Positions 1 to 64,000 of a stretch of 64,000 bases of DNA are shown here, piece by piece. The position numbers and the translations under genes were made by a program. This DNA comes from an uncultured Chloroflexales bacterium (GTDB lineage: Bacteria > Chloroflexota > Chloroflexia > Chloroflexales > Chloroflexaceae): positions 1 through 64,000 of the forward strand of contig CAKZSI010000005.1 of assembly GCA_937918935.1 (NCBI GenBank). Reading direction: 5' to 3'. The notes under the pieces are model-generated. The model made no database searches and was not told the origin of the DNA. It saw only the letters and a program-made list of their open reading frames with translations. Positions within the stretch are counted from its first letter, which is position 1, and every line of letters starts with the position of its first letter.

Positions 1-283
1 CCCGCACGGTACGTGTAGCGCGGGCTTCAGCCCGCGCTACGACGGCGGGCTACAGCCCTGCCTGAGGGTCTGGAAGCCCCGCACGGTACGTGTAGCGCGG
101 GCTTCAGCCCGCGGCTGGTCTGCGGCTTCACGCACGTAGCGCGGGCTTCAGCCCGCGGCTGGTCCTGCGGCTTCACGCACGTAGCGCGGGCTTCAGCCCG
201 CGGCTTGTACCCGTCGCTTAACGCATGCAGCGCGGGCTGAAGCCCGTAGCGATACGGGGCGCGGGCTTTAGCCCGCTGCTTTG
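1..283. repeat. Array of short palindromic repeats (GCGGGCTTCAGCCCGC family)
   Basis: Near-identical units containing the self-complementary core GCGGGCTTCAGCCCGC start at about 15, 92, 136 and 181, with 44-45 bp spacing between the last three. Diverged copies follow at about 228 and 258. Each core can fold into a hairpin with a two-base loop. A partial relative (GGGCTTTAGCCCGC) occurs near 45847. No gene is supported here; the open frames crossing it are low-complexity translations of the repeat. This looks like a REP-type intergenic element. Confidence 0.85.
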
Positions 284-284
284 C

Positions 285-314
285 TTGTGTCGCCCCAACG
301 CTCTCGGGTATAAT
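285..314 (+). promoter_or_regulatory. Candidate secA promoter
   Basis: A perfect -10 hexamer TATAAT lies at 309-314. TTGTGT at 285-290 is a possible -35 with an 18-bp spacer. It leaves a 5' leader of about 130 nt before the secA ATG. It lies just after the palindromic repeat array, so the array ends where the promoter begins. Confidence 0.45.
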
Positions 315-449
315 AAGGCCGGTTCGCCCGGGCAGAGTGCTGTCTCGGGGGCGGGACGCCACCGACGGTCAACCACCCGCGAACGCTACGGTGCAGAATA
401 CCGCTGCCTGTTGCCTCCACACGCCCAGACAGCGACGGAGCATATACTG

Positions 450-3448
<2,999 letters not shown>

Positions 3449-3452
<4 letters not shown>

Positions 3453-3486
3453 GTCGAAACATTGGGCAGCCAGTGCTTCGACCTAC
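3449..3486. terminator. Hairpin at the secA stop (shared 3' end)
   Basis: GTAGGTCGAA (3449-3458) pairs perfectly with TTCGACCTAC (3477-3486). The hairpin overlaps the secA stop codon and the end of the convergent minus-strand gene. There is no U-tract, so Rho-independent termination is uncertain. The sequence belongs to a dispersed family also seen at 27766-27798 and 46345-46375. Confidence 0.5.
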
Positions 3487-3857
3487 AATGGGGTCAACGC
3501 AAATGTCAGCACATAGGCATAGGCAAAAATAAACGCCGAAAAGTTTGCCAGCAGCGCCGCCAGGTACCCGCGCGAAAAGGTCGTTCGTCGCAGCAGCGTC
3601 AACCCAAAGCCCTCGACTATCCAGGCGATCAGCAGCGCCAGGAGCAGGGCCAGGAAGATGTTCGGAACGCTCAGGATCAACTGGCTGAGTAGCACCAGCA
3701 CCACTGCCGAGATCAGGTTGACAATCAGCGAGTCGCGGAAGCTGCCGTTGAGGTTCGCCCACTTCGTCTGAAAGAGCATCAGCCCGTCAATGACGATCGA
3801 GACGATCAGGAAGACGAACGGGAAGGTGCCGGCGGCGAGAAGACTGGTGTCGAGCAT
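3483..3857 (-). CDS. Small integral membrane protein, function unknown
   Basis: The 124-aa product is almost entirely hydrophobic, with about four predicted membrane helices (roughly residues 5-30, 40-65, 65-85 and 100-122) separated by short charged loops such as FQTKWANLNGSF and LRRTTFSRGY. I do not recognise a family. It converges on secA with the stop codons only about 30 bp apart. No strong ribosome-binding site is visible before the ATG. Support comes from continuous membrane-type hydrophobicity, not from any motif. Confidence 0.6.
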   Translation of the reverse strand: MLDTSLLAAGTFPFVFLIVSIVIDGLMLFQTKWANLNGSFRDSLIVNLISAVVLVLLSQLILSVPNIFLALLLALLIAWIVEGFGLTLLRRTTFSRGYLAALLANFSAFIFAYAYVLTFALTPL

Positions 3858-4028
3858 GGGTTGTGCCTGTGCCTGTTGGGAAACCTGGTTTCCTCACAAG
3901 TGATGTCGTTCCCCCGGTAGGGGCGTCCCCTCCCGGCCCTGCCCCTGTGCCAGGGCCGTGGGGAAACCAGGTTTCCCCACGGATCACGTACTCTCCTGGG
4001 AGGGCGCCGCCCTCCCGGTCCCTCCTTT
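3858..4028. repeat. Intergenic palindromic repeats (GGGAAACC-GGTTTCCC family)
   Basis: Two members of a dispersed family occur here: a degenerate one at about 3878-3896 and a perfect one at 3958-3980 (core GGGGAAACCAGGTTTCCCC). They are separated by GGGGCGTCCCC-type sequence. No gene is seen. Confidence 0.75.
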
Positions 4029-5209
4029 TTACGCTCCGGTTGACGTACCCGGGCTTTCGAGTCCCGCGGTGAAGCGCGCCGCCGTCTGCAGCGCGGCGCT
4101 GAACATCGCGTCGCGGCTGAGGAGGCGCAGTTCGGCGGCCAGCAACTCGGCCAGCGACGGTGCTACGCAGCGGGTCAGCCGGCGCACCGGGACATGGCCG
4201 GCTACCTCCGCGCTGGTCAGGATGTGCCCCTGCTCGTCGGCGCGCTGCACGTGGAAGTCGGCGCTAACGCCGTCGAGGGCGCGCAGGCGCAGCGTGGCCA
4301 GCCCTGGCGCGGCGCCAGGGGCGCCGACCGGCGCGATGATGATTGTCACCAGACGAATGGCCCGCGGGCCAACCCCGACCGCCGGGCGACGCAGATGCAG
4401 CCGCAGTGTCGCCCCCTCAACGCTCACCGCCTCTTCCAGCGGCGTCCAGTCGAGACAGGCGGCGAGCCAGCCGGCGATGAGCAGGCCCGGCATGGGGTTC
4501 AGGCGCTCGCCCGCGGGCACGTAGCCGATTTCGACCTGATCGAGCCGGCGCAGGTGCGGTAACAGCGGGCGCGTGTCGAAGAACTGGGCGGTAAGTTCGC
4601 GCCAGGGGGTCAGTGCCGCCCATCCCAGGTCGCTCAACGTAACCCGGCGCGCCCCGCCCGGCGGGGTTCCCGGGTCGCGATCAAAGGCGGCCATGCGCCG
4701 CAGGTCGCCTGCGGGATCGGCCAGGTCGCGTGAGTCGATGATCAGCCGGTCAATGACCCCGAGCAGGCGGGTGAGCAGCGGGTCGTCGAAGGGCGCCGGG
4801 CCGGGCAGCCAGAGGACCACCGGCAGGTCCGGCGCAAGGAGCGCCAGGATCAGCGAGGCGATCTGCGCAGTTACCGGGCCGCGGGCGTCAATGCTGATCT
4901 GTTCGCCGCAGACCTGGGGCACGCCGGGGCCGCTCAGCAGGCAGTTGGCCTGCACCCAGGCCTCGATACGCGGCGGCGCCTCCTCGGGGCGGCAGATCGC
5001 CAGCAGGGTCCGGTTGGGGTGGCTGGCCACCAGTTCGCCTGCGACGGCGCTGATCCGTTCGGCCATGGCCAGGTCGGTGGCGCGGGCAATCAGGTTCAAG
5101 GTCAGCGCGCGGGTCACCGCCTCACCGCCGGTGGTTGTCTCGGCGGTTTCCTGCCAGAGCCGCTGCAGTTCGCCCTCGATCGTGGCGCTGTCAACAAAGG
5201 GAAGGGTGT

Positions 5210-5213
<4 letters not shown>
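4029..5213 (-). CDS. opcA: Glucose-6-phosphate dehydrogenase assembly protein OpcA
   Basis: OpcA is an allosteric activator/assembly factor of glucose-6-phosphate dehydrogenase, known from cyanobacteria and actinobacteria. The 394-aa product has the family features: a central ARGPVTAQIASLILALLAPDLPVVLWLPG region and a C-terminal region with LLAAELRLLSRDAMF. The ATG at 5213 overlaps the zwf stop by 4 bp (ATGA), implying translational coupling and deciding the start; the longer upstream reading lies inside zwf. Its position directly after zwf matches the gene order in other phyla that have OpcA. Confidence 0.93.
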
Positions 5214-6757
<1,544 letters not shown>

Positions 6758-6782
6758 GGTGATGCTCGTTGGGCCGCAGGCC

Positions 6783-7685
6783 CTACTCGACCTTCTTCAC
6801 CGCGTGCCCGCCGAATTGCTGGCGCAGGGCCGCCAGCACCTTTGCGCTGAAGCTGTCCTCCTGGCGCGAGCGGAAGCGCATCTGTAGCGACAGGGTGATG
6901 ATCGGCGCCGGCACGTCCAGATCAATCGCTTCCTGCACCGTCCAGCGGCCCTCGCCGCTATCCTCGACATAGCCGCGAATGCTGGTGAGCGCAGGGTCCT
7001 GGGCGAAGGCCCGTTCGGCCAGTTCGAGCAGCCAGGAGCGCACCACGCTGCCCTGGTTCCAGAGTTGGCTAATGCGCTGCAAGTCGAAATCGTAACGCGA
7101 CTGGCGGAGGATCTCGAAGCCTTCGGCGTAGGCCTGCATCATGCCGTACTCGATGCCGTTGTGGATCATCTTCACGAAGTGGCCGGCCCCATGCGGGCCG
7201 CAGAGCATGTACCCGTCGGGCGGGGCGAGGGTCCTCAGCAGTGGTTCGACATAGGCGAAGGTGTCGGGGTCGCCCCCAACCATGGTGCAGTAGCCCAGTT
7301 CCAGGCCCCAGACGCCGCCGCTGACGCCCGCGTCGAGAAAGCGAATACCGTGGGTCGCCAGTTGCTCCGCATGGGCAATGCTGGTGCGGTAGTTGTTGTT
7401 AGCGCCGTCAATCAGCACATCGCCCGGTTGCAGCAGCGGGGTAAGACCGGCGATGTACTCGTCGGTGGCGTTCCCTGCCGGCAGCATCAACCAGACGACC
7501 CGGGGCGCGGACAGGGTCTGGACCAGTTCCTCAAGGGTGCGAGCCGCCACGGCGCCGTGCGCCTCCGCCAGTTCACGCGCCTTCTCGAAGGTGCGGTTGT
7601 AGACCACCACCCGGTGCCCGCCCCGCAACAACCGGATGGCCATGTTGGCCCCCATCCGGCCCAGGCCGATCAAGCCAAGTTCCAT
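6783..7685 (-). CDS. gnd: 6-phosphogluconate dehydrogenase, short decarboxylating type
   Basis: The enzyme oxidatively decarboxylates 6-phosphogluconate to ribulose 5-phosphate and makes reduced nicotinamide cofactor. The 300-aa length matches the short (YqeC/GndA-like) family rather than the 470-aa E. coli type. The Rossmann motif GLIGLGRMGANMA is at the N-terminus, LDAGVSGGVWGLELG follows, and HNGIEYGMMQAYAEGFE holds the catalytic Lys-helix region. ATG 7685 is chosen because the protein then begins MELGLIGLG; the open frame upstream crosses repeats. A TATAAT on the minus strand at 7722-7727 would give a leader of about 30 nt. Confidence 0.93.
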   Translation of the reverse strand: MELGLIGLGRMGANMAIRLLRGGHRVVVYNRTFEKARELAEAHGAVAARTLEELVQTLSAPRVVWLMLPAGNATDEYIAGLTPLLQPGDVLIDGANNNYRTSIAHAEQLATHGIRFLDAGVSGGVWGLELGYCTMVGGDPDTFAYVEPLLRTLAPPDGYMLCGPHGAGHFVKMIHNGIEYGMMQAYAEGFEILRQSRYDFDLQRISQLWNQGSVVRSWLLELAERAFAQDPALTSIRGYVEDSGEGRWTVQEAIDLDVPAPIITLSLQMRFRSRQEDSFSAKVLAALRQQFGGHAVKKVE

Positions 7686-8180
7686 ACCTGCTCCTGAACG
7701 ATGCGTCAACCGCGCCAGGGCATTATACACCGTTCGGGGAGCGCCCTCGCGTCGGCTATGGTATGCTACAGAGAAGTCTGGATTCCAATGAAACCTCTGT
7801 GGCAACAATCCGAAGGGTTGCCCTACCGCGCTTCCCGGCAGGCGGGCGCCTGGGGAGAACCGGTTGTCCCGCCGCACCCCGGAGGGTTGCGCTACTGTGG
7901 TTCCCGGCGGGTGGGGGTATGGGGAAACCCGGTTTCCCCATACCCCTCCATCGGACCCGTTCGGGGGAGGTGCGGAGGGCCGCGCCCTCTGCGATCCGTT
8001 GCTTCCGCCCGCGGCGGGCGTGCGCCCTGGCGAAACCAGGACGAGCCTGCCGCCGCGGGCGGAACGGGAGGTTGCGGGGGTCCTGGTCTCTCCGCAACCC
8101 TCCAACCGTCTCCGGGGGGTGAAGCCCCGCCGGGACGACGTCTCGTTGTAACGGTAGCATTGAGGAAAGAAGGAACACCT
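7686..8180. repeat. Divergent intergenic region with palindromic repeats
   Basis: This 495-bp gap separates the divergent gnd and fdhF-like genes. It holds a perfect GGGGAAACCCGGTTTCCCC palindrome at about 7918-7942, several degenerate relatives, and GC-rich inverted segments. Minus-strand TATAAT (7722-7727) probably serves gnd. No protein-coding gene is supported; translations of the region give the recurring peptide GKPGFP that marks these repeats. Confidence 0.7.
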
Positions 8181-10403
8181 ATGGCTCGCACGCGGCGTGG
8201 CTGGGACCCGGCGCTCTGGGTCAGCCTCAAGCCTTTTGGCATCGGCGAGCAGCGCCCCAACAACTACCTGGAGATCTGGAAGGCGCTGGTCGAAAACCGC
8301 GACCAGTTGCCCTACGTCTGGCGCATCCTCAGCCAGGGTGTCTGTGATGGCTGCGCCCTGGGCACCACGGGGCTGAGCGACTGGACGTTAAGTGGCGTGC
8401 ACCTCTGCAACATCCGCCTGCGCCTGCTGCGCCTCAACACCATGCCACCCTTCGCCCCCTCGCTTCTTGCCGATGTGCGGCCACTCGCCGGCAGGTCCAG
8501 CGGCGACCTGCGCGCCCTGGGCCGGCTGCCGTGCCCGCTGGCGCGCCGGCGCGGCGAGGCCGGCTTTCGGCCCCTGAGTTGGGATGCGGCGCTGGATCTG
8601 GTAGCCGGGCGCATCCGCGCCACTACGCCCGGGCGCCTCGGCTTCTACCTCACCAGCCGGGGTATGCCCAACGAGAGCTACTACATGGCCCAGAAAGCCG
8701 TGCGGGCCATGGGCACGAACTCGCTTGACAATGCTGCCCGCCTCTGCCATGCCCCCAGCACCGTGGCGCTCAAGGGCAGCCTGGGCGTCGGTGCGACTAC
8801 CTGCTCCTACAGCGACTGGCTGGAAACCGACCTGATCGTCTTCATCGGCTCAAACGTGGCCAACAATCAGCCCGTCGCCACCAAGTACCTTTACCACGCC
8901 CGGCGCAACGGCGCGCGCATCGTCTGTGTGAACAGCTACCGCGAACCGGGGATGGAACGCTACTGGATCCCCTCGATTGCCGACAGCGCCCTCTTCGGCA
9001 CCAGACTGGCCGAGACGTTCTTGCTCATCAACACCGGCGGCGACGTGGCTTTCCTCAATGGCGTGCTCAAACACATCCTCACCGAGGGGTGGTACGATGC
9101 CGAGTTTGTGCACCGGTACACCAGTGGTTTCACCGCACTCCGTACCTGCCTCGATGAGCAGAGTTGGGAGGAGCTTGAGGCGGAGTCAGGCGCGAGCCGG
9201 GCCGAGATGCGCCAGTTGGCCGAATTGCTACGCGATGCCGGGCGGGCCGTGTTTGTCTGGAGCATGGGGGTAACGCAGCACGCGCATGGTGAGGACGGCG
9301 TGCGGGCCATCCTCAACCTGGCGCTGAGCAAGGGCTTCGTCGGGCGTCCGGGCTGCGGGGTCATGCCCATTCGCGGCCATTCGGGGGTGCAGGGTGGCGC
9401 CGAGATGGGGGCCTACGCCACGGTGTTCCCCGGCGGCGAGCCGATCACCGAGGCTGCCGCCGAACGTCTGGAGCGGCTGTGGGGCTTCCGTCCGCCCACT
9501 CAACCGGGCATGACCACCCCCGAAATGCTCGCAGCAGCCTTCCGTGGCGAACTCGATGTGCTCTTCGCCGCTGGCGGCAATTTCGTGGAAGTGATGCCTG
9601 ATCCGGAGCATGCCCGCGCGGCGCTGGAGCGTGTTCCGCTGCGGGTGCATATGGACATTGTGCTCTCCAGCCAGATGTTGATCGAGCCGGCCGATACGGT
9701 CCTGCTGCTCCCCGCGGCCACGCGCTACGAAATCCCCGGCGGGGTCACCGAAACCAGTACCGAGCGGCGGGTGATCTTCAGCCCCGAGATCTCCGGACCG
9801 CGCGTGCCGCAGGCCCGCTGCGAGGCTGAGGTCTTTGCCGACCTGGCCGCCCGTGTGCGCCCCGATCTGGCCAGCCGGCTGCGCTACCGGGGCATGGCCG
9901 CGATCCGCGAGGAGATCGCCCGGGTGATTCCCTTCTACGATGGCATCCAGCATTTGCAAAAGCAGGGCGACCAGTTCCAGTACGGCGGGCCGCACCTCTG
10001 CGCGGGGTGGCGCTTCCCCACGCCCGATGGCAAGGCGCATTTTCTACCCGTGACGCCACCGCGCGCCGCCGTACCCGAGGGCATGTTCCGCCTCAGTACG
10101 CGCCGCGGGAAGCAGTTTAACACCATCGTGCACGAGCAGCGCGATGCGCTCAATGGCGCGACCCGCGACGCGGTGCTGATGAACTGCGCCGACGCCGCGC
10201 GCCTGGGGTTGCATGATGGCGATGCGGTCCGCCTGGTGAACGAGCACGGCGAATACCGGGGCCGGGTGCTGCTGGCGCCGCTCCGCCCGGGCAACCTCCA
10301 GGTCCACTGGCCCGAGGCCAATCACCTGCTGAGCCGCGACAGTTGCTCGCCGGAGGCCCGTATCCCGGATTACAATACTCTGGTGCGGGTCGAGCGCGTA
10401 TGA
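8181..10403 (+). CDS. FdhF/YdeP-family molybdopterin oxidoreductase
   Basis: This is a molybdenum-bis(MGD) enzyme related to formate dehydrogenase H. Substrates of the YdeP/CbbBc subgroup are largely unproven. The 740-aa protein has the subgroup signature VCDGCALG with cysteines 55 and 58, plus Cys76 in HLCN, as probable Fe-S ligands. A Mo-coordinating candidate is Cys189 in NAARLCHAPS. DLIVFIGSNVANNQPV lies in the cofactor-binding core, and the C-terminal MopB-type domain includes RGKQFNTIVHEQRD. ATG 8181 has a strong AAGAAGGA ribosome-binding site. No signal peptide is seen, so it should be cytoplasmic. The nearby fdhD gene supports a need for Mo-cofactor sulfuration. Confidence 0.88.
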   Translation: MARTRRGWDPALWVSLKPFGIGEQRPNNYLEIWKALVENRDQLPYVWRILSQGVCDGCALGTTGLSDWTLSGVHLCNIRLRLLRLNTMPPFAPSLLADVRPLAGRSSGDLRALGRLPCPLARRRGEAGFRPLSWDAALDLVAGRIRATTPGRLGFYLTSRGMPNESYYMAQKAVRAMGTNSLDNAARLCHAPSTVALKGSLGVGATTCSYSDWLETDLIVFIGSNVANNQPVATKYLYHARRNGARIVCVNSYREPGMERYWIPSIADSALFGTRLAETFLLINTGGDVAFLNGVLKHILTEGWYDAEFVHRYTSGFTALRTCLDEQSWEELEAESGASRAEMRQLAELLRDAGRAVFVWSMGVTQHAHGEDGVRAILNLALSKGFVGRPGCGVMPIRGHSGVQGGAEMGAYATVFPGGEPITEAAAERLERLWGFRPPTQPGMTTPEMLAAAFRGELDVLFAAGGNFVEVMPDPEHARAALERVPLRVHMDIVLSSQMLIEPADTVLLLPAATRYEIPGGVTETSTERRVIFSPEISGPRVPQARCEAEVFADLAARVRPDLASRLRYRGMAAIREEIARVIPFYDGIQHLQKQGDQFQYGGPHLCAGWRFPTPDGKAHFLPVTPPRAAVPEGMFRLSTRRGKQFNTIVHEQRDALNGATRDAVLMNCADAARLGLHDGDAVRLVNEHGEYRGRVLLAPLRPGNLQVHWPEANHLLSRDSCSPEARIPDYNTLVRVERV

Positions 10404-10430
10404 GTTGGGTGTCCATATGGGACGAAAAAG

Positions 10431-10461
10431 GGGAGTGGGAGGGCTATGCTTTCCCACTCCC
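10431..10461 (-). terminator. Rho-independent terminator of the 61-aa ORF
   Basis: GGGAGTGGGA (10431-10440) pairs perfectly with TCCCACTCCC (10452-10461). Read on the minus strand the 10-bp stem is followed by CTTTTTCG, giving a proper U-tract for the small minus-strand gene that ends at 10501. It may also stop transcription leaving the fdhF-like gene. Confidence 0.75.
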
Positions 10462-10500
10462 TCATCCGGCGAGCCGGGCCGCGGGGCAATACGCTTGCTT

Positions 10501-10686
10501 TCAGTATCCCGGAGTCGTTTGCGAACGCGCCGGGTAGGCCCGATCGCGCCGGCGCTGGAAAACTTCCTGCACCTGAGGCGCTACCAACTCATTCACGACC
10601 AGAACCAACGCTACGATCCAGCCCAGCAGCGCTCCGCCGACCATTCCGACGCCAATAATTACGGCGATGAACGAAATCATATCCAT
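10501..10686 (-). CDS. 61-aa single-span membrane protein, unknown
   Basis: The product has one long hydrophobic helix (about residues 4-36, rich in Val/Ile/Gly) followed by a basic, polar tail (FQRRRDRAYPARS), suggesting a membrane anchor with a cytoplasmic tail. Evidence that it is real: AGGAGGTGAACC directly precedes the ATG, and a U-tract terminator lies just downstream at 10431-10461. I recognise no family. It sits between the YdeP-like enzyme and fdhD but on the opposite strand, so a functional link is only a guess. Confidence 0.65.
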   Translation of the reverse strand: MDMISFIAVIIGVGMVGGALLGWIVALVLVVNELVAPQVQEVFQRRRDRAYPARSQTTPGY

Positions 10687-10984
10687 GGTTCACCTCCTCG
10701 TGTTGACAACAGGCGGTTTGTGGTCCTTACCCTTTCGCTCCTTCTCCACCACGGGCGGAGAGGGAACGATGTCCGGGGAAAGCAGGTTTCCACGGCCTCT
10801 GCCGGGGCGAGAGGGTCTGCCAGGGCCAGACCTGCCCGGAAGACCCCCTTTCCTTCACCTGCGTACTGTACATGCGGCACATAATCATCTACCATCCTGA
10901 TGGTAACAGAGACCACCGCAGGTAGTTAGAGGAAGACTTCGATATCGGCGAGAGCAGATCTCCCGTCGTAAGGAGGGAAGGTTG

Positions 10985-11842
10985 ATGACCCGACGCGGGG
11001 CGCAGCGGATCGAGGTCTGGACGTTCAACGATGGTGTCGGGCGGTCGCGCCGTGATGAACTGGCGGTTGAGGAGCCGCTCGAGTTTCGCGTGCGGGCGGG
11101 AGGGGCGCAGCGCAGTCTGGCGATCACTATGCGCACGCCGGGCAACGACTTTGAGTTGGCCGCCGGCTTTCTCTTCAGCGAGGGGCTGATTGCCGATCGC
11201 CATGACATTGTGCAGATCGCTTACTGCGTGGACCCGCAGATAGACGGCGAGCAGCGGTACAACATCGTCCAGGTGGTATTGCGGCAGGATGAACTACCCG
11301 ATCTGACGACCTTCACCCGGCACTTCACGGTGGGAAGCGCCTGCGGGGTATGTGGTCGCGCCGGGCTGGACACACTGCGCGGGCGCGGCTGCGCGCCGTT
11401 TGCCCCGGGGCCTTTTACCCGCCCCGAGGTGATTACGGTGCTGCCGCAGCGGCTCCACGATGCCCAGGGGCTGTTCAGCCGCACCGGGGGGCTGCATGCC
11501 GCCGCGCTCTTCGATCCGGCGGGGGAGTTGCTGGTCTCCCGTGAGGACATCGGGCGCCACAACGCTGTGGACAAAATTGTCGGCTGGGCGCTCCTCGAAG
11601 GGCGCGTGCCCCTTACTGACCGAGTGTTGATGGTAAGTGGCCGGGCCAGTTACGAGATTGTGCAAAAGGCTCTGGTGGCCGGCATTCCGATTGTGTGCGC
11701 CGTCTCGGCGCCGAGCAGCCTGGCGGTGCAACTGGCCCGCGAGTTCGGGATGACGCTGGTCGGGTTCCTCCGTGGGGCGCGTTTCAACGTCTATGCGGGA
11801 GTGGAACGGCTAGGGCTGCCCCCCGGTCCGTCGCACAAGTGA
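10985..11842 (+). CDS. fdhD: FdhD, sulfurtransferase for formate dehydrogenase (canonical)
   Basis: FdhD passes sulfur from a cysteine desulfurase to the Mo-bis(MGD) cofactor, which activates formate dehydrogenases. The 285-aa product has the canonical SACGVCG motif (Cys120 and Cys123), the N-terminal DELAVEEPLEFRV block and the conserved SREDIGRHNAVDKIVG block. ATG 10985 is preferred over TTG 10982 because AAGGAGGG lies about 8 nt upstream. It lies about 580 bp after the YdeP-like molybdoenzyme on the same strand and probably serves that enzyme. A second, divergent fdhD is found at 25393. Confidence 0.95.
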   Translation: MTRRGAQRIEVWTFNDGVGRSRRDELAVEEPLEFRVRAGGAQRSLAITMRTPGNDFELAAGFLFSEGLIADRHDIVQIAYCVDPQIDGEQRYNIVQVVLRQDELPDLTTFTRHFTVGSACGVCGRAGLDTLRGRGCAPFAPGPFTRPEVITVLPQRLHDAQGLFSRTGGLHAAALFDPAGELLVSREDIGRHNAVDKIVGWALLEGRVPLTDRVLMVSGRASYEIVQKALVAGIPIVCAVSAPSSLAVQLAREFGMTLVGFLRGARFNVYAGVERLGLPPGPSHK

Positions 11843-11904
11843 GGGTGCCGGGTACATGGTGGGTAAGGGTTGGGGAACGCGGGTTTTCCCTGCTGGTCAA
11901 AATG

Positions 11905-11933
11905 CGAAAGGGAGGGTTTCACCCTCCCTTTCG
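11905..11933. terminator. Bidirectional terminator between fdhD and hsp20
   Basis: A perfect 12-bp stem, CGAAAGGGAGGG (11905-11916) with CCCTCCCTTTCG (11922-11933), encloses a 5-nt loop. It lies between convergent genes and so can end both transcripts. Only short T-rich sequence follows on either side. Confidence 0.7.
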
Positions 11934-11956
11934 GCCATATCTATTATGCGACATAA

Positions 11957-12397
11957 TCAGCCGACATTGATGGTGATCTTGCGAGGCTTGACCTCTTCAG
12001 CCTTGGGCACGCGCAGCGTCAGCACGCCATGCTCCAGATGGGCCTCGATGGCATCGCCGCGAACCGTGCTCGGCAGGGTGATGGTGCGGCAGAAGCGGCC
12101 ATAGCGACGCTCGATGCGGTGGTAGTTGCGCTCCTGCTCCTCGGTGCTCTTCTTCACCTCGCCGCTGATCGAGAGCACTCCGTTCTCGATGGTGACATTC
12201 AGATCCTCAGGCTTCATCCCCGGCACGGCCAGTTCCACAATGTAGGCGTCGGGCGTCTCACTCAGGTCGAGCGCAGGTACGAAGCTGCCTTCACGCGCGG
12301 GCATCATCGGAACGAAGCTCTCCTCGAACAGGCGGTTCACGGCCTCGCGCAGGGTCATCGCCTCCTGGAACGGATCCCAACGGGTCAGGTTCGTCAT
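11957..12397 (-). CDS. hsp20: Small heat shock protein, Hsp20/alpha-crystallin family
   Basis: This is an ATP-independent holdase that binds unfolding proteins in large oligomers. The 146-aa product has a short N-terminal arm (MTNLTRWDPFQEAMTLR), then the alpha-crystallin domain from about residue 42, with PALDLSETPDAYIVELAVPG, the EDLNVTIENGVLSISGE block and GVLTLRVPK near the end. The C-terminal I-x-I-type tail is ITINVG. ATG 12397 is preceded by GGAGGTG. A repeated GTGTTAGA motif about 90-115 bp upstream may be its operator. Confidence 0.95.
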   Translation of the reverse strand: MTNLTRWDPFQEAMTLREAVNRLFEESFVPMMPAREGSFVPALDLSETPDAYIVELAVPGMKPEDLNVTIENGVLSISGEVKKSTEEQERNYHRIERRYGRFCRTITLPSTVRGDAIEAHLEHGVLTLRVPKAEEVKPRKITINVG

Positions 12398-12482
12398 CTT
12401 GCCACCTCCATTTGTGGTCTTGCTTGCTCAGTTGATTGCTGCCTGCGCAGCGCCTTCGTTCTGGCGCTACTGTAACGCGGAA

Positions 12483-12512
12483 GTGTTAGATGAACGTCTA
12501 ACCGGTGTTAGA
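12483..12512 (-). promoter_or_regulatory. Candidate operator upstream of hsp20
   Basis: Two direct copies of GTGTTAGA lie at 12483-12490 and 12505-12512, 22 bp apart (two helical turns). An inverted TCTAAC at 12497-12502 makes a GTTAGA-N6-TCTAAC palindrome with the first copy. The spacing suggests cooperative protein binding on one DNA face. It does not match the CIRCE/HrcA consensus. Confidence 0.4.
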
Positions 12513-12785
12513 GAGGCGTAAATGGTGTGGAAGGGCCGCCCCTGCTGCGAGACCGTATCGTTCTGCACAACCCATATGGGATAGTGGGGACACCAGGGTT
12601 CCCCATGCCCCTGCCTGAGTGGCAACGTCAGACCAGATGGCTCACTGCATGCGGACAGCCGGGAAACGTGGTTCCCCCACGCCCCGCCTGCTGGGAGGGC
12701 GCGCGCCTGCTGCGGATGGACCAGGGGTTGCGGGGCGGCTTAGCCTTCCCGCAACCCTTTACGACGGCAGCGTCGGTGTGAACTA
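12513..12785. other. Intergenic region, no gene seen
   Basis: The stretch between the hsp20 upstream signals and the expansin stop holds degenerate members of the GGGGAAACC palindrome family (for example at about 12585-12605 and 12659-12675). I see no supported gene. Confidence 0.55.
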
Positions 12786-13556
12786 TTACGGTCCGGGGGG
12801 GAACTGGCCGCGGCCCGGCGTCTCGACGCCATCGCCGAGAACGATGCCATTGTCGGTGAGCACGTTGCCGTAGGCGTCGGTGACGCGCAGGGTGTAGGGC
12901 CCAGGCCCCATGTCGCGCCCGACGAAGTAGTTGTAATCCTGCCGCACCAGCGGCGCCCATTGCCCGGCGGCGTTGCGGTATTCCAGTTTGACGATCGGGT
13001 TACGATGGTAACGCACCTGAATGGCTGTCCACCAGCGGTTGCTGCCCTCTTTGATCCGGTAGGCCACATTGCGCCCCACCTCCGGGCTGATCACGCGCCA
13101 GGTAATTGGCACGACGCCTCGTTCCAGGGGCGCGATGCGGGCAAAGGTTTGGGGGCTGAGATCCAGGTGCCCGCGTGTGCACTGAGCATCAGGGCATTTG
13201 TCGACGATCCGTACGACGACGCTACCCAGTTCACCGAATACCTCGACGTAAGCCCCGCAATAGACGGCCGCCGGTCCGCCCGCGGGGTTGCCTTCAGGAT
13301 CGGGGTTGCCATAGTCTTCGTGACTGATTGCAGCCACCAGCAAGTCGCCGGGCGAAGGGCCGAACAAGCAGTTGCCGTCGCCAGTCGCAGCGTAGTACGT
13401 GGCCCGTCCAGAGCGCAGTTCGTTCTGCGGACGAGCGGCGCTGGTCACTACCGGCAGATAGATGAGGGAGCGGGGTTGGGCCATGGTTGCGGACAGACTT
13501 CCCAGAGCTGTAAGCGCAGCTATCGCGAGGAGTATGGCTCGCAGCGTGTGGGACAT
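12786..13556 (-). CDS. Secreted expansin-like protein
   Basis: Expansins loosen cellulose or peptidoglycan networks without hydrolysis. The 256-aa protein has a signal peptide (about residues 1-26, ending near ATMAQP). Next comes a double-psi beta-barrel domain with GRATYYAATGDGNCLFGP, the VVRIVDKCPDAQC block and HLDLSPQTF. The last of these contains the Asp equivalent to the essential residue of bacterial expansin EXLX1/YoaJ. The remainder from about residue 150 (WRVISPEVGRNVAYRIKEGS, with aromatic WW) fits the CBM63-like second domain. GGGAGA precedes the ATG. No cell-wall enzymes are adjacent. Family assignment is good; the substrate is unknown. Confidence 0.85.
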   Translation of the reverse strand: MSHTLRAILLAIAALTALGSLSATMAQPRSLIYLPVVTSAARPQNELRSGRATYYAATGDGNCLFGPSPGDLLVAAISHEDYGNPDPEGNPAGGPAAVYCGAYVEVFGELGSVVVRIVDKCPDAQCTRGHLDLSPQTFARIAPLERGVVPITWRVISPEVGRNVAYRIKEGSNRWWTAIQVRYHRNPIVKLEYRNAAGQWAPLVRQDYNYFVGRDMGPGPYTLRVTDAYGNVLTDNGIVLGDGVETPGRGQFPPGP

Positions 13557-13837
13557 CAGCGATCTCCCTTAACTACTTTTTAACCACTCGAGCCCCAGTA
13601 TAGCCCCAACCTGGCGCTGCGTGCACGTCAGTGGCCTGGTACAATAGTCCTTCTGTGTGTTACGACCGGTCGGAATCCGCTATCCGGCATCGGCGGGCCG
13701 GAACCTCTGGCAGGTAGAGGCAAGAAAGCGTGCTTGCCCAGAACGAGCGAGAATGTCCATTCCGCTCAGGCAGCAATGGGCAAGCACGGATCTATCCTGG
13801 TCGGATAGATCGCCAGGGCTGACGACCACCATCAAAG
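13557..13837. repeat. Two adjacent strong hairpins between pepF and the expansin gene
   Basis: CGTGCTTGCCCA (13729-13740) pairs perfectly with TGGGCAAGCACG (13777-13788). Immediately beside it GATCTATCC (13789-13797) pairs with GGATAGATC (13803-13811). They lie downstream of pepF on the minus strand and may terminate it, though no U-tract follows. No gene is seen. Confidence 0.65.
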
Positions 13838-15640
13838 TCATACCAGGGTCTCGAGTTGGGCGACGTAACCTTCGAGCGTGGCAAAGGCCCGCTGCACCGG
13901 TTCCGGGGAAGACAGATCCACTCCGGCGTGGCGCAGGACGTCCAGCGGGTAGCGGGAACTGCCGGCTTTTAAGAAGTCGAGATAGCGTTCGGCGGCGCCG
14001 GGGGCGCCGGCCAGCACGCCTTCGGCGAGGGCGTGCGCGCCGGAGATGCCGGTGGCGTACTGGTAGGTGTAGAAGTTGGCGTAGAGATGGGTAGAGAACT
14101 GCATCCAGGTCGCGCCAACACGCTCGCGATCCATCGCCACGTCGTCGCCGTAGCCCTCGGCGAACAGGTCGGCCATCAGGTTAATCAGGCTGTCGGCGGT
14201 CAGAGCCTCGCCCCGCTCGACCCGTTCGTGGATCTCGATTTCAAAGCGCGCCAGGGTGGGCATTACGAAGAAGTAGCGGTGGAAGTTGGACAGCGCCTCT
14301 TCGAGGATGCCGATCCGGGCCTGGCGCTCCTGGAGCCGGTTCAGGAGGTGGGCGCGCACCAGGGCCTGGTTGAAGTTTGAAGCGACTTCGGCGAGAAAGA
14401 GGCCGTAATTCGCGTACACGAAGGGTTGGGTGGCGCGCGTGTAGTACGAGTGCATCGAGTGGCCGAGTTCATGGGCCAGGGTGCTGAGGCTGAAGATGTC
14501 GTCGTTGTAGGACATCATAATGAAAGGATGGGTACCGGGCGAACCCATCGAGAAGGCCCCGGCGCGTTTCCCCCGATTGGGGTAAACGTCCACCCAGCGT
14601 TGTTCGGTGAGGCCCCGGCGCATAACCGTGACGTACTCCTCACCCAGCGGCTGCATCCCCTCGCAGATCCACTCGATGGCCTGGGAGTAGGGCACGCGGA
14701 GCGGGGCCGTGGCAAGCGGCGCTTTGATGTCGTAGACCCGCAACGCATCCAGGCCCAGGGCCCTGCGGCGCAGCCGCCAGTAGCGGCGCCAGACCGGGAG
14801 GTGCTGCCGGAAGGTGGCGATCAGATTGTGAAAGACCTCCAGGGAGATGTCATTGGGGGCCAGGGCGGCTTCGAGCGCCGAGCCGTAGTGCCGCGCCCGG
14901 GCGACAAACACGTTTTGCTTGACCCCGGTGGCCAGGCAACTGGCCTGTGTATGTTTGAGCGCCAGGTGGGCGTCGGCGTAGCTCTCCCAGGCGCTGCGGC
15001 GCACCTCCCGGTCGGGATGGGTCAGCAAGGCGTTGATGGTGCCCTGGGCGATCTCGAACGGCTCGCCCTGCGAGTCCTGAGCCGGGGCGAAGCGCAGGTC
15101 GGCGTTGGTGAGGATGCTGTGCGTGGCGCTGGCGGCCATGAAGGGTTCACTGAGCTGGCGCAGCAGTTCCTCCACCTCCGTCGAGCGCACGTGGGCGGCG
15201 CGGTTGGCGAGGCGCTCGAAGTGGTGCGCGTAGTGGGCCAGACGCGGCTCGGTTCGAGTCCACTCGCGTAACCGTTCGGCCCCGATGGCGAGCATTTCCG
15301 GCTCGCCGAAGGCCAGGGCCGCCCCCAGTCGCGCACTAAGCGCCGTGGCCCGGTCCATGCGGGCCTGGGCCGCCGCGTCGGTGGTGTTGACGGCGTAGAA
15401 CATGCGGGCGTAGACGCCAACCTGGGCCGTCGCGCGGAGCAAGGCCTCGGCCAGGGCGAGGTAGTCGGCCAGGGTTGCCGGGCCATCGGCGAGGCGCCCA
15501 CGGTAGACGGCCAGTTCTTCCAGCCGGCTGGCGACCATGTTCACGGCCGCGGTCCAATCGTCATCGCCGGCGAAGACGCTGGCAGCATCCCAGGTGTATT
15601 CAATGGGGATCTCACTGCGCTCAGGGACACGCTGGTTCAT
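13838..15640 (-). CDS. pepF: Oligoendopeptidase F, M3 family
   Basis: This cytoplasmic zinc metallopeptidase cleaves short peptides (about 7-17 residues). The 600-aa length is typical. The zinc motif [11 protein letters not shown] lies at about residue 390, and the downstream glutamate ligand is in [10 protein letters not shown]. Conserved C-terminal [17 protein letters not shown] and [20 protein letters not shown] are diagnostic of PepF. It appears to be a single-gene unit; neighbours on the same strand are separated by hairpins downstream and about 100 bp upstream. Confidence 0.96.
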
Positions 15641-15742
15641 GGGCCTGGTTCCGTATCAGTGCGGCTGCACCGCCGCCAACGAGAACAAGAAGAGTGGTTT
15701 CGGGAGGGCGCTGTCCTCCTGGACCCTCCGCGTGGGCTTACT

Positions 15743-16519
15743 TCAAGCGAAACGTGCCGGGCGCTTCTCGCGGAAGGCGGCCACACCTTCAGCGAAATCC
15801 GGGTGGGCGCCGGCGGCCTCCTGAGCCATGGCCTCGTAGTTGAGGGCCGCTTCGAGCGTCGCGTGCTGTGAGAACTCAAGGCTGCGCTTGATCAGACTGA
15901 TGGCCAGGGAGGGTCCCCGGGCCAGTTCCATGGCCAGGTCACGGGCCGCCTGGGAGAGATCGGCATCCGGTACGACGCGGTTAAGCATGCCCCACTCGAG
16001 TGCGGTGGGGGCGTCAAGTTCGCCGCCCCGGGCCGCCAGTTCAAAGGCGCGCGCCTGGCCGATCAGCCGCGGGAGGGTGTAGGTCATGCCACAATCGGGG
16101 ATCAGTCCGATGCGGGCAAAGGCCACCACCAGGCGGGCGCCCTCGGCGGCCACGCGCAGGTCGCAGGCCAGGGCCAGACTGAGGCCGGCCCCCGCGGCCA
16201 CGCCATTGATCGCCGCAATCACCGGTTTTGGCATGGCGCGTAGTCTGGTGACCAGGGGGTTGTAGCTCTGGCGCAGACGCTGGCCGATGAGCGCCGCGGC
16301 GCCTTCGGCCGGAAACTCGCGCAGGTCTTGCCCGGAGCAAAAGGCCTTGCCGGCGCCGGTGATTACCACGGTTCGCACCTGCGGGTCGCGCTCGGCCCGT
16401 TGCAGCGCCGCCAGCAGATCGGCGTGCAGTTGCGCGTTCAGCGCATTGAATACCTCGGGCCGATGCAACGTGAGCGTCGCCACACCGTCGGACACCGCGT
16501 AGAGGACGGTTGGTTCCAT
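15743..16519 (-). CDS. Enoyl-CoA hydratase/isomerase, PaaG-like
   Basis: This is a crotonase-fold enzyme acting on acyl-CoA thioesters. The 258-aa product has CSGQDLREF and GVAAGAGLSLALACD (oxyanion-hole Gly). It lacks the paired glutamates of true enoyl-CoA hydratases. Instead it has Asp in GLIPDCGMTYTLPR, the arrangement of PaaG, which isomerises epoxyphenylacetyl-CoA to an oxepin or shifts double bonds. No other phenylacetate genes are in the window, so the exact substrate is open. It is followed upstream in the same orientation by another crotonase about 250 bp away, with repeats between them. Confidence 0.88.
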   Translation of the reverse strand: MEPTVLYAVSDGVATLTLHRPEVFNALNAQLHADLLAALQRAERDPQVRTVVITGAGKAFCSGQDLREFPAEGAAALIGQRLRQSYNPLVTRLRAMPKPVIAAINGVAAGAGLSLALACDLRVAAEGARLVVAFARIGLIPDCGMTYTLPRLIGQARAFELAARGGELDAPTALEWGMLNRVVPDADLSQAARDLAMELARGPSLAISLIKRSLEFSQHATLEAALNYEAMAQEAAGAHPDFAEGVAAFREKRPARFA

Positions 16520-16768
16520 GATAGAAAGCCCCCTTTCGCATCATTCCGAATCAACACCTGTCCCTGCCGACAGTGGGTCGGGGCCGCCAGGGTCTGCCCT
16601 CATCGAGAAGGAGGTGGAGAAGGCAGTGTTCCCACCCTCCTCCACCGGCGGGGGTATGGAGAAAGCCGCTTTCTCCACCCTCCTTCACCAGGCAGGGGCG
16701 TGGGGAAGCGAGTTTCCCCTTTCTCTAGCCGGCAGGGGCATGGGGAAACCCGGATTTCCCCATGCCCC
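16520..16768. repeat. Intergenic palindromic repeats between crotonase genes
   Basis: Several copies of the dispersed family lie here, the clearest at 16737-16762 (GGGGAAACCCGGATTTCCCC). Others are of the form GGAGAAAGCCGCTTTCTCC and GGAAGCGAGTTTCCCC. They form a short run of related hairpins. No gene is supported. Confidence 0.7.
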
Positions 16769-17545
16769 TTAGCGGCCCTCGAACACCGGCGGGCGCTTCT
16801 CGATAAAGGCGCGCATGCCTTCCTTCTGATCCTCGGTATCGAAGAGCAGGTAGAAATTACGCAACTCAATCGCCATACCCTCGCGCAGCGTCGTCTCGGC
16901 GGCGGCCCGCACGGCCTCCTTGGCCAGTTGCGCCGCGAGGGGCGCCTTTTCGGCCACCTGGGCGGCCAGGCGCTGTGCTTCCTGGAGAAAGCTCTCTACC
17001 GGGGCCAACCGGTTGATGAGCCCGAACTGGTAGGCCTCCTGGGCCGAGATCGTGGCGCCAGTGAGGACAAGCTCCATCGCGCGGTAGGGGCCGATGGCGC
17101 GGGTGAGGCGCTGGGTGCCCCCCGCGCCCGGAATGATCCCCAGGTTGATCTCCGGCTGGCCGAACTGCGCGGTTTCGCTGGCGACGATCATATCGCACAT
17201 CATCGCCAGTTCGCAGCCGCCGCCCAGGGCGAACCCACTCACTGCGGCGATGAGCGGCTTGCGAAAGGCCGCAATGCGCGCCCAGCGTTCGATGGCGCGA
17301 CTGGTGAGCATACCCATCGGCGAGGCCCCGGCCATGGCCTTGATGTCGGCGCCTGCGGCGAAGGCCCGCGGCCCGCCCGTCAGCACCACGGCGCGGATCT
17401 GCGCGTCGGCCTCGCACTGCTCCAGGGCCGCTATGAGCGTGTCAATCAACTCCGGACTGAGGGCATTGAGCGCCTTCGGACGGTTGAGGGTCAGGGTTGT
17501 CACATGGCCATCGGTGGTGGAGAGCACCAGTTGCTCGTCGGACAT
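16769..17545 (-). CDS. Enoyl-CoA hydratase (crotonase family)
   Basis: It hydrates trans-2-enoyl-CoA to 3-hydroxyacyl-CoA, as in beta-oxidation. The 258-aa product has the oxyanion-hole blocks FAAGADIKAMA and GFALGGGCELAMMCD. Both catalytic glutamates are in place, in GGGCEL and in GQPEINLGIIPGAGGTQRL, so hydratase activity is expected. The C-terminus EGMRAFIEKRPPVFEGR is typical. A GGGGGAGG ribosome-binding site precedes the ATG. Together with the PaaG-like gene it suggests fatty-acid or aromatic acyl-CoA degradation, possibly feeding 3-hydroxyacyl-CoA toward PHA. Confidence 0.93.
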   Translation of the reverse strand: MSDEQLVLSTTDGHVTTLTLNRPKALNALSPELIDTLIAALEQCEADAQIRAVVLTGGPRAFAAGADIKAMAGASPMGMLTSRAIERWARIAAFRKPLIAAVSGFALGGGCELAMMCDMIVASETAQFGQPEINLGIIPGAGGTQRLTRAIGPYRAMELVLTGATISAQEAYQFGLINRLAPVESFLQEAQRLAAQVAEKAPLAAQLAKEAVRAAAETTLREGMAIELRNFYLLFDTEDQKEGMRAFIEKRPPVFEGR

Positions 17546-18264
17546 AGAGCCTCCCCCTGGTTATACAGCGCGCCATTGGCGCGAGCATGATGGTCTCTAT
17601 CGTACCTTACCCCGGAGGGGGCGTCAAAACCTGTCTCGTTGATCCTGATGCTCCAAAACCCCTGCCCGGTTCTTCATCAGCCGCCAGTTGAGGGGGGCGG
17701 CAGGGCTTTTCGTGGCGCCGTACCGGAAGGGCGGATCTTCCAGGGGGCGCAGGCGACCGCAACTCCTGCTGAGACGAGGGGCGTTGGCGTACTCATTTGT
17801 TGCGGAACATTCACCTATAGTTGAAGGGAAAACTATTCTGTGCCTCGACCATTCCGCCTCCCAACCATCCAGTTGTGGAAGATTTACTTCTGGTTTACGA
17901 GGCAATTATTTCATTTCTTGCTGTTTCCTGTAGGATACCGCTAACGATTTCCCTGCTTACTCCGAAGTTGATAACGATAATCCACCGGTGTAAAGCCTGC
18001 ACCGTGCGGGTGAACATTTGCGCAAAAAACTATCCTGCCGGGTCGTCCACGGGTTGCCCGCGGCCCGCGCGCATGCGCTGCGCGGATGCCACAGGCTGTG
18101 GCGCGAAGGCCCGGTCGCGTATGTCCAGGAGACCGGCATTGTCTCGATGCCTGTCAGAGAGGAGCGTGGATGCAGCATGCCTCTGGTTTGCTTCACCCTG
18201 AGTCGTGCGGCGGGGAGGGGATCTGGTCCTGATCAGCAGGTGCGTTGAACGAAAGGATCACACT
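17546..18264. other. Long intergenic region with an AT-richer island
   Basis: This 719-bp gap upstream of the MHS transporter has no convincing gene. Bases 17760-18020 are clearly less GC-rich than the rest of the window. A small hairpin GCCACA/TGTGGC lies near 18090-18105. A 20-codon ORF starting about 18169 has GAGAGGAG ahead of it, but its content gives no support. The region may carry regulatory sites for the transporter and the formate dehydrogenase operon; I could not match it to a molybdenum-cofactor riboswitch. Confidence 0.5.
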
Positions 18265-19701
18265 GTGGCAAAGGCTTATACCGCGCCGGCGACCGTCGAA
18301 TCGCCCAGCAACATCTGGAAGGTGATCATCGCCTCATCGCTCGGCACAATGATCGAGTGGTACGACTTCTACATCTTCGGCAGCCTGGCGGCGATCATCG
18401 CGACGAAGTTCTTCCCTGAAACCAACCCGACGGCGGCCTTCCTCTCTACTCTGGCGACCTTTGGCGCCGGCTTTGCCGCACGACCGTTCGGCGCGCTCTT
18501 CTTCGGGCGCATCGGCGATCTGGTTGGCCGCAAGTACGCCTTCCTGGTCACGCTGCTGATCATGGGCGGCGCGACTACCCTGATCGGCCTGTTGCCCACC
18601 TATCATCAGATAGGCCTGCTCGCGCCGATCATTCTCTTTACCATTCGTATTCTCCAGGGTCTGGCCCTTGGCGGCGAATACGGTGGCGCGGCCGTCTATG
18701 TTGCCGAACATTCACCCAGCCATCGCCGCGGCTACTACACCAGTTTCATCCAGACTACCGCCACCCTCGGCCTGTTCGTCTCGCTGGCGGTGATTGTCGG
18801 CGTGCGGCTCTCGATGTCGCGGGAAGCCTTCAACGAGTGGGGCTGGCGCATCCCCTTCCTGCTCTCGATCTTCCTGGTGGGTCTGTCCGTCTACATCCGC
18901 ACGCGGATGAGCGAGTCGCCGCTGTTCGCCAGGCTCAAGGCCCAGGGCAAGACGAGCAAGAGTCCCATCCGTGATAGCTTCGGCAGCAAGGCCCAGTGGC
19001 GGACCATTCTGGTGGTGCTGTTCGGCGCTGCCGCCGGTCAGGCAGTGATCTGGTACGTCGGGCAGTTCTACGCTCTCTACTTCCTCCAATCGGCGCTCAA
19101 GGTCGATTTCGTCAAGGCCAATGTGATTGTCGCTGTGGCCCTGGCCTTCGGGTTGCCACTGTTCATCTTCTTCGGCTGGCTCTCCGATCGTATTGGCCGC
19201 AAGAGAGTCATGATGGCCGGCAACCTGCTGGGCGCGCTGGCCCTCTACCCGACCTATCGCGCCATGAGCCACTTTGCCGGTCCGATCACTCCTGCGGTGA
19301 TGGAAGGCGACAAGGTGGTGACCCCCGCGGTGGCCGCCGGTGCCAACCCGGTGATGCTGACCGTCCTGGTGTTCACCCTGCTGATCTGGGTGGGCATGGT
19401 CTACGGGCCGATCGCGGCCTTCCTGGTCGAGGCCTTCCCGGCCCGCATTCGCTACACCTCGGTGTCATTGCCCTACCACGTGGCCAACGGCTACTTCGGC
19501 GGCTTCCTGCCGCTGATCGGCGCCTCGCTGGTTGCCGCCACCGGCAATATCTACACCGGTCTGATCTGGCCGATCGCTATTGCCCTGATGACCTTCGTGG
19601 TGGGCACGATCTTCTTGCGGGAGACGTCGGGGCAGATGGCCGATGACGAGGCTGAGTTGCACCCGGCCCGCAATGAGATGGAGGTCTCGCAGGCCGGGTA
19701 A
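18265..19701 (+). CDS. MFS transporter, metabolite:H+ symporter (MHS) family
   Basis: This is an inner-membrane proton symporter, probably for an organic acid. The 478-aa protein has 12 predicted membrane helices. It carries the MHS signatures GTMIEWYDFYIFG near the N-terminus, GRIGDLVGRK in loop 2-3 and GWLSDRIGRKRVMMAG in loop 8-9. LALGGEYGGAAVYVAEH holds the family's conserved charged residues. GTG 18265 is chosen because AAAGGA lies about 8 nt upstream and the family N-terminus follows. It lies just before the formate dehydrogenase operon, so import of formate or a related acid is a reasonable guess, not shown by sequence. Confidence 0.9.
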   Translation: MAKAYTAPATVESPSNIWKVIIASSLGTMIEWYDFYIFGSLAAIIATKFFPETNPTAAFLSTLATFGAGFAARPFGALFFGRIGDLVGRKYAFLVTLLIMGGATTLIGLLPTYHQIGLLAPIILFTIRILQGLALGGEYGGAAVYVAEHSPSHRRGYYTSFIQTTATLGLFVSLAVIVGVRLSMSREAFNEWGWRIPFLLSIFLVGLSVYIRTRMSESPLFARLKAQGKTSKSPIRDSFGSKAQWRTILVVLFGAAAGQAVIWYVGQFYALYFLQSALKVDFVKANVIVAVALAFGLPLFIFFGWLSDRIGRKRVMMAGNLLGALALYPTYRAMSHFAGPITPAVMEGDKVVTPAVAAGANPVMLTVLVFTLLIWVGMVYGPIAAFLVEAFPARIRYTSVSLPYHVANGYFGGFLPLIGASLVAATGNIYTGLIWPIAIALMTFVVGTIFLRETSGQMADDEAELHPARNEMEVSQAG

Positions 19702-19734
19702 GTCGCCCGCGCCCGATGATTGTACGCCAGGTCG

Positions 19735-19771
19735 GGGGGTGGAGAGCGAGAACGTTCTACTCTCCACCCCC
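19735..19771 (+). terminator. Hairpin between the MHS transporter and formate dehydrogenase
   Basis: GGGGGTGGAGAG (19735-19746) pairs perfectly with CTCTCCACCCCC (19760-19771). No U-tract follows, so it may be a partial terminator or an mRNA-stability element that separates expression of the transporter from fdnG. Confidence 0.55.
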
Positions 19772-19866
19772 GGTCACCGCCGGATCGAGTCGATTGAACA
19801 GCTAAAGGAATACCATCACACCAGCGCGCTAAACAATCCATTACTCCAGGTGAGGAGGGAGCCACT

Positions 19867-22800
19867 ATGAAAGTGTCACGGCGCGACTTTCTGAAGGCAA
19901 CCGGACTGGTGGCAGGTGGGTTGCTGTTACCAACCGGCACTGCCGCAGCCGCTGCAACGGCGGCGACAGCAACTATCTTTCCTCTACACAAACGTCTGGG
20001 CGAAGCGACCAGCGTCTGTCCCTACTGTAGTGTGGGTTGTGGCGTGTTGATTGCTACCGATGTCCACGGTCACATCGTCAACACTGAGGGTGACCCGGAC
20101 AACGTGCTGAATCGCGGCGCGCTCTGCTCCAAGGCCCAGTCGATCACCCAGCTCTCCACCGATCCCAAACGGCTCCACAAGGTTCTCTATCGTGCCCCCA
20201 ACAGCACTACCTGGGAAGAAAAATCGTGGGACTGGGCCATCGCCGAGATCGCTAAACGGGTCAGGGCCACCCGCGATGCCACCTTCCGCGAAAAAGACGG
20301 CGAGGTGACGGTTAATCGCACCGAGGGTATCGCATGGCTGGGCGGCGCGGCCAACAATACCGAAGACTGCTACCTCGCCTCCAAATTCGCCCGGGCGCTC
20401 GGGATTGTCTATCTTGAGCATCAGGCGCGTCTCTGTCATTCCTCGACCGTGGGCGCCCTGGGGCCGACCTTCGGGCGCGGGGCGATGACCAATCACTGGG
20501 TGGACCTCAAGAACAGCGACGTCTTCCTGGTGATGGGCAGCAACCCCGCCGAGAACCACCCGGTCTCCTTCCGCTGGATCACGAAAGCGATGGAAGAGCG
20601 TGGGGCGAAGCTGATCGTCGCCGACCCGCGCTTCACCCGCTCGGCCGCCAGGGCCGATCTCTACGTGCCCTTCCGCTCCGGCACCGATATCGCCTTCATC
20701 GGCGGGTTGATCAACTACGCTATCGAGAACCGGCTGTACAACGAAGAGTACGTTAAGGCCTACACCAATGCCCTGACCCTCATCAATCCCGATTACCGGG
20801 GTCCAGACGAACTCGATGGGCTGTTCGTCGGCTACGATCCCGAGAAGCGCACCTATGACCAGACGGCCTGGCAGTACCAGACCGAGAAGATCAAGGTCAA
20901 GGTCAAAGAGCGCGACGCCTCCGGCAATGAGGTCGAGGTCGAAAAAGAAGCGACCGTTCCCAGACGGGCCGCTTCGCTGGAGGACCCGCACACGGTCTTC
21001 TCGATCCTCAAGCGCCACTTCGCCCGCTACACCCCTGAGATAGTCGAGCGCATCTGCGGCACGCCACGCAATCGCTTCCTCGACGTGGCGCGCCTGTACT
21101 GTTCGACCGGAGCTCCCGATAAGGCGGGGACCATCCTCTACGCCATGGGCACGACCCAGCACACCGTCGGCGCGCAGAACATCCGCGCCTATGCCATCCT
21201 GCAACTTCTGCTCGGCAACATTGGCATTCCGGGTGGTGGCGTGAACGCCCTGCGCGGCGAGTCGAACGTTCAGGGTTCGACCGATATGGGGTTGTTGTAC
21301 CAGGACCTGCCGGGTTACCTCGGTCTCCCTACCATCAAGCAGCCGGATTACCAGACCTTCGTCGCCAAGTATGCCAGAACCAGCTTCTGGGCCAATGGAC
21401 CGCGCTTCTTCAACAGCCTGATGAAAGCCTGGTTCGGCGACAGGGCCACCAGCCAGAATAACTTCGCCTACGACTACCTCCCTAAGCGCTCTGGCGACTA
21501 CTCCTTCATACCTATGTTTGAGGCGCTGCACCGGGGGAGCATCAAAGGCATGTTCGTGATGGGCCAGAACCCCTTTGTCAGCGGACCTAATGCCCGCTTC
21601 GAGCGCCAGGCCTTTGGGAACCTCGACTGGCTGGTGGTGATGGAACTGTTCGACACCGAGACGGCTTCGTTCTGGCGCGCGCCGGGGGTGGACAGCGCTT
21701 CCATCAAGACCGAGGTCTTCCTCCTGCCCGCCGCCGATGCCATGGAGAAGGCCGGCAGCGTGGTCAATAGCGGCCGCACCATCCAGTGGCGCAACAAGGT
21801 CGCCAACCCGCCCGGCGAGGCCAGGGAGGATATCTGGATCCTCGACCGGATGATGCGGGCGATCAAGGCTGCCTACCAGGGCAGCACCGCCGCGAAGGAT
21901 CGGCCCATCCTCGACCTGGTGTGGGATTACGGCGATCCGCCGCAGGCCGAGCGAGTGGCCCGCGAGATCAATGGCTATGCGCTGGAGGAGGTGAAGGACG
22001 CCTCGGATAAGGTGCTGGTGGCCGCCGGAGCGGTCATCCCCTCCTTTGCCGTTATCACCAGCGCCGCCAATCCCGAGGCCATCGCCTGTGGCGCGTGGAT
22101 CTATGGCGGTTACTGGGCGCCCGCCGATGATGGCACCGGCGTGATCATGCCCGCGGCCAGACGGCGCGGGCAGAACGATCCCGGCAGTCTTGGCGTCCAT
22201 CCCTTCTGGGCCTGGACCTGGCCCGCCAACCGGCACATCGTCTACAACCGCGCCTCGGCCCGGCCCGATGGCACGCCGTGGTCCGAAGCCAAAAAACTCA
22301 TCTGGTGGGACGCGAACCAGAAGAAGTGGACCGGCTACGACGTGCCCGACTTCCCCGTCACCAGGGCGCCGGAGGCGCAGGCGAATGCCGCCGGCGCCGG
22401 CCTGGCCGCCCAGTCCGGGTCCGATGCCTTCATTATGAAGCCCGACGGCAAGGCCTGGCTGTTCACTCCATCGGCGATGAACGAAGGCCCGTTGCCGGAG
22501 CATTACGAGCCGTTCGAGTCACCCGTCGCCAATCCGCTCTCCGGCACCCAGTTCAATCCAGTGGTCAAGGTGTTCGACACCGATCTGGGCCAGGATATCG
22601 GCGACAACGTGGGCACACCCGATCGCTTCCCGATCGTCTGCACCACCTTCCGCCTCACCGAACACTGGCAGTCGGGGGCCATGACCCGCTACCTCCCCTG
22701 GCCCTCCGAGGCCCAGCCGGGCATGTTCGTCGAGATCTCCAACGCACTGGCCGTCGAACGCGGCATCCGCAACGGCGACGTGGTTGAGGTGCTGAGCGCC

Positions 22801-23016
22801 CGGGGCGCAATCAAGGCCATCGCCATGGTCACCGCCCGCTGGAAACCGTACACCATTGACGGCCGGCTGGTCCACCATGTGGGGATGCCCTGGCACTTCG
22901 CATGGCAGGGCATTGCCCGCGGCGCCAGCGCCAATGATCTCACGCCCCACGTCGGGGATGGCAATACCAACATCCCTGAATACAAGGCCTTCCTGGTCGA
23001 TGTGCGGAAGGTGTAA
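19867..23016 (+). CDS. fdnG: Formate dehydrogenase-N/O alpha subunit, cysteine type
   Basis: This is the catalytic molybdenum/tungsten-bis(MGD) subunit that oxidises formate to CO2 on the outer face of the membrane. The 1049-aa protein starts with a Tat signal (SRRDFLKATG, then a hydrophobic stretch to about residue 35). One [4Fe-4S] cluster is ligated by Cys51, 54, 58 and 87 (CPYCSVGC...GALC). The Mo ligand is Cys190 in HQARLCHSS, encoded by TGT at 20434-20436, where E. coli FdnG has selenocysteine; the following His is conserved. It is unusual in having a charged Lys/Glu-rich insert around residues 335-360. AGGAGGGA precedes the ATG. It is first of five tightly packed genes. Confidence 0.96.
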   Translation: MKVSRRDFLKATGLVAGGLLLPTGTAAAAATAATATIFPLHKRLGEATSVCPYCSVGCGVLIATDVHGHIVNTEGDPDNVLNRGALCSKAQSITQLSTDPKRLHKVLYRAPNSTTWEEKSWDWAIAEIAKRVRATRDATFREKDGEVTVNRTEGIAWLGGAANNTEDCYLASKFARALGIVYLEHQARLCHSSTVGALGPTFGRGAMTNHWVDLKNSDVFLVMGSNPAENHPVSFRWITKAMEERGAKLIVADPRFTRSAARADLYVPFRSGTDIAFIGGLINYAIENRLYNEEYVKAYTNALTLINPDYRGPDELDGLFVGYDPEKRTYDQTAWQYQTEKIKVKVKERDASGNEVEVEKEATVPRRAASLEDPHTVFSILKRHFARYTPEIVERICGTPRNRFLDVARLYCSTGAPDKAGTILYAMGTTQHTVGAQNIRAYAILQLLLGNIGIPGGGVNALRGESNVQGSTDMGLLYQDLPGYLGLPTIKQPDYQTFVAKYARTSFWANGPRFFNSLMKAWFGDRATSQNNFAYDYLPKRSGDYSFIPMFEALHRGSIKGMFVMGQNPFVSGPNARFERQAFGNLDWLVVMELFDTETASFWRAPGVDSASIKTEVFLLPAADAMEKAGSVVNSGRTIQWRNKVANPPGEAREDIWILDRMMRAIKAAYQGSTAAKDRPILDLVWDYGDPPQAERVAREINGYALEEVKDASDKVLVAAGAVIPSFAVITSAANPEAIACGAWIYGGYWAPADDGTGVIMPAARRRGQNDPGSLGVHPFWAWTWPANRHIVYNRASARPDGTPWSEAKKLIWWDANQKKWTGYDVPDFPVTRAPEAQANAAGAGLAAQSGSDAFIMKPDGKAWLFTPSAMNEGPLPEHYEPFESPVANPLSGTQFNPVVKVFDTDLGQDIGDNVGTPDRFPIVCTTFRLTEHWQSGAMTRYLPWPSEAQPGMFVEISNALAVERGIRNGDVVEVLSARGAIKAIAMVTARWKPYTIDGRLVHHVGMPWHFAWQGIARGASANDLTPHVGDGNTNIPEYKAFLVDVRKV

Positions 23017-23028
23017 AGGAGGCCGAGC

Positions 23029-23856
23029 ATGAGCAGACTGGCGATGCTGTTTGATGCATCCAAATGCATCGGATGCAAGAGTTGTCAGGTGGCCTGCAAG
23101 CAATGGTGGGGCCTGCCCGCCAGCGAGACGACCCAGGCGGGCAGCTACGAGAACCCCGCTGACCTCGAACCCAACACCTGGGCACGGGTCACCTTCCACG
23201 AGTATGAGTCGGATGATCGGTTCCAGTGGTTGTTCCTGGCCTGGGGCTGTGTGCACTGTACCCAGGCGGCCTGTGTAGATGTGTGCCCGACTGGCGCGCT
23301 CAAGCACAATGCGCTGGGCTTCGTCTCCCTCGAACGCGAGGCGTGCAATGGCTGTGGCTACTGTACCCAGGCATGTCCCTTTAAGGTGCCTCGGATGGAG
23401 ACGGTCAATGTGCTGACGGGTGAAGCCAGAGCCTCCAAGTGCACCTTCTGCCAGGATCGGGCGAGCAACGGCCTGACCCCCGCCTGTGTCAAGACCTGTC
23501 CCCCCGGCGCGCTGGAGTGGGGCGAGCGTGATGCATTGCTCGAAAAGGCCCACGCCCGGGTCGAGTGGTTGCAGAGCCGGGGCTACGCCCAGGCCCAGGT
23601 GTACGGCGAGACGCAACTCGGCGGCCTGGGGCGCCTCTTTGTGCTCACCGCACCGCCCGAAGCCTACGGTTTGCCCGCCAATCCCCAGTACTCCTCCCTG
23701 ATCACGGGCTGGCAGCAGATCGTTCAGCCCCTGGGCTACGTCGCCGTCGCCGCCACCACCCTTGGCCTGGCCTTTAACTGGCTGGCGACGCGCCGCGCCC
23801 GTCTGAGCAATATCGAGGCCGTTGAGCCGGAGGCAACTGAGGAAAGTGAGGCTTGA
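23029..23856 (+). CDS. fdnH: Formate dehydrogenase beta subunit (4x[4Fe-4S], membrane-anchored)
   Basis: It carries electrons from the alpha subunit to the membrane cytochrome b. The 275-aa protein has four ferredoxin-type cysteine groups: CIGCKSCQVACK (Cys13, 16, 19, 23), CVHCTQAACVDVCP, CNGCGYCTQACP and CTFCQDRASNGLTPACVKTCP. A single membrane helix near residues 232-252 anchors it, as in FdnH. It starts 12 bp after fdnG stops and ends 3 bp before fdnI begins. AAAGGAGG precedes the ATG. Confidence 0.96.
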   Translation: MSRLAMLFDASKCIGCKSCQVACKQWWGLPASETTQAGSYENPADLEPNTWARVTFHEYESDDRFQWLFLAWGCVHCTQAACVDVCPTGALKHNALGFVSLEREACNGCGYCTQACPFKVPRMETVNVLTGEARASKCTFCQDRASNGLTPACVKTCPPGALEWGERDALLEKAHARVEWLQSRGYAQAQVYGETQLGGLGRLFVLTAPPEAYGLPANPQYSSLITGWQQIVQPLGYVAVAATTLGLAFNWLATRRARLSNIEAVEPEATEESEA

Positions 23857-23859
23857 GCC

Positions 23860-24570
23860 ATGGCCACCTCAACCGTCACCAAACCATGCAAGGACCGGCG
23901 TCAGGTGCTGGTCATGCGCTTTACCGCCGGTGAACGCATTGCCCACTGGGTGCATTTCATTGCCTTTACCATTCTCCTGGGCACCGGGCTGTTCATGTAC
24001 ATGCCCGCCCTGCGCCCGTTCGCGGTCGGCGAAGCGGGTGAGGCCAGCCGTCTGGCCCACCGCGCCGCGGCGATCCTGTTCATGGCCGCGCCCCTGATCT
24101 ACCTGATCTGGTCGCCGCGCGACTTCTTCTACAGTCTGCGCGAGGCCCTGTCCTGGGGACCTGACGACCTCGGCTGGCTGCGCGCAGCCTGGGGCTACTA
24201 CACCCGCGGCGATACCGCCCGGATGCCGCCCCAGGGTAAGTACAACGCCGGTCAGAAGTTCAATGCCCTGACCCAGATCATCACCTTCATCCTGTTCGTG
24301 ATCAGCGGCATGATTATGTGGTTCGGCAAAGGGGTGGTATCGCCGGCGGTCTTCGTGGGGAGCGTGATTGTTCACGACCTGTCGATGATCGCCACGGTGA
24401 TGCTCTTCCTTCTGCATATCTACCTGGTGGCCGTACATCCTCTGATGCGTGAGTCGATCACGGCGATGTTCGAAGGCACGGTCACCGAGGAGTTCGCGCG
24501 CGAGCATCACGGAAAGTGGTTGGCCGAACAGGAGCAGGAGCGTGTCTACCGGCGCTGCAGGGATGAGTAA
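23860..24570 (+). CDS. fdnI: Formate dehydrogenase gamma subunit, cytochrome b556
   Basis: This membrane di-heme cytochrome b hands electrons from the beta subunit to quinone. The 236-aa product has four membrane helices. Candidate heme ligands are His in GERIAHWVHFIAF, in the second helix region (LAHRAA) and in MLFLLHIYLVAVHP. The loop GKYNAGQKFNA is a hallmark of FdnI/FdoI. It overlaps fdhE by 8 bp. The quinone type is not evident from sequence. Confidence 0.94.
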   Translation: MATSTVTKPCKDRRQVLVMRFTAGERIAHWVHFIAFTILLGTGLFMYMPALRPFAVGEAGEASRLAHRAAAILFMAAPLIYLIWSPRDFFYSLREALSWGPDDLGWLRAAWGYYTRGDTARMPPQGKYNAGQKFNALTQIITFILFVISGMIMWFGKGVVSPAVFVGSVIVHDLSMIATVMLFLLHIYLVAVHPLMRESITAMFEGTVTEEFAREHHGKWLAEQEQERVYRRCRDE

Positions 24571-25396
24571 GGCGATGGAGACGATCGAACAGTTGCGTAA
24601 GGCGCTGCCTCGGTATCCCGAGGTGCGCGAGACCCTGGAGTTGTACATCGCGCTGCTCGAGGCGCGCGCCCGGGCCAATCCGCCCCCACCCCCTCCGTTG
24701 CCCCCGGGCGTGGCGGAGGGAGGTCTGGCCCGGGGTGAGCCGCTGCTCGACGCCGTGACCCTGATGCCTGACTGGAGCGACCTGGCGCGCGTCTTTAGCC
24801 AGATCTGCGCGGTGGCCGCGGCCCATCGCCCCGCCGAGGCCGACACCTTCCACGCCCTCGCCGGCATGGCCGATGATCTCGAGAAACTGCGCGAGGTCGT
24901 CGCGGAGCACCTGGCGAACACGGCGCATCCCGCCCGCCGTTCCGCCAGCGCGGCGACGCGCGAGGCCACCTTGCTGGATTTTGCCCTCAACCAGGCCCTG
25001 CATCCTTTTCTGAATGCCTACACGCGGGCCTGGCAACCGCTGGTAAATGCCGAGACCTGGTACCGATCGTGGTGCCCAATCTGTGGTGGGCCGGCGGATA
25101 TGGCCGCGCTTCTTCCCGGTGGGGGCGCGCGGCGGCTCCTCTGCGCACGCTGCGACGCCGAATGGCAGGCCCCCCGTGGCGCGTGTCCCTTCTGCGGCGA
25201 AACCACGCCGGGCCGTCTGGCCTACACCGCCAGCGAGGATGGGGTCTACCGTCTGTATACCTGTGACACCTGCCGGCGCTATTTGAAGACGATAGACTTG
25301 CGTGAACGGGCCCATCCCGTCCATCTTCCCGCCGAGCGGGTCCTGACCGTCGGCATGGACCTGATGGCCATCTCGTCGGGGTATCAAAGCGTATGA
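24563..25396 (+). CDS. fdhE: FdhE, formate dehydrogenase accessory protein
   Basis: FdhE is a rubredoxin-like zinc/iron protein needed for maturation of respiratory, Tat-exported formate dehydrogenases. The 277-aa protein has the paired cysteine motifs WCPICGGPAD, LLCARCDAEW, ACPFCGE and YTCDTCRRYLKTID in its C-terminal half. A Pro-rich stretch (NPPPPPPLPPG) near residue 40 is unusual and probably a flexible linker. ATG 24563 overlaps fdnI by 8 bp; ATG 24575 is a possible alternative. Its stop overlaps the start of the next gene by 4 bp (ATGA). The context matches the Tat-dependent enzyme encoded upstream. Confidence 0.94.
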   Translation: MSKAMETIEQLRKALPRYPEVRETLELYIALLEARARANPPPPPPLPPGVAEGGLARGEPLLDAVTLMPDWSDLARVFSQICAVAAAHRPAEADTFHALAGMADDLEKLREVVAEHLANTAHPARRSASAATREATLLDFALNQALHPFLNAYTRAWQPLVNAETWYRSWCPICGGPADMAALLPGGGARRLLCARCDAEWQAPRGACPFCGETTPGRLAYTASEDGVYRLYTCDTCRRYLKTIDLRERAHPVHLPAERVLTVGMDLMAISSGYQSV

Positions 25397-26202
25397 TTGC
25401 CACCTGGGCCGACCATGAGTTGAGCTATCTCGAGATTGGCGATGGCGCCGCGATGCCCGGCCGCAAGCCGATCGTTCGGGAAACGAGTTGCGCGCTCTAT
25501 GTCAATGGCCAGCGCTGGGTCTCGCTCCTCTGCACGCCTGCCGATCTCGATACGCTGGCCCTGGGCTTTCTGCGCACCGAGGGGCTGATCGAGTCCCTGG
25601 ACGATGTCGCCGAACTCAGGGTGCGTCACCATGGCGAGACCAGCGTGGCGATCCGGCTCAAACAGGGCGATCTCACCCTCCCCCGGCGACCGCCGTTGCC
25701 GTCAGCGTGTATTGGCGGGCAGACCTTCTCCCAGCGGGTCCGCGCCAGTTACCGGCTGCCTGCTGGTCTGCGCCTGACGCCGGCGCAGATCTACGACCAG
25801 ATGGCGCGGATGCTGGCCCACACCGCTGATCTCTACCACGATATGGGCGGCTTTCACGTCGCCGCTCTCAGCGACGGGCAGACGCTCTTGCTAACCGCTT
25901 ATGATGTGGGTCGTCACAATGCCGTTGACCGGCTCGCCGGCTTGAGCCTGGTGCGCAGTGTGCCCACGGCGGGCGGCATGCTGCTCGTCACCGGCCGGGT
26001 TTCGACCGAAATGCTCCACAAAGCTGCTCGCCTGGGCATTCCGCTGGTAGCTTCGCGCAATTCCCCCACTGAACCCGCCGTGCGCCTGGCGCGCGAATGG
26101 GGTGTCACCCTCTGCGGCTACGTCCGTGGCCGGCGCATGCACCTCTACAGCGCACCGGAACGCCTGGGCTTCGATCCCACGGCGGTGCAGGTCGCCTCAT
26201 AG
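25393..26202 (+). CDS. fdhD: FdhD paralogue lacking the CGxCG motif
   Basis: The protein has the FdhD fold by sequence: LALGFLRTEGLIESL near the N-terminus, HDMGGFHVAALSDG and YDVGRHNAVDRLAG in the core, and LAREWGVTLCGYVRGRRMHLYS at the end. Where the first FdhD has CGVCG, this 269-aa paralogue has SACIGG, with only Cys106. It is translationally coupled to fdhE through an ATGA overlap and so belongs to the formate dehydrogenase operon. It may use a single-cysteine sulfur relay, or act mainly as a cofactor-binding chaperone; both are inference. Confidence 0.9.
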   Translation: MIATWADHELSYLEIGDGAAMPGRKPIVRETSCALYVNGQRWVSLLCTPADLDTLALGFLRTEGLIESLDDVAELRVRHHGETSVAIRLKQGDLTLPRRPPLPSACIGGQTFSQRVRASYRLPAGLRLTPAQIYDQMARMLAHTADLYHDMGGFHVAALSDGQTLLLTAYDVGRHNAVDRLAGLSLVRSVPTAGGMLLVTGRVSTEMLHKAARLGIPLVASRNSPTEPAVRLAREWGVTLCGYVRGRRMHLYSAPERLGFDPTAVQVAS

Positions 26203-26214
26203 TCCCGGCCATGC

Positions 26215-26245
26215 CTGTAGCGCAATCCTCAGAATTGCGCTACAG
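26215..26245 (+). terminator. Hairpin ending the formate dehydrogenase operon
   Basis: CTGTAGCGCAAT (26215-26226) pairs perfectly with ATTGCGCTACAG (26234-26245) around a 7-nt loop, 12 bp after the fdhD stop. The U-tract is weak (TGTT). Confidence 0.6.
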
Positions 26246-26404
26246 TGTTCCCCGTTCCCGCCTCCTCCACGCCTGGCGCCTCAATCGGGGTTGCGGGGAA
26301 ACCAGATTTCCCCGTTCTGGTTCTGTGCCCCGGGCGACAAAATCCCAAAACTGTCGCATAATTAAAAAAGAACGAAACATCGAAATAGAAAGACTTTCAA
26401 GCCA
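26246..26404. other. Short intergenic region, repeat plus AT-rich leader
   Basis: A GGGGAAACC...TTTCCCC repeat copy lies at about 26294-26312. After it comes an A-rich stretch (26345-26395), unlike the rest of the window, directly before the flavin reductase gene. It could hold that gene's promoter, but I cannot assign hexamers. Confidence 0.5.
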
Positions 26405-26878
26405 ATGGGTGTTGACCAGCGCGAATACCGTACCACCATGGGCCTGTTTGCCACCGGGGTTACCGTGATCACCGCGCGGGCCGGCGCGGAGACCCGTGGC
26501 ATGACGGCCAACTCTGTCACTTCCGTCTCACTGGAGCCGCTGCTCCTCCTGGTATGCGTGGACCGGCGGGCGCGCATGGCTCCGCTGATCATCGAGGCGC
26601 AGCGTTTCGCCGTAAATATCCTGCGCGCCGATCAGGAGGCCCTCTCGCGCCATTTCGCCGGGCGCCCCGATGCCGCGCTCGAGCCACGCTTTAACGATCT
26701 TGCTGGCACGCCCGTGCTTGAGGACAGCATGGCCGCGCTTGTCTGCGCCATCGAACGGGTGCTCGATGGCGGCGATCACCTGATCATCATCGGGCGCGTT
26801 GAGGCCCTGCGGCGTGCCGATGAGGGCGCCGCCCCGCTCATCTACTACCGAGGAGCGTATTGCCGTCTGGCCGCCTGA
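26405..26878 (+). CDS. Flavin reductase-like FMN-binding protein
   Basis: It belongs to the flavin reductase (HpaC-like) domain family, which reduces FMN or FAD with NAD(P)H and can feed reduced flavin to a monooxygenase. The 157-aa product shows the hallmark blocks FATGVTVITA near residue 14, GMTANSVTSVSLEPLLLLVC for flavin binding, and FAVNILRADQEALSRHFAG. The end, LIYYRGAYCRL, is also typical. No partner oxygenase is adjacent, so the acceptor is unknown. No strong ribosome-binding site is visible before ATG 26405. Confidence 0.9.
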   Translation: MGVDQREYRTTMGLFATGVTVITARAGAETRGMTANSVTSVSLEPLLLLVCVDRRARMAPLIIEAQRFAVNILRADQEALSRHFAGRPDAALEPRFNDLAGTPVLEDSMAALVCAIERVLDGGDHLIIIGRVEALRRADEGAAPLIYYRGAYCRLAA

Positions 26879-27171
26879 GTCAGGCAGTACCTCTCGAAAC
26901 CGGGGAGGGTGTGGGAAGGCGAAGCCTTCCCACAAATCTTCTGGCTGTCTTATCGGCTGCAACGTAGCCGCTTGAAAGCGGAGGGGGAAACCCGGGTTCC
27001 CCACACCCCCGCCTGGAACGGAGTTCCCGCGCCCCGACGCCAGGCTGAGAGAGGGAAGGAACCCGATGTTCCCTGTATGCATACACTCTGCACTGGTCTT
27101 GTGCTGGTAATGCAAGTCTGGTACGATCCATGCAATGTTACAACCAGCCTTACCACTCGCGGAGCCGTCCT
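26879..27171. other. Intergenic region with repeats
   Basis: The region contains a GGGAAGGC...CCTTCCC hairpin near 26908-26931 and a GGGGGAAACCCGGGTTCCCC repeat at about 26986-27003. I see no gene in it. Confidence 0.55.
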
Positions 27172-27768
27172 ATGATCGGTCGTTGCTTTCTCTCGCTAGT
27201 CCTCGGCTTCGTCCTCGGCACCCTCAGTCTCACCTTGCTTCCCGATCTGGGTCGCGTCGCCGGGCCGTTTGTCTGCGCAGGGACGCTCGAACCCGGCCCG
27301 CGTATCCATGGCCTCCACTATCGCTGTATTACTGCCGATGGGATGGCGGTCAACATCGCTCCCGATCAGGTGGCCTTTCGCGCCATCCCGCTCATCGCCG
27401 CGGCGCTGACGCTCCCGGTCTACGCTTTTTTGCGCCAGCGCGAAGCTGAGGTTCGACAGGCCCAACAGGCGGCGGAAGCGGACCTGGCGAAGGCCGTCGC
27501 TGCTCGCGCCGAAGTGCTGCGCATCGTCCAGCATGGCAACCTGAAACGCCAGATTCTGCTGCGCGCCGCCGAGCTCAATCTGGTGCTCTGGGTGCAACCG
27601 CCCAATGGCCGCCCCTATGAGGCGCGGGTGGACTGGATCGTGGAGGAGGACGGTCTTGGCTGGATGCGCATCGGCGCCGTGGTACCGGTGCGGATCAATC
27701 CCCTTCGCCCGCAGAACGTCTATCCCGCCCAGCCCTGGGCCCACTATGCCTGGTGGTCCGGCTCGTAG
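27172..27768 (+). CDS. Membrane protein with coiled-coil segment, unknown
   Basis: The 198-aa protein has two hydrophobic segments (about residues 3-20 and 62-82) with a small extracytoplasmic loop containing two cysteines (FVCAGTL and HYRCITADG). After these a charged helical stretch (LRQREAEVRQAQQAAEAD) may form a coiled coil, followed by a compact C-terminal domain. ATG 27172 is chosen because GGAG lies just upstream and the hydrophobic helix then begins at the N-terminus. I do not recognise the family. The S9 peptidase gene follows after about 60 bp, separated by a hairpin. Confidence 0.7.
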   Translation: MIGRCFLSLVLGFVLGTLSLTLLPDLGRVAGPFVCAGTLEPGPRIHGLHYRCITADGMAVNIAPDQVAFRAIPLIAAALTLPVYAFLRQREAEVRQAQQAAEADLAKAVAARAEVLRIVQHGNLKRQILLRAAELNLVLWVQPPNGRPYEARVDWIVEEDGLGWMRIGAVVPVRINPLRPQNVYPAQPWAHYAWWSGS

Positions 27769-27772
27769 GGCC

Positions 27773-27797
27773 GAAGCCGTGGCGCAGCCACGGCTTC
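27773..27797 (+). terminator. Hairpin after the membrane protein gene
   Basis: GAAGCCGTGG (27773-27782) pairs with CCACGGCTTC (27788-27797) around CGCAG, directly after the stop. It belongs to the same dispersed family as the hairpins at 3449 and 46350. Confidence 0.55.
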
Positions 27798-27828
27798 CCA
27801 TCCGGATGTTGTAGCGGAGCCGCAGCCT

Positions 27829-29724
27829 ATGTCTCCCCGGCCCCCCTTCGGCCTCTGGCCGGGCCCGTTCACGCCGCGCGCGATGGCCGCGGCGCTCCGT
27901 TTCGACGATGTGCAGTGGGATAGCGACGGGCGTCACGTGGTCTGGCTTGAGTCGCGCGATGGCCGTGGCAGTTTGTGGTGCGCCGACACTGGCTCCGCCG
28001 ACGCGCCCCGCGAGTTGACGCCCGGGGATCTGAGCGTGCGCGGGCGGGTTGGCTACGGCGGCGGCGAGTTTTGTGTCAGTGGCGGGACGGTCTTTTTTAC
28101 CGAGGCCGGCTCCGGGCGGCTCTTTCGCCAGAGCCTGGCCGGAGGTCTCCCGCGCCCCATCACGCCAGCCTTTGGCGCGGCCGCAGCACCGGCCTGCTCT
28201 GCCGATGGCCGCTGGCTGCTCTTCGTCCACACCTACGAGGGTGAGGATTGCATCGCCCTGGTTGATGCCGAGGGCCGCCAGTGGCCCCGGCGCCTGCTGA
28301 CCGGTCACGATTTCTACATGTGGCCGGTCTGGCATCCCTCTGGCGCACATATGGCCTGCGTGGCCTGGGATCACCCCCGCATGCCCTGGGACGGCAGTCT
28401 GCTCTATCTGGCCGATCTTGACTCCGCATCGGGGCCGGCGCCGGTCGTTCGTAGCGTCGAACAGATTGCCGGCGGCCCGGCAACGAGCATCTTCCAGCCT
28501 GCCTTTTCGCCCGATGGGCGCTTTCTGGCCTATGTCTCCGACGCCGACGGCTGGTGGCACATCTACCTGTACGACCTGGCGACCGCGACCCATCGCCGCC
28601 TCACCAGCGGCGCCGCCGAGCATGGCCAGCCTGCCTGGTCCCAGGGCATGCGCACCCTGGCCTGGTCTCGCGGCAGTCACCGGGTCTACTATTTGCGGAA
28701 CGAAGGTGGGCAGCGGCGCGTGTATGTGCAACCGGTTGACGGCGGTCCGGCGCAGAGCCTGAGCGACGGCGAGGGCTACACCTGGTTCGCGCAGCTGGCC
28801 GCGTCGGCCATGGCCGACGCGGTGGTCGGCATCGCCTCGGCGCCGGCGATCTCGCCGCGTATCCTGGTGGCCGACGGCCAGCAGACGCGGGTGCTGCGTC
28901 GTAGTTCGGGCGAACTGATCCCGGCGACGCAACTGGCCAGCGCGCTGCCGGTCACCTGGCCCGCCCCCGGCGCGGAAACGGTCTATGGCATTCTCTACCT
29001 GCCACCGGGCTATGTGCCGGGCGGTACCGGCCCGCGTCCCCCGGCGATCGTGCGCGTCCACGGCGGGCCGACGGGCCAGGCAGTGCTCAGCTACAGCGCC
29101 GAGGTGCAGTTCCTGGCGACACGGGGCTATGCCGTACTGGAGGTGAACTTCCGCGGCAGCACCGGCTACGGGCGGGCCTACGCCCAGGCCCTGCGCGAGC
29201 AGTGGGGGGTGCTCGACGTTGCCGATGCCGTGGCCGGGGCGCGCTACCTGGCCTCGGCGGGCATCGCCGATCCAGAGCGGATGGTGATCATGGGGGGCAG
29301 TTCCGGCGGCTACACCGTGCTGGAGGCACTGAGCCAGGCGCCCGGCGTGTTCCGGGCGGGGGTCTCCCTCTACGGCGTGACCGACCTCTTCAGCCTTGCC
29401 GCGGAGACCCACAAGTTCGAGGCGCACTACACCGACTGGCTGGTAGGGCCGCTGCCCGAGGCCGCCGCGCGCTACCGCGAACGTTCGCCCCTCTTCCATG
29501 CCGAAAAGATCACCGCGCCCCTGGCGGTCTTCCAGGGTGAGGAGGACCGGGTGGTGCCACCCAATCAGGCCGAGGCGATTGTCGCTGTCCTCCGTCGCCG
29601 AGGGGTGCCCCACGTATACCATCTCTTCCCGGGCGAAGGGCATGGCTGGCGTCGCGCCGAGACGATTGAGCGTTACTACACGGCCCTGGAGGCCTTTTTG
29701 CGCCAGTATGTGGTGTTTGCCTGA
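27829..29724 (+). CDS. S9-family peptidase (acylaminoacyl/dipeptidyl peptidase type)
   Basis: This is a serine peptidase of the prolyl oligopeptidase superfamily that trims peptides from the N-terminus. The 631-aa product has an N-terminal beta-propeller-like half with repeated WHPSG, FSPDGRFLAYVSD and WSQGMRTLAW blades. It then has a C-terminal alpha/beta-hydrolase. The nucleophile Ser is in GGSSGGYT, the Asp in FQGEEDRVVPP and the His in FPGEGHGW. The oxyanion-region HGGP is in RVHGGPTG. No signal peptide is seen, so it is probably cytoplasmic. Confidence 0.95.
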   Translation: MSPRPPFGLWPGPFTPRAMAAALRFDDVQWDSDGRHVVWLESRDGRGSLWCADTGSADAPRELTPGDLSVRGRVGYGGGEFCVSGGTVFFTEAGSGRLFRQSLAGGLPRPITPAFGAAAAPACSADGRWLLFVHTYEGEDCIALVDAEGRQWPRRLLTGHDFYMWPVWHPSGAHMACVAWDHPRMPWDGSLLYLADLDSASGPAPVVRSVEQIAGGPATSIFQPAFSPDGRFLAYVSDADGWWHIYLYDLATATHRRLTSGAAEHGQPAWSQGMRTLAWSRGSHRVYYLRNEGGQRRVYVQPVDGGPAQSLSDGEGYTWFAQLAASAMADAVVGIASAPAISPRILVADGQQTRVLRRSSGELIPATQLASALPVTWPAPGAETVYGILYLPPGYVPGGTGPRPPAIVRVHGGPTGQAVLSYSAEVQFLATRGYAVLEVNFRGSTGYGRAYAQALREQWGVLDVADAVAGARYLASAGIADPERMVIMGGSSGGYTVLEALSQAPGVFRAGVSLYGVTDLFSLAAETHKFEAHYTDWLVGPLPEAAARYRERSPLFHAEKITAPLAVFQGEEDRVVPPNQAEAIVAVLRRRGVPHVYHLFPGEGHGWRRAETIERYYTALEAFLRQYVVFA

Positions 29725-29831
29725 AGGGAACAAACTAGAACACTGACCGGAATGCTTGATCTACGCAGGGCGATGAGCCGCGTGGCTCGTGCCGCCATCG
29801 TTGCAGATCAACCTTTTCGAGAAATGCTAAC

Positions 29832-29936
29832 TGGTGCATCCGGCAAGTTTTCGAACGGGAAGCTCTGGGAGGGCGAAGCCCTCCCAGGAACCCTCCTTCC
29901 AGCCCTTTCGTGTAAGGTGACTTGCCGGATGCACCA
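29832..29936. repeat. Perfect 17-bp inverted repeat flanking a 71-bp core
   Basis: TGGTGCATCCGGCAAGT (29832-29848) is exactly complementary to 29920-29936. Within the core GGGAGGGCGAAGCCCTCCC makes a second hairpin. The element sits between convergent genes and may also act as a shared terminator. The arm motif CATCCGGCAA recurs at about 29953 and GCATCCGGCAAGT near 48658, so it looks like a mobile or REP-type element. Confidence 0.75.
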
Positions 29937-29973
29937 CTCATCGTGAAGGTACATCCGGCAATCCAAAATCCTA

Positions 29974-31074
29974 TTACCTCCCGCCATCCACCCGCGTATA
30001 CTCGCAGATCACCGCTGGCTGACCGAGCACGAAAACGCGGTGGCGCGGGCCGGGACGCAGGGATCGGGCCGCGCCGCTACGCGCCTGCTCCAGCAGTTGC
30101 GCGTCCTCCACCAGTGCCACCAGGCGCCCGCCTGGCCGCAGGACGCGCGCGATTTCGGCCAGCACGTCGCGGTACAGTTCGGGCAATTCGGCCTGGTCGC
30201 CGATCTGCTTGCCGAAGGGCAGATTGACGGCCACCTTGTCCACGCTGCGATCCTCCAGCGGCAGCCGCCGCGCGTCCCAGCGACTGGTTACGACCCGGCC
30301 CCCCACCCCGCGCAGATTGGCGCGCATCGCGCTGACCGCCTCGTCGTTGATGTCACCGCCGTGCAACTCGGCGAAGGGACCGACGGCGGCCCGCTCGACC
30401 AGCAGTGTGCCCGCGCCGGCCATCGGATCGAGGAACACATCGTCGGGCGCGGGGCGGGTCAGGGCGACCATGGCCGCAGCCAGGGCCGGGCGCAGCGAGG
30501 CAGGCAGGTGGCGCAGCTTGCCCCGCTGGCGCATGGAGGCGTCGGAGAGGCGCAGAGCGCAGAGCAGTTCCTGATCCACCAGGGTGGCCCAGATCTCCAG
30601 ATCCTCGCCTTCGTCAACCAGGCGCCAGGGTCCGGGCCAGCCATCGCGCACGGCATCGGCCACGGCGCGGCCCACGTCGCGGCGCAGGTACTGCTGGCGC
30701 CCGACGGTGCGGGCGATCACCCGGAAGGCGCCGCCACCCTTGCGTGCCCCACTCGCTCGGCGCCAGGCGTTGAGGGCCGGGCCAGCATTCTCGGAGGAAC
30801 GCACCGCGGCGTAGATCTGCCGTAGCCCGCGTTCGTCGGCAGCCACGCGGAAGGCCCGCGCCGCCACCACGAAGACATCTTCGACGGTGCGTAGACCGAG
30901 CAGAGGTTTTGGACCGCCCTGGTAATCAATCAGCACAATGTCATCGCGCCCCGGCACCGCCCTGATACCCGCCAGGCGCGGCGGGTGTGCGCCGGCCCCA
31001 TCGGACAACGCCTGTTCGGCCTCGCGCCAGGCGAGCATACCAAGACCGGGCACGGTTTGCAGGGCGTAGAGCAT
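29974..31074 (-). CDS. THUMP-domain RNA methyltransferase (Trm14/RlmKL-like)
   Basis: This is probably an N2-guanosine RNA methyltransferase. The N-terminal part (MLYALQTVPGLGMLAWREAE) matches the ferredoxin-like plus THUMP RNA-binding region. The C-terminal part is a Rossmann methyltransferase with the SAM motif DVFLDPMAGAGTLLVERA at about residue 215 and the catalytic NLPFGKQIG motif. ATG 31074 is preferred to the longer frame because the upstream M20 gene ends at 31089 and the family N-terminus then fits. Whether tRNA or rRNA is the substrate cannot be told. It is co-directional with the M20 gene (14-bp gap). Confidence 0.85.
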   Translation of the reverse strand: MLYALQTVPGLGMLAWREAEQALSDGAGAHPPRLAGIRAVPGRDDIVLIDYQGGPKPLLGLRTVEDVFVVAARAFRVAADERGLRQIYAAVRSSENAGPALNAWRRASGARKGGGAFRVIARTVGRQQYLRRDVGRAVADAVRDGWPGPWRLVDEGEDLEIWATLVDQELLCALRLSDASMRQRGKLRHLPASLRPALAAAMVALTRPAPDDVFLDPMAGAGTLLVERAAVGPFAELHGGDINDEAVSAMRANLRGVGGRVVTSRWDARRLPLEDRSVDKVAVNLPFGKQIGDQAELPELYRDVLAEIARVLRPGGRLVALVEDAQLLEQARSGAARSLRPGPRHRVFVLGQPAVICEYTRVDGGR

Positions 31075-31088
31075 GGCGTGGCGCCGTT

Positions 31089-32177
31089 TCAGCTCGTCAC
31101 GTAGGTCAGCAGCACGTGGTAGAGATCGACCAGACTGGCGATACTCACCCACTCCTCGTCAGAATGGAGGCCCGCGCCAACCGGCCCGACACAGACTGCG
31201 GGAATGCCGGCGCCGGTGTAGTAGCGCGCGTCGGTGGCGTAGTGTTCGCGAAAGAGCCGCGGCGGGTGCCCGAGATGTTGTTCGAGGAGATCCGCCAGCC
31301 GCGCCACGCCGGGGTGCTCCGGGTCGGTGTACAGCGCGTGACCGGTCTCGATGACCGTCAGCGCAGCCGTCGGAAAGCACTCCCTCAACGCGGCGAGCAC
31401 ATCTTCGGGAGTATCATCGGCGGTAAAGCGAATGTCGAACGTGACCGCGGCGGATCCGGGCACCTGATTGCGCGAACCGGCGCCCGCCTGCAGTGCGGTC
31501 GGGGTGACTGTGGTGCGCCACTCATTGGGACCGGCGGGCGGAGGGAAGCGCGCCTCGACGACCAGCAGGCCGCGCGCCAGGTCGCCAATCGGATTGTGGC
31601 CCTCCCAGGGGTGCGAGCCGTGTGCCGGGCGACCGGGCAGGGCCAGTTCGACCCACATGCAGCCCTTGTGGGCGTAGAGGATCCCCAGGTCGGTAGGTTC
31701 AAGGCAAAGCATCAGATCGCACCGCCACCCTTCGCTAAGCAGGCGACCCGTGCCCGCGGCGCCGCCGATCTCCTCGTCGCTGACGAACTGGAAACCCACG
31801 TCGGGGCGTTCGGGGCGCGTCGCCAGGTCGCGCAGCAGGCGCAGCATCACTGCGCAACTGCCCTTCATATCCTGGGCGCCCCGGCCATAGATCCGCCCGT
31901 CGCGCACCTCCGGAACGAACTGTTCGGGCCGGCCCACGACCACATCGAGGTGGCCGTTGAACATCAGCGCGGGGGCGCGCGTCTCATGCAGGGTGGCGAC
32001 GAGCGCCAGCTTGCCGTTGGCAATGCTGCGTTCGACGAATATCCCGGGAACAGTGGCGAGGTAGGCGGCCACATACTCCATACAGGCCGCCAGTTGATCG
32101 GGCCGGTCGGCGGTCGACTCGAAGCGCACCAGATCCGTGGTGAGCGTGACAAGTTCATCGCGGAGGGGATGATCCAT
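31089..32177 (-). CDS. M20-family metallopeptidase/deacylase (ArgE/DapE-like)
   Basis: This is a di-zinc hydrolase of the ArgE/DapE/ACY1/CPG2 group. The 362-aa product has the metal-ligand blocks ALMFNGHLDVV, YGRGAQDMKGSCAVML and VGFQFVSDEEIGG, the last containing the catalytic Glu. It also has the dimerisation-domain motif GRPAHGSHPWEGHN and the last ligand in the AGLHSDEEWVS region. It is not possible to tell acetylornithine deacetylase from succinyl-DAP desuccinylase or a peptidase by eye. It is followed by the THUMP methyltransferase in one transcription unit. Confidence 0.9.
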   Translation of the reverse strand: MDHPLRDELVTLTTDLVRFESTADRPDQLAACMEYVAAYLATVPGIFVERSIANGKLALVATLHETRAPALMFNGHLDVVVGRPEQFVPEVRDGRIYGRGAQDMKGSCAVMLRLLRDLATRPERPDVGFQFVSDEEIGGAAGTGRLLSEGWRCDLMLCLEPTDLGILYAHKGCMWVELALPGRPAHGSHPWEGHNPIGDLARGLLVVEARFPPPAGPNEWRTTVTPTALQAGAGSRNQVPGSAAVTFDIRFTADDTPEDVLAALRECFPTAALTVIETGHALYTDPEHPGVARLADLLEQHLGHPPRLFREHYATDARYYTGAGIPAVCVGPVGAGLHSDEEWVSIASLVDLYHVLLTYVTS

Positions 32178-32191
32178 GGAGATGCCTTACG

Positions 32192-32227
32192 CAGGTGGAT
32201 ACCTTGATTATTGTATTCTACCACCTG
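32192..32227 (-). promoter_or_regulatory. Possible promoter/operator of the M20 operon
   Basis: A minus-strand TACAAT (32210-32215) lies between the arms of an inverted repeat, CAGGTGG (32192-32198) and CCACCTG (32221-32227). The -35 region is weak. The arms bracket the -10 and the likely start site, as an operator would. Confidence 0.35.
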
Positions 32228-32356
32228 GGATGGCAGGACGCTGCGCGGGCAGCGTCCGAGGAAACGCGGTTTCTCCGCACGCCTCATTACTGGCGTGGGG
32301 AAGCCGGGAATCCTGGCGGGCAGAAAATTGGAGAAATCTCGTTTCCCCGGGTTACC

Positions 32357-32854
32357 TCAGGGTCGGCGCCCGAGTTCGTTATGCTGCCAGCGGATATTGC
32401 CGCGCAGCAAGAGGTTGGAGGCCCGCAGCTTGTAGGCCAGGTCGGAGGCAATGTTCCGCATCACCCGGTAGCCGATGCGCGGGTTGCGCTCGCAGAGGGC
32501 CGCGAAGTCGCGTTCCCGGATCACCAGAAAGATGCACGGGTCAACGCAAGTGACGGTGGCCGAACGGGTGGCGCTGCCGAGCAGGACCATCTCGCCAAAG
32601 CTCTGGCCGCTGTAGAGCATATTGATCGTGCTTGGCGCGGTAACGCCTTCGGGCAGGCGGGTGGTGATCGAGATGCGCACGCAACCCTCGAGGATCACCA
32701 TCATCTCGTCGCCTTCATCGCCCTCGTGAAACACATCCTGTCCCGCCGGCATACGCTGCGCTTCGCACATCGCCGCGACCTGAAACAGTTCTTCGTCACT
32801 CAAGCCTCTGAACATTTCCACCCGCTGAAGATGTTCGACAAACGTTGCGTGCAT
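32357..32854 (-). CDS. Stand-alone cyclic nucleotide-binding domain protein
   Basis: The 165-aa protein is a Crp/PKA-type cNMP-binding beta-barrel with no DNA-binding or enzymatic domain. Visible features are LFQVAAMCEAQRMPAGQDVFHEGDEGD at the barrel start and the phosphate-binding cassette in SGQSFGEMVLLGSATRSATV, with its Gly-Glu and Arg. A helical tail follows (YRVMRNIASDLAYKLRASN). FGEMVLL and RSATV keep the ligand contacts, so nucleotide binding is plausible. Such single-domain proteins are common in Chloroflexota and cyanobacteria and their output is unknown. Confidence 0.88.
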   Translation of the reverse strand: MHATFVEHLQRVEMFRGLSDEELFQVAAMCEAQRMPAGQDVFHEGDEGDEMMVILEGCVRISITTRLPEGVTAPSTINMLYSGQSFGEMVLLGSATRSATVTCVDPCIFLVIRERDFAALCERNPRIGYRVMRNIASDLAYKLRASNLLLRGNIRWQHNELGRRP

Positions 32855-32891
32855 AGTCGCTCTCCCGCCGGATTCTTATTGAGGGACTCTC

Positions 32892-32900
32892 AGTATACCA
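32892..32900 (-). promoter_or_regulatory. Extended -10 promoter of the cNMP-binding gene
   Basis: Minus-strand TGGTATACT combines the TGn extension with a TATACT -10 hexamer. The predicted start lies about 30 nt before ATG 32854. The -35 is poor, as is usual for extended -10 promoters. Confidence 0.45.
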
Positions 32901-32971
32901 CACCATTTCTCGCAGTGAAAACAGGGTTGCTTGATGTGCAAAAAGCTCCGCCATATCCCGTGTGCGCATCG

Positions 32972-34288
32972 TCAGTCATCCAGAAGACGTCGCAGGTTTG
33001 CCATTTCGATCGCCGCAACAGCGGCCTCAGCGCCACGATTGCCCGCTTTGGTTCCTGCCCGTTCGAGCGCCTGTTCGAGACTGTCCGTAATCACCATCCC
33101 AAAAGTTATCGGCAACCCGGTGTCGAAAGCTGCCGAGGCAATACCGCCGGCTGCCTGGCCTGCCACATAATCGAAATGCGGAGTGGCGCCGCGGATCACG
33201 ACGCCCAGGCCAATGATCGCATTGTAATACGAGCGCTGTGGCTGAACACCTTTGCGTCGGGCTATCCATCGGGCCACCTGAGGAACCTCAAAGGCGCCCG
33301 GCGCCCAGAAAACGTCAATATCGCCCTCAGCAACCCCATGGCGGATCAGAGTCTCCTGCGCCCCACGCAGAAGCTCTTTGCCAAGAGTGTCATTGAAACG
33401 AGAGATCACAATACCAAACTTCAGCCCGGTGCCAATGAGATGCCCTTCAAATGTCTGTCCCACGGCTTCCTCCCTCTGCATTGTCATCGTCTGGCGCCCG
33501 ATGCGCTCCGTCCCCGACCGGATAGCGGCATCTGGTGCGTAGCCGGAGTACCGGCGTTGCGACCGATCCGGAGATGGTTCACTGTTTAAGCTCGTCCCGT
33601 TATGGAACAGGGCTGCCGACGTCAGAGCGCATCCTGCCGGTAACGGCGCCGGTATGCTATGCAGGGCGCCAGATGGAGTCTGGCGCCGATATGCGATCAG
33701 GTCGGCAATGGAGATGATCTGTAAGCTGTGTCGCGCTGCGAACCGTTCTAACTCGGGCCGCCGGGCCATGGTGCCATCGTCGTGCATGATCTCGCAGATC
33801 ACTGCTGCCGGATACAGGCCTGCCAGCCGTGCCAGATCCACTGAAGCCTCAGTGTGACCGGCGCGCGTCCACACGCCTCCTTCGGCAGCCCGTAGCGGAA
33901 AGACATGCCCGGGTCTTGCCAGATCCTCCGGTCTGGTTGCAGGATCGATCAGGGTGCGGATCGTCGTAGCACGATCGAAAGCTGAAATGCCGGTGGTAAC
34001 ACCCCGCCGGGCTTCAACCGAAACGGTGAAGGCAGTGCCAGAGGCCGAGGTGTTCCCTTCGGACGGCACCATCAGGGGAATCCGCAGGGCGTCGAGGCGT
34101 TCGCCAGTCATCGCTACGCAGATCAGGCCGCGACCTTCACGGGCCATAAAGTTGATGACCTGCGGCGTGGCGAACTCGGCTGCAACTACAAGATCGCCTT
34201 CATGTTCACGATCTTCATCGTCTACAAGAATGATAGGCCGCCCTGCCCGCAGATCATCCAGGGCATTGTCAATGCTGACGCCAGGCAT
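32972..34288 (-). CDS. ribBH: In-frame RibB-RibH fusion: DHBP synthase + lumazine synthase
   Basis: Residues 1-200 are 3,4-dihydroxy-2-butanone-4-phosphate synthase: [15 protein letters not shown] binds Mg2+/ribulose-5-phosphate, and [19 protein letters not shown] and [12 protein letters not shown] follow. Residues 201-275 are a Pro/Ser-rich linker with no recognisable GTP cyclohydrolase II. Residues 276-438 are lumazine synthase, with [36 protein letters not shown] and [12 protein letters not shown]. There is no stop between them. An internal GTG at 33463 has AGGGAGGA just upstream, so a separate RibH chain may also be made. ATG 34288 overlaps ribE by 20 bp. RibA is not in this operon. Confidence 0.9.
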
Positions 34289-34880
34289 CCTGAGCCTCAC
34301 GTGTGAATCGCTCGACATATTTGCCAAGAATGTCCACTTCCAGATTGACCCGACTGCCAACAGACTTGCGTGGCAGGGTAATGTGCTGTTGGGTGTAAGC
34401 CACCAGCATGAACGTGAAGGCATCCTCAAGGACATCTACCACGGTCAGACTCGTACCATCCACAGCTATGTAGCCCTTGGGGATTATGTAGCGCAGTAAT
34501 GCATCCGGGGCCGCGACAGTAACCCACAGCGCATCACCCTCTGGTCGGAACGCACGGATCACCCCTGTGCCATCAATGTGTCCCTGGACAAAGTGCCCGC
34601 CGAACCGTCCATTCACCGCCAGGGAACGTTCCAGGTTCACCGCATCGCCGGGACGCAGATCACCCAGATTGGTTCGCCGGAGGGTTTCGGGCGAGAGACC
34701 AACGCTGAAGGCAAGGTCCGTCAGGTTCGTCACCGTCAGACATGCGCCGTTGATGGCAAGACTGTGTCCGAGAGCGGTGTCTTCCAGCACTGTGGAAGCT
34801 CGCACGGTGAGCGACCAGCTTCCCGCGACTTCGGTGAGCGCCTCGACTGTCCCGATTTCCTCTACGATACCCGTGAACAT
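34269..34880 (-). CDS. ribE: Riboflavin synthase alpha chain
   Basis: It dismutates two 6,7-dimethyl-8-ribityllumazine to riboflavin plus the pyrimidine substrate of lumazine synthase. The 203-aa product starts [13 protein letters not shown] and has two homologous lumazine-binding barrels (about residues 1-95 and 96-190). They contain [10 protein letters not shown] and the matching [11 protein letters not shown], with [12 protein letters not shown] at the junction. AGGAGG precedes the ATG. It overlaps the reductase gene by 19 bp and ribBH by 20 bp, so the three genes are translationally coupled. Confidence 0.95.
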
Positions 34881-35611
34881 GGTGCATCCTCCTGATAACG
34901 CAGCTCGGCCTGGATCCAGAGATCAGTGTCGGAATGCAACTCCGAACAGGAAGTCGGCGCGACGTTCTCCAGGATTGCAATGTGCATATCCTTGACTCGT
35001 GTTGCCTCAAGCAGGGTTCTTGCCCCTGGTCCGCCAATGGGACCAGGCGCCGTGCAACCTCCAATGATGAGAGGTGCGATGAAGAGCCAGAGCCGGTCTA
35101 CCAACCGCTCGGCGATGCACGTACCCAGGATCTCACTCCCGCCTTCAACGAGCAGGGTCAGCATCCCGCGCTGTCCAATGGCATCGAGCAATGCTGGTAG
35201 TGCAACACGCCCATGGCGATCAGTGGGCAGCGTCCACACCTCAACGCCGCATTCCTGGAGGGCCCTACAGTGAGCGGCAGGCGTAGCGTGCGTCGTTGCC
35301 AGCACAGTTTGTCGAGGCAACTCCGGGTCGAAGACACGGGCCGACTGCGGCACACGCCCTCGACTGTCAGCCACGATGCGCAGGGGATGGTGCGGCAGCT
35401 CAATCTGATCGAGCGGCAGGCGCGTGGTTAGTTGGGGATCATCAGCCAGCACAGTGCCCGCGCCGACCAGTATTGCGTCGCTGACATTGCGCAGGGCATG
35501 CACCTGCCGGCGTGACGCCTCGCCGGTGATCCAGCGCGAAGCGCCCGTGGCAGTGGCAATTTTTCCATCGAGGCTCATAGCGACCCTGGCGGTCACAAAG
35601 GGAGCAATCAC
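34862..35611 (-). CDS. ribD: RibD-type pyrimidine reductase domain only
   Basis: This is the NADPH-dependent reductase of the riboflavin pathway (5-amino-6-ribosylamino-uracil phosphate to the ribityl form). The 249-aa protein contains only the C-terminal reductase half of RibD: VTARVAMSLDGKIATATGASRWITG at the start, DAILVGAGTVLADDPQLTTR for NADPH, and LLVEGGSEILG. The zinc deaminase domain (HAE...PCxxxGRTPPC) is absent, so deamination must be encoded elsewhere. It is the first gene after the FMN riboswitch. Confidence 0.92.
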   Translation of the reverse strand: MIAPFVTARVAMSLDGKIATATGASRWITGEASRRQVHALRNVSDAILVGAGTVLADDPQLTTRLPLDQIELPHHPLRIVADSRGRVPQSARVFDPELPRQTVLATTHATPAAHCRALQECGVEVWTLPTDRHGRVALPALLDAIGQRGMLTLLVEGGSEILGTCIAERLVDRLWLFIAPLIIGGCTAPGPIGGPGARTLLEATRVKDMHIAILENVAPTSCSELHSDTDLWIQAELRYQEDAPCSRVS

Positions 35612-35661
35612 TTTGCCCTGCTCCCCTGTCTCCCCATATCAATAGCTCCAAACAAACACAA

Positions 35662-35692
35662 CGTCCCGAAGGGGCCTGATTCCTTCGGGACG
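35662..35692 (-). terminator. Second hairpin in the riboflavin leader
   Basis: CGTCCCGAAGG (35662-35672) pairs with CCTTCGGGACG (35682-35692). Read on the minus strand it is followed by TTGTGTTTGTTT, a U-rich tail. It lies 50-80 nt before the reductase ATG and may be the regulatory terminator of the riboswitch, or a second one. Confidence 0.65.
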
Positions 35693-35743
35693 ATTTATCA
35701 GCGCACGCTAGCCGCCGCGCCGCTGGCTGGCCTGCTGTCAAAA

Positions 35744-35773
35744 TACCCCGAACAAATAATATTGTTCGGGGTA
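35744..35773 (-). terminator. Terminator hairpin just downstream of the FMN aptamer
   Basis: TACCCCGAACAA (35744-35755) pairs with TTGTTCGGGGTA (35762-35773), a 12-bp stem. On the minus strand it runs into TTTTG. Placed about 50 nt after the aptamer, it fits the expression platform of a transcription-terminating FMN riboswitch. Confidence 0.7.
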
Positions 35774-35822
35774 CCGCGAAACCAGATCAGCACGCTATGG
35801 CGAAACTGCCAGCGCGCCTGTA

Positions 35823-35963
35823 CCTTCTTTCATCCCGACTGTACGGTCGGCCCCGGAGTTGCACCGGATCATGCAGACCATGAGAAAAGTGGTCGTGCTC
35901 GTGGGCTATACCACCGATCGGGAATTGCCTGGCTTCATTGCCGGACTCACCCTGCCCCGAAGG
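35823..35963 (-). promoter_or_regulatory. FMN riboswitch (RFN element)
   Basis: Read on the minus strand, the 141-nt element has the P1 helix formed by CCTTC (35963-35959) and GAAGG (35827-35823). It shows the conserved RFN blocks in order: GGGGCAGGGTGAG, then AATTCCCGATCGGTGG, TATAGCCCACGAGC, GATCCGGTGCAACTCCGG, GCCGACCGTACAGTCGGGAT and GAAAGAAGG. FMN binding is expected to favour the terminator hairpins downstream and shut off the riboflavin genes that follow. The match to the family consensus is from memory but extends over all blocks. Confidence 0.92.
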
Positions 35964-36112
35964 TTACTCTATTCACATGAAGAAGAGCTTGTCATTTCAG
36001 GATGCCACTATTTAGCCCCTATTCTCAGCCAGGGCGTAGAGAAAACTCCTTTCATCGCCTTCTTGAGACCAGTGTTGATATGGAGTATACCATAAAGTGT
36101 TGGAAGACTGTA

Positions 36113-36121
36113 TGCTATAAT
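36113..36121 (+). promoter_or_regulatory. Extended -10 promoter with very short leader
   Basis: TGCTATAAT (TGn plus perfect TATAAT) lies 10 nt before the ATG at 36131. The transcript would start at about 36128, so the message would be leaderless or nearly so. No ribosome-binding site is visible. Confidence 0.55.
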
Positions 36122-36130
36122 CGCCCTCTG

Positions 36131-39100
36131 ATGGTTGCCGAAGCGCCACTGCTGCTTGCCCTCTACGCGCCCCTGTTGCTCTACCTTCCCGGTTGGGCCG
36201 TGAGCCGGCGCTTCGGTGCGCCCGCCGATCCCCTGGAGCGCCACTTTGAGCGCGTGGCTGCCAGCGCCCTCTGGAGCGGCTGGCTCGCTCTCCTTCTGGC
36301 CCAGGTGGGCCTGTTTAGTTTCTGGTTGCACCTGACCCTGACCGTTGCCGCCAGCGCCCTGGTCGCCCGGGGCGGGCGCCGCCCGACCCCGGCAAGCCCT
36401 GTTCCCCGCTGGCAGTTCCTGGTCTACGGCGCAGTTCTGGCGCTGGCGTTGCTGCTCGTCGCGCGCCCCTTCGAGGTAGTGCTGGGCGTGCGCGACGCGG
36501 GGGTCTACGCCAACACCGGCTTCGCCATTGCTCGCACCGGGGCGCTGGTGCAGGCCGATCCACTCCTCGCCGATCTGGGTCAGCGGGCCGCCGATCCCGA
36601 CCCCCAGATTGCCAATCCAGCGCGCCAGGCGATCACCAATTACACCATCGGGCAGCCGCGAGAGCGGTATATCGCCTCGCGCCTGCGCGCCGCCGGGTTC
36701 TTCGTGTATGAAGGGGAACTGCCCCGGGGCCGGGTGACGCCCCAGGGCCTGCACCTGCTTCCCGCCTGGATCGCCCTGCTCTCCGCCGCCGGCGGCCCTG
36801 CCGCGGGGCTGTTCGCGGTAGGCGTGCTGGGCTGGCTGGGAGTGTGGAGCGTGGGCATGCTCGGGCGGCGCCTGGCCGGTCCCTGGGTGGGGTGGCTGGC
36901 CATGGCCTTGCTGGCCCTCAACGGGGTGCAGGTCTGGTTCGCCCGCTACTCTACTGCCGAGACCGTGGCGCAGTTTTTGATCTGGGCCGGGCTGTTTTTC
37001 TTCGCTGTGATACACGACCCGGCCAGTGACGCGGCCACCCGGCAGCGGGCCGCGGCCCTGGCGGGCCTGGCGGTGGGGCAGGTGGCCCTGGCGCGGCTGG
37101 ATTTCTTTCTCCTCGGCCCACTGCTGCTCTACCTGGTCTACATCTGGGTCGGCCGGCGCTGGGAACGCCGGCATACCATCCTCGCCCTCACCCTTGGCCT
37201 GATGCTCGGCCACGCGGCCCTGCACGTGCTGCTGATCGCCCGGGCCTACGTCTTCGATACCGGCCACGAGCGGCTTCTGCGCGACTCGGCCCTGCTGGCC
37301 CTGGCCAGCCTGCCCTTCCTGACCCCCGAGGTACGCGAGACGTTTCTGAGCAGTCCGCGGAGTGCCCTGGTGCGTCCGCTAACCCTCGCCGGTGACTTGA
37401 GCCTGGGGGCCTGGGCGCGCCTGGGGCTGGAACTGGCCCTGCTGGCCGCCGCGGTAGCCGCCCTGCTTGCCCTGCGCGCCCGCACCGGTCTACTGCGGCG
37501 CCTGGAGGCGGCCCTGGCGCGCCGCCGCGCGCCGCTCTTGCGGGCGACCATGGTTGCGCTCCTGCTCCTGGCCAGCTACGCCTACCTGGTGCGCCCGCAG
37601 ATCCTCGATGCCGACATCTTTTTCAACACCCGCGGGGGTTGGAACGACCCTCTCACCCGCGACCCGGAGCTGGTGGCCCATGATGTGCGCGCGGGGCGTA
37701 TGACCATTGACGAGGCCCGCACCATGGCCGGCGTGGTGCTGATGGGTAACAAGGTCTGGGAGCAGCAGCCCGACCTGGAGGCTACCGCCGAGTTGCGCGC
37801 GCGCCTGGCGGAGGAACGGGGCGCCTGGCGCGGGCCATTCAGCAACCAGACCCTCAACTGGCTGCGGCTCCAGGGCTACGTGGGCGCGCCCATCCGCCTG
37901 CCGGTGCAACTCTGGTACGACGAGTACAACGGCATGTCCTGGTGGCAGCGGCTAAGGGCCGACCCGGCGACCTTCACCTCGCAGCCGGAAATCATCAATG
38001 AGAAGTACCGCATCCCCCTGGCGAACTTCGTGCGTGTGGGCTGGTACCTCTCGCCCCTGGGCATGCTTCTGGGCTGTGTGGGTTACGCCCTGTGGTGGCG
38101 ACGCGGGCTGAGCGCGGCGACCTGGCTCTTCCTCAGCGTCAGCCTGCTGGGGACGTTCTTCTACGTGCGACAAACCTACGGTACCGGCGAGCAGCACTAC
38201 ATCTACATTCTGCGCCGCTTCGTCCCAATCACCTACCCGACCCTCAGCCTGGGGATGGCCTATGCCCTGGTTGCGCTGGCCGCCGCGGGCGTGGCGCGCT
38301 GGCGTGCCGCGCCACGCCTCCTCGGGGCGGGGCTGCTCGGCGCGGCAGTGGCTCTCGGCGCGTTGCAACTGGCCTTCTTCGTGGTCACCAACCGCCCGAT
38401 CTTCTTCCACACCGAGTACCAGGGCGCCCTGGCGCAACTGAGCGCCCTGGCGGGGCAGTTTCGCCCCGGTAGCGACGTGCTGCTGCTGCGCGGCGGCGCG
38501 CCCATCCACGCCCAGGCTCGCGACATTCCCGACCTGGTGGCCACGCCGTTGCGCTTCGCCTACGGGCTGGATGCCTTCGCGGTGAAGAGCGCCCGGCCGG
38601 GCAACTACGCCGCCGACCTGGCTCTTCAGGCCCATCACTGGCGCGCCGAAGGCCGCGAGGTCTATCTGCTGCTAAGTGCCTCTGGCGGCAGCTTCGCCCT
38701 GCCCGGCTTTGCCCTGGAACCGGCGGGGGCCTTCATCCTCGACCTGCCGGAGTTCGAGCAACTGACCGACCAGAAGCCGCGCAATGTCTCGCGGCTGACG
38801 CTGCCTTTTGCGATCTACCGGCTCGTGCCGGGCGCGCCGGGCGTGGTCGTCACACCCCATCCGCCGCTCCTCCCCGATGCCTTCGCCGCCCAGGTGACTG
38901 GCTTCTACCGCCCCGAAGTAAGCCTGGCGGGCCGCCCCTATGCCTGGACCAACGGCGACGCCATCCTGCGCCTGCCCTGGCCCACCGGAGCCGCCGCGAG
39001 CGAAGTAGGGCTGGAGCTAAGCGCCGGTGAGCGCCCGGCGCACCTGGGGGCGGCACAGGTGTGCCTCAGCGCCCTGCCCGAAACCAGCCTCTGGCCTGCC

Positions 39101-39328
39101 ACGACCGGCGCGCCGGTTGAACTGGGCTGCTTCGCGGTCAACGGTGAGCCGGGCACGTACCGCGTGCGCCTGGATCCAGCGTGGCTGCCGCCCGCGCCCA
39201 CCGGCGCCCTCTTGCTGCGCCTGGCCGGGCCGTCGTGGATCCCCGCCCGCGAGGACCCACGTCAGAACGACCGCCGCGACCTGGGGGTGCAGGTGTTCGG
39301 GGTGGGGGTGGCGCCTGCTTATCCGTGA
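36131..39328 (+). CDS. Large polytopic membrane protein, GT-C glycosyltransferase-like
   Basis: The 1065-aa product has about a dozen membrane helices in its first 650 residues and again around 640-760, then a soluble C-terminal part of about 300 residues. The loop after the second helix group, VVLGVRDAGVYANTGF, resembles the acidic first-loop motif of family-39/GT-C transferases that use polyprenyl-phosphate sugars. A second feature, LNGVQVWFARYSTAE, is also reminiscent of these. The sugar and acceptor cannot be inferred. An extended -10 lies immediately upstream, which supports ATG 36131 over the longer open frame. Confidence 0.75.
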   Translation: MVAEAPLLLALYAPLLLYLPGWAVSRRFGAPADPLERHFERVAASALWSGWLALLLAQVGLFSFWLHLTLTVAASALVARGGRRPTPASPVPRWQFLVYGAVLALALLLVARPFEVVLGVRDAGVYANTGFAIARTGALVQADPLLADLGQRAADPDPQIANPARQAITNYTIGQPRERYIASRLRAAGFFVYEGELPRGRVTPQGLHLLPAWIALLSAAGGPAAGLFAVGVLGWLGVWSVGMLGRRLAGPWVGWLAMALLALNGVQVWFARYSTAETVAQFLIWAGLFFFAVIHDPASDAATRQRAAALAGLAVGQVALARLDFFLLGPLLLYLVYIWVGRRWERRHTILALTLGLMLGHAALHVLLIARAYVFDTGHERLLRDSALLALASLPFLTPEVRETFLSSPRSALVRPLTLAGDLSLGAWARLGLELALLAAAVAALLALRARTGLLRRLEAALARRRAPLLRATMVALLLLASYAYLVRPQILDADIFFNTRGGWNDPLTRDPELVAHDVRAGRMTIDEARTMAGVVLMGNKVWEQQPDLEATAELRARLAEERGAWRGPFSNQTLNWLRLQGYVGAPIRLPVQLWYDEYNGMSWWQRLRADPATFTSQPEIINEKYRIPLANFVRVGWYLSPLGMLLGCVGYALWWRRGLSAATWLFLSVSLLGTFFYVRQTYGTGEQHYIYILRRFVPITYPTLSLGMAYALVALAAAGVARWRAAPRLLGAGLLGAAVALGALQLAFFVVTNRPIFFHTEYQGALAQLSALAGQFRPGSDVLLLRGGAPIHAQARDIPDLVATPLRFAYGLDAFAVKSARPGNYAADLALQAHHWRAEGREVYLLLSASGGSFALPGFALEPAGAFILDLPEFEQLTDQKPRNVSRLTLPFAIYRLVPGAPGVVVTPHPPLLPDAFAAQVTGFYRPEVSLAGRPYAWTNGDAILRLPWPTGAAASEVGLELSAGERPAHLGAAQVCLSALPETSLWPATTGAPVELGCFAVNGEPGTYRVRLDPAWLPPAPTGALLLRLAGPSWIPAREDPRQNDRRDLGVQVFGVGVAPAYP

Positions 39329-39431
39329 CAGTGGTTCAGATTCCCCGCAGGCGGTTCAAAAGGGTCAGAGACAGGGTGGTACAATGACCGCAGCCAGTAT
39401 GCTGGCTGATTGGTCATCAAGGGAGACTATT

Positions 39432-40247
39432 ATGAACGTGAGGGCCATTGCCCCTCAGCTTTCCGGTCGTCTGGTTGCCTATTTCGTTCTTGCCTATGCC
39501 CTCTCCTGGTCCATTGGCATAGCCCTGGCCCTGGCCGCCCAGGGGCTGATCGCGCCCATCCTTCCCCAATGGTTTCACTATCTCATCGCCTATGGTCCCC
39601 TGCTTTCCGCCGTGATCGTCACCGGGGTGACCGAGGGACGACGGGGATTGCGGGAGCTGTGGGCGCGCGTCACCCGGTGGCGCGTCGAGCCGATCTGGTG
39701 GCTCGTCGCCCTGTCCCCGCTTGTGATCGGGCTGGCGGTCATCCTGGCTGTCAATCTTGTGACCGGCAACACTGTCACGCTCGCGCAGCTTGGCGAGGTG
39801 CATTTTCTCCCTCCCCTGGGCATCGGCGCGTTGTTGCTCTGGATCATTACCTTCGGGATCGGCGAAGAGGCAGGCTGGCGCGGCTATGCCCTGCCGCGCT
39901 TGCAGCAGGCCCACAACGCGCTGATTGCCACGATCATCCTGACGATCTTCTGGGCGTTCTGGCATCTGCCGCAGTTCTTCTATCTCTTCGACCCGGCCAT
40001 CGCCCCGGGATGGGCGCTGGGGTTGTTCGCCGGGGCGCTGGTGTTTACATGGTTATTTAACAGCACCGGCGGCAGTGTGCCCGTTGTGGCGGTCGGGCAC
40101 GGCTGTTTCAATTTTCTCTCGGCCTCGAACGTCGGTGATGGTGTGCTTGCCGCTGTCATCAGCACCGTGGTGATGGTGTGGGCCGTAGTGGTGCTGCTGC
40201 TGTACCGGCCGCAGCATCTGTCACGCCGCGCCAGGGTTACGGTTTGA
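39432..40247 (+). CDS. CPBP-family intramembrane metalloprotease (CAAX/Abi type)
   Basis: The 271-aa membrane protein has about eight helices and the three family motifs in order: EEAGWRG at about residue 144 (the catalytic glutamates), FWAFWHLP, and GHGCFNF. These form the intramembrane metal site of Rce1-like proteases. AAGGGAG precedes ATG 39432; an upstream in-frame ATG at 39384 is less likely. Members work in prenyl-protein processing, bacteriocin self-immunity or unknown roles. Nothing nearby suggests a substrate. Confidence 0.9.
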   Translation: MNVRAIAPQLSGRLVAYFVLAYALSWSIGIALALAAQGLIAPILPQWFHYLIAYGPLLSAVIVTGVTEGRRGLRELWARVTRWRVEPIWWLVALSPLVIGLAVILAVNLVTGNTVTLAQLGEVHFLPPLGIGALLLWIITFGIGEEAGWRGYALPRLQQAHNALIATIILTIFWAFWHLPQFFYLFDPAIAPGWALGLFAGALVFTWLFNSTGGSVPVVAVGHGCFNFLSASNVGDGVLAAVISTVVMVWAVVVLLLYRPQHLSRRARVTV

Positions 40248-40300
40248 CTGCGCGCAGGGGATCTACCGAAACCCGACCGTCATCTCTACCCCTCCACACC

Positions 40301-41389
40301 TCAGGCGCGAGCCTTGAGCCAGTTGGCGATGGTGGGCGCCAGGTCGCGCTGAGCTTTGCCGCTGACGTACATGCCGATGTGCCCGACGGGGAAGGCGCAC
40401 AGGGTGTAGTCGGATGTGCCCACATAGTCGCCGAGGGCGATGGTCGAGGGCGGCGGCACCAGATGGTCCTGCTCGGCGTAGATGTTCAACACCGGCATCG
40501 TCAGCCGGCGCAGGTCAATGCGGCGCCCGCCGATCTCGGCCTCGCCGCGGACCAGCTTGTTTTCGTGGAAAAAGTCCTTCACGAACTGCCGGAAGGCCTC
40601 GCCTGCCAGGTCCGGGCTATCGAAGATCCACTTCTCCATGCGCAGGAAGTTGAGCAGCTTCTGCTCGTCGTCCATCACCTCGAGGGCGTCCAGGTACTTC
40701 TGGAAGTTAAGCTGAAGCGGCTTGAGCATCACGAAGCCGAAGTTCATCAACTCGCCGGGGATGTTGCCGGTAGCCTCGACGAGGCTGTCCACGTCGAGAC
40801 CCAGTCCCCACAGGTTCAGCAGGCCACTGCGCCCCTCCTGGGTGGCGTGGAAGTCAATCGGTGCGACCATGACCGTCAGGTTCTGCACCTTCTCGGGGTA
40901 GAGCGCGGCGTAGCAGACCGAGAAGGTGCCCCCCTGACAGATGCCGAGCAGGTTGATCTTTTCAAGGCCATGGCGCTGGCGCACCACGTCCACGCAGGTG
41001 TCGAGGTAGCCGGCGATGTAGTCTTCGAGCGTCAGGTAGCGGTCGGCCCGCGAGGGGTAGCCCCAGTCGATCAGGTACACGTCCATACCCTGGGCCAGCA
41101 GGTTGCGCACCAGGGAGCGGTCGGGTTGCAGGTCGGCCACGGCGGGGCGGTTGACCAGGGCGTACACGATCAGAATGGGGATGGGAAACGGCTGCTCGAC
41201 CACGGGGACGTAGTGGTAGAGCACCAGCTTATCCTCGCGGTAGACCGGCTCTTTCGGCGTTGTGCCCACCTGGATGTCTTCGTGGCGCATGCGGCTCAGG
41301 GTGCGCATGCCCTCCACGAGCTTACGGTGCATCTCGGTCAGTTCGTGGAGCGTCTCAACCGGGTTGAGTTGAATGGGCGCCCGGGTCAT
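40301..41389 (-). CDS. phaC: Class III poly(3-hydroxyalkanoate) synthase subunit PhaC
   Basis: It polymerises (R)-3-hydroxyacyl-CoA into storage polyester on PHA granules, together with PhaE. The 362-aa length is that of class III enzymes. The alpha/beta-hydrolase lipase-like box is GICQGG with nucleophile Cys151. The other triad members are Asp308 (YAEQDHLVPP) and His337 (FPVGHIGMY), close to the C149-D302-H331 of the purple-sulfur-bacterial enzyme. VYLIDWGYPSRADR is also conserved. phaE lies about 110 bp upstream on the same strand. Confidence 0.97.
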   Translation of the reverse strand: MTRAPIQLNPVETLHELTEMHRKLVEGMRTLSRMRHEDIQVGTTPKEPVYREDKLVLYHYVPVVEQPFPIPILIVYALVNRPAVADLQPDRSLVRNLLAQGMDVYLIDWGYPSRADRYLTLEDYIAGYLDTCVDVVRQRHGLEKINLLGICQGGTFSVCYAALYPEKVQNLTVMVAPIDFHATQEGRSGLLNLWGLGLDVDSLVEATGNIPGELMNFGFVMLKPLQLNFQKYLDALEVMDDEQKLLNFLRMEKWIFDSPDLAGEAFRQFVKDFFHENKLVRGEAEIGGRRIDLRRLTMPVLNIYAEQDHLVPPPSTIALGDYVGTSDYTLCAFPVGHIGMYVSGKAQRDLAPTIANWLKARA

Positions 41390-41497
41390 TGCGAGTCTCC
41401 TGATATGGCTGTGGGGAAACCGGGTTTCCCCGTGCCCCTGCGGGGAGGTGGACGGTAGGGCAACCTTCCAGGCTATCCTGCCGCCTCTGCCTGCGGC
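41390..41497. repeat. GGGGAAACC palindrome between phaE and phaC
   Basis: A perfect copy (GGGGAAACCGGGTTTCCCC) lies at about 41411-41432. It is one of the few copies inside an apparent operon and could affect relative phaE/phaC mRNA levels. Confidence 0.7.
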
Positions 41498-42544
41498 CTA
41501 CGACGTCTTCTTGCGCGTGGAGGCGCGCCGGACCGGGGTTTCGCGCGCCTCGCGCAGTTCCTTGCGCAGCGCCCGCACCTCTTTGCGCAGTTCATAGAGA
41601 TTGCGGTGCACCTCGTCAATCTCGCTGCGCGTCGGCACGTAGCTCGCCCGCAGACCGAACTCGACGATCTGCTGCTCGTGGAGGCGGTAGCGCATTGCGG
41701 CGTTGAACAACTGGCGCTGGGCCTGCAGGAAGGTCTCGCCGGAAAAGGCCGCCTCCAACTGGCGGTCGGCCACGCTGGTCCAGACCTGGAGCAGTTCATG
41801 CAGGCTCTGGATGGGCCGGTCCGCCTGGGCGCGCTCGGCCAGGCCGCGGAATACCTCCTCGAACACGTCGGTCCAGATATTGGCGACGACGAGTTGAAAG
41901 TGGGCGCTGGCGCGGCGCAGTTCGGCCCATGCCTCGAAGCCGCGCAGCACCTTCTCTTCCAGTTCGCGTGAGAAGCCCATGCGTGGGCTTTCGAGCATCC
42001 GCCCGAAGGAGCGTTCGTAGGCGTCCCAGTAGAGGCTGGTCAGTTCCAGCAAGGCGCTGCCGCCTGGAGGCGCGCCCGGGGCCTGGCGCAGCGCCTCGGC
42101 CCAGGGCCGGGCGAGTTGCTGCATCTCCTCCAGGTAGAGCCGCCAGAGTTCGCCGCTCTCCTGGACGGCGCGGGCCAGCGTGGCGGGTTCGGGGAAGAAC
42201 TGATGCCGCAACTGCTCGGCGGCCTCGCGCAGTGCCCGCGTCTGGTCCTCGCCAGCGGCGAGCCGCGGGGTCAGGTCCTGCCATGAGCGCGAAAGCTGCT
42301 CGATCACCTGCAGCATAGTCGTCTGGGCACTCATCAACTGGCGCGACATCGTCTGGGCGAAGGGGTCGGCCCCGGTGAGCCAGGCGGTGAAGCCCTGGGC
42401 TGTGGCCTGCTGCCACTGGGCGATCATCTGCGGCAGCGCGGGAGGGGCCTGCTCGTCGGGCGTGCCGTACAGCCGTTGCCAGGTCTGCCGTTGCGCGTCG
42501 AGCCAGAAGTCCATGAGGGTGCGGGGCGGTTCTACCGATGCCAT
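41498..42544 (-). CDS. phaE: Class III PHA synthase subunit PhaE
   Basis: PhaE is the non-catalytic partner that activates class III PhaC. The 348-aa protein is mostly helical, without motifs of an enzyme. The PhaE-like core is ANIWTDVFEEVFRGLAERA and the C-terminus is a coiled-coil (EIDEVHRNLYELRKEVRALR) followed by a basic tail (RRASTRKKTS). Position next to phaC, length and helical composition support the call. GAGGAG precedes the ATG. Confidence 0.9.
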   Translation of the reverse strand: MASVEPPRTLMDFWLDAQRQTWQRLYGTPDEQAPPALPQMIAQWQQATAQGFTAWLTGADPFAQTMSRQLMSAQTTMLQVIEQLSRSWQDLTPRLAAGEDQTRALREAAEQLRHQFFPEPATLARAVQESGELWRLYLEEMQQLARPWAEALRQAPGAPPGGSALLELTSLYWDAYERSFGRMLESPRMGFSRELEEKVLRGFEAWAELRRASAHFQLVVANIWTDVFEEVFRGLAERAQADRPIQSLHELLQVWTSVADRQLEAAFSGETFLQAQRQLFNAAMRYRLHEQQIVEFGLRASYVPTRSEIDEVHRNLYELRKEVRALRKELREARETPVRRASTRKKTS

Positions 42545-42639
42545 ACACGCTCCTCCTTACCGGCCCCGGCGGGCCGGATACAGGCGACGAGCGATAGTAT
42601 AGCATTTTGGGGCGAAGGCTGCTCAGGGGGACAATGTGA

Positions 42640-42790
42640 ACGTGGGGAAACCAGGTTTCCCCGGACCCCTGCCCGGTGGGAGGGCATGGGAGGGAGAAGC
42701 CCTCCCACGAAATACCCCCGCTTTCCGGGTTAGAGGTCGGCGCGTATGGGGGCAACCCGGTTTTCCTTCATCCTGCCGGGCCGGAAGGCC
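42640..42790. repeat. Cluster of palindromic repeats downstream of the metal ATPase
   Basis: A perfect GGGGAAACCAGGTTTCCCC copy lies at 42642-42662, a GGGAGGG/CCCTCCC pair follows at about 42678-42706, and a degenerate GGCAACCCGGTTTTCC copy at about 42751. They fill the gap between the phaE promoter side and the ATPase stop. No gene is seen. Confidence 0.65.
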
Positions 42791-42796
42791 CCGTGC

Positions 42797-44731
42797 CTAC
42801 CCTCGATGGATCAGCAACCGCAGGCCGTTCAACACCACCAGGATGGTGCTGCCCTCGTGGCCGACCACGCCGAGGGGCAGGGGTACGCCGATGGTGAGCG
42901 TCAACGTCACCAGTGCCACGACCACGGCGAAGGCGAAGATGATATTCTGCCAGACAATGCGCTGGGCGCGTCGGCTGAGGCCCACGGCATAGACGATGGC
43001 CCCCAGGTTGTCGCGCATCAGCACCACGTCGGCGGTTTCCAGGGCCGCGTCGGTGCCGGCGGCGCCCATGGCGATGCCAATCGTAGCGCTGGCCAGCGCC
43101 GGCGCGTCGTTGATCCCGTCGCCCACCATGGCCGTGGGGCCGTAGGTGGCGCCCAGTTCGCTGACGATACGCACCTTGTCTTCGGGCATCAGGCCGGCGT
43201 GCACCTCGTCCACCCCCAGGCGACGCCCAACGGCCCGGGCCACGCGGGGGTTGTCGCCGGTGAGCATCACGATGCGCTCGATGCCTCTGGCCCGCAGGGC
43301 GCGAATCTGTGCGGCAGCATCTTCGCGCTCGCGATCCATCACCGTCACCAGGCCGAGCCACTGCTCGCCGCGGCGGGCCACCAGCACGCTGCCGCGCCCC
43401 TCGTCGGCGAGCCGGTCGAACTCGGCCAGCATCGCCTCGGGGATCGGCGTTCCCACGTGCTCGAAGAGCCGCGGCGCGCCCACCAGCGTCTCCACGCCGT
43501 CCCAACTGGCGCGCACGCCCATGCCGGTGACCGCCTCAAACTGCTCAGGCTCGCTGACGGTCATGCCCTGCCCTTCGACATAGGCGTTGATCGCTCGCGC
43601 GATGGGGTGTTCGCTGAGGTGCTCGGCGCGGGCCACGGCGTCCAGCAACTCCTCGGCCGTGACGCCAGCGCAGGGCAGCACATCGCTCACCACCGGCTGG
43701 CCATAGGTGAGCGTGCCGGTCTTATCGAAGGCGATGACCTTGATCTTGCTCAACTCCTCGAGATAGGCGCCACCCTTGAACAGCACGCCGTTGCGTGCGG
43801 CGTTGGCGATGGCGCTGAGCAGAGCCGCTGGCACGCTGATCACCAGGGCGCAGGGCGAGGCCACCGTCAGCAGGACCATCGCGGTGTAGAAGTTCTGCTG
43901 CCATGGCACGCCGAACAGCGGTGGAACCAGGGCGATGAACAGGGCCACGCCGAGAATGATCGCGGTGGCGTAGTACTGCTCCGCCCGGTCGAGGAAGCTC
44001 TGCGTGCGTGCCTTGCGCGCCTGGGCCTCGCTGACCATGCCGATGATGCGCGCCAGGGTGCTCTCGCTGGCCGGCTTCGTCACCACGATGTCCAGGGCGC
44101 CGCTCTGGTTGAGCGTGCCGGCCAGCACCGGGTCGCCCTCGCCCCGTTGCACGGGCATCGACTCGCCGGTCAGCGCCGACTCGTCGAAGGCGCCCGAGCC
44201 GCGGAGAATGACTCCGTCGAGCGGCACGCGGTCGCCAGGGCGCAGCACCACCACTGCGCCGACCTCGACCTCCTCCACCGGCATGGCTGCCAGCGTATCG
44301 CCCTGGCGCACGGTGACGGTGTCGGGGCGCAGTTCGAGCAGGCTCTCGATCGCCTGGCGTGTGCGATCCATGGCGTAGTTCTGCAGCACGTTGCTGAGCG
44401 AGAACAGGAACAACAGGATCGCCCCCTCGCTCCAGGCGTCCACATAGGCTGCGCCGAGGGCCGCCAGGACCATCAGCAGATCCACGTTAATGCGGCGTTC
44501 GCGCAGCCCTTCAACAATCGCCTGGACGGCGTAGAACCCGCCGAAGAAGTAGGTAGCGACACGCACCGCCAGCAGCGCCTCGGGCGCCACGCCCAGGCGT
44601 TCAAGCACCCCCCCGGCGACAATGCCCGCCAGGGTCAGGAGCACGAAGAGGGGTTCCAGGATACGTTCATCAAAGGTAAAACGCCACCCCGACCGCGTGG
44701 CGGTCTGGATGCGCTCAGAGAGGGTTTGCAT
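42797..44731 (-). CDS. Heavy-metal P1B-type ATPase (P1B-4-like, Co/Zn efflux)
   Basis: This is an ATP-driven exporter of transition metal ions in the inner membrane. The 644-aa protein has the SPC metal-site motif (VASPCALVISVPAALL), phosphorylation site DKTGTLT (Asp at about residue 335), TGES, the SEHPIA motif and GDGINDAPALA. The last helix carries HEGSTILVVLNGLRLL. SPC plus HEGxT and the absence of an N-terminal CxxC domain indicate the P1B-4 group (cobalt, zinc, possibly iron). ATG 44731 follows GAGGAG. Its regulator gene ends 12 bp upstream. Confidence 0.93.
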   Translation of the reverse strand: MQTLSERIQTATRSGWRFTFDERILEPLFVLLTLAGIVAGGVLERLGVAPEALLAVRVATYFFGGFYAVQAIVEGLRERRINVDLLMVLAALGAAYVDAWSEGAILLFLFSLSNVLQNYAMDRTRQAIESLLELRPDTVTVRQGDTLAAMPVEEVEVGAVVVLRPGDRVPLDGVILRGSGAFDESALTGESMPVQRGEGDPVLAGTLNQSGALDIVVTKPASESTLARIIGMVSEAQARKARTQSFLDRAEQYYATAIILGVALFIALVPPLFGVPWQQNFYTAMVLLTVASPCALVISVPAALLSAIANAARNGVLFKGGAYLEELSKIKVIAFDKTGTLTYGQPVVSDVLPCAGVTAEELLDAVARAEHLSEHPIARAINAYVEGQGMTVSEPEQFEAVTGMGVRASWDGVETLVGAPRLFEHVGTPIPEAMLAEFDRLADEGRGSVLVARRGEQWLGLVTVMDREREDAAAQIRALRARGIERIVMLTGDNPRVARAVGRRLGVDEVHAGLMPEDKVRIVSELGATYGPTAMVGDGINDAPALASATIGIAMGAAGTDAALETADVVLMRDNLGAIVYAVGLSRRAQRIVWQNIIFAFAVVVALVTLTLTIGVPLPLGVVGHEGSTILVVLNGLRLLIHRG

Positions 44732-44742
44732 GTGAAATCTCC

Positions 44743-45513
44743 TCAATGCAGAACCTGCTGGTCCTCGGGCGACAGCCTGGCCAGCAGATCCGGCCCAAGC
44801 CGGGCAAAAATGCGCTGGGCGAAGAGTTCCATCCAGATAAACTGCCGGGCAATCAACACCATGTTGTGGTTGGTCGTCACCGTGGCGGTGGTAAACAGAT
44901 GACCACTGGCGATCAAAAACTCGCGTTCATCGGCGACGACGATCAGCGTTTCCTCCATCTTGTGAAGTTCCGTCTCGCGCGGCGGATGGCGTACCACCTG
45001 GCCGAGATCGAACGCGGCGTTGCCGGTGAGAATGACCCCGAGGGCCACTCCGCGGGCGTGGGCGCGGGTCAGACACTCGCGCAAGGCCTCGACATCGGCG
45101 TCGGTGAGCACGAGCATCAGTTCGTGCTGCGCGCCCTCGATCAATTCCTCGGCGTAGGCCAGGGCCTCGCGGCGCCCGCTGAAGTTCCACAGCCGCCCCG
45201 ACTCCTGGCGGTTGTAGAGTGGCATCAACTCGGCCCGCAGCCGCTCGGCCCGTTCGCGGGCCTCGCGCTCGTAGCGATCCAGCAGCACCGCTGGCGAGAC
45301 CGGCCGGTACAGCGTAGCCTTCTCCTCCTCCGATTTGAGCACCGCGCCCCGCCCCTCCAGCCGTCCCAGGGCCTCGTAGACCATTGAGCGGGGAACGCCC
45401 GAACTCTTGCTGATCTGATAGCCCGTCGCCGGATGCTCACTCAGCAGCGCCAGGTACACCTTGGCTTCGTATTCGGTCAGCCCCAGGGCGGCCAGTTGGT
45501 CCAGCAGATTCAT
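44743..45513 (-). CDS. TrmB-family transcriptional regulator
   Basis: The 256-aa protein has an N-terminal winged helix (LTEYEAKVYLALLSEHPATGYQISKSSG with VPRSMVYEALGRLEGRG), a short coiled coil (RYEREARERAERLRAEL) and a C-terminal phospholipase-D-like effector domain. TrmB proteins are best known as sugar-responsive regulators in archaea. Here the gene is upstream of and co-directional with a metal P-type ATPase, with a 12-bp gap. A palindrome immediately downstream of its own promoter suggests autoregulation of the two-gene operon. The inducer is unknown. Confidence 0.92.
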   Translation of the reverse strand: MNLLDQLAALGLTEYEAKVYLALLSEHPATGYQISKSSGVPRSMVYEALGRLEGRGAVLKSEEEKATLYRPVSPAVLLDRYEREARERAERLRAELMPLYNRQESGRLWNFSGRREALAYAEELIEGAQHELMLVLTDADVEALRECLTRAHARGVALGVILTGNAAFDLGQVVRHPPRETELHKMEETLIVVADEREFLIASGHLFTTATVTTNHNMVLIARQFIWMELFAQRIFARLGPDLLARLSPEDQQVLH

Positions 45514-45543
45514 GGTGATCTCTGTCTCATTCCATCGAGTAGT

Positions 45544-45565
45544 AGTAGTTCAACTCCGAACTACT
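45544..45565 (-). promoter_or_regulatory. Candidate TrmB-like operator
   Basis: AGTAGTTC (45544-45551) and GAACTACT (45558-45565) form a perfect 8-bp inverted repeat with a 6-bp spacer. It lies directly downstream of the -10 hexamer, over the expected transcription start, which suits a repressor of the regulator-ATPase operon. Confidence 0.65.
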
Positions 45566-45568
45566 CAT

Positions 45569-45597
45569 AGTATACCGCGCTGCAGGCCCCTCGTCAA
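45569..45597 (-). promoter_or_regulatory. Sigma-70 promoter of the regulator-ATPase operon
   Basis: On the minus strand TTGACG (45597-45592) and TATACT (45574-45569) are separated by exactly 17 bp. The start codon at 45513 lies about 50 nt downstream of the predicted start. Confidence 0.75.
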
Positions 45598-46214
45598 CCC
45601 TTTGTTCGGCCCTTCTCAGGGATTCTGCAAAGCCCTGCGGGGCAAGTCCCGTACACCCCGTCGCGCGGGACGCAGACGTTCCGCGCTTTCTGCGGCCCTT
45701 CCGATTGCGCGGAAATGTATTGTATTGTGCATCAGGACGACTCACAAAAGGAGAGCATAAATGTTCCGGGGAAAGAGACGCTCCGGGCCAGAGGCCCGCG
45801 CTCATACGGCGGAAGCCCCGCAGGGGTTTGCACGACCGCGGCAAGGGCTTTAGCCCGCAGCATGCAGCCATAACCCGACACATCCTTCCTCGCCAGCCCC
45901 GACCGGGCCGATGCGCCGGGTGGGGCATGCACAGCATTCAGGGAGAGGGGGCAATTGGCGTCCTCATGGCTGCTCCCCTCTCTCCGCTTGACCCAAAGGT
46001 GGCTGCGGGGGTCAGGTACGCTGAGCGACGTTGACGTAGCCCCTTCCCGGTTTGCTTGCGCGCCGGCGCCGAGTGACGGTACACTACAGAGGGTTACCCT
46101 AACGAAAAAGGTCCGAGAGGGTGAAACCCTCCTGGACCCTCTTATCGGGCAGGGACGTGGTGAACCGCAGGTTCCCCCACCCTCCACCAACCGAGCGAGG
46201 AAGGAGACACAGCG
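45598..46214. other. Long intergenic region with repeat fragments
   Basis: This gap holds a GGGCTTTAGCCCGC repeat fragment (about 45847-45861) and GC-rich inverted segments. A 30-codon ORF at 45761 has a good AAAGGAGAG ribosome-binding site but runs into the repeat, so I do not call it. I see no other gene. Confidence 0.5.
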
Positions 46215-46313
46215 ATGAAGAAAAACCGACGCCGACTGACGCAGTTCCTCAGCGTCGCCGTCATCGGTTTTCTGGTGATGGTGCTGGTGGTTACCGCGAT
46301 CGCGCCGTATTGA
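46215..46313 (+). CDS. 32-aa basic single-span membrane peptide
   Basis: A 33-codon ORF starts with KKNRRR after the Met and continues into one hydrophobic helix (about residues 12-29) ending APY. AAGGAGA lies 8-9 nt before the ATG. The positive-inside N-terminus and clean helix suggest a real small membrane protein. No family is recognised. It converges on the secreted-protein gene at 46395. Confidence 0.5.
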   Translation: MKKNRRRLTQFLSVAVIGFLVMVLVVTAIAPY

Positions 46314-46349
46314 TGCGGGTGGCGGCGCTGGCCCTCGCCCGGCAGGGCC

Positions 46350-46374
46350 GAAGCATCGGCGCAGCCAGTGCTTC
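46350..46374. terminator. Hairpin between convergent genes at 46.3 kb
   Basis: GAAGCATCGGCGCAGCCAGTGCTTC can fold with GAAGCA/TGCTTC arms. It matches the hairpin family at 3449 and 27773 and probably ends both flanking transcripts. The stem is short and imperfect. Confidence 0.4.
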
Positions 46375-46394
46375 GCCTCTACCGGGCCGGGGCG

Positions 46395-47621
46395 CTACGG
46401 CAAGCGATCCCCGATGGTGCCTTCGTTGAAGGGGTCAAGCACCGCCGGAGGCGGGCCTTCAATCCCGCTGCTGCTCTCGATAACTTCCGGTCCGGGAACC
46501 GGATTGAAGACGGTATCCTGTGGGACGGCCGGTTGCAACGTGAAGCTGGTGATCACCAGGTGCCCGCTCAGGCTACCCCTGGCGGTCGCCTGGTAGAACC
46601 CGGTCGGCAGGCGCTCGTCGAGGTAGAGCACGGCGTAGAAATCGCCCACGCCATCGGCGAATTGCGAAGGCAGCCCGCGCACTGCGCCGTCCGGCAGAGT
46701 TACCCAGATGTCCACCCGCTCGCCGGGGTAGAACAGCGAACCCTGCACCTCAAAGGCGCTCCGCTGCGGATCAGCCTGGTCGGGTGGGAAAGCCACCCGG
46801 AGGCGGGCCCAGCCCGTCTGCACCACCGGCGGCGAGGTGAGCGTGAAGGTGGTGATCACACGATAGCCACTGCTGGCGCCCAGCACGGTGAACTGGTAGG
46901 CGCCTACCGGGTTCAGACCGTCGAAGGTGAAGGCGGCGCGGAAGTCACCCGAATTGTCGGCGAAGACCGGGGGACCGGGGGGGAAGCTAAGCACCGTCCC
47001 ATCGGGTGCGGTGATCCAGATGTCGATCCGTTCGCCGCCCAGGAAGCCGCCGCCATTGATATCCACCCGCGAGCCCTGCACGCCCCGCGCTTCGTTGCTG
47101 CCCACGCGGGTGACCGCCGCGAACGCCGGGCCGGGGTTTGGCCCCGGCGCACCGCCGGGCACAACCACCAGTGCTGCGCCGGAGACCTTGCCGCTCAGCA
47201 GCCCGCGCCCGGTGAAGAAGTAGCAGCCGTAGGGCCAGGCGCCCGGCACGGTCAGCACCGCCGACACTTCACCAGCAATGTTGGCATTCGCCCGGCTGGC
47301 GGCCGGGTTGTTGATCACTTGATCGATCGTGCCGTCAAGCAGTCGCGCCGCCGGCACGGTAAAGAGCCGTCCATCGGGGAACGAGATGTCAACCTCGACC
47401 GGTTCGGTCCAGTAACGCGACAGCTTAAGCTGAAAGCGCCCGCCCTGGAACACCGAAGGGGCGCTGATGCCCGTGCGGTCACACACAACCTGGGGCCGGT
47501 CGCTGAAAATGGCGAACGAGGCCGTTGAAGCCGATGAGGTATAGGCGAACACCCCCAGCACAAGCGCCAGGGCCAGCGCGAACCCGGCGGCGGCGAACCG
47601 CAGCATACGTCGTTGTCGCAT
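46395..47621 (-). CDS. Secreted protein with tandem beta-type domains, unknown
   Basis: The 408-aa protein has an N-terminal signal or anchor (about residues 7-30) and then three related domains of about 100 residues. The last two share the pattern GERIDIWITAPDGTV / GERVDIWVTLPDGAV, followed by a DFRAAF / DFYAVL strand and GAYQFTVLG / GFYQATARG. A Pro-rich tail ends the protein. This is the look of repeated Ig- or IPT-like surface modules. GAGAGGA precedes the ATG. No catalytic motif or sorting signal is seen, so the role is unknown. Confidence 0.75.
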   Translation of the reverse strand: MRQRRMLRFAAAGFALALALVLGVFAYTSSASTASFAIFSDRPQVVCDRTGISAPSVFQGGRFQLKLSRYWTEPVEVDISFPDGRLFTVPAARLLDGTIDQVINNPAASRANANIAGEVSAVLTVPGAWPYGCYFFTGRGLLSGKVSGAALVVVPGGAPGPNPGPAFAAVTRVGSNEARGVQGSRVDINGGGFLGGERIDIWITAPDGTVLSFPPGPPVFADNSGDFRAAFTFDGLNPVGAYQFTVLGASSGYRVITTFTLTSPPVVQTGWARLRVAFPPDQADPQRSAFEVQGSLFYPGERVDIWVTLPDGAVRGLPSQFADGVGDFYAVLYLDERLPTGFYQATARGSLSGHLVITSFTLQPAVPQDTVFNPVPGPEVIESSSGIEGPPPAVLDPFNEGTIGDRLP

Positions 47622-47932
47622 CGCTCGTTCCTCTCGTTAGAGATGACCGGGCGGGCCGTTCCCACCCGGGCCGCACCACCCGGAGGAGGTGCTCCAGCTT
47701 CAGGGCACGTCCCTGCCCCCAGGTGTTTTGTTGGTTCTGACGGTGTAGCCGCCAGAATCAACGAAACATGACCCTGTCGGGCAGCGTAGCCCCCCCAACC
47801 CTATCGCCGGAGGCGGATGTACAGTGGCCCTGGAGAAGGAGGGCATCTTTGCGCCAGCCAGCGTGTGATGATATAGTACTGAGAGGAACCTGATACGCCC
47901 AGGCTACGTATATTACGACAGGCTTACACACG
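47622..47932. other. Divergent intergenic region
   Basis: The gap between the secreted-protein gene and the DCC gene holds a probable promoter for the latter at 47849-47877. No gene is supported. Confidence 0.5.
47849..47877 (+). promoter_or_regulatory. Candidate promoter of the DCC-family gene
   Basis: TTGCGC (47849-47854) and TATAGT (47872-47877) are 17 bp apart. The start codon at 47933 would lie about 50 nt downstream of the transcription start; GAGAGGA occurs inside the leader but far from the ATG. Confidence 0.45.
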
Positions 47933-48322
47933 ATGACCACGTCCCGCTACACACTGCTCTACGATGGCGCCTGCCGGATCTGCACCGGCCAGATTGGCTG
48001 GATCGAGGCCTATAACGACGCCGGCTGGATCGAAGTGCTCGATATGCGCTCATCCGAGGCCCGCGCGCGCTTTCCCCAGGTCACACCCGAGGACGCGCAG
48101 CGTGAGGTGCATCTGGTGGCCCCCGACGGTACGCTCTACCGTGGGGCCGATGCGGTGCGCGAGACCCTGCTGCGCCTGCCAGGTCTGCGTGGCCTCGGCG
48201 AGTTGATGCGCCTCCCCGGGGCCATGCTCTTTGCGCGCCCGGTTTACGCCTGGGTCGCCCAGAACCGCTACCTCCTGGGCGGGCGCACCGATGCCTGTGA
48301 TGACGGCGCTTGCCAGCGTTAA
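47933..48322 (+). CDS. DCC-family thiol-disulfide oxidoreductase (DUF393)
   Basis: The 129-aa product has the signature YDGACRICTG with Cys14 and Cys17 replacing the DxxCxxC pattern of the family. It also has the conserved RSSEARARFP and GTLYRGADAVRETL blocks. These small proteins are proposed to be thioredoxin-like, but few have known partners. It is followed after 6 bp by a small membrane-protein gene in the same orientation, so the pair is likely an operon. Confidence 0.88.
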   Translation: MTTSRYTLLYDGACRICTGQIGWIEAYNDAGWIEVLDMRSSEARARFPQVTPEDAQREVHLVAPDGTLYRGADAVRETLLRLPGLRGLGELMRLPGAMLFARPVYAWVAQNRYLLGGRTDACDDGACQR

Positions 48323-48328
48323 GAGCCT

Positions 48329-48691
48329 ATGATCCCTCACTACGCGCGCTCCGTGCTGATCATCCTGGCCGTCATGTGCCTCCTCGCGCCGGCAACGCTG
48401 CTCGCGGGCGACGGAGACGCACCCGGACGCCCGGCGGCCCTGCCGTTGGTGGCCACGGAGCGCCCGGGTCTTCCGCTGCTCCCTCTCGATGCGCCTCTCC
48501 GTCAGACGCCCCCCGATCGCCCCGAGGAAACACCCGGGCGTGGTTCACGGGCCATCTTCTTCGCCTTCCTCTGTCTGTCCTTCATTCCCATCCTCTCCCT
48601 CGCCGTCGCCTTTGCCCTTAAGCGCCGCTTCGACACCCTCAGCCGCCAACGGCGCGCATCCGGCAAGTACAGATTTCCCAACACGCGGTAG
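48329..48691 (+). CDS. Small membrane protein with two helices, unknown
   Basis: The 120-aa product has a signal-like N-terminal helix (about residues 7-26, ending LLAGDGDA). A Pro-rich extracytoplasmic stretch of about 45 residues follows, then a second membrane helix (about 76-96) with a basic tail (KRRFDTLSRQRR). It starts 6 bp after the DCC gene. The last codons coincide with the GCATCCGGCAAGT repeat motif seen at 29832. No family is recognised. Confidence 0.65.
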   Translation: MIPHYARSVLIILAVMCLLAPATLLAGDGDAPGRPAALPLVATERPGLPLLPLDAPLRQTPPDRPEETPGRGSRAIFFAFLCLSFIPILSLAVAFALKRRFDTLSRQRRASGKYRFPNTR

Positions 48692-48959
48692 TACTACCCG
48701 GACGATCTTTGAAGTATCAAATAGCGCCTTGCCTTTCTGGGCAAAGTCGGTGCATACTAAGTACAGATGGGTTTTTCGTCGGGGACCCATGCCTGTGACA
48801 GGGTGCACACCTGAGTTGCCGTTTGGACGGGCCGGGAAGGTGTAGCCTCCCTGCATCCCCCGTTCCATCCGTGGCGGGCGCAGACCCTGGCGAAGCCAGG
48901 CCCCGCCGCGGGCGGAACCAGCGCTGGTAGCCTATTGTGTTGAGGAGGAGCTACAATCG
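48692..48959. other. Intergenic region, no gene seen
   Basis: I see only GC-rich inverted segments (for example the pair near 48870-48920) and the ribosome-binding site of the next gene. Confidence 0.5.
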
Positions 48960-49217
48960 ATGCCGCTGCTGTTGCACTTGATGATGGCCGGGGTCTGGGC
49001 CTCAACCGTCGTCATTCACACGCGCCGTCTGTTTCGTCTTGCTCGCGTCGAGCAGTTGGCTCGGTGGGAAGATCATGTGCGCCTCCGCTCGGGAGCGAAT
49101 CGCATCTGGTGGTGGTTGGGGCAGCAGGAGTTCTGGCGCGGGGTCATTCCTGATTGTTTGCGGGCCATGGAGATTACGGCGATGATCTTCCTGATCGCCT
49201 GGGGCATGAGCAGGTAG
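48960..49217 (+). CDS. 85-aa membrane-associated protein, unknown
   Basis: The product has an N-terminal hydrophobic segment (LLLHLMMAGVWASTVVI), a basic amphipathic middle (HTRRLFRLARVEQLARWEDHV) and a C-terminal hydrophobic segment (AMEITAMIFLIAWGM). GAGGAGG precedes the ATG, which is the main support. The WWWLGQQEFW stretch is aromatic-rich. No family is recognised; it may pair with the polytopic protein gene that follows. Confidence 0.65.
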   Translation: MPLLLHLMMAGVWASTVVIHTRRLFRLARVEQLARWEDHVRLRSGANRIWWWLGQQEFWRGVIPDCLRAMEITAMIFLIAWGMSR

Positions 49218-49308
49218 GCGCCCTTGCAACCGCGCTGCACACGAACGACGTGAGAGCATGTTCCTGGGAGTGGGCGGCCCTCCCGGACCCTCCTCCCGTA
49301 TGGGGCCT

Positions 49309-49710
49309 ATGTTCACCGAGTTGCGCGTGCAGTGGGCGGCGGTGGCGTTCGGCTGGCTGGCCGATTTTTCTCTCCGTGTTTTGATCCAGGTGACGCTCGG
49401 CTGGCTCGGCGCAACCCGCGTGTTTATTGCGCCGAGTCTTCACGAGCCTCTTCATGTATTCATCCTCGCGCTCATCCTTGCCGCCACTGCTGCCGGCGGT
49501 TTCATCGCGGCGCGCATCGCCGGCACGGCGTTTACCCTGCACGGCTTGCTCGTTGGCGTCACGTCCATTCTGGCTGCGGCGGTGAGCAATCCCGGTCTGG
49601 TGCCGGTGCCGCGCCTGCTCGTCGCAGTCCAGGCCCTGAGTCTGTTGACTGGCGCCCTCGGGGGGCTGCTGGCTTTTTTTGTTGCCCGCGGGTGGATGTC
49701 ACGGAAATGA
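49309..49710 (+). CDS. Four-helix membrane protein, unknown
   Basis: The 133-aa product has four hydrophobic helices (about residues 8-28, 43-63, 70-92 and 100-127) and short polar loops. Gly- and Ala-rich helix packing resembles TIGR04086-type small membrane proteins, but I cannot confirm this. The start could also be ATG 49300. It ends with a short basic tail (RGWMSRK). Confidence 0.65.
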   Translation: MFTELRVQWAAVAFGWLADFSLRVLIQVTLGWLGATRVFIAPSLHEPLHVFILALILAATAAGGFIAARIAGTAFTLHGLLVGVTSILAAAVSNPGLVPVPRLLVAVQALSLLTGALGGLLAFFVARGWMSRK

Positions 49711-49865
49711 TGGGCTGCCAGAGGCGCGGGGCGACATCAGGGCGGGGGCCAGGGCAACCGGGTTTGCTCAGGCCCCTCTGACCATCAGCCCGGCGGGCAG
49801 GGCGTCGGGAACAGCGGTTGCCCCATCCACGGGCAGGGGCGCGGGGAACCCCGGGTTCCCCACGC
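49711..49865. repeat. Palindromic repeats
   Basis: A copy of the dispersed palindrome (GGGGAACCCCGGGTTCCCC) lies at about 49840-49861, next to the pseudouridine synthase stop. A degenerate relative precedes it. Confidence 0.65.
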
Positions 49866-50795
49866 TCACCTCAGGAGCGTCTCAAAGAGCGGCGGCGTCG
49901 GGCTGGCAAGGGCCAGCATCACACCGGTGACGGGGTGCCGCAGGCACAGCTCAGCGGCATGCAGCAGATGACCGGGCAGCCGCTGGCCGGCGTAGCTGGC
50001 CGGGCCGCCGTAGCGCGTGTCGCCCAGCAGGGGATGGCCGATGTGCGCCAGATGCAGGCGGATCTGGTGGGTGCGCCCGGTGTGGGGCACGGCGATGACT
50101 AGCGTGGCATCATCCAGGGGCCGCCCCACCCGGAAGCTGCTGTGAGCTTCTCGCACGCGCCCGCCGCCCTCCGGCAGCGCCTGGCCCACCGCCTCCAGGG
50201 GATAAATGCGCCAGCGCCCCCCGGCTGCCCGGCCGTGGCCGGTTCGCAGGTCCATCGCGTTCCATGCCGGCCTGCCCGCGCAGAGGCCCAGGTACGTTTT
50301 CGCGACCTCGCCCCTGGCGAAGGCGTCCTGAAGCGCGGCGTTCATCGCGGGCGCCTTGCTTACCAGCAGCAGGCCCGAGGTGTCGCGGTCAAGCTGGTGG
50401 GCCAGGTGCAGCGGCGGCGCCACGCCATCGCGGGAGCCCAGGTAGCGCCCCAGGGCCGCGAGGACGTTGCCCCGGGCATCCCAGGGTGTGGCCCCCACGT
50501 ACCAGCCCGCCCGTTTGTGCACTGCGATCAGCCAGGCATCCTCGTAGGCCAGATCCTCTGCGGTGATGGTTATCTCGGCATAGCCGTCGGCAGGTGGGAA
50601 GCACAGCGTCAGTGTCGTGCCAGCAGGAGCAAGCGCGTCGGCGTCACTTACCCGACGCCCGTCGAGCCAGGTGCCGCCCCGTGCCGCCGCGACGGCGCCC
50701 GCCGCACCTGCCAGGCGCGCCGCCAGTTCGCCCAGGCGCAGCCCGGCGTCCTCCGGCACGATGCGGTAGGTGATGCGCGTCCGTTCCATTGCCAT
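49866..50795 (-). CDS. RluA-family RNA pseudouridine synthase
   Basis: It isomerises uridine to pseudouridine in rRNA or tRNA. The 309-aa protein has an N-terminal S4-like region (LRLGELAARLAGAAGAVAA). The catalytic motif HLAHQLDRDTSGLLLVSK follows, with the essential Asp; most members have Arg where this has Gln before the Leu-Asp. The family motifs KTYLGLCAGRP, HTGRTHQIRLHLAHIGHPLLGD and LLHAAEL come next. The exact target base is not predictable. Start ATG 50795 or 50789. Confidence 0.92.
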   Translation of the reverse strand: MAMERTRITYRIVPEDAGLRLGELAARLAGAAGAVAAARGGTWLDGRRVSDADALAPAGTTLTLCFPPADGYAEITITAEDLAYEDAWLIAVHKRAGWYVGATPWDARGNVLAALGRYLGSRDGVAPPLHLAHQLDRDTSGLLLVSKAPAMNAALQDAFARGEVAKTYLGLCAGRPAWNAMDLRTGHGRAAGGRWRIYPLEAVGQALPEGGGRVREAHSSFRVGRPLDDATLVIAVPHTGRTHQIRLHLAHIGHPLLGDTRYGGPASYAGQRLPGHLLHAAELCLRHPVTGVMLALASPTPPLFETLLR

Positions 50796-51214
50796 TCCGC
50801 CAGAGGGAGGGCAGAGCCTTCCCAATAACTCTCCTTGCCCTCATGCTACAACGAGACTCCGTCTCGACGAGGGTGGCGGGGCCGAAGAGGCGCCCGCAGG
50901 ATGTGCCGTTCCGGTACGGGACGGCTGCGCTCGCCGCACCGGAACATAGTTTGTGGAAGGGCAAAGCCCCTCCGAGCTTTCCCAATGACGGGACGTTTCG
51001 TTGGGGTACTGATCCCAATACTTTGCACATAAGCCAGGGCTCACGGCACGGCGCCCCTCCCGACCTCCCCCCGCCGGGGGGGCCGGATGCAGCGTGCGGC
51101 GGGTCACGTGCTGGCGAGCCGTCGGTATGCCTCCGAATCGCTCCAACAGGGAGCGGAGCCGGAAGCCATCCCCCGGCGGGACGGGGCAACGCGCATATTT
51201 GAAACGTATTGGTA
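50796..51214. other. Intergenic region, no gene seen
   Basis: An imperfect palindrome around TTCCGGTACGGG...GCACCGGAA (about 50908-50943) is the main structure. A related TACCGGAAGG motif occurs near 17716. No gene or RNA could be assigned. Confidence 0.45.
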
Positions 51215-52765
51215 CTAATCCCCGCTCTCCAGCCGTTGTCGCAACTCTTGCTTCAAATCCCACAGCCGCTGCGAAAGCGAGACGTGATAGATGTGCGGAT
51301 TGACGATGCGGCGCACGCCAGCGTCGAGCCGCTCCACGTCGGCCCGACGACGCTCGCGCATGGCCTCCAGCGAGGGCAGTTCGTACACCAGCCGGCCCTC
51401 GCGCAGCACCTCGACCAGCAGGGGCTCCATCCCCGAGAGCGCCGCCGGTTCCAGCACGCGGAACATTGATGGTTCGACGGGATGGCGCAGCACAATCTGC
51501 TCCATCCGCGTTGGCTCCTCTTCGTCCAGGCAAATCATGTCGGCGGTCGCCAGGCCGCGCCGGTCGTAGAGCCGCCAGGTCTGCTTGAGACCGGGGGTGG
51601 TCATCTTCGCGGGCGAGTCGGCGATCTTGATCGCCGGACGCCAGCCGGTTCCGTCGTGAATGGCGACCAGTTTGTACACGCCGCCAAGGGCGCCTTCGCC
51701 GTGCGAGGTGACCAGGCGCGTGCCCACGCCGTAGACCAGGCGGTGGATGATCGCGTCGGCGTCGGCGCCATAGCGCCCGGCCTCGGCAGCGATCTGCGTC
51801 TGGATCTGCCAGATCACCAGTTCGTCCAGGTCGCTGGAGAGCACGATAACCGTGTCAGCGAATCCGGCCCGGTCGAGCATCAACGCCGCCTGGATGGCCA
51901 GGTAGGCCAGGTCGCCCGAATCCAGGCGGATGCCCACCGGTTTGTGGCCCTTCGCCCGTAGCTCCTCAAACACCCGGATGGCGTTGGGCACACCGCTCTC
52001 CAGGGTATCCACCGTGTCAACCAGCAGGATGCAGTCGTCGGGGTAGACTTCGGCGAAGGCGCGGAAGGCGTCGAGTTCGCTCTGGCCCAGCGCCAGGTAG
52101 GCCTGCACCAGCGAGTGGGCATGGGTGCCTTTCGGCGGAAGCCCCATGGTGCTGGAGAGACCTACATTGGAGGTGAAATCGGCCCCGCCGATCAACGCCG
52201 CGCGGGTGCCAGCGTTGGCGCCACGGTCCTGCCCCCGGCGCAGCCCGAACTCCAGCACCAGGCTCGCCCGGCTCACCTCGCGGATGCGCGCGGCCTTGGT
52301 GGCGATGAGTGTCTGGTAGTTGAGCTGGTTGAGCAGCGCCGTTTCCAGGATCTGGGCCATTGCCAGAGGGCCGCGCACCACACTCAGCGGGATGCCGGGA
52401 TGCACCACCCGTCCCTCGGGGATGGCGCTGAGGCTGATGGCCTCGAAATGGCCGTGATGGCGCAGGTAGTCGAGAAAATCGTCGGCGAAGAGCTGCGCGC
52501 CGGCGCGGGTGCGCTGGGCCCGCAGGTAGGCCAGATCCTCCTCACGGAAACGCGCCGCGCGCATCCAGTCCAGCAGCCACTCCAGCCCGGCGACGACGCA
52601 GTAGCCGGCGGCATGCATCCCGTAGTCGGGGTAGCGCCGGAAGTAGTGGTCGAACTGGGCCGGCCGCTCGTGCAGCCCGGCCCGGAAGTAGAGCTGGGCC
52701 ATAGTCAACTGGTACTGGTCAGTGAAGAGGATGCCCTCAGCCGTGCGCTGCTGCTCTGCTCGCAT
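51215..52765 (-). CDS. pncB: Nicotinate phosphoribosyltransferase
   Basis: It makes nicotinate mononucleotide from nicotinate and PRPP, the Preiss-Handler entry to NAD. The 516-aa product has [14 protein letters not shown] at the N-terminus, FGLRRGQD with the catalytic-region residues, [24 protein letters not shown] and [12 protein letters not shown], plus the phosphate-binding [12 protein letters not shown] 52765 is preferred because AAGGAGG lies just upstream. A near-consensus promoter and a palindrome lie upstream. Confidence 0.95.
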
Positions 52766-52796
52766 CGTAGCCTCCTTCATGCGCCCCCAGGGTGAT

Positions 52797-52815
52797 TAGT
52801 GTATACTTGACACTA
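52797..52815 (-). promoter_or_regulatory. Candidate operator of pncB
   Basis: TAGTGT (52797-52802) and ACACTA (52810-52815) form an inverted repeat with a 7-bp spacer. It lies immediately downstream of the -10, covering the expected start site. NAD genes are controlled by NrtR or NiaR in many bacteria; which, if either, acts here is unknown. Confidence 0.5.
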
Positions 52816-52816
52816 T

Positions 52817-52845
52817 ATGATAGTCGCCGGAGGGCCGAATGTCAA
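52817..52845 (-). promoter_or_regulatory. Near-consensus sigma-70 promoter of pncB
   Basis: On the minus strand a perfect TTGACA (52845-52840) and TATCAT (52822-52817) are exactly 17 bp apart. The start codon lies about 45 nt downstream of the predicted transcription start. Confidence 0.75.
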
Positions 52846-52890
52846 GCCCTGTCAGCTTGCTTGAATATAGGCTATCATGGGGCAGGGTTG

Positions 52891-53003
52891 GGGAGCGCCG
52901 CCTTCCCAGGCGCCCTGCCTCCAGGAAGGGTCCGGGAGGGCGCCGCTTTCCCAGGCGCCCTGCCTCCAGAAAGGGTCCGGGAGGGCGCCGCTTTCCCAGG
53001 AAG
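52891..53003. repeat. Tandem repeat of 43-45 bp, about 2.5 copies
   Basis: Units starting GGGAGGGCGCCGCTTTCCC begin at 52891 (slightly diverged), 52934 and 52979. Each contains GGGCGCC and CCAGGCGCCC-type palindromic parts. It fills the gap before the decarboxylase gene. Confidence 0.8.
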
Positions 53004-53068
53004 TCTGTTTTTCGTCCCTCTGCTGTGCGGCGAGGCCGCATGGACGTCTTGTGAGAAAGGAAGCGCGT

Positions 53069-54499
53069 ATGCATCCCGATGAGTTTCGACAAGCGGGCCA
53101 TGCGTTGATCGACTGGATCGCCGCCTATCGCGAGCGCCTCCCCGAGCTGCCGGTCTGGTCGCGCGTGAACCCCGGCGCCATCCGCGCGCAGCTTCCCGCC
53201 GCCCCTCCCGAGGCCCCCGAGCCGTTCGCCGACCTGATGGAGGATCTGGAGCGCATCATCCTCCCCGGTCTCTCCCACTGGCAACACCCGCGCTTCTTCG
53301 GCTACTTCCCCGCGAACGCCGCCCTGGCCTCGGTTCTCGGCGACTTGCTCAGTACCGGCCTGGGTCAACTCGGCCTGAACTGGGAAGCCAGTCCGGCGCT
53401 GACCGAACTGGAGGAGCACATGGCTGACTGGATGCGCCAGCTCCTCGGCCTCTCCGAGGCGTGGCGCGGGGTCATCCACGACACGGCCAGCACCGCGACC
53501 CTGGTGGCGCTCCTCTGCGCCCGCGAACGTAGCACCAGTTACAGCCAGAGCCGTGGCGGGCTGCAGGCCGAGGAGTTGCCGCTGACCGTCTATGTCTCGG
53601 CTGAGAGCCACAGTTCGGTGGAGAAGGCGGTGCTGCTTGCTGGCTTCGGGCGCTCCAACCTGCGGCTCATCCCCACCGACGAGCGCCATGCCATGCGCGT
53701 GGATCTGCTGGCCGATGAGATCGTCGCCGACCTGACCTACGGCCGTCGGCCCTGCGCCGTTGTGGCGACTACAGGCACGACCGCCACCACCGGTCTCGAT
53801 CCGCTCGAACCGATCGCCGCCATCTGTCAGGAGCGCGGCCTGTGGTTGCACGTGGACGCGGCCATGGCCGGCTCGGCCCTCATCCTGCCCGAGTGCCGCT
53901 GGATGTGGCAGGGCATCGAGGGGGCCGACAGTCTGGTGCTCAATCCCCACAAGTGGCTCGGCGCAGCCTTCGATTGCTCGCTCTTCTACGTCCGCGACCC
54001 GCAGCACCTGATCCGGGTGATGTCCACCAACCCGAGCTATTTGCAGACGGCGACCGACGGGGCGGTGACCAACTTCCGCGACTGGGGCCTTCCGCTGGGG
54101 CGGCGCTTCCGCGCCCTCAAGCTCTGGTTCCTGCTGCGGCTGGAGGGAGTCGAGGCCCTGCGCGCCCGCCTGCGCCGCGATCTGGCCGCGGCCCAATGGC
54201 TTGCCCAACAGGTCCGCGCGACACCGGAGTGGCGGCTGCTCAATGCGGTCCACCTGCAAACGGTCTGCGTGCGCCACGAGCCGGCGGGGCTGGAAGGCGA
54301 GGACCTTGACCGCCACACCCTCGACTGGGTCGGGCGGATCAACGCCTCGGGGGCAGCCTTCCTGACCCCGGCGGTGCTCGACGGGCGCTGGATGTGCCGG
54401 GTAAGCATCGGCGCCGAGCCGACCACCCATGCCGATGTTGCGGCCCTGTGGGCCTTGATGCGCGAGGAGGCGGAAGGCGTCGGTGGGGTCGCGTTGTAG
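53069..54499 (+). CDS. PLP-dependent group II (aromatic-L-amino-acid type) decarboxylase
   Basis: It removes CO2 from an aromatic or related L-amino acid to give an amine. The 476-aa product has the aromatic-decarboxylase N-terminus (WSRVNPGAIRAQLP region, HPRFFGYFPANAA) and AESHSSVEKA with His181 stacking on the cofactor. VDAAMAGSALILPE follows, with the Asp that binds the pyridine nitrogen. The Schiff-base Lys295 is in LNPHKWLGAAFDCS. AAGGA precedes ATG 53069; the upstream open frame is tandem repeat. The exact substrate (Phe, Tyr, Trp or Dopa) is not resolved. Confidence 0.92.
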   Translation: MHPDEFRQAGHALIDWIAAYRERLPELPVWSRVNPGAIRAQLPAAPPEAPEPFADLMEDLERIILPGLSHWQHPRFFGYFPANAALASVLGDLLSTGLGQLGLNWEASPALTELEEHMADWMRQLLGLSEAWRGVIHDTASTATLVALLCARERSTSYSQSRGGLQAEELPLTVYVSAESHSSVEKAVLLAGFGRSNLRLIPTDERHAMRVDLLADEIVADLTYGRRPCAVVATTGTTATTGLDPLEPIAAICQERGLWLHVDAAMAGSALILPECRWMWQGIEGADSLVLNPHKWLGAAFDCSLFYVRDPQHLIRVMSTNPSYLQTATDGAVTNFRDWGLPLGRRFRALKLWFLLRLEGVEALRARLRRDLAAAQWLAQQVRATPEWRLLNAVHLQTVCVRHEPAGLEGEDLDRHTLDWVGRINASGAAFLTPAVLDGRWMCRVSIGAEPTTHADVAALWALMREEAEGVGGVAL

Positions 54500-54534
54500 G
54501 GCCTGCGCAGGCGCTCTCCTACGAGTAGGCGTGG

Positions 54535-54696
54535 AGAACCCGGGTTGCCCCACCTGTCGCCAGGCGGCGCCGGGGCGCCATCGCGTGAGCGGGGGTGGGC
54601 GGAACCCGGGTTGCCCCACCTGTCGCCACGTGGCGCCGGGGCGTCATCGCGTGAGCGGGGGTGAGGGGAACCCGGGTTGCCCCACCTGTCGCAAAA
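54535..54696. repeat. 66-bp tandem repeat, about 2.4 copies
   Basis: The motif AACCCGGGTTGCCCCACCTG starts at 54537, 54603 and 54669, an exact 66-bp period. Between copies, GGCGCCGGGGCG and CGCGTGAGCGGGGGTG are also conserved. Each unit contains the AACCCGGGTT palindrome. It lies between the convergent decarboxylase and lpdA genes. Confidence 0.85.
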
Positions 54697-54709
54697 CGTC
54701 CAGGTACAC

Positions 54710-56119
54710 CTACAGATTCAACGCCGCGCCGTGCACGAGGGCGTGGGCCGCCTCGCCGATGGCTTCGTGGAGTGTTGGATGGGCGTGAATGGTCTGCGCC
54801 AGGCTCTCGCCGGTGGCCTCATGCGTCAGGGCCAGCCCCCCTTCGCCGATGATCTCGGTGACGTGTGGACCGATCAGGTGCATCCCCAGGATCTCGCCGT
54901 ACTGCTCGTCGGCGACGAGTTTGGCCAACCCGAAACGGCTCTGGCCGAGCACCCGCGCCTTGCCATTGGCCGAGAAGGGGAAACGGCCCACCTTCACCTG
55001 GTAGCCCTGCTCCTTCGCCTGGGCCTCGGTCAGGCCGACGCTGGCGATCTCGGGGTTGCAGTAGGTGCAGGCGGGGATCTTGCGGTAATCCAGCGGCATC
55101 ACGTGCAGCCCGGCGATGTGCTCAACCGCCAGCACGCCCTCGGCGCTGGCTTTGTGGGCCAGCCAGGGGGTAGCGGCCACGCAGTCGCCAATCGCATAGA
55201 TGCCATCAGCGGCGCGCATGTAGCCGTCGGTCTCGATAAAGCCGCGGGCGTTGCGCTTCACGCCGGCTTCCTCCAGGCCGATGTTGTCGGTGTTCGGCTG
55301 GATGCCGATAGCCACCAGCAACTTCTCCACGGCGATCTGCTGGGCCTTGCCGCCGGCATCGGTCAGCGCGACCACCACCTGCTCACCCCCGGCGTCAATG
55401 CTTTCGACCCGCGCCCCGGCCAGCGTCTTGATCCCCCGGCGCTGGAATGCCCTGGCCAGTTCGGCGGAGACCTCTTCATCTTCGTTGGGCACGATCCGCG
55501 GCAACGCCTCGACCACAGTCACCTCGGCGCCGAAGGCGCGGTACATCGAGGCAAACTCGATCCCGATCGCCCCCGCGCCGATTGCCAGGAGGCTCTTCGG
55601 CACGGTGGCGAGCCGCAGCGCGTCGGTGGAGGAGAGCACCCGCTGCCCGTCGAACTCCACGCCGGGGAAGGGCCGCGGGCGCGCCCCGGTCGCCACGATG
55701 ATGTGCTTGCCGGTGAGGGTGCGCTCGCCGCCGTCGTTCAGGCGTGCATGCACCTGGCCGCGCCCCGCCAGCCGGCCCCAGCCGGCCACCACCTCGACCT
55801 TGTTCTTCTTCATCAGGTAGCCCACGCCATCGGTGCTGGCCTTGACCACGGCGTCTTTGTGCTTCATCGCGCCGCCGAGGTCGAAGCTGAGGCCCTCGAC
55901 GCTGATGCCAAAGCGTTTCCCTTCGCGCACCTCATCGAGCAGGTCGGCGCTGTGCAGCAACGCCTTGGTGGGAATACAGCCGACGTTGAGACACACGCCG
56001 CCGAGCGGCCCTGACTCGACCAGCGCCACGCGCATGCCCAACTGGCTGGCCCGCACCGCTGCGACATAGCCGCCCGGCCCCGAGCCGATGATCACCACAT
56101 CGTAGACGCTCTCGCTCAC
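54710..56119 (-). CDS. lpdA: Dihydrolipoyl dehydrogenase (E3)
   Basis: This FAD enzyme reoxidises dihydrolipoamide in 2-oxoacid dehydrogenase or glycine cleavage complexes. The 469-aa protein has the FAD motif DVVIIGSGPGGYVAAVRA, the redox disulfide GVCLNVGC (Cys43/Cys48), the NAD motif AIGAGAIGIEFASMY, the second FAD motif YAIGDCV and the C-terminal HAHPTLHEAIGE with the catalytic His-Glu pair. No other complex subunits are adjacent. Confidence 0.96.
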   Translation of the reverse strand: MSESVYDVVIIGSGPGGYVAAVRASQLGMRVALVESGPLGGVCLNVGCIPTKALLHSADLLDEVREGKRFGISVEGLSFDLGGAMKHKDAVVKASTDGVGYLMKKNKVEVVAGWGRLAGRGQVHARLNDGGERTLTGKHIIVATGARPRPFPGVEFDGQRVLSSTDALRLATVPKSLLAIGAGAIGIEFASMYRAFGAEVTVVEALPRIVPNEDEEVSAELARAFQRRGIKTLAGARVESIDAGGEQVVVALTDAGGKAQQIAVEKLLVAIGIQPNTDNIGLEEAGVKRNARGFIETDGYMRAADGIYAIGDCVAATPWLAHKASAEGVLAVEHIAGLHVMPLDYRKIPACTYCNPEIASVGLTEAQAKEQGYQVKVGRFPFSANGKARVLGQSRFGLAKLVADEQYGEILGMHLIGPHVTEIIGEGGLALTHEATGESLAQTIHAHPTLHEAIGEAAHALVHGAALNL

Positions 56120-56139
56120 GGGAATTGCCTTTCTTTACA

Positions 56140-57531
56140 CTAACCGATGAGAATCTGCTCCTCCGGATACTGCACCAGTTGGGTACGACGTTGCTGCCCG
56201 GCAATGGCCACGACGATCGTCAGCGCACCCAGGCGCCCCCAGAACATCACCAGGCAGATCACCAGTTGCCCGAAGAGGTTCAACTCTGTGGTCAGGCCCA
56301 GGCTCAGGCCGCAGGTGGCGAAGGCCGAGACCACCTCGAAGACCACCGGCTCCAGCGGAGCGTCATGGGTCATGGCGATCAGCCAGGAGGCAAGCAGGGT
56401 GATCAGGAGGCTGACGGTCAACACCGCGCCCGCCTTGCGCGTGGTGCCGGCGGCCAGGGAGCGCCCGCTGAACTGGGCCGTTGGCAGCCCCCGGGCGTAG
56501 CTCCACAGCGAGATGGTCATAATCGCGAACGTGCCGGTGGTAATGCCGCCGCCCATCGAGGCCGGGGCGCAGCCGATGAACATCAACGTGACCATGAGCA
56601 ACTGGCTGGGGGCGGTCAGTTCGCCGAAATGGGCAATGCCCACAAAGCCGGCGGTGCGCGCCGATACCGACTGGAACAGGCAGATGAGCAGGGCGCGCAG
56701 GGGATGCTCTCCGGCCAGGGCGCCCGTGCTGCGGCTCTCGGCCACCCAGAAGCCCAGCGTGCCGCTCACCACCAGGAAGGAGACCACGATCAGCGTGAGG
56801 CGCGTATGAAGCGACAGCCGCCGCTCGCGGTAGTAGGTCAGCAAGTCGGCGATGACGGGAATGCCCAGTCCACCGATGAAGATCAGCGTGCCCATGATCG
56901 CCAGGGTGAGATTGTCGCGTGGAATACCCTCGGGGAAGCCAGGAGTGCCGGTAAAGAGGTCGAAACCGGCGTTGCAGAAGGCCGAGACGGCGTGGAAAAT
57001 GGCGAAGAAGAACGCCTGGCCTTCACTCAGGCGCTCGTCGGTGCGCCAGTGCAGGTAAAGCAGCAGCGCGCCCAGGATCTCGAACGCCAGCACGGTGGCC
57101 AGCACCCGCTTGGTAAGCGAGACAATCGCCGCAGGTGAGACCAGGCCCAGCGAGTCGCTCAGCGCCATGCGTTCGGTCATGCCAATGCGCCTTCCCAGCA
57201 GCCGCATGATCACCACCGCCACGACCATGAACCCGACGCCGCCGATCTGGATGCCCGTCAGCAGCAGCACCTGCCCGACCAGCGAGAGTTCCTGTGAGAC
57301 GGTGATGGTGGACAGCCCTGTGACGCTCAGGGCCGAAACGGCGGTGAACAGGGCGTCGTTCCAGGCCAGCGGGCGTTCGCGTGCCGAAATCGGCAGCATC
57401 AGCAAGAGGGTGCCCAGGGTGACCAGCAGGGCCAGTCCGCCCACAATGCGCGGCGCCGGGGGCAGCGGTCGGCGCGCCGTGCCGGTCGGGACGCGCCCCG
57501 GCCGGGCCAGTTGATCGGAAGCGATCCGCAT
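56140..57531 (-). CDS. ktrB: Potassium channel/transporter subunit KtrB (TrkH family)
   Basis: This is the membrane K+ translocating subunit. The 463-aa protein has the four P-loop/selectivity regions typical of the superfamily, recognisable in FTAVSALSVTGLS, AVSAFCNAGFDLF, SVSARTAGF and VSAFATCGLSLG. The conserved glycines of each filter are in place. PASMGGGITTGTF precedes the last domain. It begins directly after the ktrA stop codon, so the two are translationally coupled. Confidence 0.94.
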   Translation of the reverse strand: MRIASDQLARPGRVPTGTARRPLPPAPRIVGGLALLVTLGTLLLMLPISARERPLAWNDALFTAVSALSVTGLSTITVSQELSLVGQVLLLTGIQIGGVGFMVVAVVIMRLLGRRIGMTERMALSDSLGLVSPAAIVSLTKRVLATVLAFEILGALLLYLHWRTDERLSEGQAFFFAIFHAVSAFCNAGFDLFTGTPGFPEGIPRDNLTLAIMGTLIFIGGLGIPVIADLLTYYRERRLSLHTRLTLIVVSFLVVSGTLGFWVAESRSTGALAGEHPLRALLICLFQSVSARTAGFVGIAHFGELTAPSQLLMVTLMFIGCAPASMGGGITTGTFAIMTISLWSYARGLPTAQFSGRSLAAGTTRKAGAVLTVSLLITLLASWLIAMTHDAPLEPVVFEVVSAFATCGLSLGLTTELNLFGQLVICLVMFWGRLGALTIVVAIAGQQRRTQLVQYPEEQILIG

Positions 57532-58203
57532 TTATCTGGCCTGGTTGCAAAAACTGCTGATGGACTGATCTGAACCGATCACCAGGATCATATCATCGCG
57601 GGCGAAGACCATATCAGCAGAGGGTGTGACGAACATCTGCGCGCCGCGCTTGATCGCCAGCACGTTGATGCCGAAACGTTTCCGTAGCGCGCTGGTCATC
57701 AACGACTGGCCCACCAGCCAGTTCGGCACGCCTACCTCGGCTACGCTGAAGCCCGACCCCAGGTCGAGATGATCGAGCACTCGCGGCTCCGCCAGGCGCC
57801 AGGCCAATCGGGCGCCCGCCTCATGTTCGGGCAGCACCACCTGGTCCGCGCCGACCCGCAGCAGGATCTGCTGCTGGCGCTCGCTCACCGCCTTGCAGAC
57901 AACCCGGTTCACACCCATGCTCTTCAGCGTTACGGTGGTCATCAGATTGTTTTCAAAGTGCGTGCCGATTGCCACCACCACGGTCTCAAACGAGGTGATG
58001 TCCACGGCGCGGAGGGCATCTTCGTTGGTCGAGTCCAGGGCCACGATCTGGGTGATGCGGTCGGCCAGTTTTTGAACGATCTCGGGATCGCGGTCAATTC
58101 CCAGCACCGTGTAGCCACGCTCGATGAGGTTAAGGGCCACGGCGCTGCCGAAGCGCCCCAGGCCGATCACCGCGAACTCCTGGCTACCGTTTCGACGGGC
58201 CAT
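57532..58203 (-). CDS. ktrA: Ktr/Trk regulatory subunit KtrA (RCK domain)
   Basis: This cytoplasmic regulatory ring binds nucleotides and gates KtrB. The 223-aa product has an N-terminal Rossmann RCK domain (FAVIGLGRFGSAVALNL and the acidic LGIDRD end of strand 2) and a C-terminal RCK-C domain starting near residue 140 (VAEVGVPNWLVGQSL). ktrA and ktrB abut without a gap. Confidence 0.95.
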   Translation of the reverse strand: MARRNGSQEFAVIGLGRFGSAVALNLIERGYTVLGIDRDPEIVQKLADRITQIVALDSTNEDALRAVDITSFETVVVAIGTHFENNLMTTVTLKSMGVNRVVCKAVSERQQQILLRVGADQVVLPEHEAGARLAWRLAEPRVLDHLDLGSGFSVAEVGVPNWLVGQSLMTSALRKRFGINVLAIKRGAQMFVTPSADMVFARDDMILVIGSDQSISSFCNQAR

Positions 58204-58654
58204 TCCCGTTACCTTCCTGGTCCTACCGTCAGCGTAGGTTTATGCTGTCGCCAGCTTCGCTTATGCGTCCTTCATTGTACAACGCTTCCGTGCTTTCTCT
58301 ACCTGCATAGCTGGTTTCCCGGCGCCGGTCGGAGGGTGTGGGGAAACCTGGTTTCCCCACGCCCCTGCCGGCACACGCGAGGCGGGCGTGGCCGGCGCTT
58401 CCCGGAAGGCGTGGATTGAACCATGCTCGCCCCTGCCGGCACACGCGAGGCGGGCGTGGCCGGCGCAGGGCGGGGTGAAGCGAGGTGGCGAAACCGGGTT
58501 TCCCCGCGCTCCTGCCGGCAGGCGTGGGAGGCGCGGCGCTCGCTTCCCATCCCTCTCCCAGAAGGGAGGGTCTGGGAGGGCGCGGCCCTCCCAGGAACAC
58601 TGCTCAGGGAACGCCGGGATTCCATTCCCCTGACCCCGGCGGAGCGCCCCGATA
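58204..58654. repeat. Intergenic repeats upstream of tatD
   Basis: This region contains a perfect GGGGAAACCTGGTTTCCCC palindrome (about 58339-58361) and two copies, 68 bp apart (58361 and 58429), of a roughly 37-bp GCCCCTGCCGGCACACGCGA unit. A GGGAGGG...GGGAGGGC/GCCCTCCC hairpin lies at about 58575-58595. No gene is seen in the roughly 450 bp. Confidence 0.7.
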
Positions 58655-58663
58655 TGCTACAAT
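58655..58663 (+). promoter_or_regulatory. Extended -10 promoter of tatD
   Basis: TGCTACAAT lies 9 nt before ATG 58673, so the transcript would have only a few leader nucleotides, as at 36113. No ribosome-binding site is visible. Confidence 0.5.
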
Positions 58664-58672
58664 GCCGACGCT

Positions 58673-59464
58673 ATGAGTGACGCGCCACTGTTTATTGATA
58701 CGCACGCCCACCTGGCCATGAGCCAGTTCGACGAGGACCGCGAGGCGGCGATCGCCCGTGCCCGGGCCGCCGGCGTGGCCCGGATGATCGAAATCGGCTA
58801 CGACCTGCCTTCCTCCCGCGCTGCGGTGGCCCTGGCCGAACGCCATCCCGCCATCTACGCCGTGGTTGGCCTGCAACCCAATCACATCCACGAGGCCCCG
58901 CCCGACTACCTGGAGCAGGTGCGCGCCCTGGCCGCGCATCCGAAGGTGGTTGCCATCGGCGAGATTGGCCTCGACTACTACTGGATGCGGGTTCCCGCCG
59001 CGAGCCAGGAGGAGGTCTTTCGCGCCCAGATCGCCCTTGCCCGCGACCTGGGGTTGCCGGTGGTGATCCACAGCCGCGATGCCCAGGCCGACACGCTACG
59101 GATCCTCGCCGACGCGGCCCGCGGCCAGACCGGGGTGATGCACGCTTTCTCCGGCGACTGGGCCTATGCCCGGGCCTGCCTCGATATAGGCTTCATGCTG
59201 TCGTTCACCGGAACCCTGACCTACGCCAAAGCCACCGCCCTGCACGAGGTTGCGCGGCGGGCGCCGCTCGCTGTGCTGCTCACCGAAACCGACAGCCCCT
59301 TTCTTTCTCCCAACCCCTACCGTGGCCAGCGCAATGAACCCGCCTACGTGCGCCTGGTCGCCGAGCGACTCGCTGCGCTGCGCGAGGAGCCGCTGGCCCG
59401 CGTGGCCGCTCAGGTGTGGGCGAACGCGGAGCGCCTGTTTACCTTCGACGGGCCGCGCCGCTAG
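58673..59464 (+). CDS. tatD: TatD-family metal-dependent hydrolase/DNase
   Basis: This TIM-barrel hydrolase has divalent metals; TatD homologues act as 3'-5' exonucleases. The 263-aa product shows the metal-ligand motifs FIDTHAHL at the start, GEIGLDYYW, VIHSRDAQAD, MHAFSGD and LTETDSPFLSP. It is followed after 24 bp by the transglutaminase gene, which may be co-transcribed. Confidence 0.95.
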   Translation: MSDAPLFIDTHAHLAMSQFDEDREAAIARARAAGVARMIEIGYDLPSSRAAVALAERHPAIYAVVGLQPNHIHEAPPDYLEQVRALAAHPKVVAIGEIGLDYYWMRVPAASQEEVFRAQIALARDLGLPVVIHSRDAQADTLRILADAARGQTGVMHAFSGDWAYARACLDIGFMLSFTGTLTYAKATALHEVARRAPLAVLLTETDSPFLSPNPYRGQRNEPAYVRLVAERLAALREEPLARVAAQVWANAERLFTFDGPRR

Positions 59465-59488
59465 GGGCGCAGACGCTGCAGTGTACCT

Positions 59489-61819
59489 ATGGCAGCCAGA
59501 TCATCCACCTATCCATCCCCTGCTCCAGGCCCGGTGCGCGCCCTGGGCGCGCTGCTCCTCGGCGCGCTACTGATCCTGCTCATGACCGGCTCGGTCGTAT
59601 ACGCGCTTTCGGTGTCGGGTTGGGCGCCCGGACTGGAAGCGCTGCGGCCCATGGCCCTCCTGGGCCTGCTGTGCGGGGTCGTCTTTGCCGGGCTGCACTG
59701 GTTGCCCCGCTGGCTCGCCCACCTCCTCAGCGCGGCCCTGGCGCTCGCCTGGGTGGTGCATGCCCTGGCCCCCTTGCTCGACGAGCGCCTGATCACCTGG
59801 CGCGACCGGGCCACCGATCTGCTCATTCGCGGGCTGATCTGGGGGCGCGTGATCAGTTCGGGCGGGCGCGGCGAGGACATCACGCTCTACGTGCTGGCCC
59901 TCTGCCTGCTCTGCTGGGGCCTGGCCTACGGTACGGCCTGGGCCATCCTGCGCGAGGGTCAGGTCTGGCGTCCGATCATTATGAACGCGACCATCGCCCT
60001 GGTCAACTACACCTACGTGCAGCCCAAGCCAACCACGGCCTTCTTCGTTTTTCTGGGGGCCGCGCTGCTGCTGCTGGTGCATCAGAATGTGCGCCAGCGC
60101 CAGGCCTTCTGGGATGCCTGGCGCATCGAGTATCCCGATCTGCTGGCGCTGCACGTGCTCTGGTCGGCGACGCTGGTCTGCGCCGGGCTCATCGCCCTCA
60201 CCGCGCTCTTGCCCGGCAGCGTGTCGGTCGATCGGGCCACGCGCACCTGGGCGCTGTTGAGCAGTCCCGTCCGCATCGCCCGCGAGCAGTGGGAAGATAT
60301 GTTCAGCACCATCAGCGCCCCGCCGGGGGCGGGCAGCGGGGCCTTTACCTCGCGCGGCGCGGCCCTGGGCGGGGCGCGGCGCCTCGGCGACGAGGTGGTG
60401 ATGACCGTGCGCTCCACGCGCTACGAGTACTGGCGTGCCGTGGCCTTCGACCGCTACGACGGCGCTGGATGGGAGAACACCACCGGCGAACAGGCTCGCG
60501 CCACCCTTGGCGCCGCCGCCCCCGAACAGGCCCGCACGCCCCGCGCCGCCGATGAACCCATTCCCCTCGCCGAGCTGCGCGGGCGCCGTGAGATTACCCA
60601 GACCGTGACCCTGGCGAAGGACCGCCTGGATGACCTGGTGGTGGTCGGCGGCGCGGCGCGGAGCGTCAGTCTCCCCGTGCTGGTGGAGCACAACTACCTC
60701 CTCGACATCAGCGGGGGCGCCCGGCCCAATTTCGACGACAGCGCGCTCATCGTCGCCCGCGACCGTCTCAGCGCCGGGACAACCTACAGCGTGACCGCCA
60801 TGGTCTCCTTCGCCGACATCAGCAGCCTGCGCGCCGCCGGCGATGACTACCCTCGCTGGGTGCGCGAGCGTTACCTGCACCTGCCCGACAGCGTCACCCC
60901 CCGCACCCGCGAACTGGCCTTCCGACTGGTGAGCCAGGCCGGCGCACTCACTGCCTACGACCAGGCCGTGGTCATTCAGGACTACCTGCGCACCTTCCGC
61001 TACAACGAGAATATCGCCACCCCGCCCACCAGCAGGGACCTGGTGGACTGGTTCCTCTTCGAGCAACGGGAGGGCTACTGCGACTATTTCGCTTCGGCAA
61101 TGGTGGTGATGTTACGCGCGCAGGGCATTCCGGCCCGCTGGGTGCGCGGCTACGCCGGGGGCGAGTTCGACGCCGAACGGGGGATCTACGTGGTGCGGGA
61201 GAGCGTGGCCCATAGCTGGCCCGAGGTCTACTTCCCTGGCTTCGGATGGGAGCGTTTTGAGCCGACTCCGGCGGCCTACACCAGCCCGCCGCAGCGCCCG
61301 CTGACCAGCGCCTTCGGCGAAGACGCCGCAGACTCGGCGGCGAGCGGCGTCGCGCCGCGCGACAACCGCGATCTGCTCGATGATCTCGACGAAGGGTTGG
61401 AGCCGGGCCGCGCGCCGGTCGGTATCCAGGCGCCGGAACGGGCGCCGGGCGCAGCCTCGCGCGGTCTGCCGGTCATCGGGGTGGCGCTGGCGATTGCCGC
61501 GCTGGGCGCGGGGGTGCTGTACGGAGTATGGCGCCGCGAAATGCGGGGTATGGGAGCGGTCGCGGCAACCTACGCGGGCATGGCCCTCCTGGCCGGTTGG
61601 AGCGGCCTGCCCCAGCGACCCTCGCAGACCCCCGACGAGTACGCCGAGGCCCTCGGGGCGGCCCTGCCCGCGCATCGCCGCACCATCCGCGCTATCGCCC
61701 GCGCCTACGCCAGTGAGCGCTACCGCGGGCGCCCGGCCTCCCTGCCCCCCGCAGCCGAGATCGGGGCTTTGCGGTGGGCGCTCATCCGCCGGGTGATCAG
61801 CCTTGGCCGGTGGGGGTGA
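59489..61819 (+). CDS. TgpA-like membrane transglutaminase-domain protein
   Basis: The 776-aa protein has about six N-terminal membrane helices (to about residue 250), then a large extracytoplasmic region with a transglutaminase core. It has Cys531 in EGYCDYFASAMVVMLRAQG and His575 in AHSWPEVYF, and an acidic residue in the GWERFEPTP strand. One more helix (about 653-672) and a C-terminal DUF4129-like segment (TPDEYAEALGAALP) complete it. Bacterial TgpA homologues may crosslink or cleave periplasmic proteins; the substrate is unknown. Members often pair with MoxR and DUF58 genes, which are not in the window. Confidence 0.9.
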   Translation: MAARSSTYPSPAPGPVRALGALLLGALLILLMTGSVVYALSVSGWAPGLEALRPMALLGLLCGVVFAGLHWLPRWLAHLLSAALALAWVVHALAPLLDERLITWRDRATDLLIRGLIWGRVISSGGRGEDITLYVLALCLLCWGLAYGTAWAILREGQVWRPIIMNATIALVNYTYVQPKPTTAFFVFLGAALLLLVHQNVRQRQAFWDAWRIEYPDLLALHVLWSATLVCAGLIALTALLPGSVSVDRATRTWALLSSPVRIAREQWEDMFSTISAPPGAGSGAFTSRGAALGGARRLGDEVVMTVRSTRYEYWRAVAFDRYDGAGWENTTGEQARATLGAAAPEQARTPRAADEPIPLAELRGRREITQTVTLAKDRLDDLVVVGGAARSVSLPVLVEHNYLLDISGGARPNFDDSALIVARDRLSAGTTYSVTAMVSFADISSLRAAGDDYPRWVRERYLHLPDSVTPRTRELAFRLVSQAGALTAYDQAVVIQDYLRTFRYNENIATPPTSRDLVDWFLFEQREGYCDYFASAMVVMLRAQGIPARWVRGYAGGEFDAERGIYVVRESVAHSWPEVYFPGFGWERFEPTPAAYTSPPQRPLTSAFGEDAADSAASGVAPRDNRDLLDDLDEGLEPGRAPVGIQAPERAPGAASRGLPVIGVALAIAALGAGVLYGVWRREMRGMGAVAATYAGMALLAGWSGLPQRPSQTPDEYAEALGAALPAHRRTIRAIARAYASERYRGRPASLPPAAEIGALRWALIRRVISLGRWG

Positions 61820-62182
61820 GGGCGTGTTTTCGGAAAGCAGTTGTACAGGAGGCAGGTGGTTTGCAGCATGGACTCGCATAGTTCCTGGGAATATTGCTGC
61901 ACGTCAGTGTGTAATGTTTTTTACCTGCCCTCTATATACAATAATCGTTCTGTAAGAGTCTTTCATCGCAGCAGTTGGCGCCTGGGAGATGTCGGCTTTC
62001 TCCAGACAAGGAAGATTGGCCCCGGTGTGGCAAACCCACACGCTGTTACGCATACACCGCCACACGGCGTGCCGCTGAAACTCCAGCGGGGCATCGGCGG
62101 ATACGCTAACGGCCAGGCATCAGCCGCGCGAAGCGAAGCGGAGCATGTTGGGCAGAAACGCTTGTTGGGCCACTCGGGACCA
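61820..62182. other. AT-richer intergenic region with an attC-like segment
   Basis: Bases 61880-61960 are AT-rich relative to the surroundings. At 62107-62169 an imperfect palindromic segment runs from GCTAACGGCC through CAGCCGC...GCGGAGC to a terminal GTTGGGC. This resembles an integron attC site, though its 5' core does not match the consensus. No gene is supported. Confidence 0.35.
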
Positions 62183-62647
62183 TCATGGATACGCGTCTGG
62201 ATTCTCCACCACCAGCCCTTCGCTTGCAGCCACGGTGTTCAAGTCATCATCGGCAGACACAAAAATAATCGGTGGCAGACCACTACCCACACAGAGCGTG
62301 TTGACTTCCAATGCCGCTGCCAACTGCACGGCATCGTAGCCCGGCAAGGCATAAATCTCGGCAATGGTCATTGCACGGGCGATCAGGGCATCTGTGAACT
62401 CCACAATCTGGTAACTGGTCAGCAGGTCGGAGCGGAAAAGGCTGCAAGCAGCCGCTGCATCCGCAACGGCGATGGTTCCTCCGCGTGCCCGCCGGGTGAT
62501 GGCCGCTATCATCTCGACCGGTGTGATAGTTGCGATGAAAATCTCATTGTTCAATGCAGGGTCAAACAAGCCGCTTACCCAGGCAGAGCCTGTCTCGCTG
62601 ATGTAATGCTTCACCAGCGCGCTGCTGTCCAGGTAGTAATCTGCCAC
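62183..62647 (-). CDS. PIN-domain ribonuclease toxin (VapC-like)
   Basis: This is a probable RNase toxin. The 154-aa protein has the PIN acidic residues: Asp in YYLDSSALVKHY, Glu in TPVEMIAAI, and Asp in GYDAVQLAAALE with a further Asp in VSADDDL. GTG 62647 starts immediately after the TGA of the antitoxin's alternative frame (62650-62648), so the pair is translationally coupled if that frame is used. Confidence 0.88.
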   Translation of the reverse strand: MADYYLDSSALVKHYISETGSAWVSGLFDPALNNEIFIATITPVEMIAAITRRARGGTIAVADAAAACSLFRSDLLTSYQIVEFTDALIARAMTIAEIYALPGYDAVQLAAALEVNTLCVGSGLPPIIFVSADDDLNTVAASEGLVVENPDAYP

Positions 62648-62913
62648 TCAGCGCCGATCCTCAATAATCGTCTGTGAGACCGGTTTGCCCTGAACCGGGA
62701 CTAACCGCCGCCTGGAAATGTCAATGGGAAGGGGTGTCTTGACCTGCCTGACCAACCCGGAAGCGAGTAGTGCCCCTGATAGAACCCCTGACGCTTATGC
62801 ATCTCTTCCTGGGCTGCAAGTCGTTCTTGCACGGCTCGCCTGACCTGGAGCAACTCGTCGGTGTCAAGAGTTTTGATATGCTCGAGTACCTGATGAAGTA
62901 TCGTCTGCGTCAC
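62648..62913 (-). CDS. Antitoxin gene with a single-base frameshift
   Basis: From GTG 62913 (GGAG upstream) the frame encodes MTQTILHQVLEHIKTLDTDE and continues to HKRQG, then runs into an implausible tail ending at 62701. The -1 frame from that point reads ALLASGLVRQVKTPLPIDIS and ends PVQGKPVSQTIIEDRR. This is a C-terminus typical of antitoxins that pair with PIN toxins, and it stops exactly before the toxin GTG. The 266-nt length is one base short of an open frame. The shift falls at CAGGGGTTC, so this is a deletion, a sequencing error or a programmed slip. Confidence 0.7.
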
Positions 62914-63129
62914 AGCTCATCTCCGTATCGTTTTTTAGGCGGGCGTTTCTGTTAAAAACTACGCATTAGCCTGCATCCTCGCAGCCTCATCAGCCCCCAC
63001 ACAATCTTTTGCCACGCAGCCTACGCTCTCCAGAAACGAGGGTGGAAAGCCTCCCTGTTTGTCCTGGCCACAGCATACCTCAGCCCGGGCAAGCTGGTAG
63101 TCGTTACGCGACCACCGAACCATCCCGCG

Positions 63130-63158
63130 TTGACGCTGCCGGGGCGCTGTGCTATACT
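63130..63158 (+). promoter_or_regulatory. Sigma-70 promoter of argG
   Basis: TTGACG (63130-63135) and TATACT (63153-63158) are exactly 17 bp apart, with a TGC extension before the -10. The predicted start near 63165 gives a leader of about 445 nt before argG. Confidence 0.7.
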
Positions 63159-63195
63159 TCCGCCGCGAAACTGATGCATACGACGGAGCGTAGGC

Positions 63196-63309
63196 ATGGC
63201 CCGAATGACGTGGAGCAGGTCTGGTAGTCGGGCGCGAGTGGTGTGGGGCGGCGCGCCCCGCGGTTGCCGTCGTCGTCCCCGTTGCCAGTCGGCGCCGCGC
63301 CCCGGCTAG
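63196..63309 (+). CDS. Arginine-rich leader peptide of argG (candidate)
   Basis: The 37-codon ORF starts at ATG 63196 with GGAG 7 nt upstream, only about 30 nt after the predicted transcription start. It has ten Arg codons, including three consecutive CGT (63268-63276) and a fourth CGT at 63280. It stops with TAG at 63307. It is too short for routine gene calling. The Arg cluster is followed within a few nucleotides by the first of four alternately pairing RNA segments. Arg codons are common by chance in GC-rich DNA, so support rests on the ordered promoter, ribosome-binding site, Arg run and terminator. Confidence 0.5.
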   Translation: MARMTWSRSGSRARVVWGGAPRGCRRRPRCQSAPRPG

Positions 63310-63371
63310 CCGCGCTTGCCCGCCGTTCTGGCAGCAGGCCAGTTTTGCCCGCGGGCAGGCTGGCCTCTTTT
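63283..63371 (+). promoter_or_regulatory. Candidate transcription attenuator of argG
   Basis: Four segments can pair alternately. Segment 1 is TGCCAG (63283-63288), extended by CGGCG at 63290. Segment 2 is CTGGCA (63328-63333), preceded by CGCCG at 63321. Segment 3 is AGGCCAG (63336-63342) and segment 4 CTGGCCT (63360-63366). 1:2 and 3:4 form together; 2:3 (CTGGC with GCCAG) is mutually exclusive with both. 3:4 also encloses TGCC/GGCA and is followed by CTTTTC, a terminator. A ribosome stalled on the Arg cluster would cover segment 1 and free segment 2 to block the terminator. Confidence 0.5.
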
Positions 63372-63422
63372 CGTGGAGCCAGGCTCCTGACCTGCCTGAC
63401 AATCTACTCAAGCAAGAACGCA

Positions 63423-63524
63423 GGGATGATGCAACCGGCGCAAGCTCCAGAATCCAGGTTTGCCTCCTCGGGCGGCGCAGCCGCCCCACACCCCGCCGCT
63501 GGAGGCGAACGTTGCATCAGTCCC
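63423..63524 (+). promoter_or_regulatory. Three-tier hairpin in the argG leader
   Basis: The outer stem pairs GGGATGATGCAAC (63423-63435) with GTTGCATCA (63511-63519) and TCCC (63521-63524). The middle stem pairs GTTTGCCTCC (63458-63467) with GGAGGCGAAC (63501-63510). The inner stem pairs GGGCGGC (63470-63476) with GCCGCCC (63480-63486). An alternative pairing, CTCCAG (63445-63450) with CTGGAG (63499-63504), competes with the middle stem. It ends about 85 nt before the argG start. Confidence 0.55.
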
Positions 63525-63609
63525 GGGCTGTGGAACGCCTGCTTCCGAACCAGGGCGCGTGAGCGCCGCGACTGCGGCGCTTCGCGCGGAGTGAACAGCG
63601 AGGTACGCG

Positions 63610-64000
63610 ATGGCGAAGGGCGAAGTGAAAAAAGTCGTGCTGGCCTACTCGGGCGGTCTGGATACGTCGGTGATCGTGCCGTGGCTGCGCGAGAACTATG
63701 GCTGCGAGGTAATCTGTTTCTGTGCCGACGTGGGGCAGGGCGAAGATCTGGCGGGCCTGGAGGAGAAGGCGCTCAAGAGCGGCGCCAGCAAGCTCATCGT
63801 GCGCGATCTGCGCGAGGAGTTCCTGCGCGAGTATGTGCTGCCCACGATGCAGGCGGGCGCGATCTACGAGCGCAAGTATTTGCTGGGTACCTCGATGGCC
63901 CGCCCGATTATCGCTAAGCACCAGGTGGCCGTGGCCGAGGCCGAGGGGGCCGATGCGGTCGCCCACGGGGCCACCGGTAAGGGCAATGACCAGGTGCGCT
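63610..64000 (+). CDS. argG: Argininosuccinate synthase (N-terminal part, runs off the window)
   Basis: It joins citrulline and aspartate with ATP, the penultimate step of arginine synthesis. The first 130 codons are present: the ATP-pyrophosphatase P-loop [18 protein letters not shown], then [31 protein letters not shown] and [12 protein letters not shown], all diagnostic. ATG 63610 follows GAGG at a suitable distance. The rest of the gene lies beyond 64000. It is preceded by the leader described at 63130-63524. Confidence 0.97.

Follow-up and report, generated by a model that had tools for sequence, protein, structure and literature searches.

The region upstream of argG in this Chloroflexaceae genome encodes a short arginine-rich leader peptide ahead of a predicted intrinsic terminator, and we propose, with a probability of roughly 0.9, that it is a ribosome-mediated transcription attenuator responding to charged tRNA-Arg. 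The proposal draws on the sequence, its conservation, codon bias, preservation of the reading frame, compensatory pairing and genomic context, from which we infer that the leader is translated, that ribosomes stall on it, that transcription terminates and in which direction the response runs. An earlier note on the window (the whole 64,000-nucleotide stretch analysed here) had suggested that a leader peptide rich in Arg codons controls a terminator before argG, and comparative genomics strongly supports that suggestion.

All elements of the leader lie on the forward strand. A promoter with an extended -10 element (TTGACG-17-TATACT, TG before the -10; 10 of 12 consensus matches in a promoter scan) at 63130-63158 is followed by a Shine-Dalgarno-like GGAG (63185-63188), 7 nt 5' of the leader ATG, and by the leader ORF at 63196-63309 (MARMTWSRSGSRARVVWGGAPRGCRRRPRCQSAPRPG; 37 codons, ten of them Arg, stop TAG). 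Promoter-like sites occur in the same scan at 2 per 1.4 kb vs 0.4 in shuffles. The Arg control codons, CGT CGT CGT CCC CGT, occupy 63268-63282, with the triple CGT at 63268-63276, CCC next and the fourth CGT at 63280-63282. Directly 3' of them is segment A (AGTCGG, 63287-63292), the partner of segment B (63302-63310), which overlaps the stop codon (UAG, 63307-63309) and may pair either with A, as helix P1, or with the terminator 5' arm, as helix P2. The inner antiterminator strand, GCTTG (63314-63318), stands at a fixed distance from the stop codon and has its partner at 63335-63339; segment C (63335-63349) serves both as the terminator 5' arm and as the antiterminator 3' strand. The predicted intrinsic terminator (63336-63371) is a hairpin of 63336-63349 with 63354-63366, followed by TCTTTT. 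The argininosuccinate synthase gene argG, first in its operon, starts at 63610, 238 nt beyond the terminator, and runs past the end of the window at 64000 to 64812 (TIGR00032, E 2.7e-149; Pfam). The promoter, ribosome-binding site, 37-codon ORF with ten Arg codons, CGT run and four hexamers that the earlier note had described were all recovered at or near the places it gave, as was the argG gene downstream; the hexamers are TGCCAG (63283-63288), CTGGCA (63328-63333), GGCCAG (63337-63342) and CTGGCC (63360-63365), the last followed by TCTTTTC. A short dispersed repeat at 63470-63533, with about 20 similar copies in the genome, lies between the terminator and argG and is absent from some relatives. 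Upstream of the promoter, on the reverse strand, a PIN-domain protein (62183-62647) and an upstream small ORF (62701-62913) form a possible toxin-antitoxin pair.

Taken by itself, the window's sequence is unremarkable. The fold z-score of the leader is -1.11, a stability no greater than that of shuffles, and a simple terminator scan of the leader region returned no match, for which an internal loop in the stem and the imperfect U-tract (TCTTTT) are the probable reasons. The question is therefore decided by comparison, and it is conservation that raises the region above chance.

To compare upstream regions, we looked for argG in 60 relatives. In all four same-genus genomes the promoter, leader ATG, Arg run, stop codon and terminator are kept; indels within the ORF are of 3 nt, and the spacer between terminator and argG varies by whole segments. 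GGAG precedes the leader in 5 of 5 genus sequences. In other genera, too, a promoter is recognisable 5' of the leader. Among relatives, 3-nt indels preserve the leader frame. Twenty-two non-redundant argG upstream regions carry a recognisable leader; they come from the window's family (Ca. Chloroploca, Ca. Viridilinea and Ca. Oscillochloris are named members), a second family of the order and one outlying genome. MAG Chloroflexaceae SKW209 encodes an ArgG that is 98% identical. With the regions upstream of gpm-argJ included, there are 31 distinct leaders, and one RNA family precedes argG or gpm-argJ in most Chloroflexaceae, in the second family and in the outlying genome. Model R1 matches 58 of 82 genomes of the order (Arg and Lys copies together), and model R2 matches 38 of 41 genomes of the family (E up to 0.1). 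The Herpetosiphon-like family gave no R1 match except in the one outlying genome. A few genomes of the window's family lack the leader, and in most of these argG lies 3' of a tRNA gene. Eight weak phylum-wide matches to R1 or R2 were set aside as probable chance, having no coherent leader or gene context. In four leaders of the second family the start codon follows the -10 hexamer by 10 nt, which suggests that these leader-peptide mRNAs are leaderless. The alignment of related argG upstream regions, the comparison that the earlier note had proposed, found the ORF, its frame, the Arg run, the terminator and alternative pairing kept with compensatory changes.

The arginine codons are enriched in one frame and at particular positions. 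Over the last 16 codons of the 31 leaders, the Arg share is 0.304 in frame 0 and 0.089 and 0.062 in the other frames; shuffled leaders average 0.133, with a maximum of 0.175 in 1000 shuffles. Each leader has at least 3 Arg codons in this stretch, and Arg stands at stop-relative codons -13, -12 and -9 in 22, 25 and 25 of the 31, respectively. CGT accounts for 95 of the 151 leader Arg codons and for 3 of the 29 in argG, where CGC supplies 23; preference for one particular synonymous codon would be expected to make attenuators sharper (PMC1183508). The leader C-terminus follows a conserved motif, R-R-x-R-x-Q-P-...-[PS]-G-stop.

Three helices compete downstream of these codons. P1 joins segment A (AGYCRG) to segment B (CYGGYU, which runs into the stop codon). 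P2 is the antiterminator: here B binds the part of the terminator 5' arm nearest the loop, and GCUUG binds CARGC at the base of that arm. P3 is the terminator hairpin. The leaders were compared in three alignments, A1, A2 and A3. In the Arg alignment, P1 and P3 together are 86.9% paired vs at most 55.6% when slid, with double-sided changes at 7 pairs vs 2.8 in shuffles; the terminator in A1 has double-sided changes at 6 of 12 pairs, and the A:B helices have 84-97% standard pairs in A1 and 83.8% in A3. GCTTG is nearly invariant in all three alignments. P2 is 84.1% paired in the Arg alignment alone, with covariation not above shuffles; across 51 Arg and Lys leaders it is 83.6% paired, with 39 double-changed cells vs 16.3 shuffled and at most 17 slid. 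In the Lys set, P2 and P3 are each supported by pair counts. Compensatory changes thus support the terminator and also the predicted antiterminator, the latter by way of the joint Arg and Lys alignment. In masked folding, hiding A and leaving out the terminator 3' arm gave at least 5 antiterminator pairs in the MFE structure of 48 of the 51 leaders, and hiding B gave the terminator hairpin in every leader tested. P1 is the MFE structure in 33 of 51 leaders, rarely so in the Arg class, and its role in that class is therefore less sure. Of the four-segment switch drawn in the earlier note from the hexamers, the terminator stands, as a compensated hairpin; the 1:2 and 2:3 pairings do not hold as a conserved switch, since both need CTGGCA at 63328, which is present in 4 of 22 aligned leaders, all within the genus. 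In the window itself 1:2 can form, as an 8-bp helix (GTTGCCAG with CTGGCAGC) within the MFE structure. The conserved competitor of the terminator is instead the stop-codon segment (63302-63310) together with GCTTG, paired to 63335-63349.

R1 also matches loci without Arg runs. The Lys-class leaders are mostly of 20 codons, ending KQxKRxKKPxxRSG-stop; the gene that they precede is that for homocitrate synthase in the window's family and, in the Roseiflexus-like family, that for homoaconitase. The window's own genome carries such a Lys-codon copy at positions 18086-18179 of contig C68 (peptide ending SRQVKRAKKPDVWSG), before homocitrate synthase (TIGR02146, E 3.3e-128) and homoaconitase genes. 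Another genome (G031) has both kinds, an Arg leader at C1:4486295-4486404 and a Lys leader at C1:419069-419163. An Arg leader of the same form precedes argC in one genome (G425). Leaders of this form also stand upstream of LysE-type transporter genes in other lineages, Lys-coded at four loci and Gln-rich at six; an exporter induced by Lys or Gln shortage would be odd.

The apparent operon order is argG-gpm-argJ-argH-acetyltransferase, the genes after argG being named by inspection. In genomes with an argG of another type at another locus, the leader stands in front of gpm-argJ. The Arg leader would accordingly belong to the whole operon and not to argG alone, on the evidence that it remains before gpm-argJ where Chloroflexus-like genomes have a different argG elsewhere. 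At four such Chloroflexus-like loci (g9 and g5), with the Arg leader still beside gpm-argJ, argG is divergent (about 33% identity) and sits at another locus, an apparent gene displacement.

The leader combines a translatable ORF with its promoter, a cluster of end-product codons, an intrinsic terminator and an excluding antiterminator; on pair counts and masked folding, this antiterminator is predicted to exclude the terminator and to be released by stalling. RNA polymerase would start near 63165, and a ribosome would translate the leader ORF. When Arg-tRNA is scarce, the ribosome would stall at the CGT cluster (63268-63282) and mask segment A, leaving B and GCTTG to pair with the emerging segment C as the antiterminator; the terminator would then be blocked and argG-gpm-argJ-argH transcribed. 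When Arg-tRNA is plentiful, the ribosome would reach the UAG at 63307-63309 and mask B and GCTTG, C would pair with its own 3' arm, and transcription would end near 63371. If no ribosome were present, the terminator would again be left free, through the pairing of A with B. By the expected footprint, the cover of a ribosome with its A site at 63280-63282 would extend to about 63292 and hide A, and that of one at the UAG would extend to about 63320 and hide both B and GCTTG. This geometry would explain both the stop codon inside B and the constant distance from stop codon to GCTTG.

We weighed three other readings of the region. The leader peptide might itself bind arginine or another ligand and arrest the ribosome, as do the fungal arginine attenuator peptides, TnaC and SpeFL. 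In arrest peptides the residues close to the stop are important, and the conserved QP...[PS]G-stop fits that pattern; however, the motif lies over RNA segments A and B, whose pairing accounts for its conservation, the residues between the control codons vary, and the Lys paralogue swaps its control codons and retains the remainder, which leaves peptide arrest unlikely. An RNA aptamer, or a T-box reading arginine or uncharged tRNA-Arg directly, would have precedent in the T-boxes that govern arginine genes in other bacteria (PMC1262725), but Rfam gives no match even at a relaxed threshold, and the conserved part consists of a translated Arg/Lys-rich frame and switching stems with no further conserved domain, so that we regard direct sensing by the RNA as very improbable.

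That Arg codons of GC-rich DNA merely happen to stand beside an ordinary terminator is scarcely credible. The sequence is GC-rich and its fold z-score is slight, as given above; yet the Arg enrichment is specific in frame and position, indels keep the frame, covariation is present, and the arrangement recurs with Lys codons at Lys genes. A wider scan of 71 other argG upstream regions, for an ORF with at least 4 codons of one amino acid per 6 followed by a terminator, points the same way: the sense strand gave Arg 16 times, Pro twice and Leu and Val once each, and the reverse strand, with terminators in 8 regions vs 44 on the sense strand, gave none.

An Arg-coded leader with a terminator was thus found in about a fifth of the 71 regions, mostly Anaerolineae; one of the 16 is a same-genus region counted already. 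The other 15 loci, with Arg-rich short ORFs and terminators upstream of argG, are in Anaerolineae-type and Desulfobacterota-labelled MAGs, and their RNA sequence is unrelated to R1 and R2. Returning to the attenuator, we think it likely that one ancestral switch was re-specified by control-codon swaps, with Arg at the arg operons and Lys at the lysine genes of Chloroflexales and possibly Gln or Lys at LysE-type transporter genes elsewhere, and that in Anaerolineae and some Desulfobacterota-labelled MAGs Arg leaders also arose, or else diverged until they could no longer be recognised.

Leader-peptide attenuation is textbook knowledge for trp, his, leu, thr, ilv and phe. Control of arginine and lysine operons has been ascribed to repressors. 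It has also been ascribed to T-boxes or riboswitches (PMC1262725). Like the trp, his, leu, thr, ilv and phe attenuators of Proteobacteria, the present leaders place a short ORF of end-product codons, an intrinsic terminator and a competing antiterminator before a biosynthetic operon; unlike them, they use Arg (and Lys) codons, occur in Chloroflexota, have the stop codon inside the antiterminator strand and, in one family, appear to start leaderless. They also lack a match to an Rfam leader family, the His, Leu, Thr and Trp covariance models giving none up to E 5. In PMC3766115 (2013) the attenuator motifs listed in Rfam are his, leu, thr and trp only, with ilv and phe known besides. The Salmonella speF leader ORF34 (PMC6386406) likewise uses consecutive Arg codons to sense arginine through ribosome pausing, but its target is a polyamine gene, which it regulates by way of Rho, decay by RNase G and access to the ribosome-binding site, whereas the present leader has an intrinsic terminator and precedes an operon for Arg biosynthesis, and we saw no sequence relation between them. 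The cysteine and branched-chain leader ORFs of Actinobacteria (PMC1262725) also place end-product codons upstream of biosynthetic genes, for other amino acids. T-box and L-box (lysine riboswitch) RNAs control Arg and Lys genes at the RNA level in other phyla; the present leader has no aptamer and would sense through codon translation, and the Rfam T-box and L-box models had no match in the window. The only riboswitch matched there is an FMN riboswitch (RF00050, 89 bits) elsewhere, at 35818-35968 on the reverse strand.

A search of open-access papers, with subscription literature outside its scope, found no Arg or Lys leader attenuator in Chloroflexota, and searches within PMC4833913, PMC8632094, PMC2965389 and PMC3766115 showed none. 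Neither the R1/R2 switch nor the unrelated Arg-coded leaders are described in Rfam or in the open-access papers searched, the closest arginine-sensing leader being speF ORF34. If the attenuator operates as proposed, the mechanism would extend to two amino acids, Arg and Lys, in a deep-branching group and through one shared switch, and the family would offer a natural experiment in the re-specification of a regulator through codon swaps. It would also give filamentous phototrophs such as Chloroflexus a proposed regulator of arginine and lysine synthesis.
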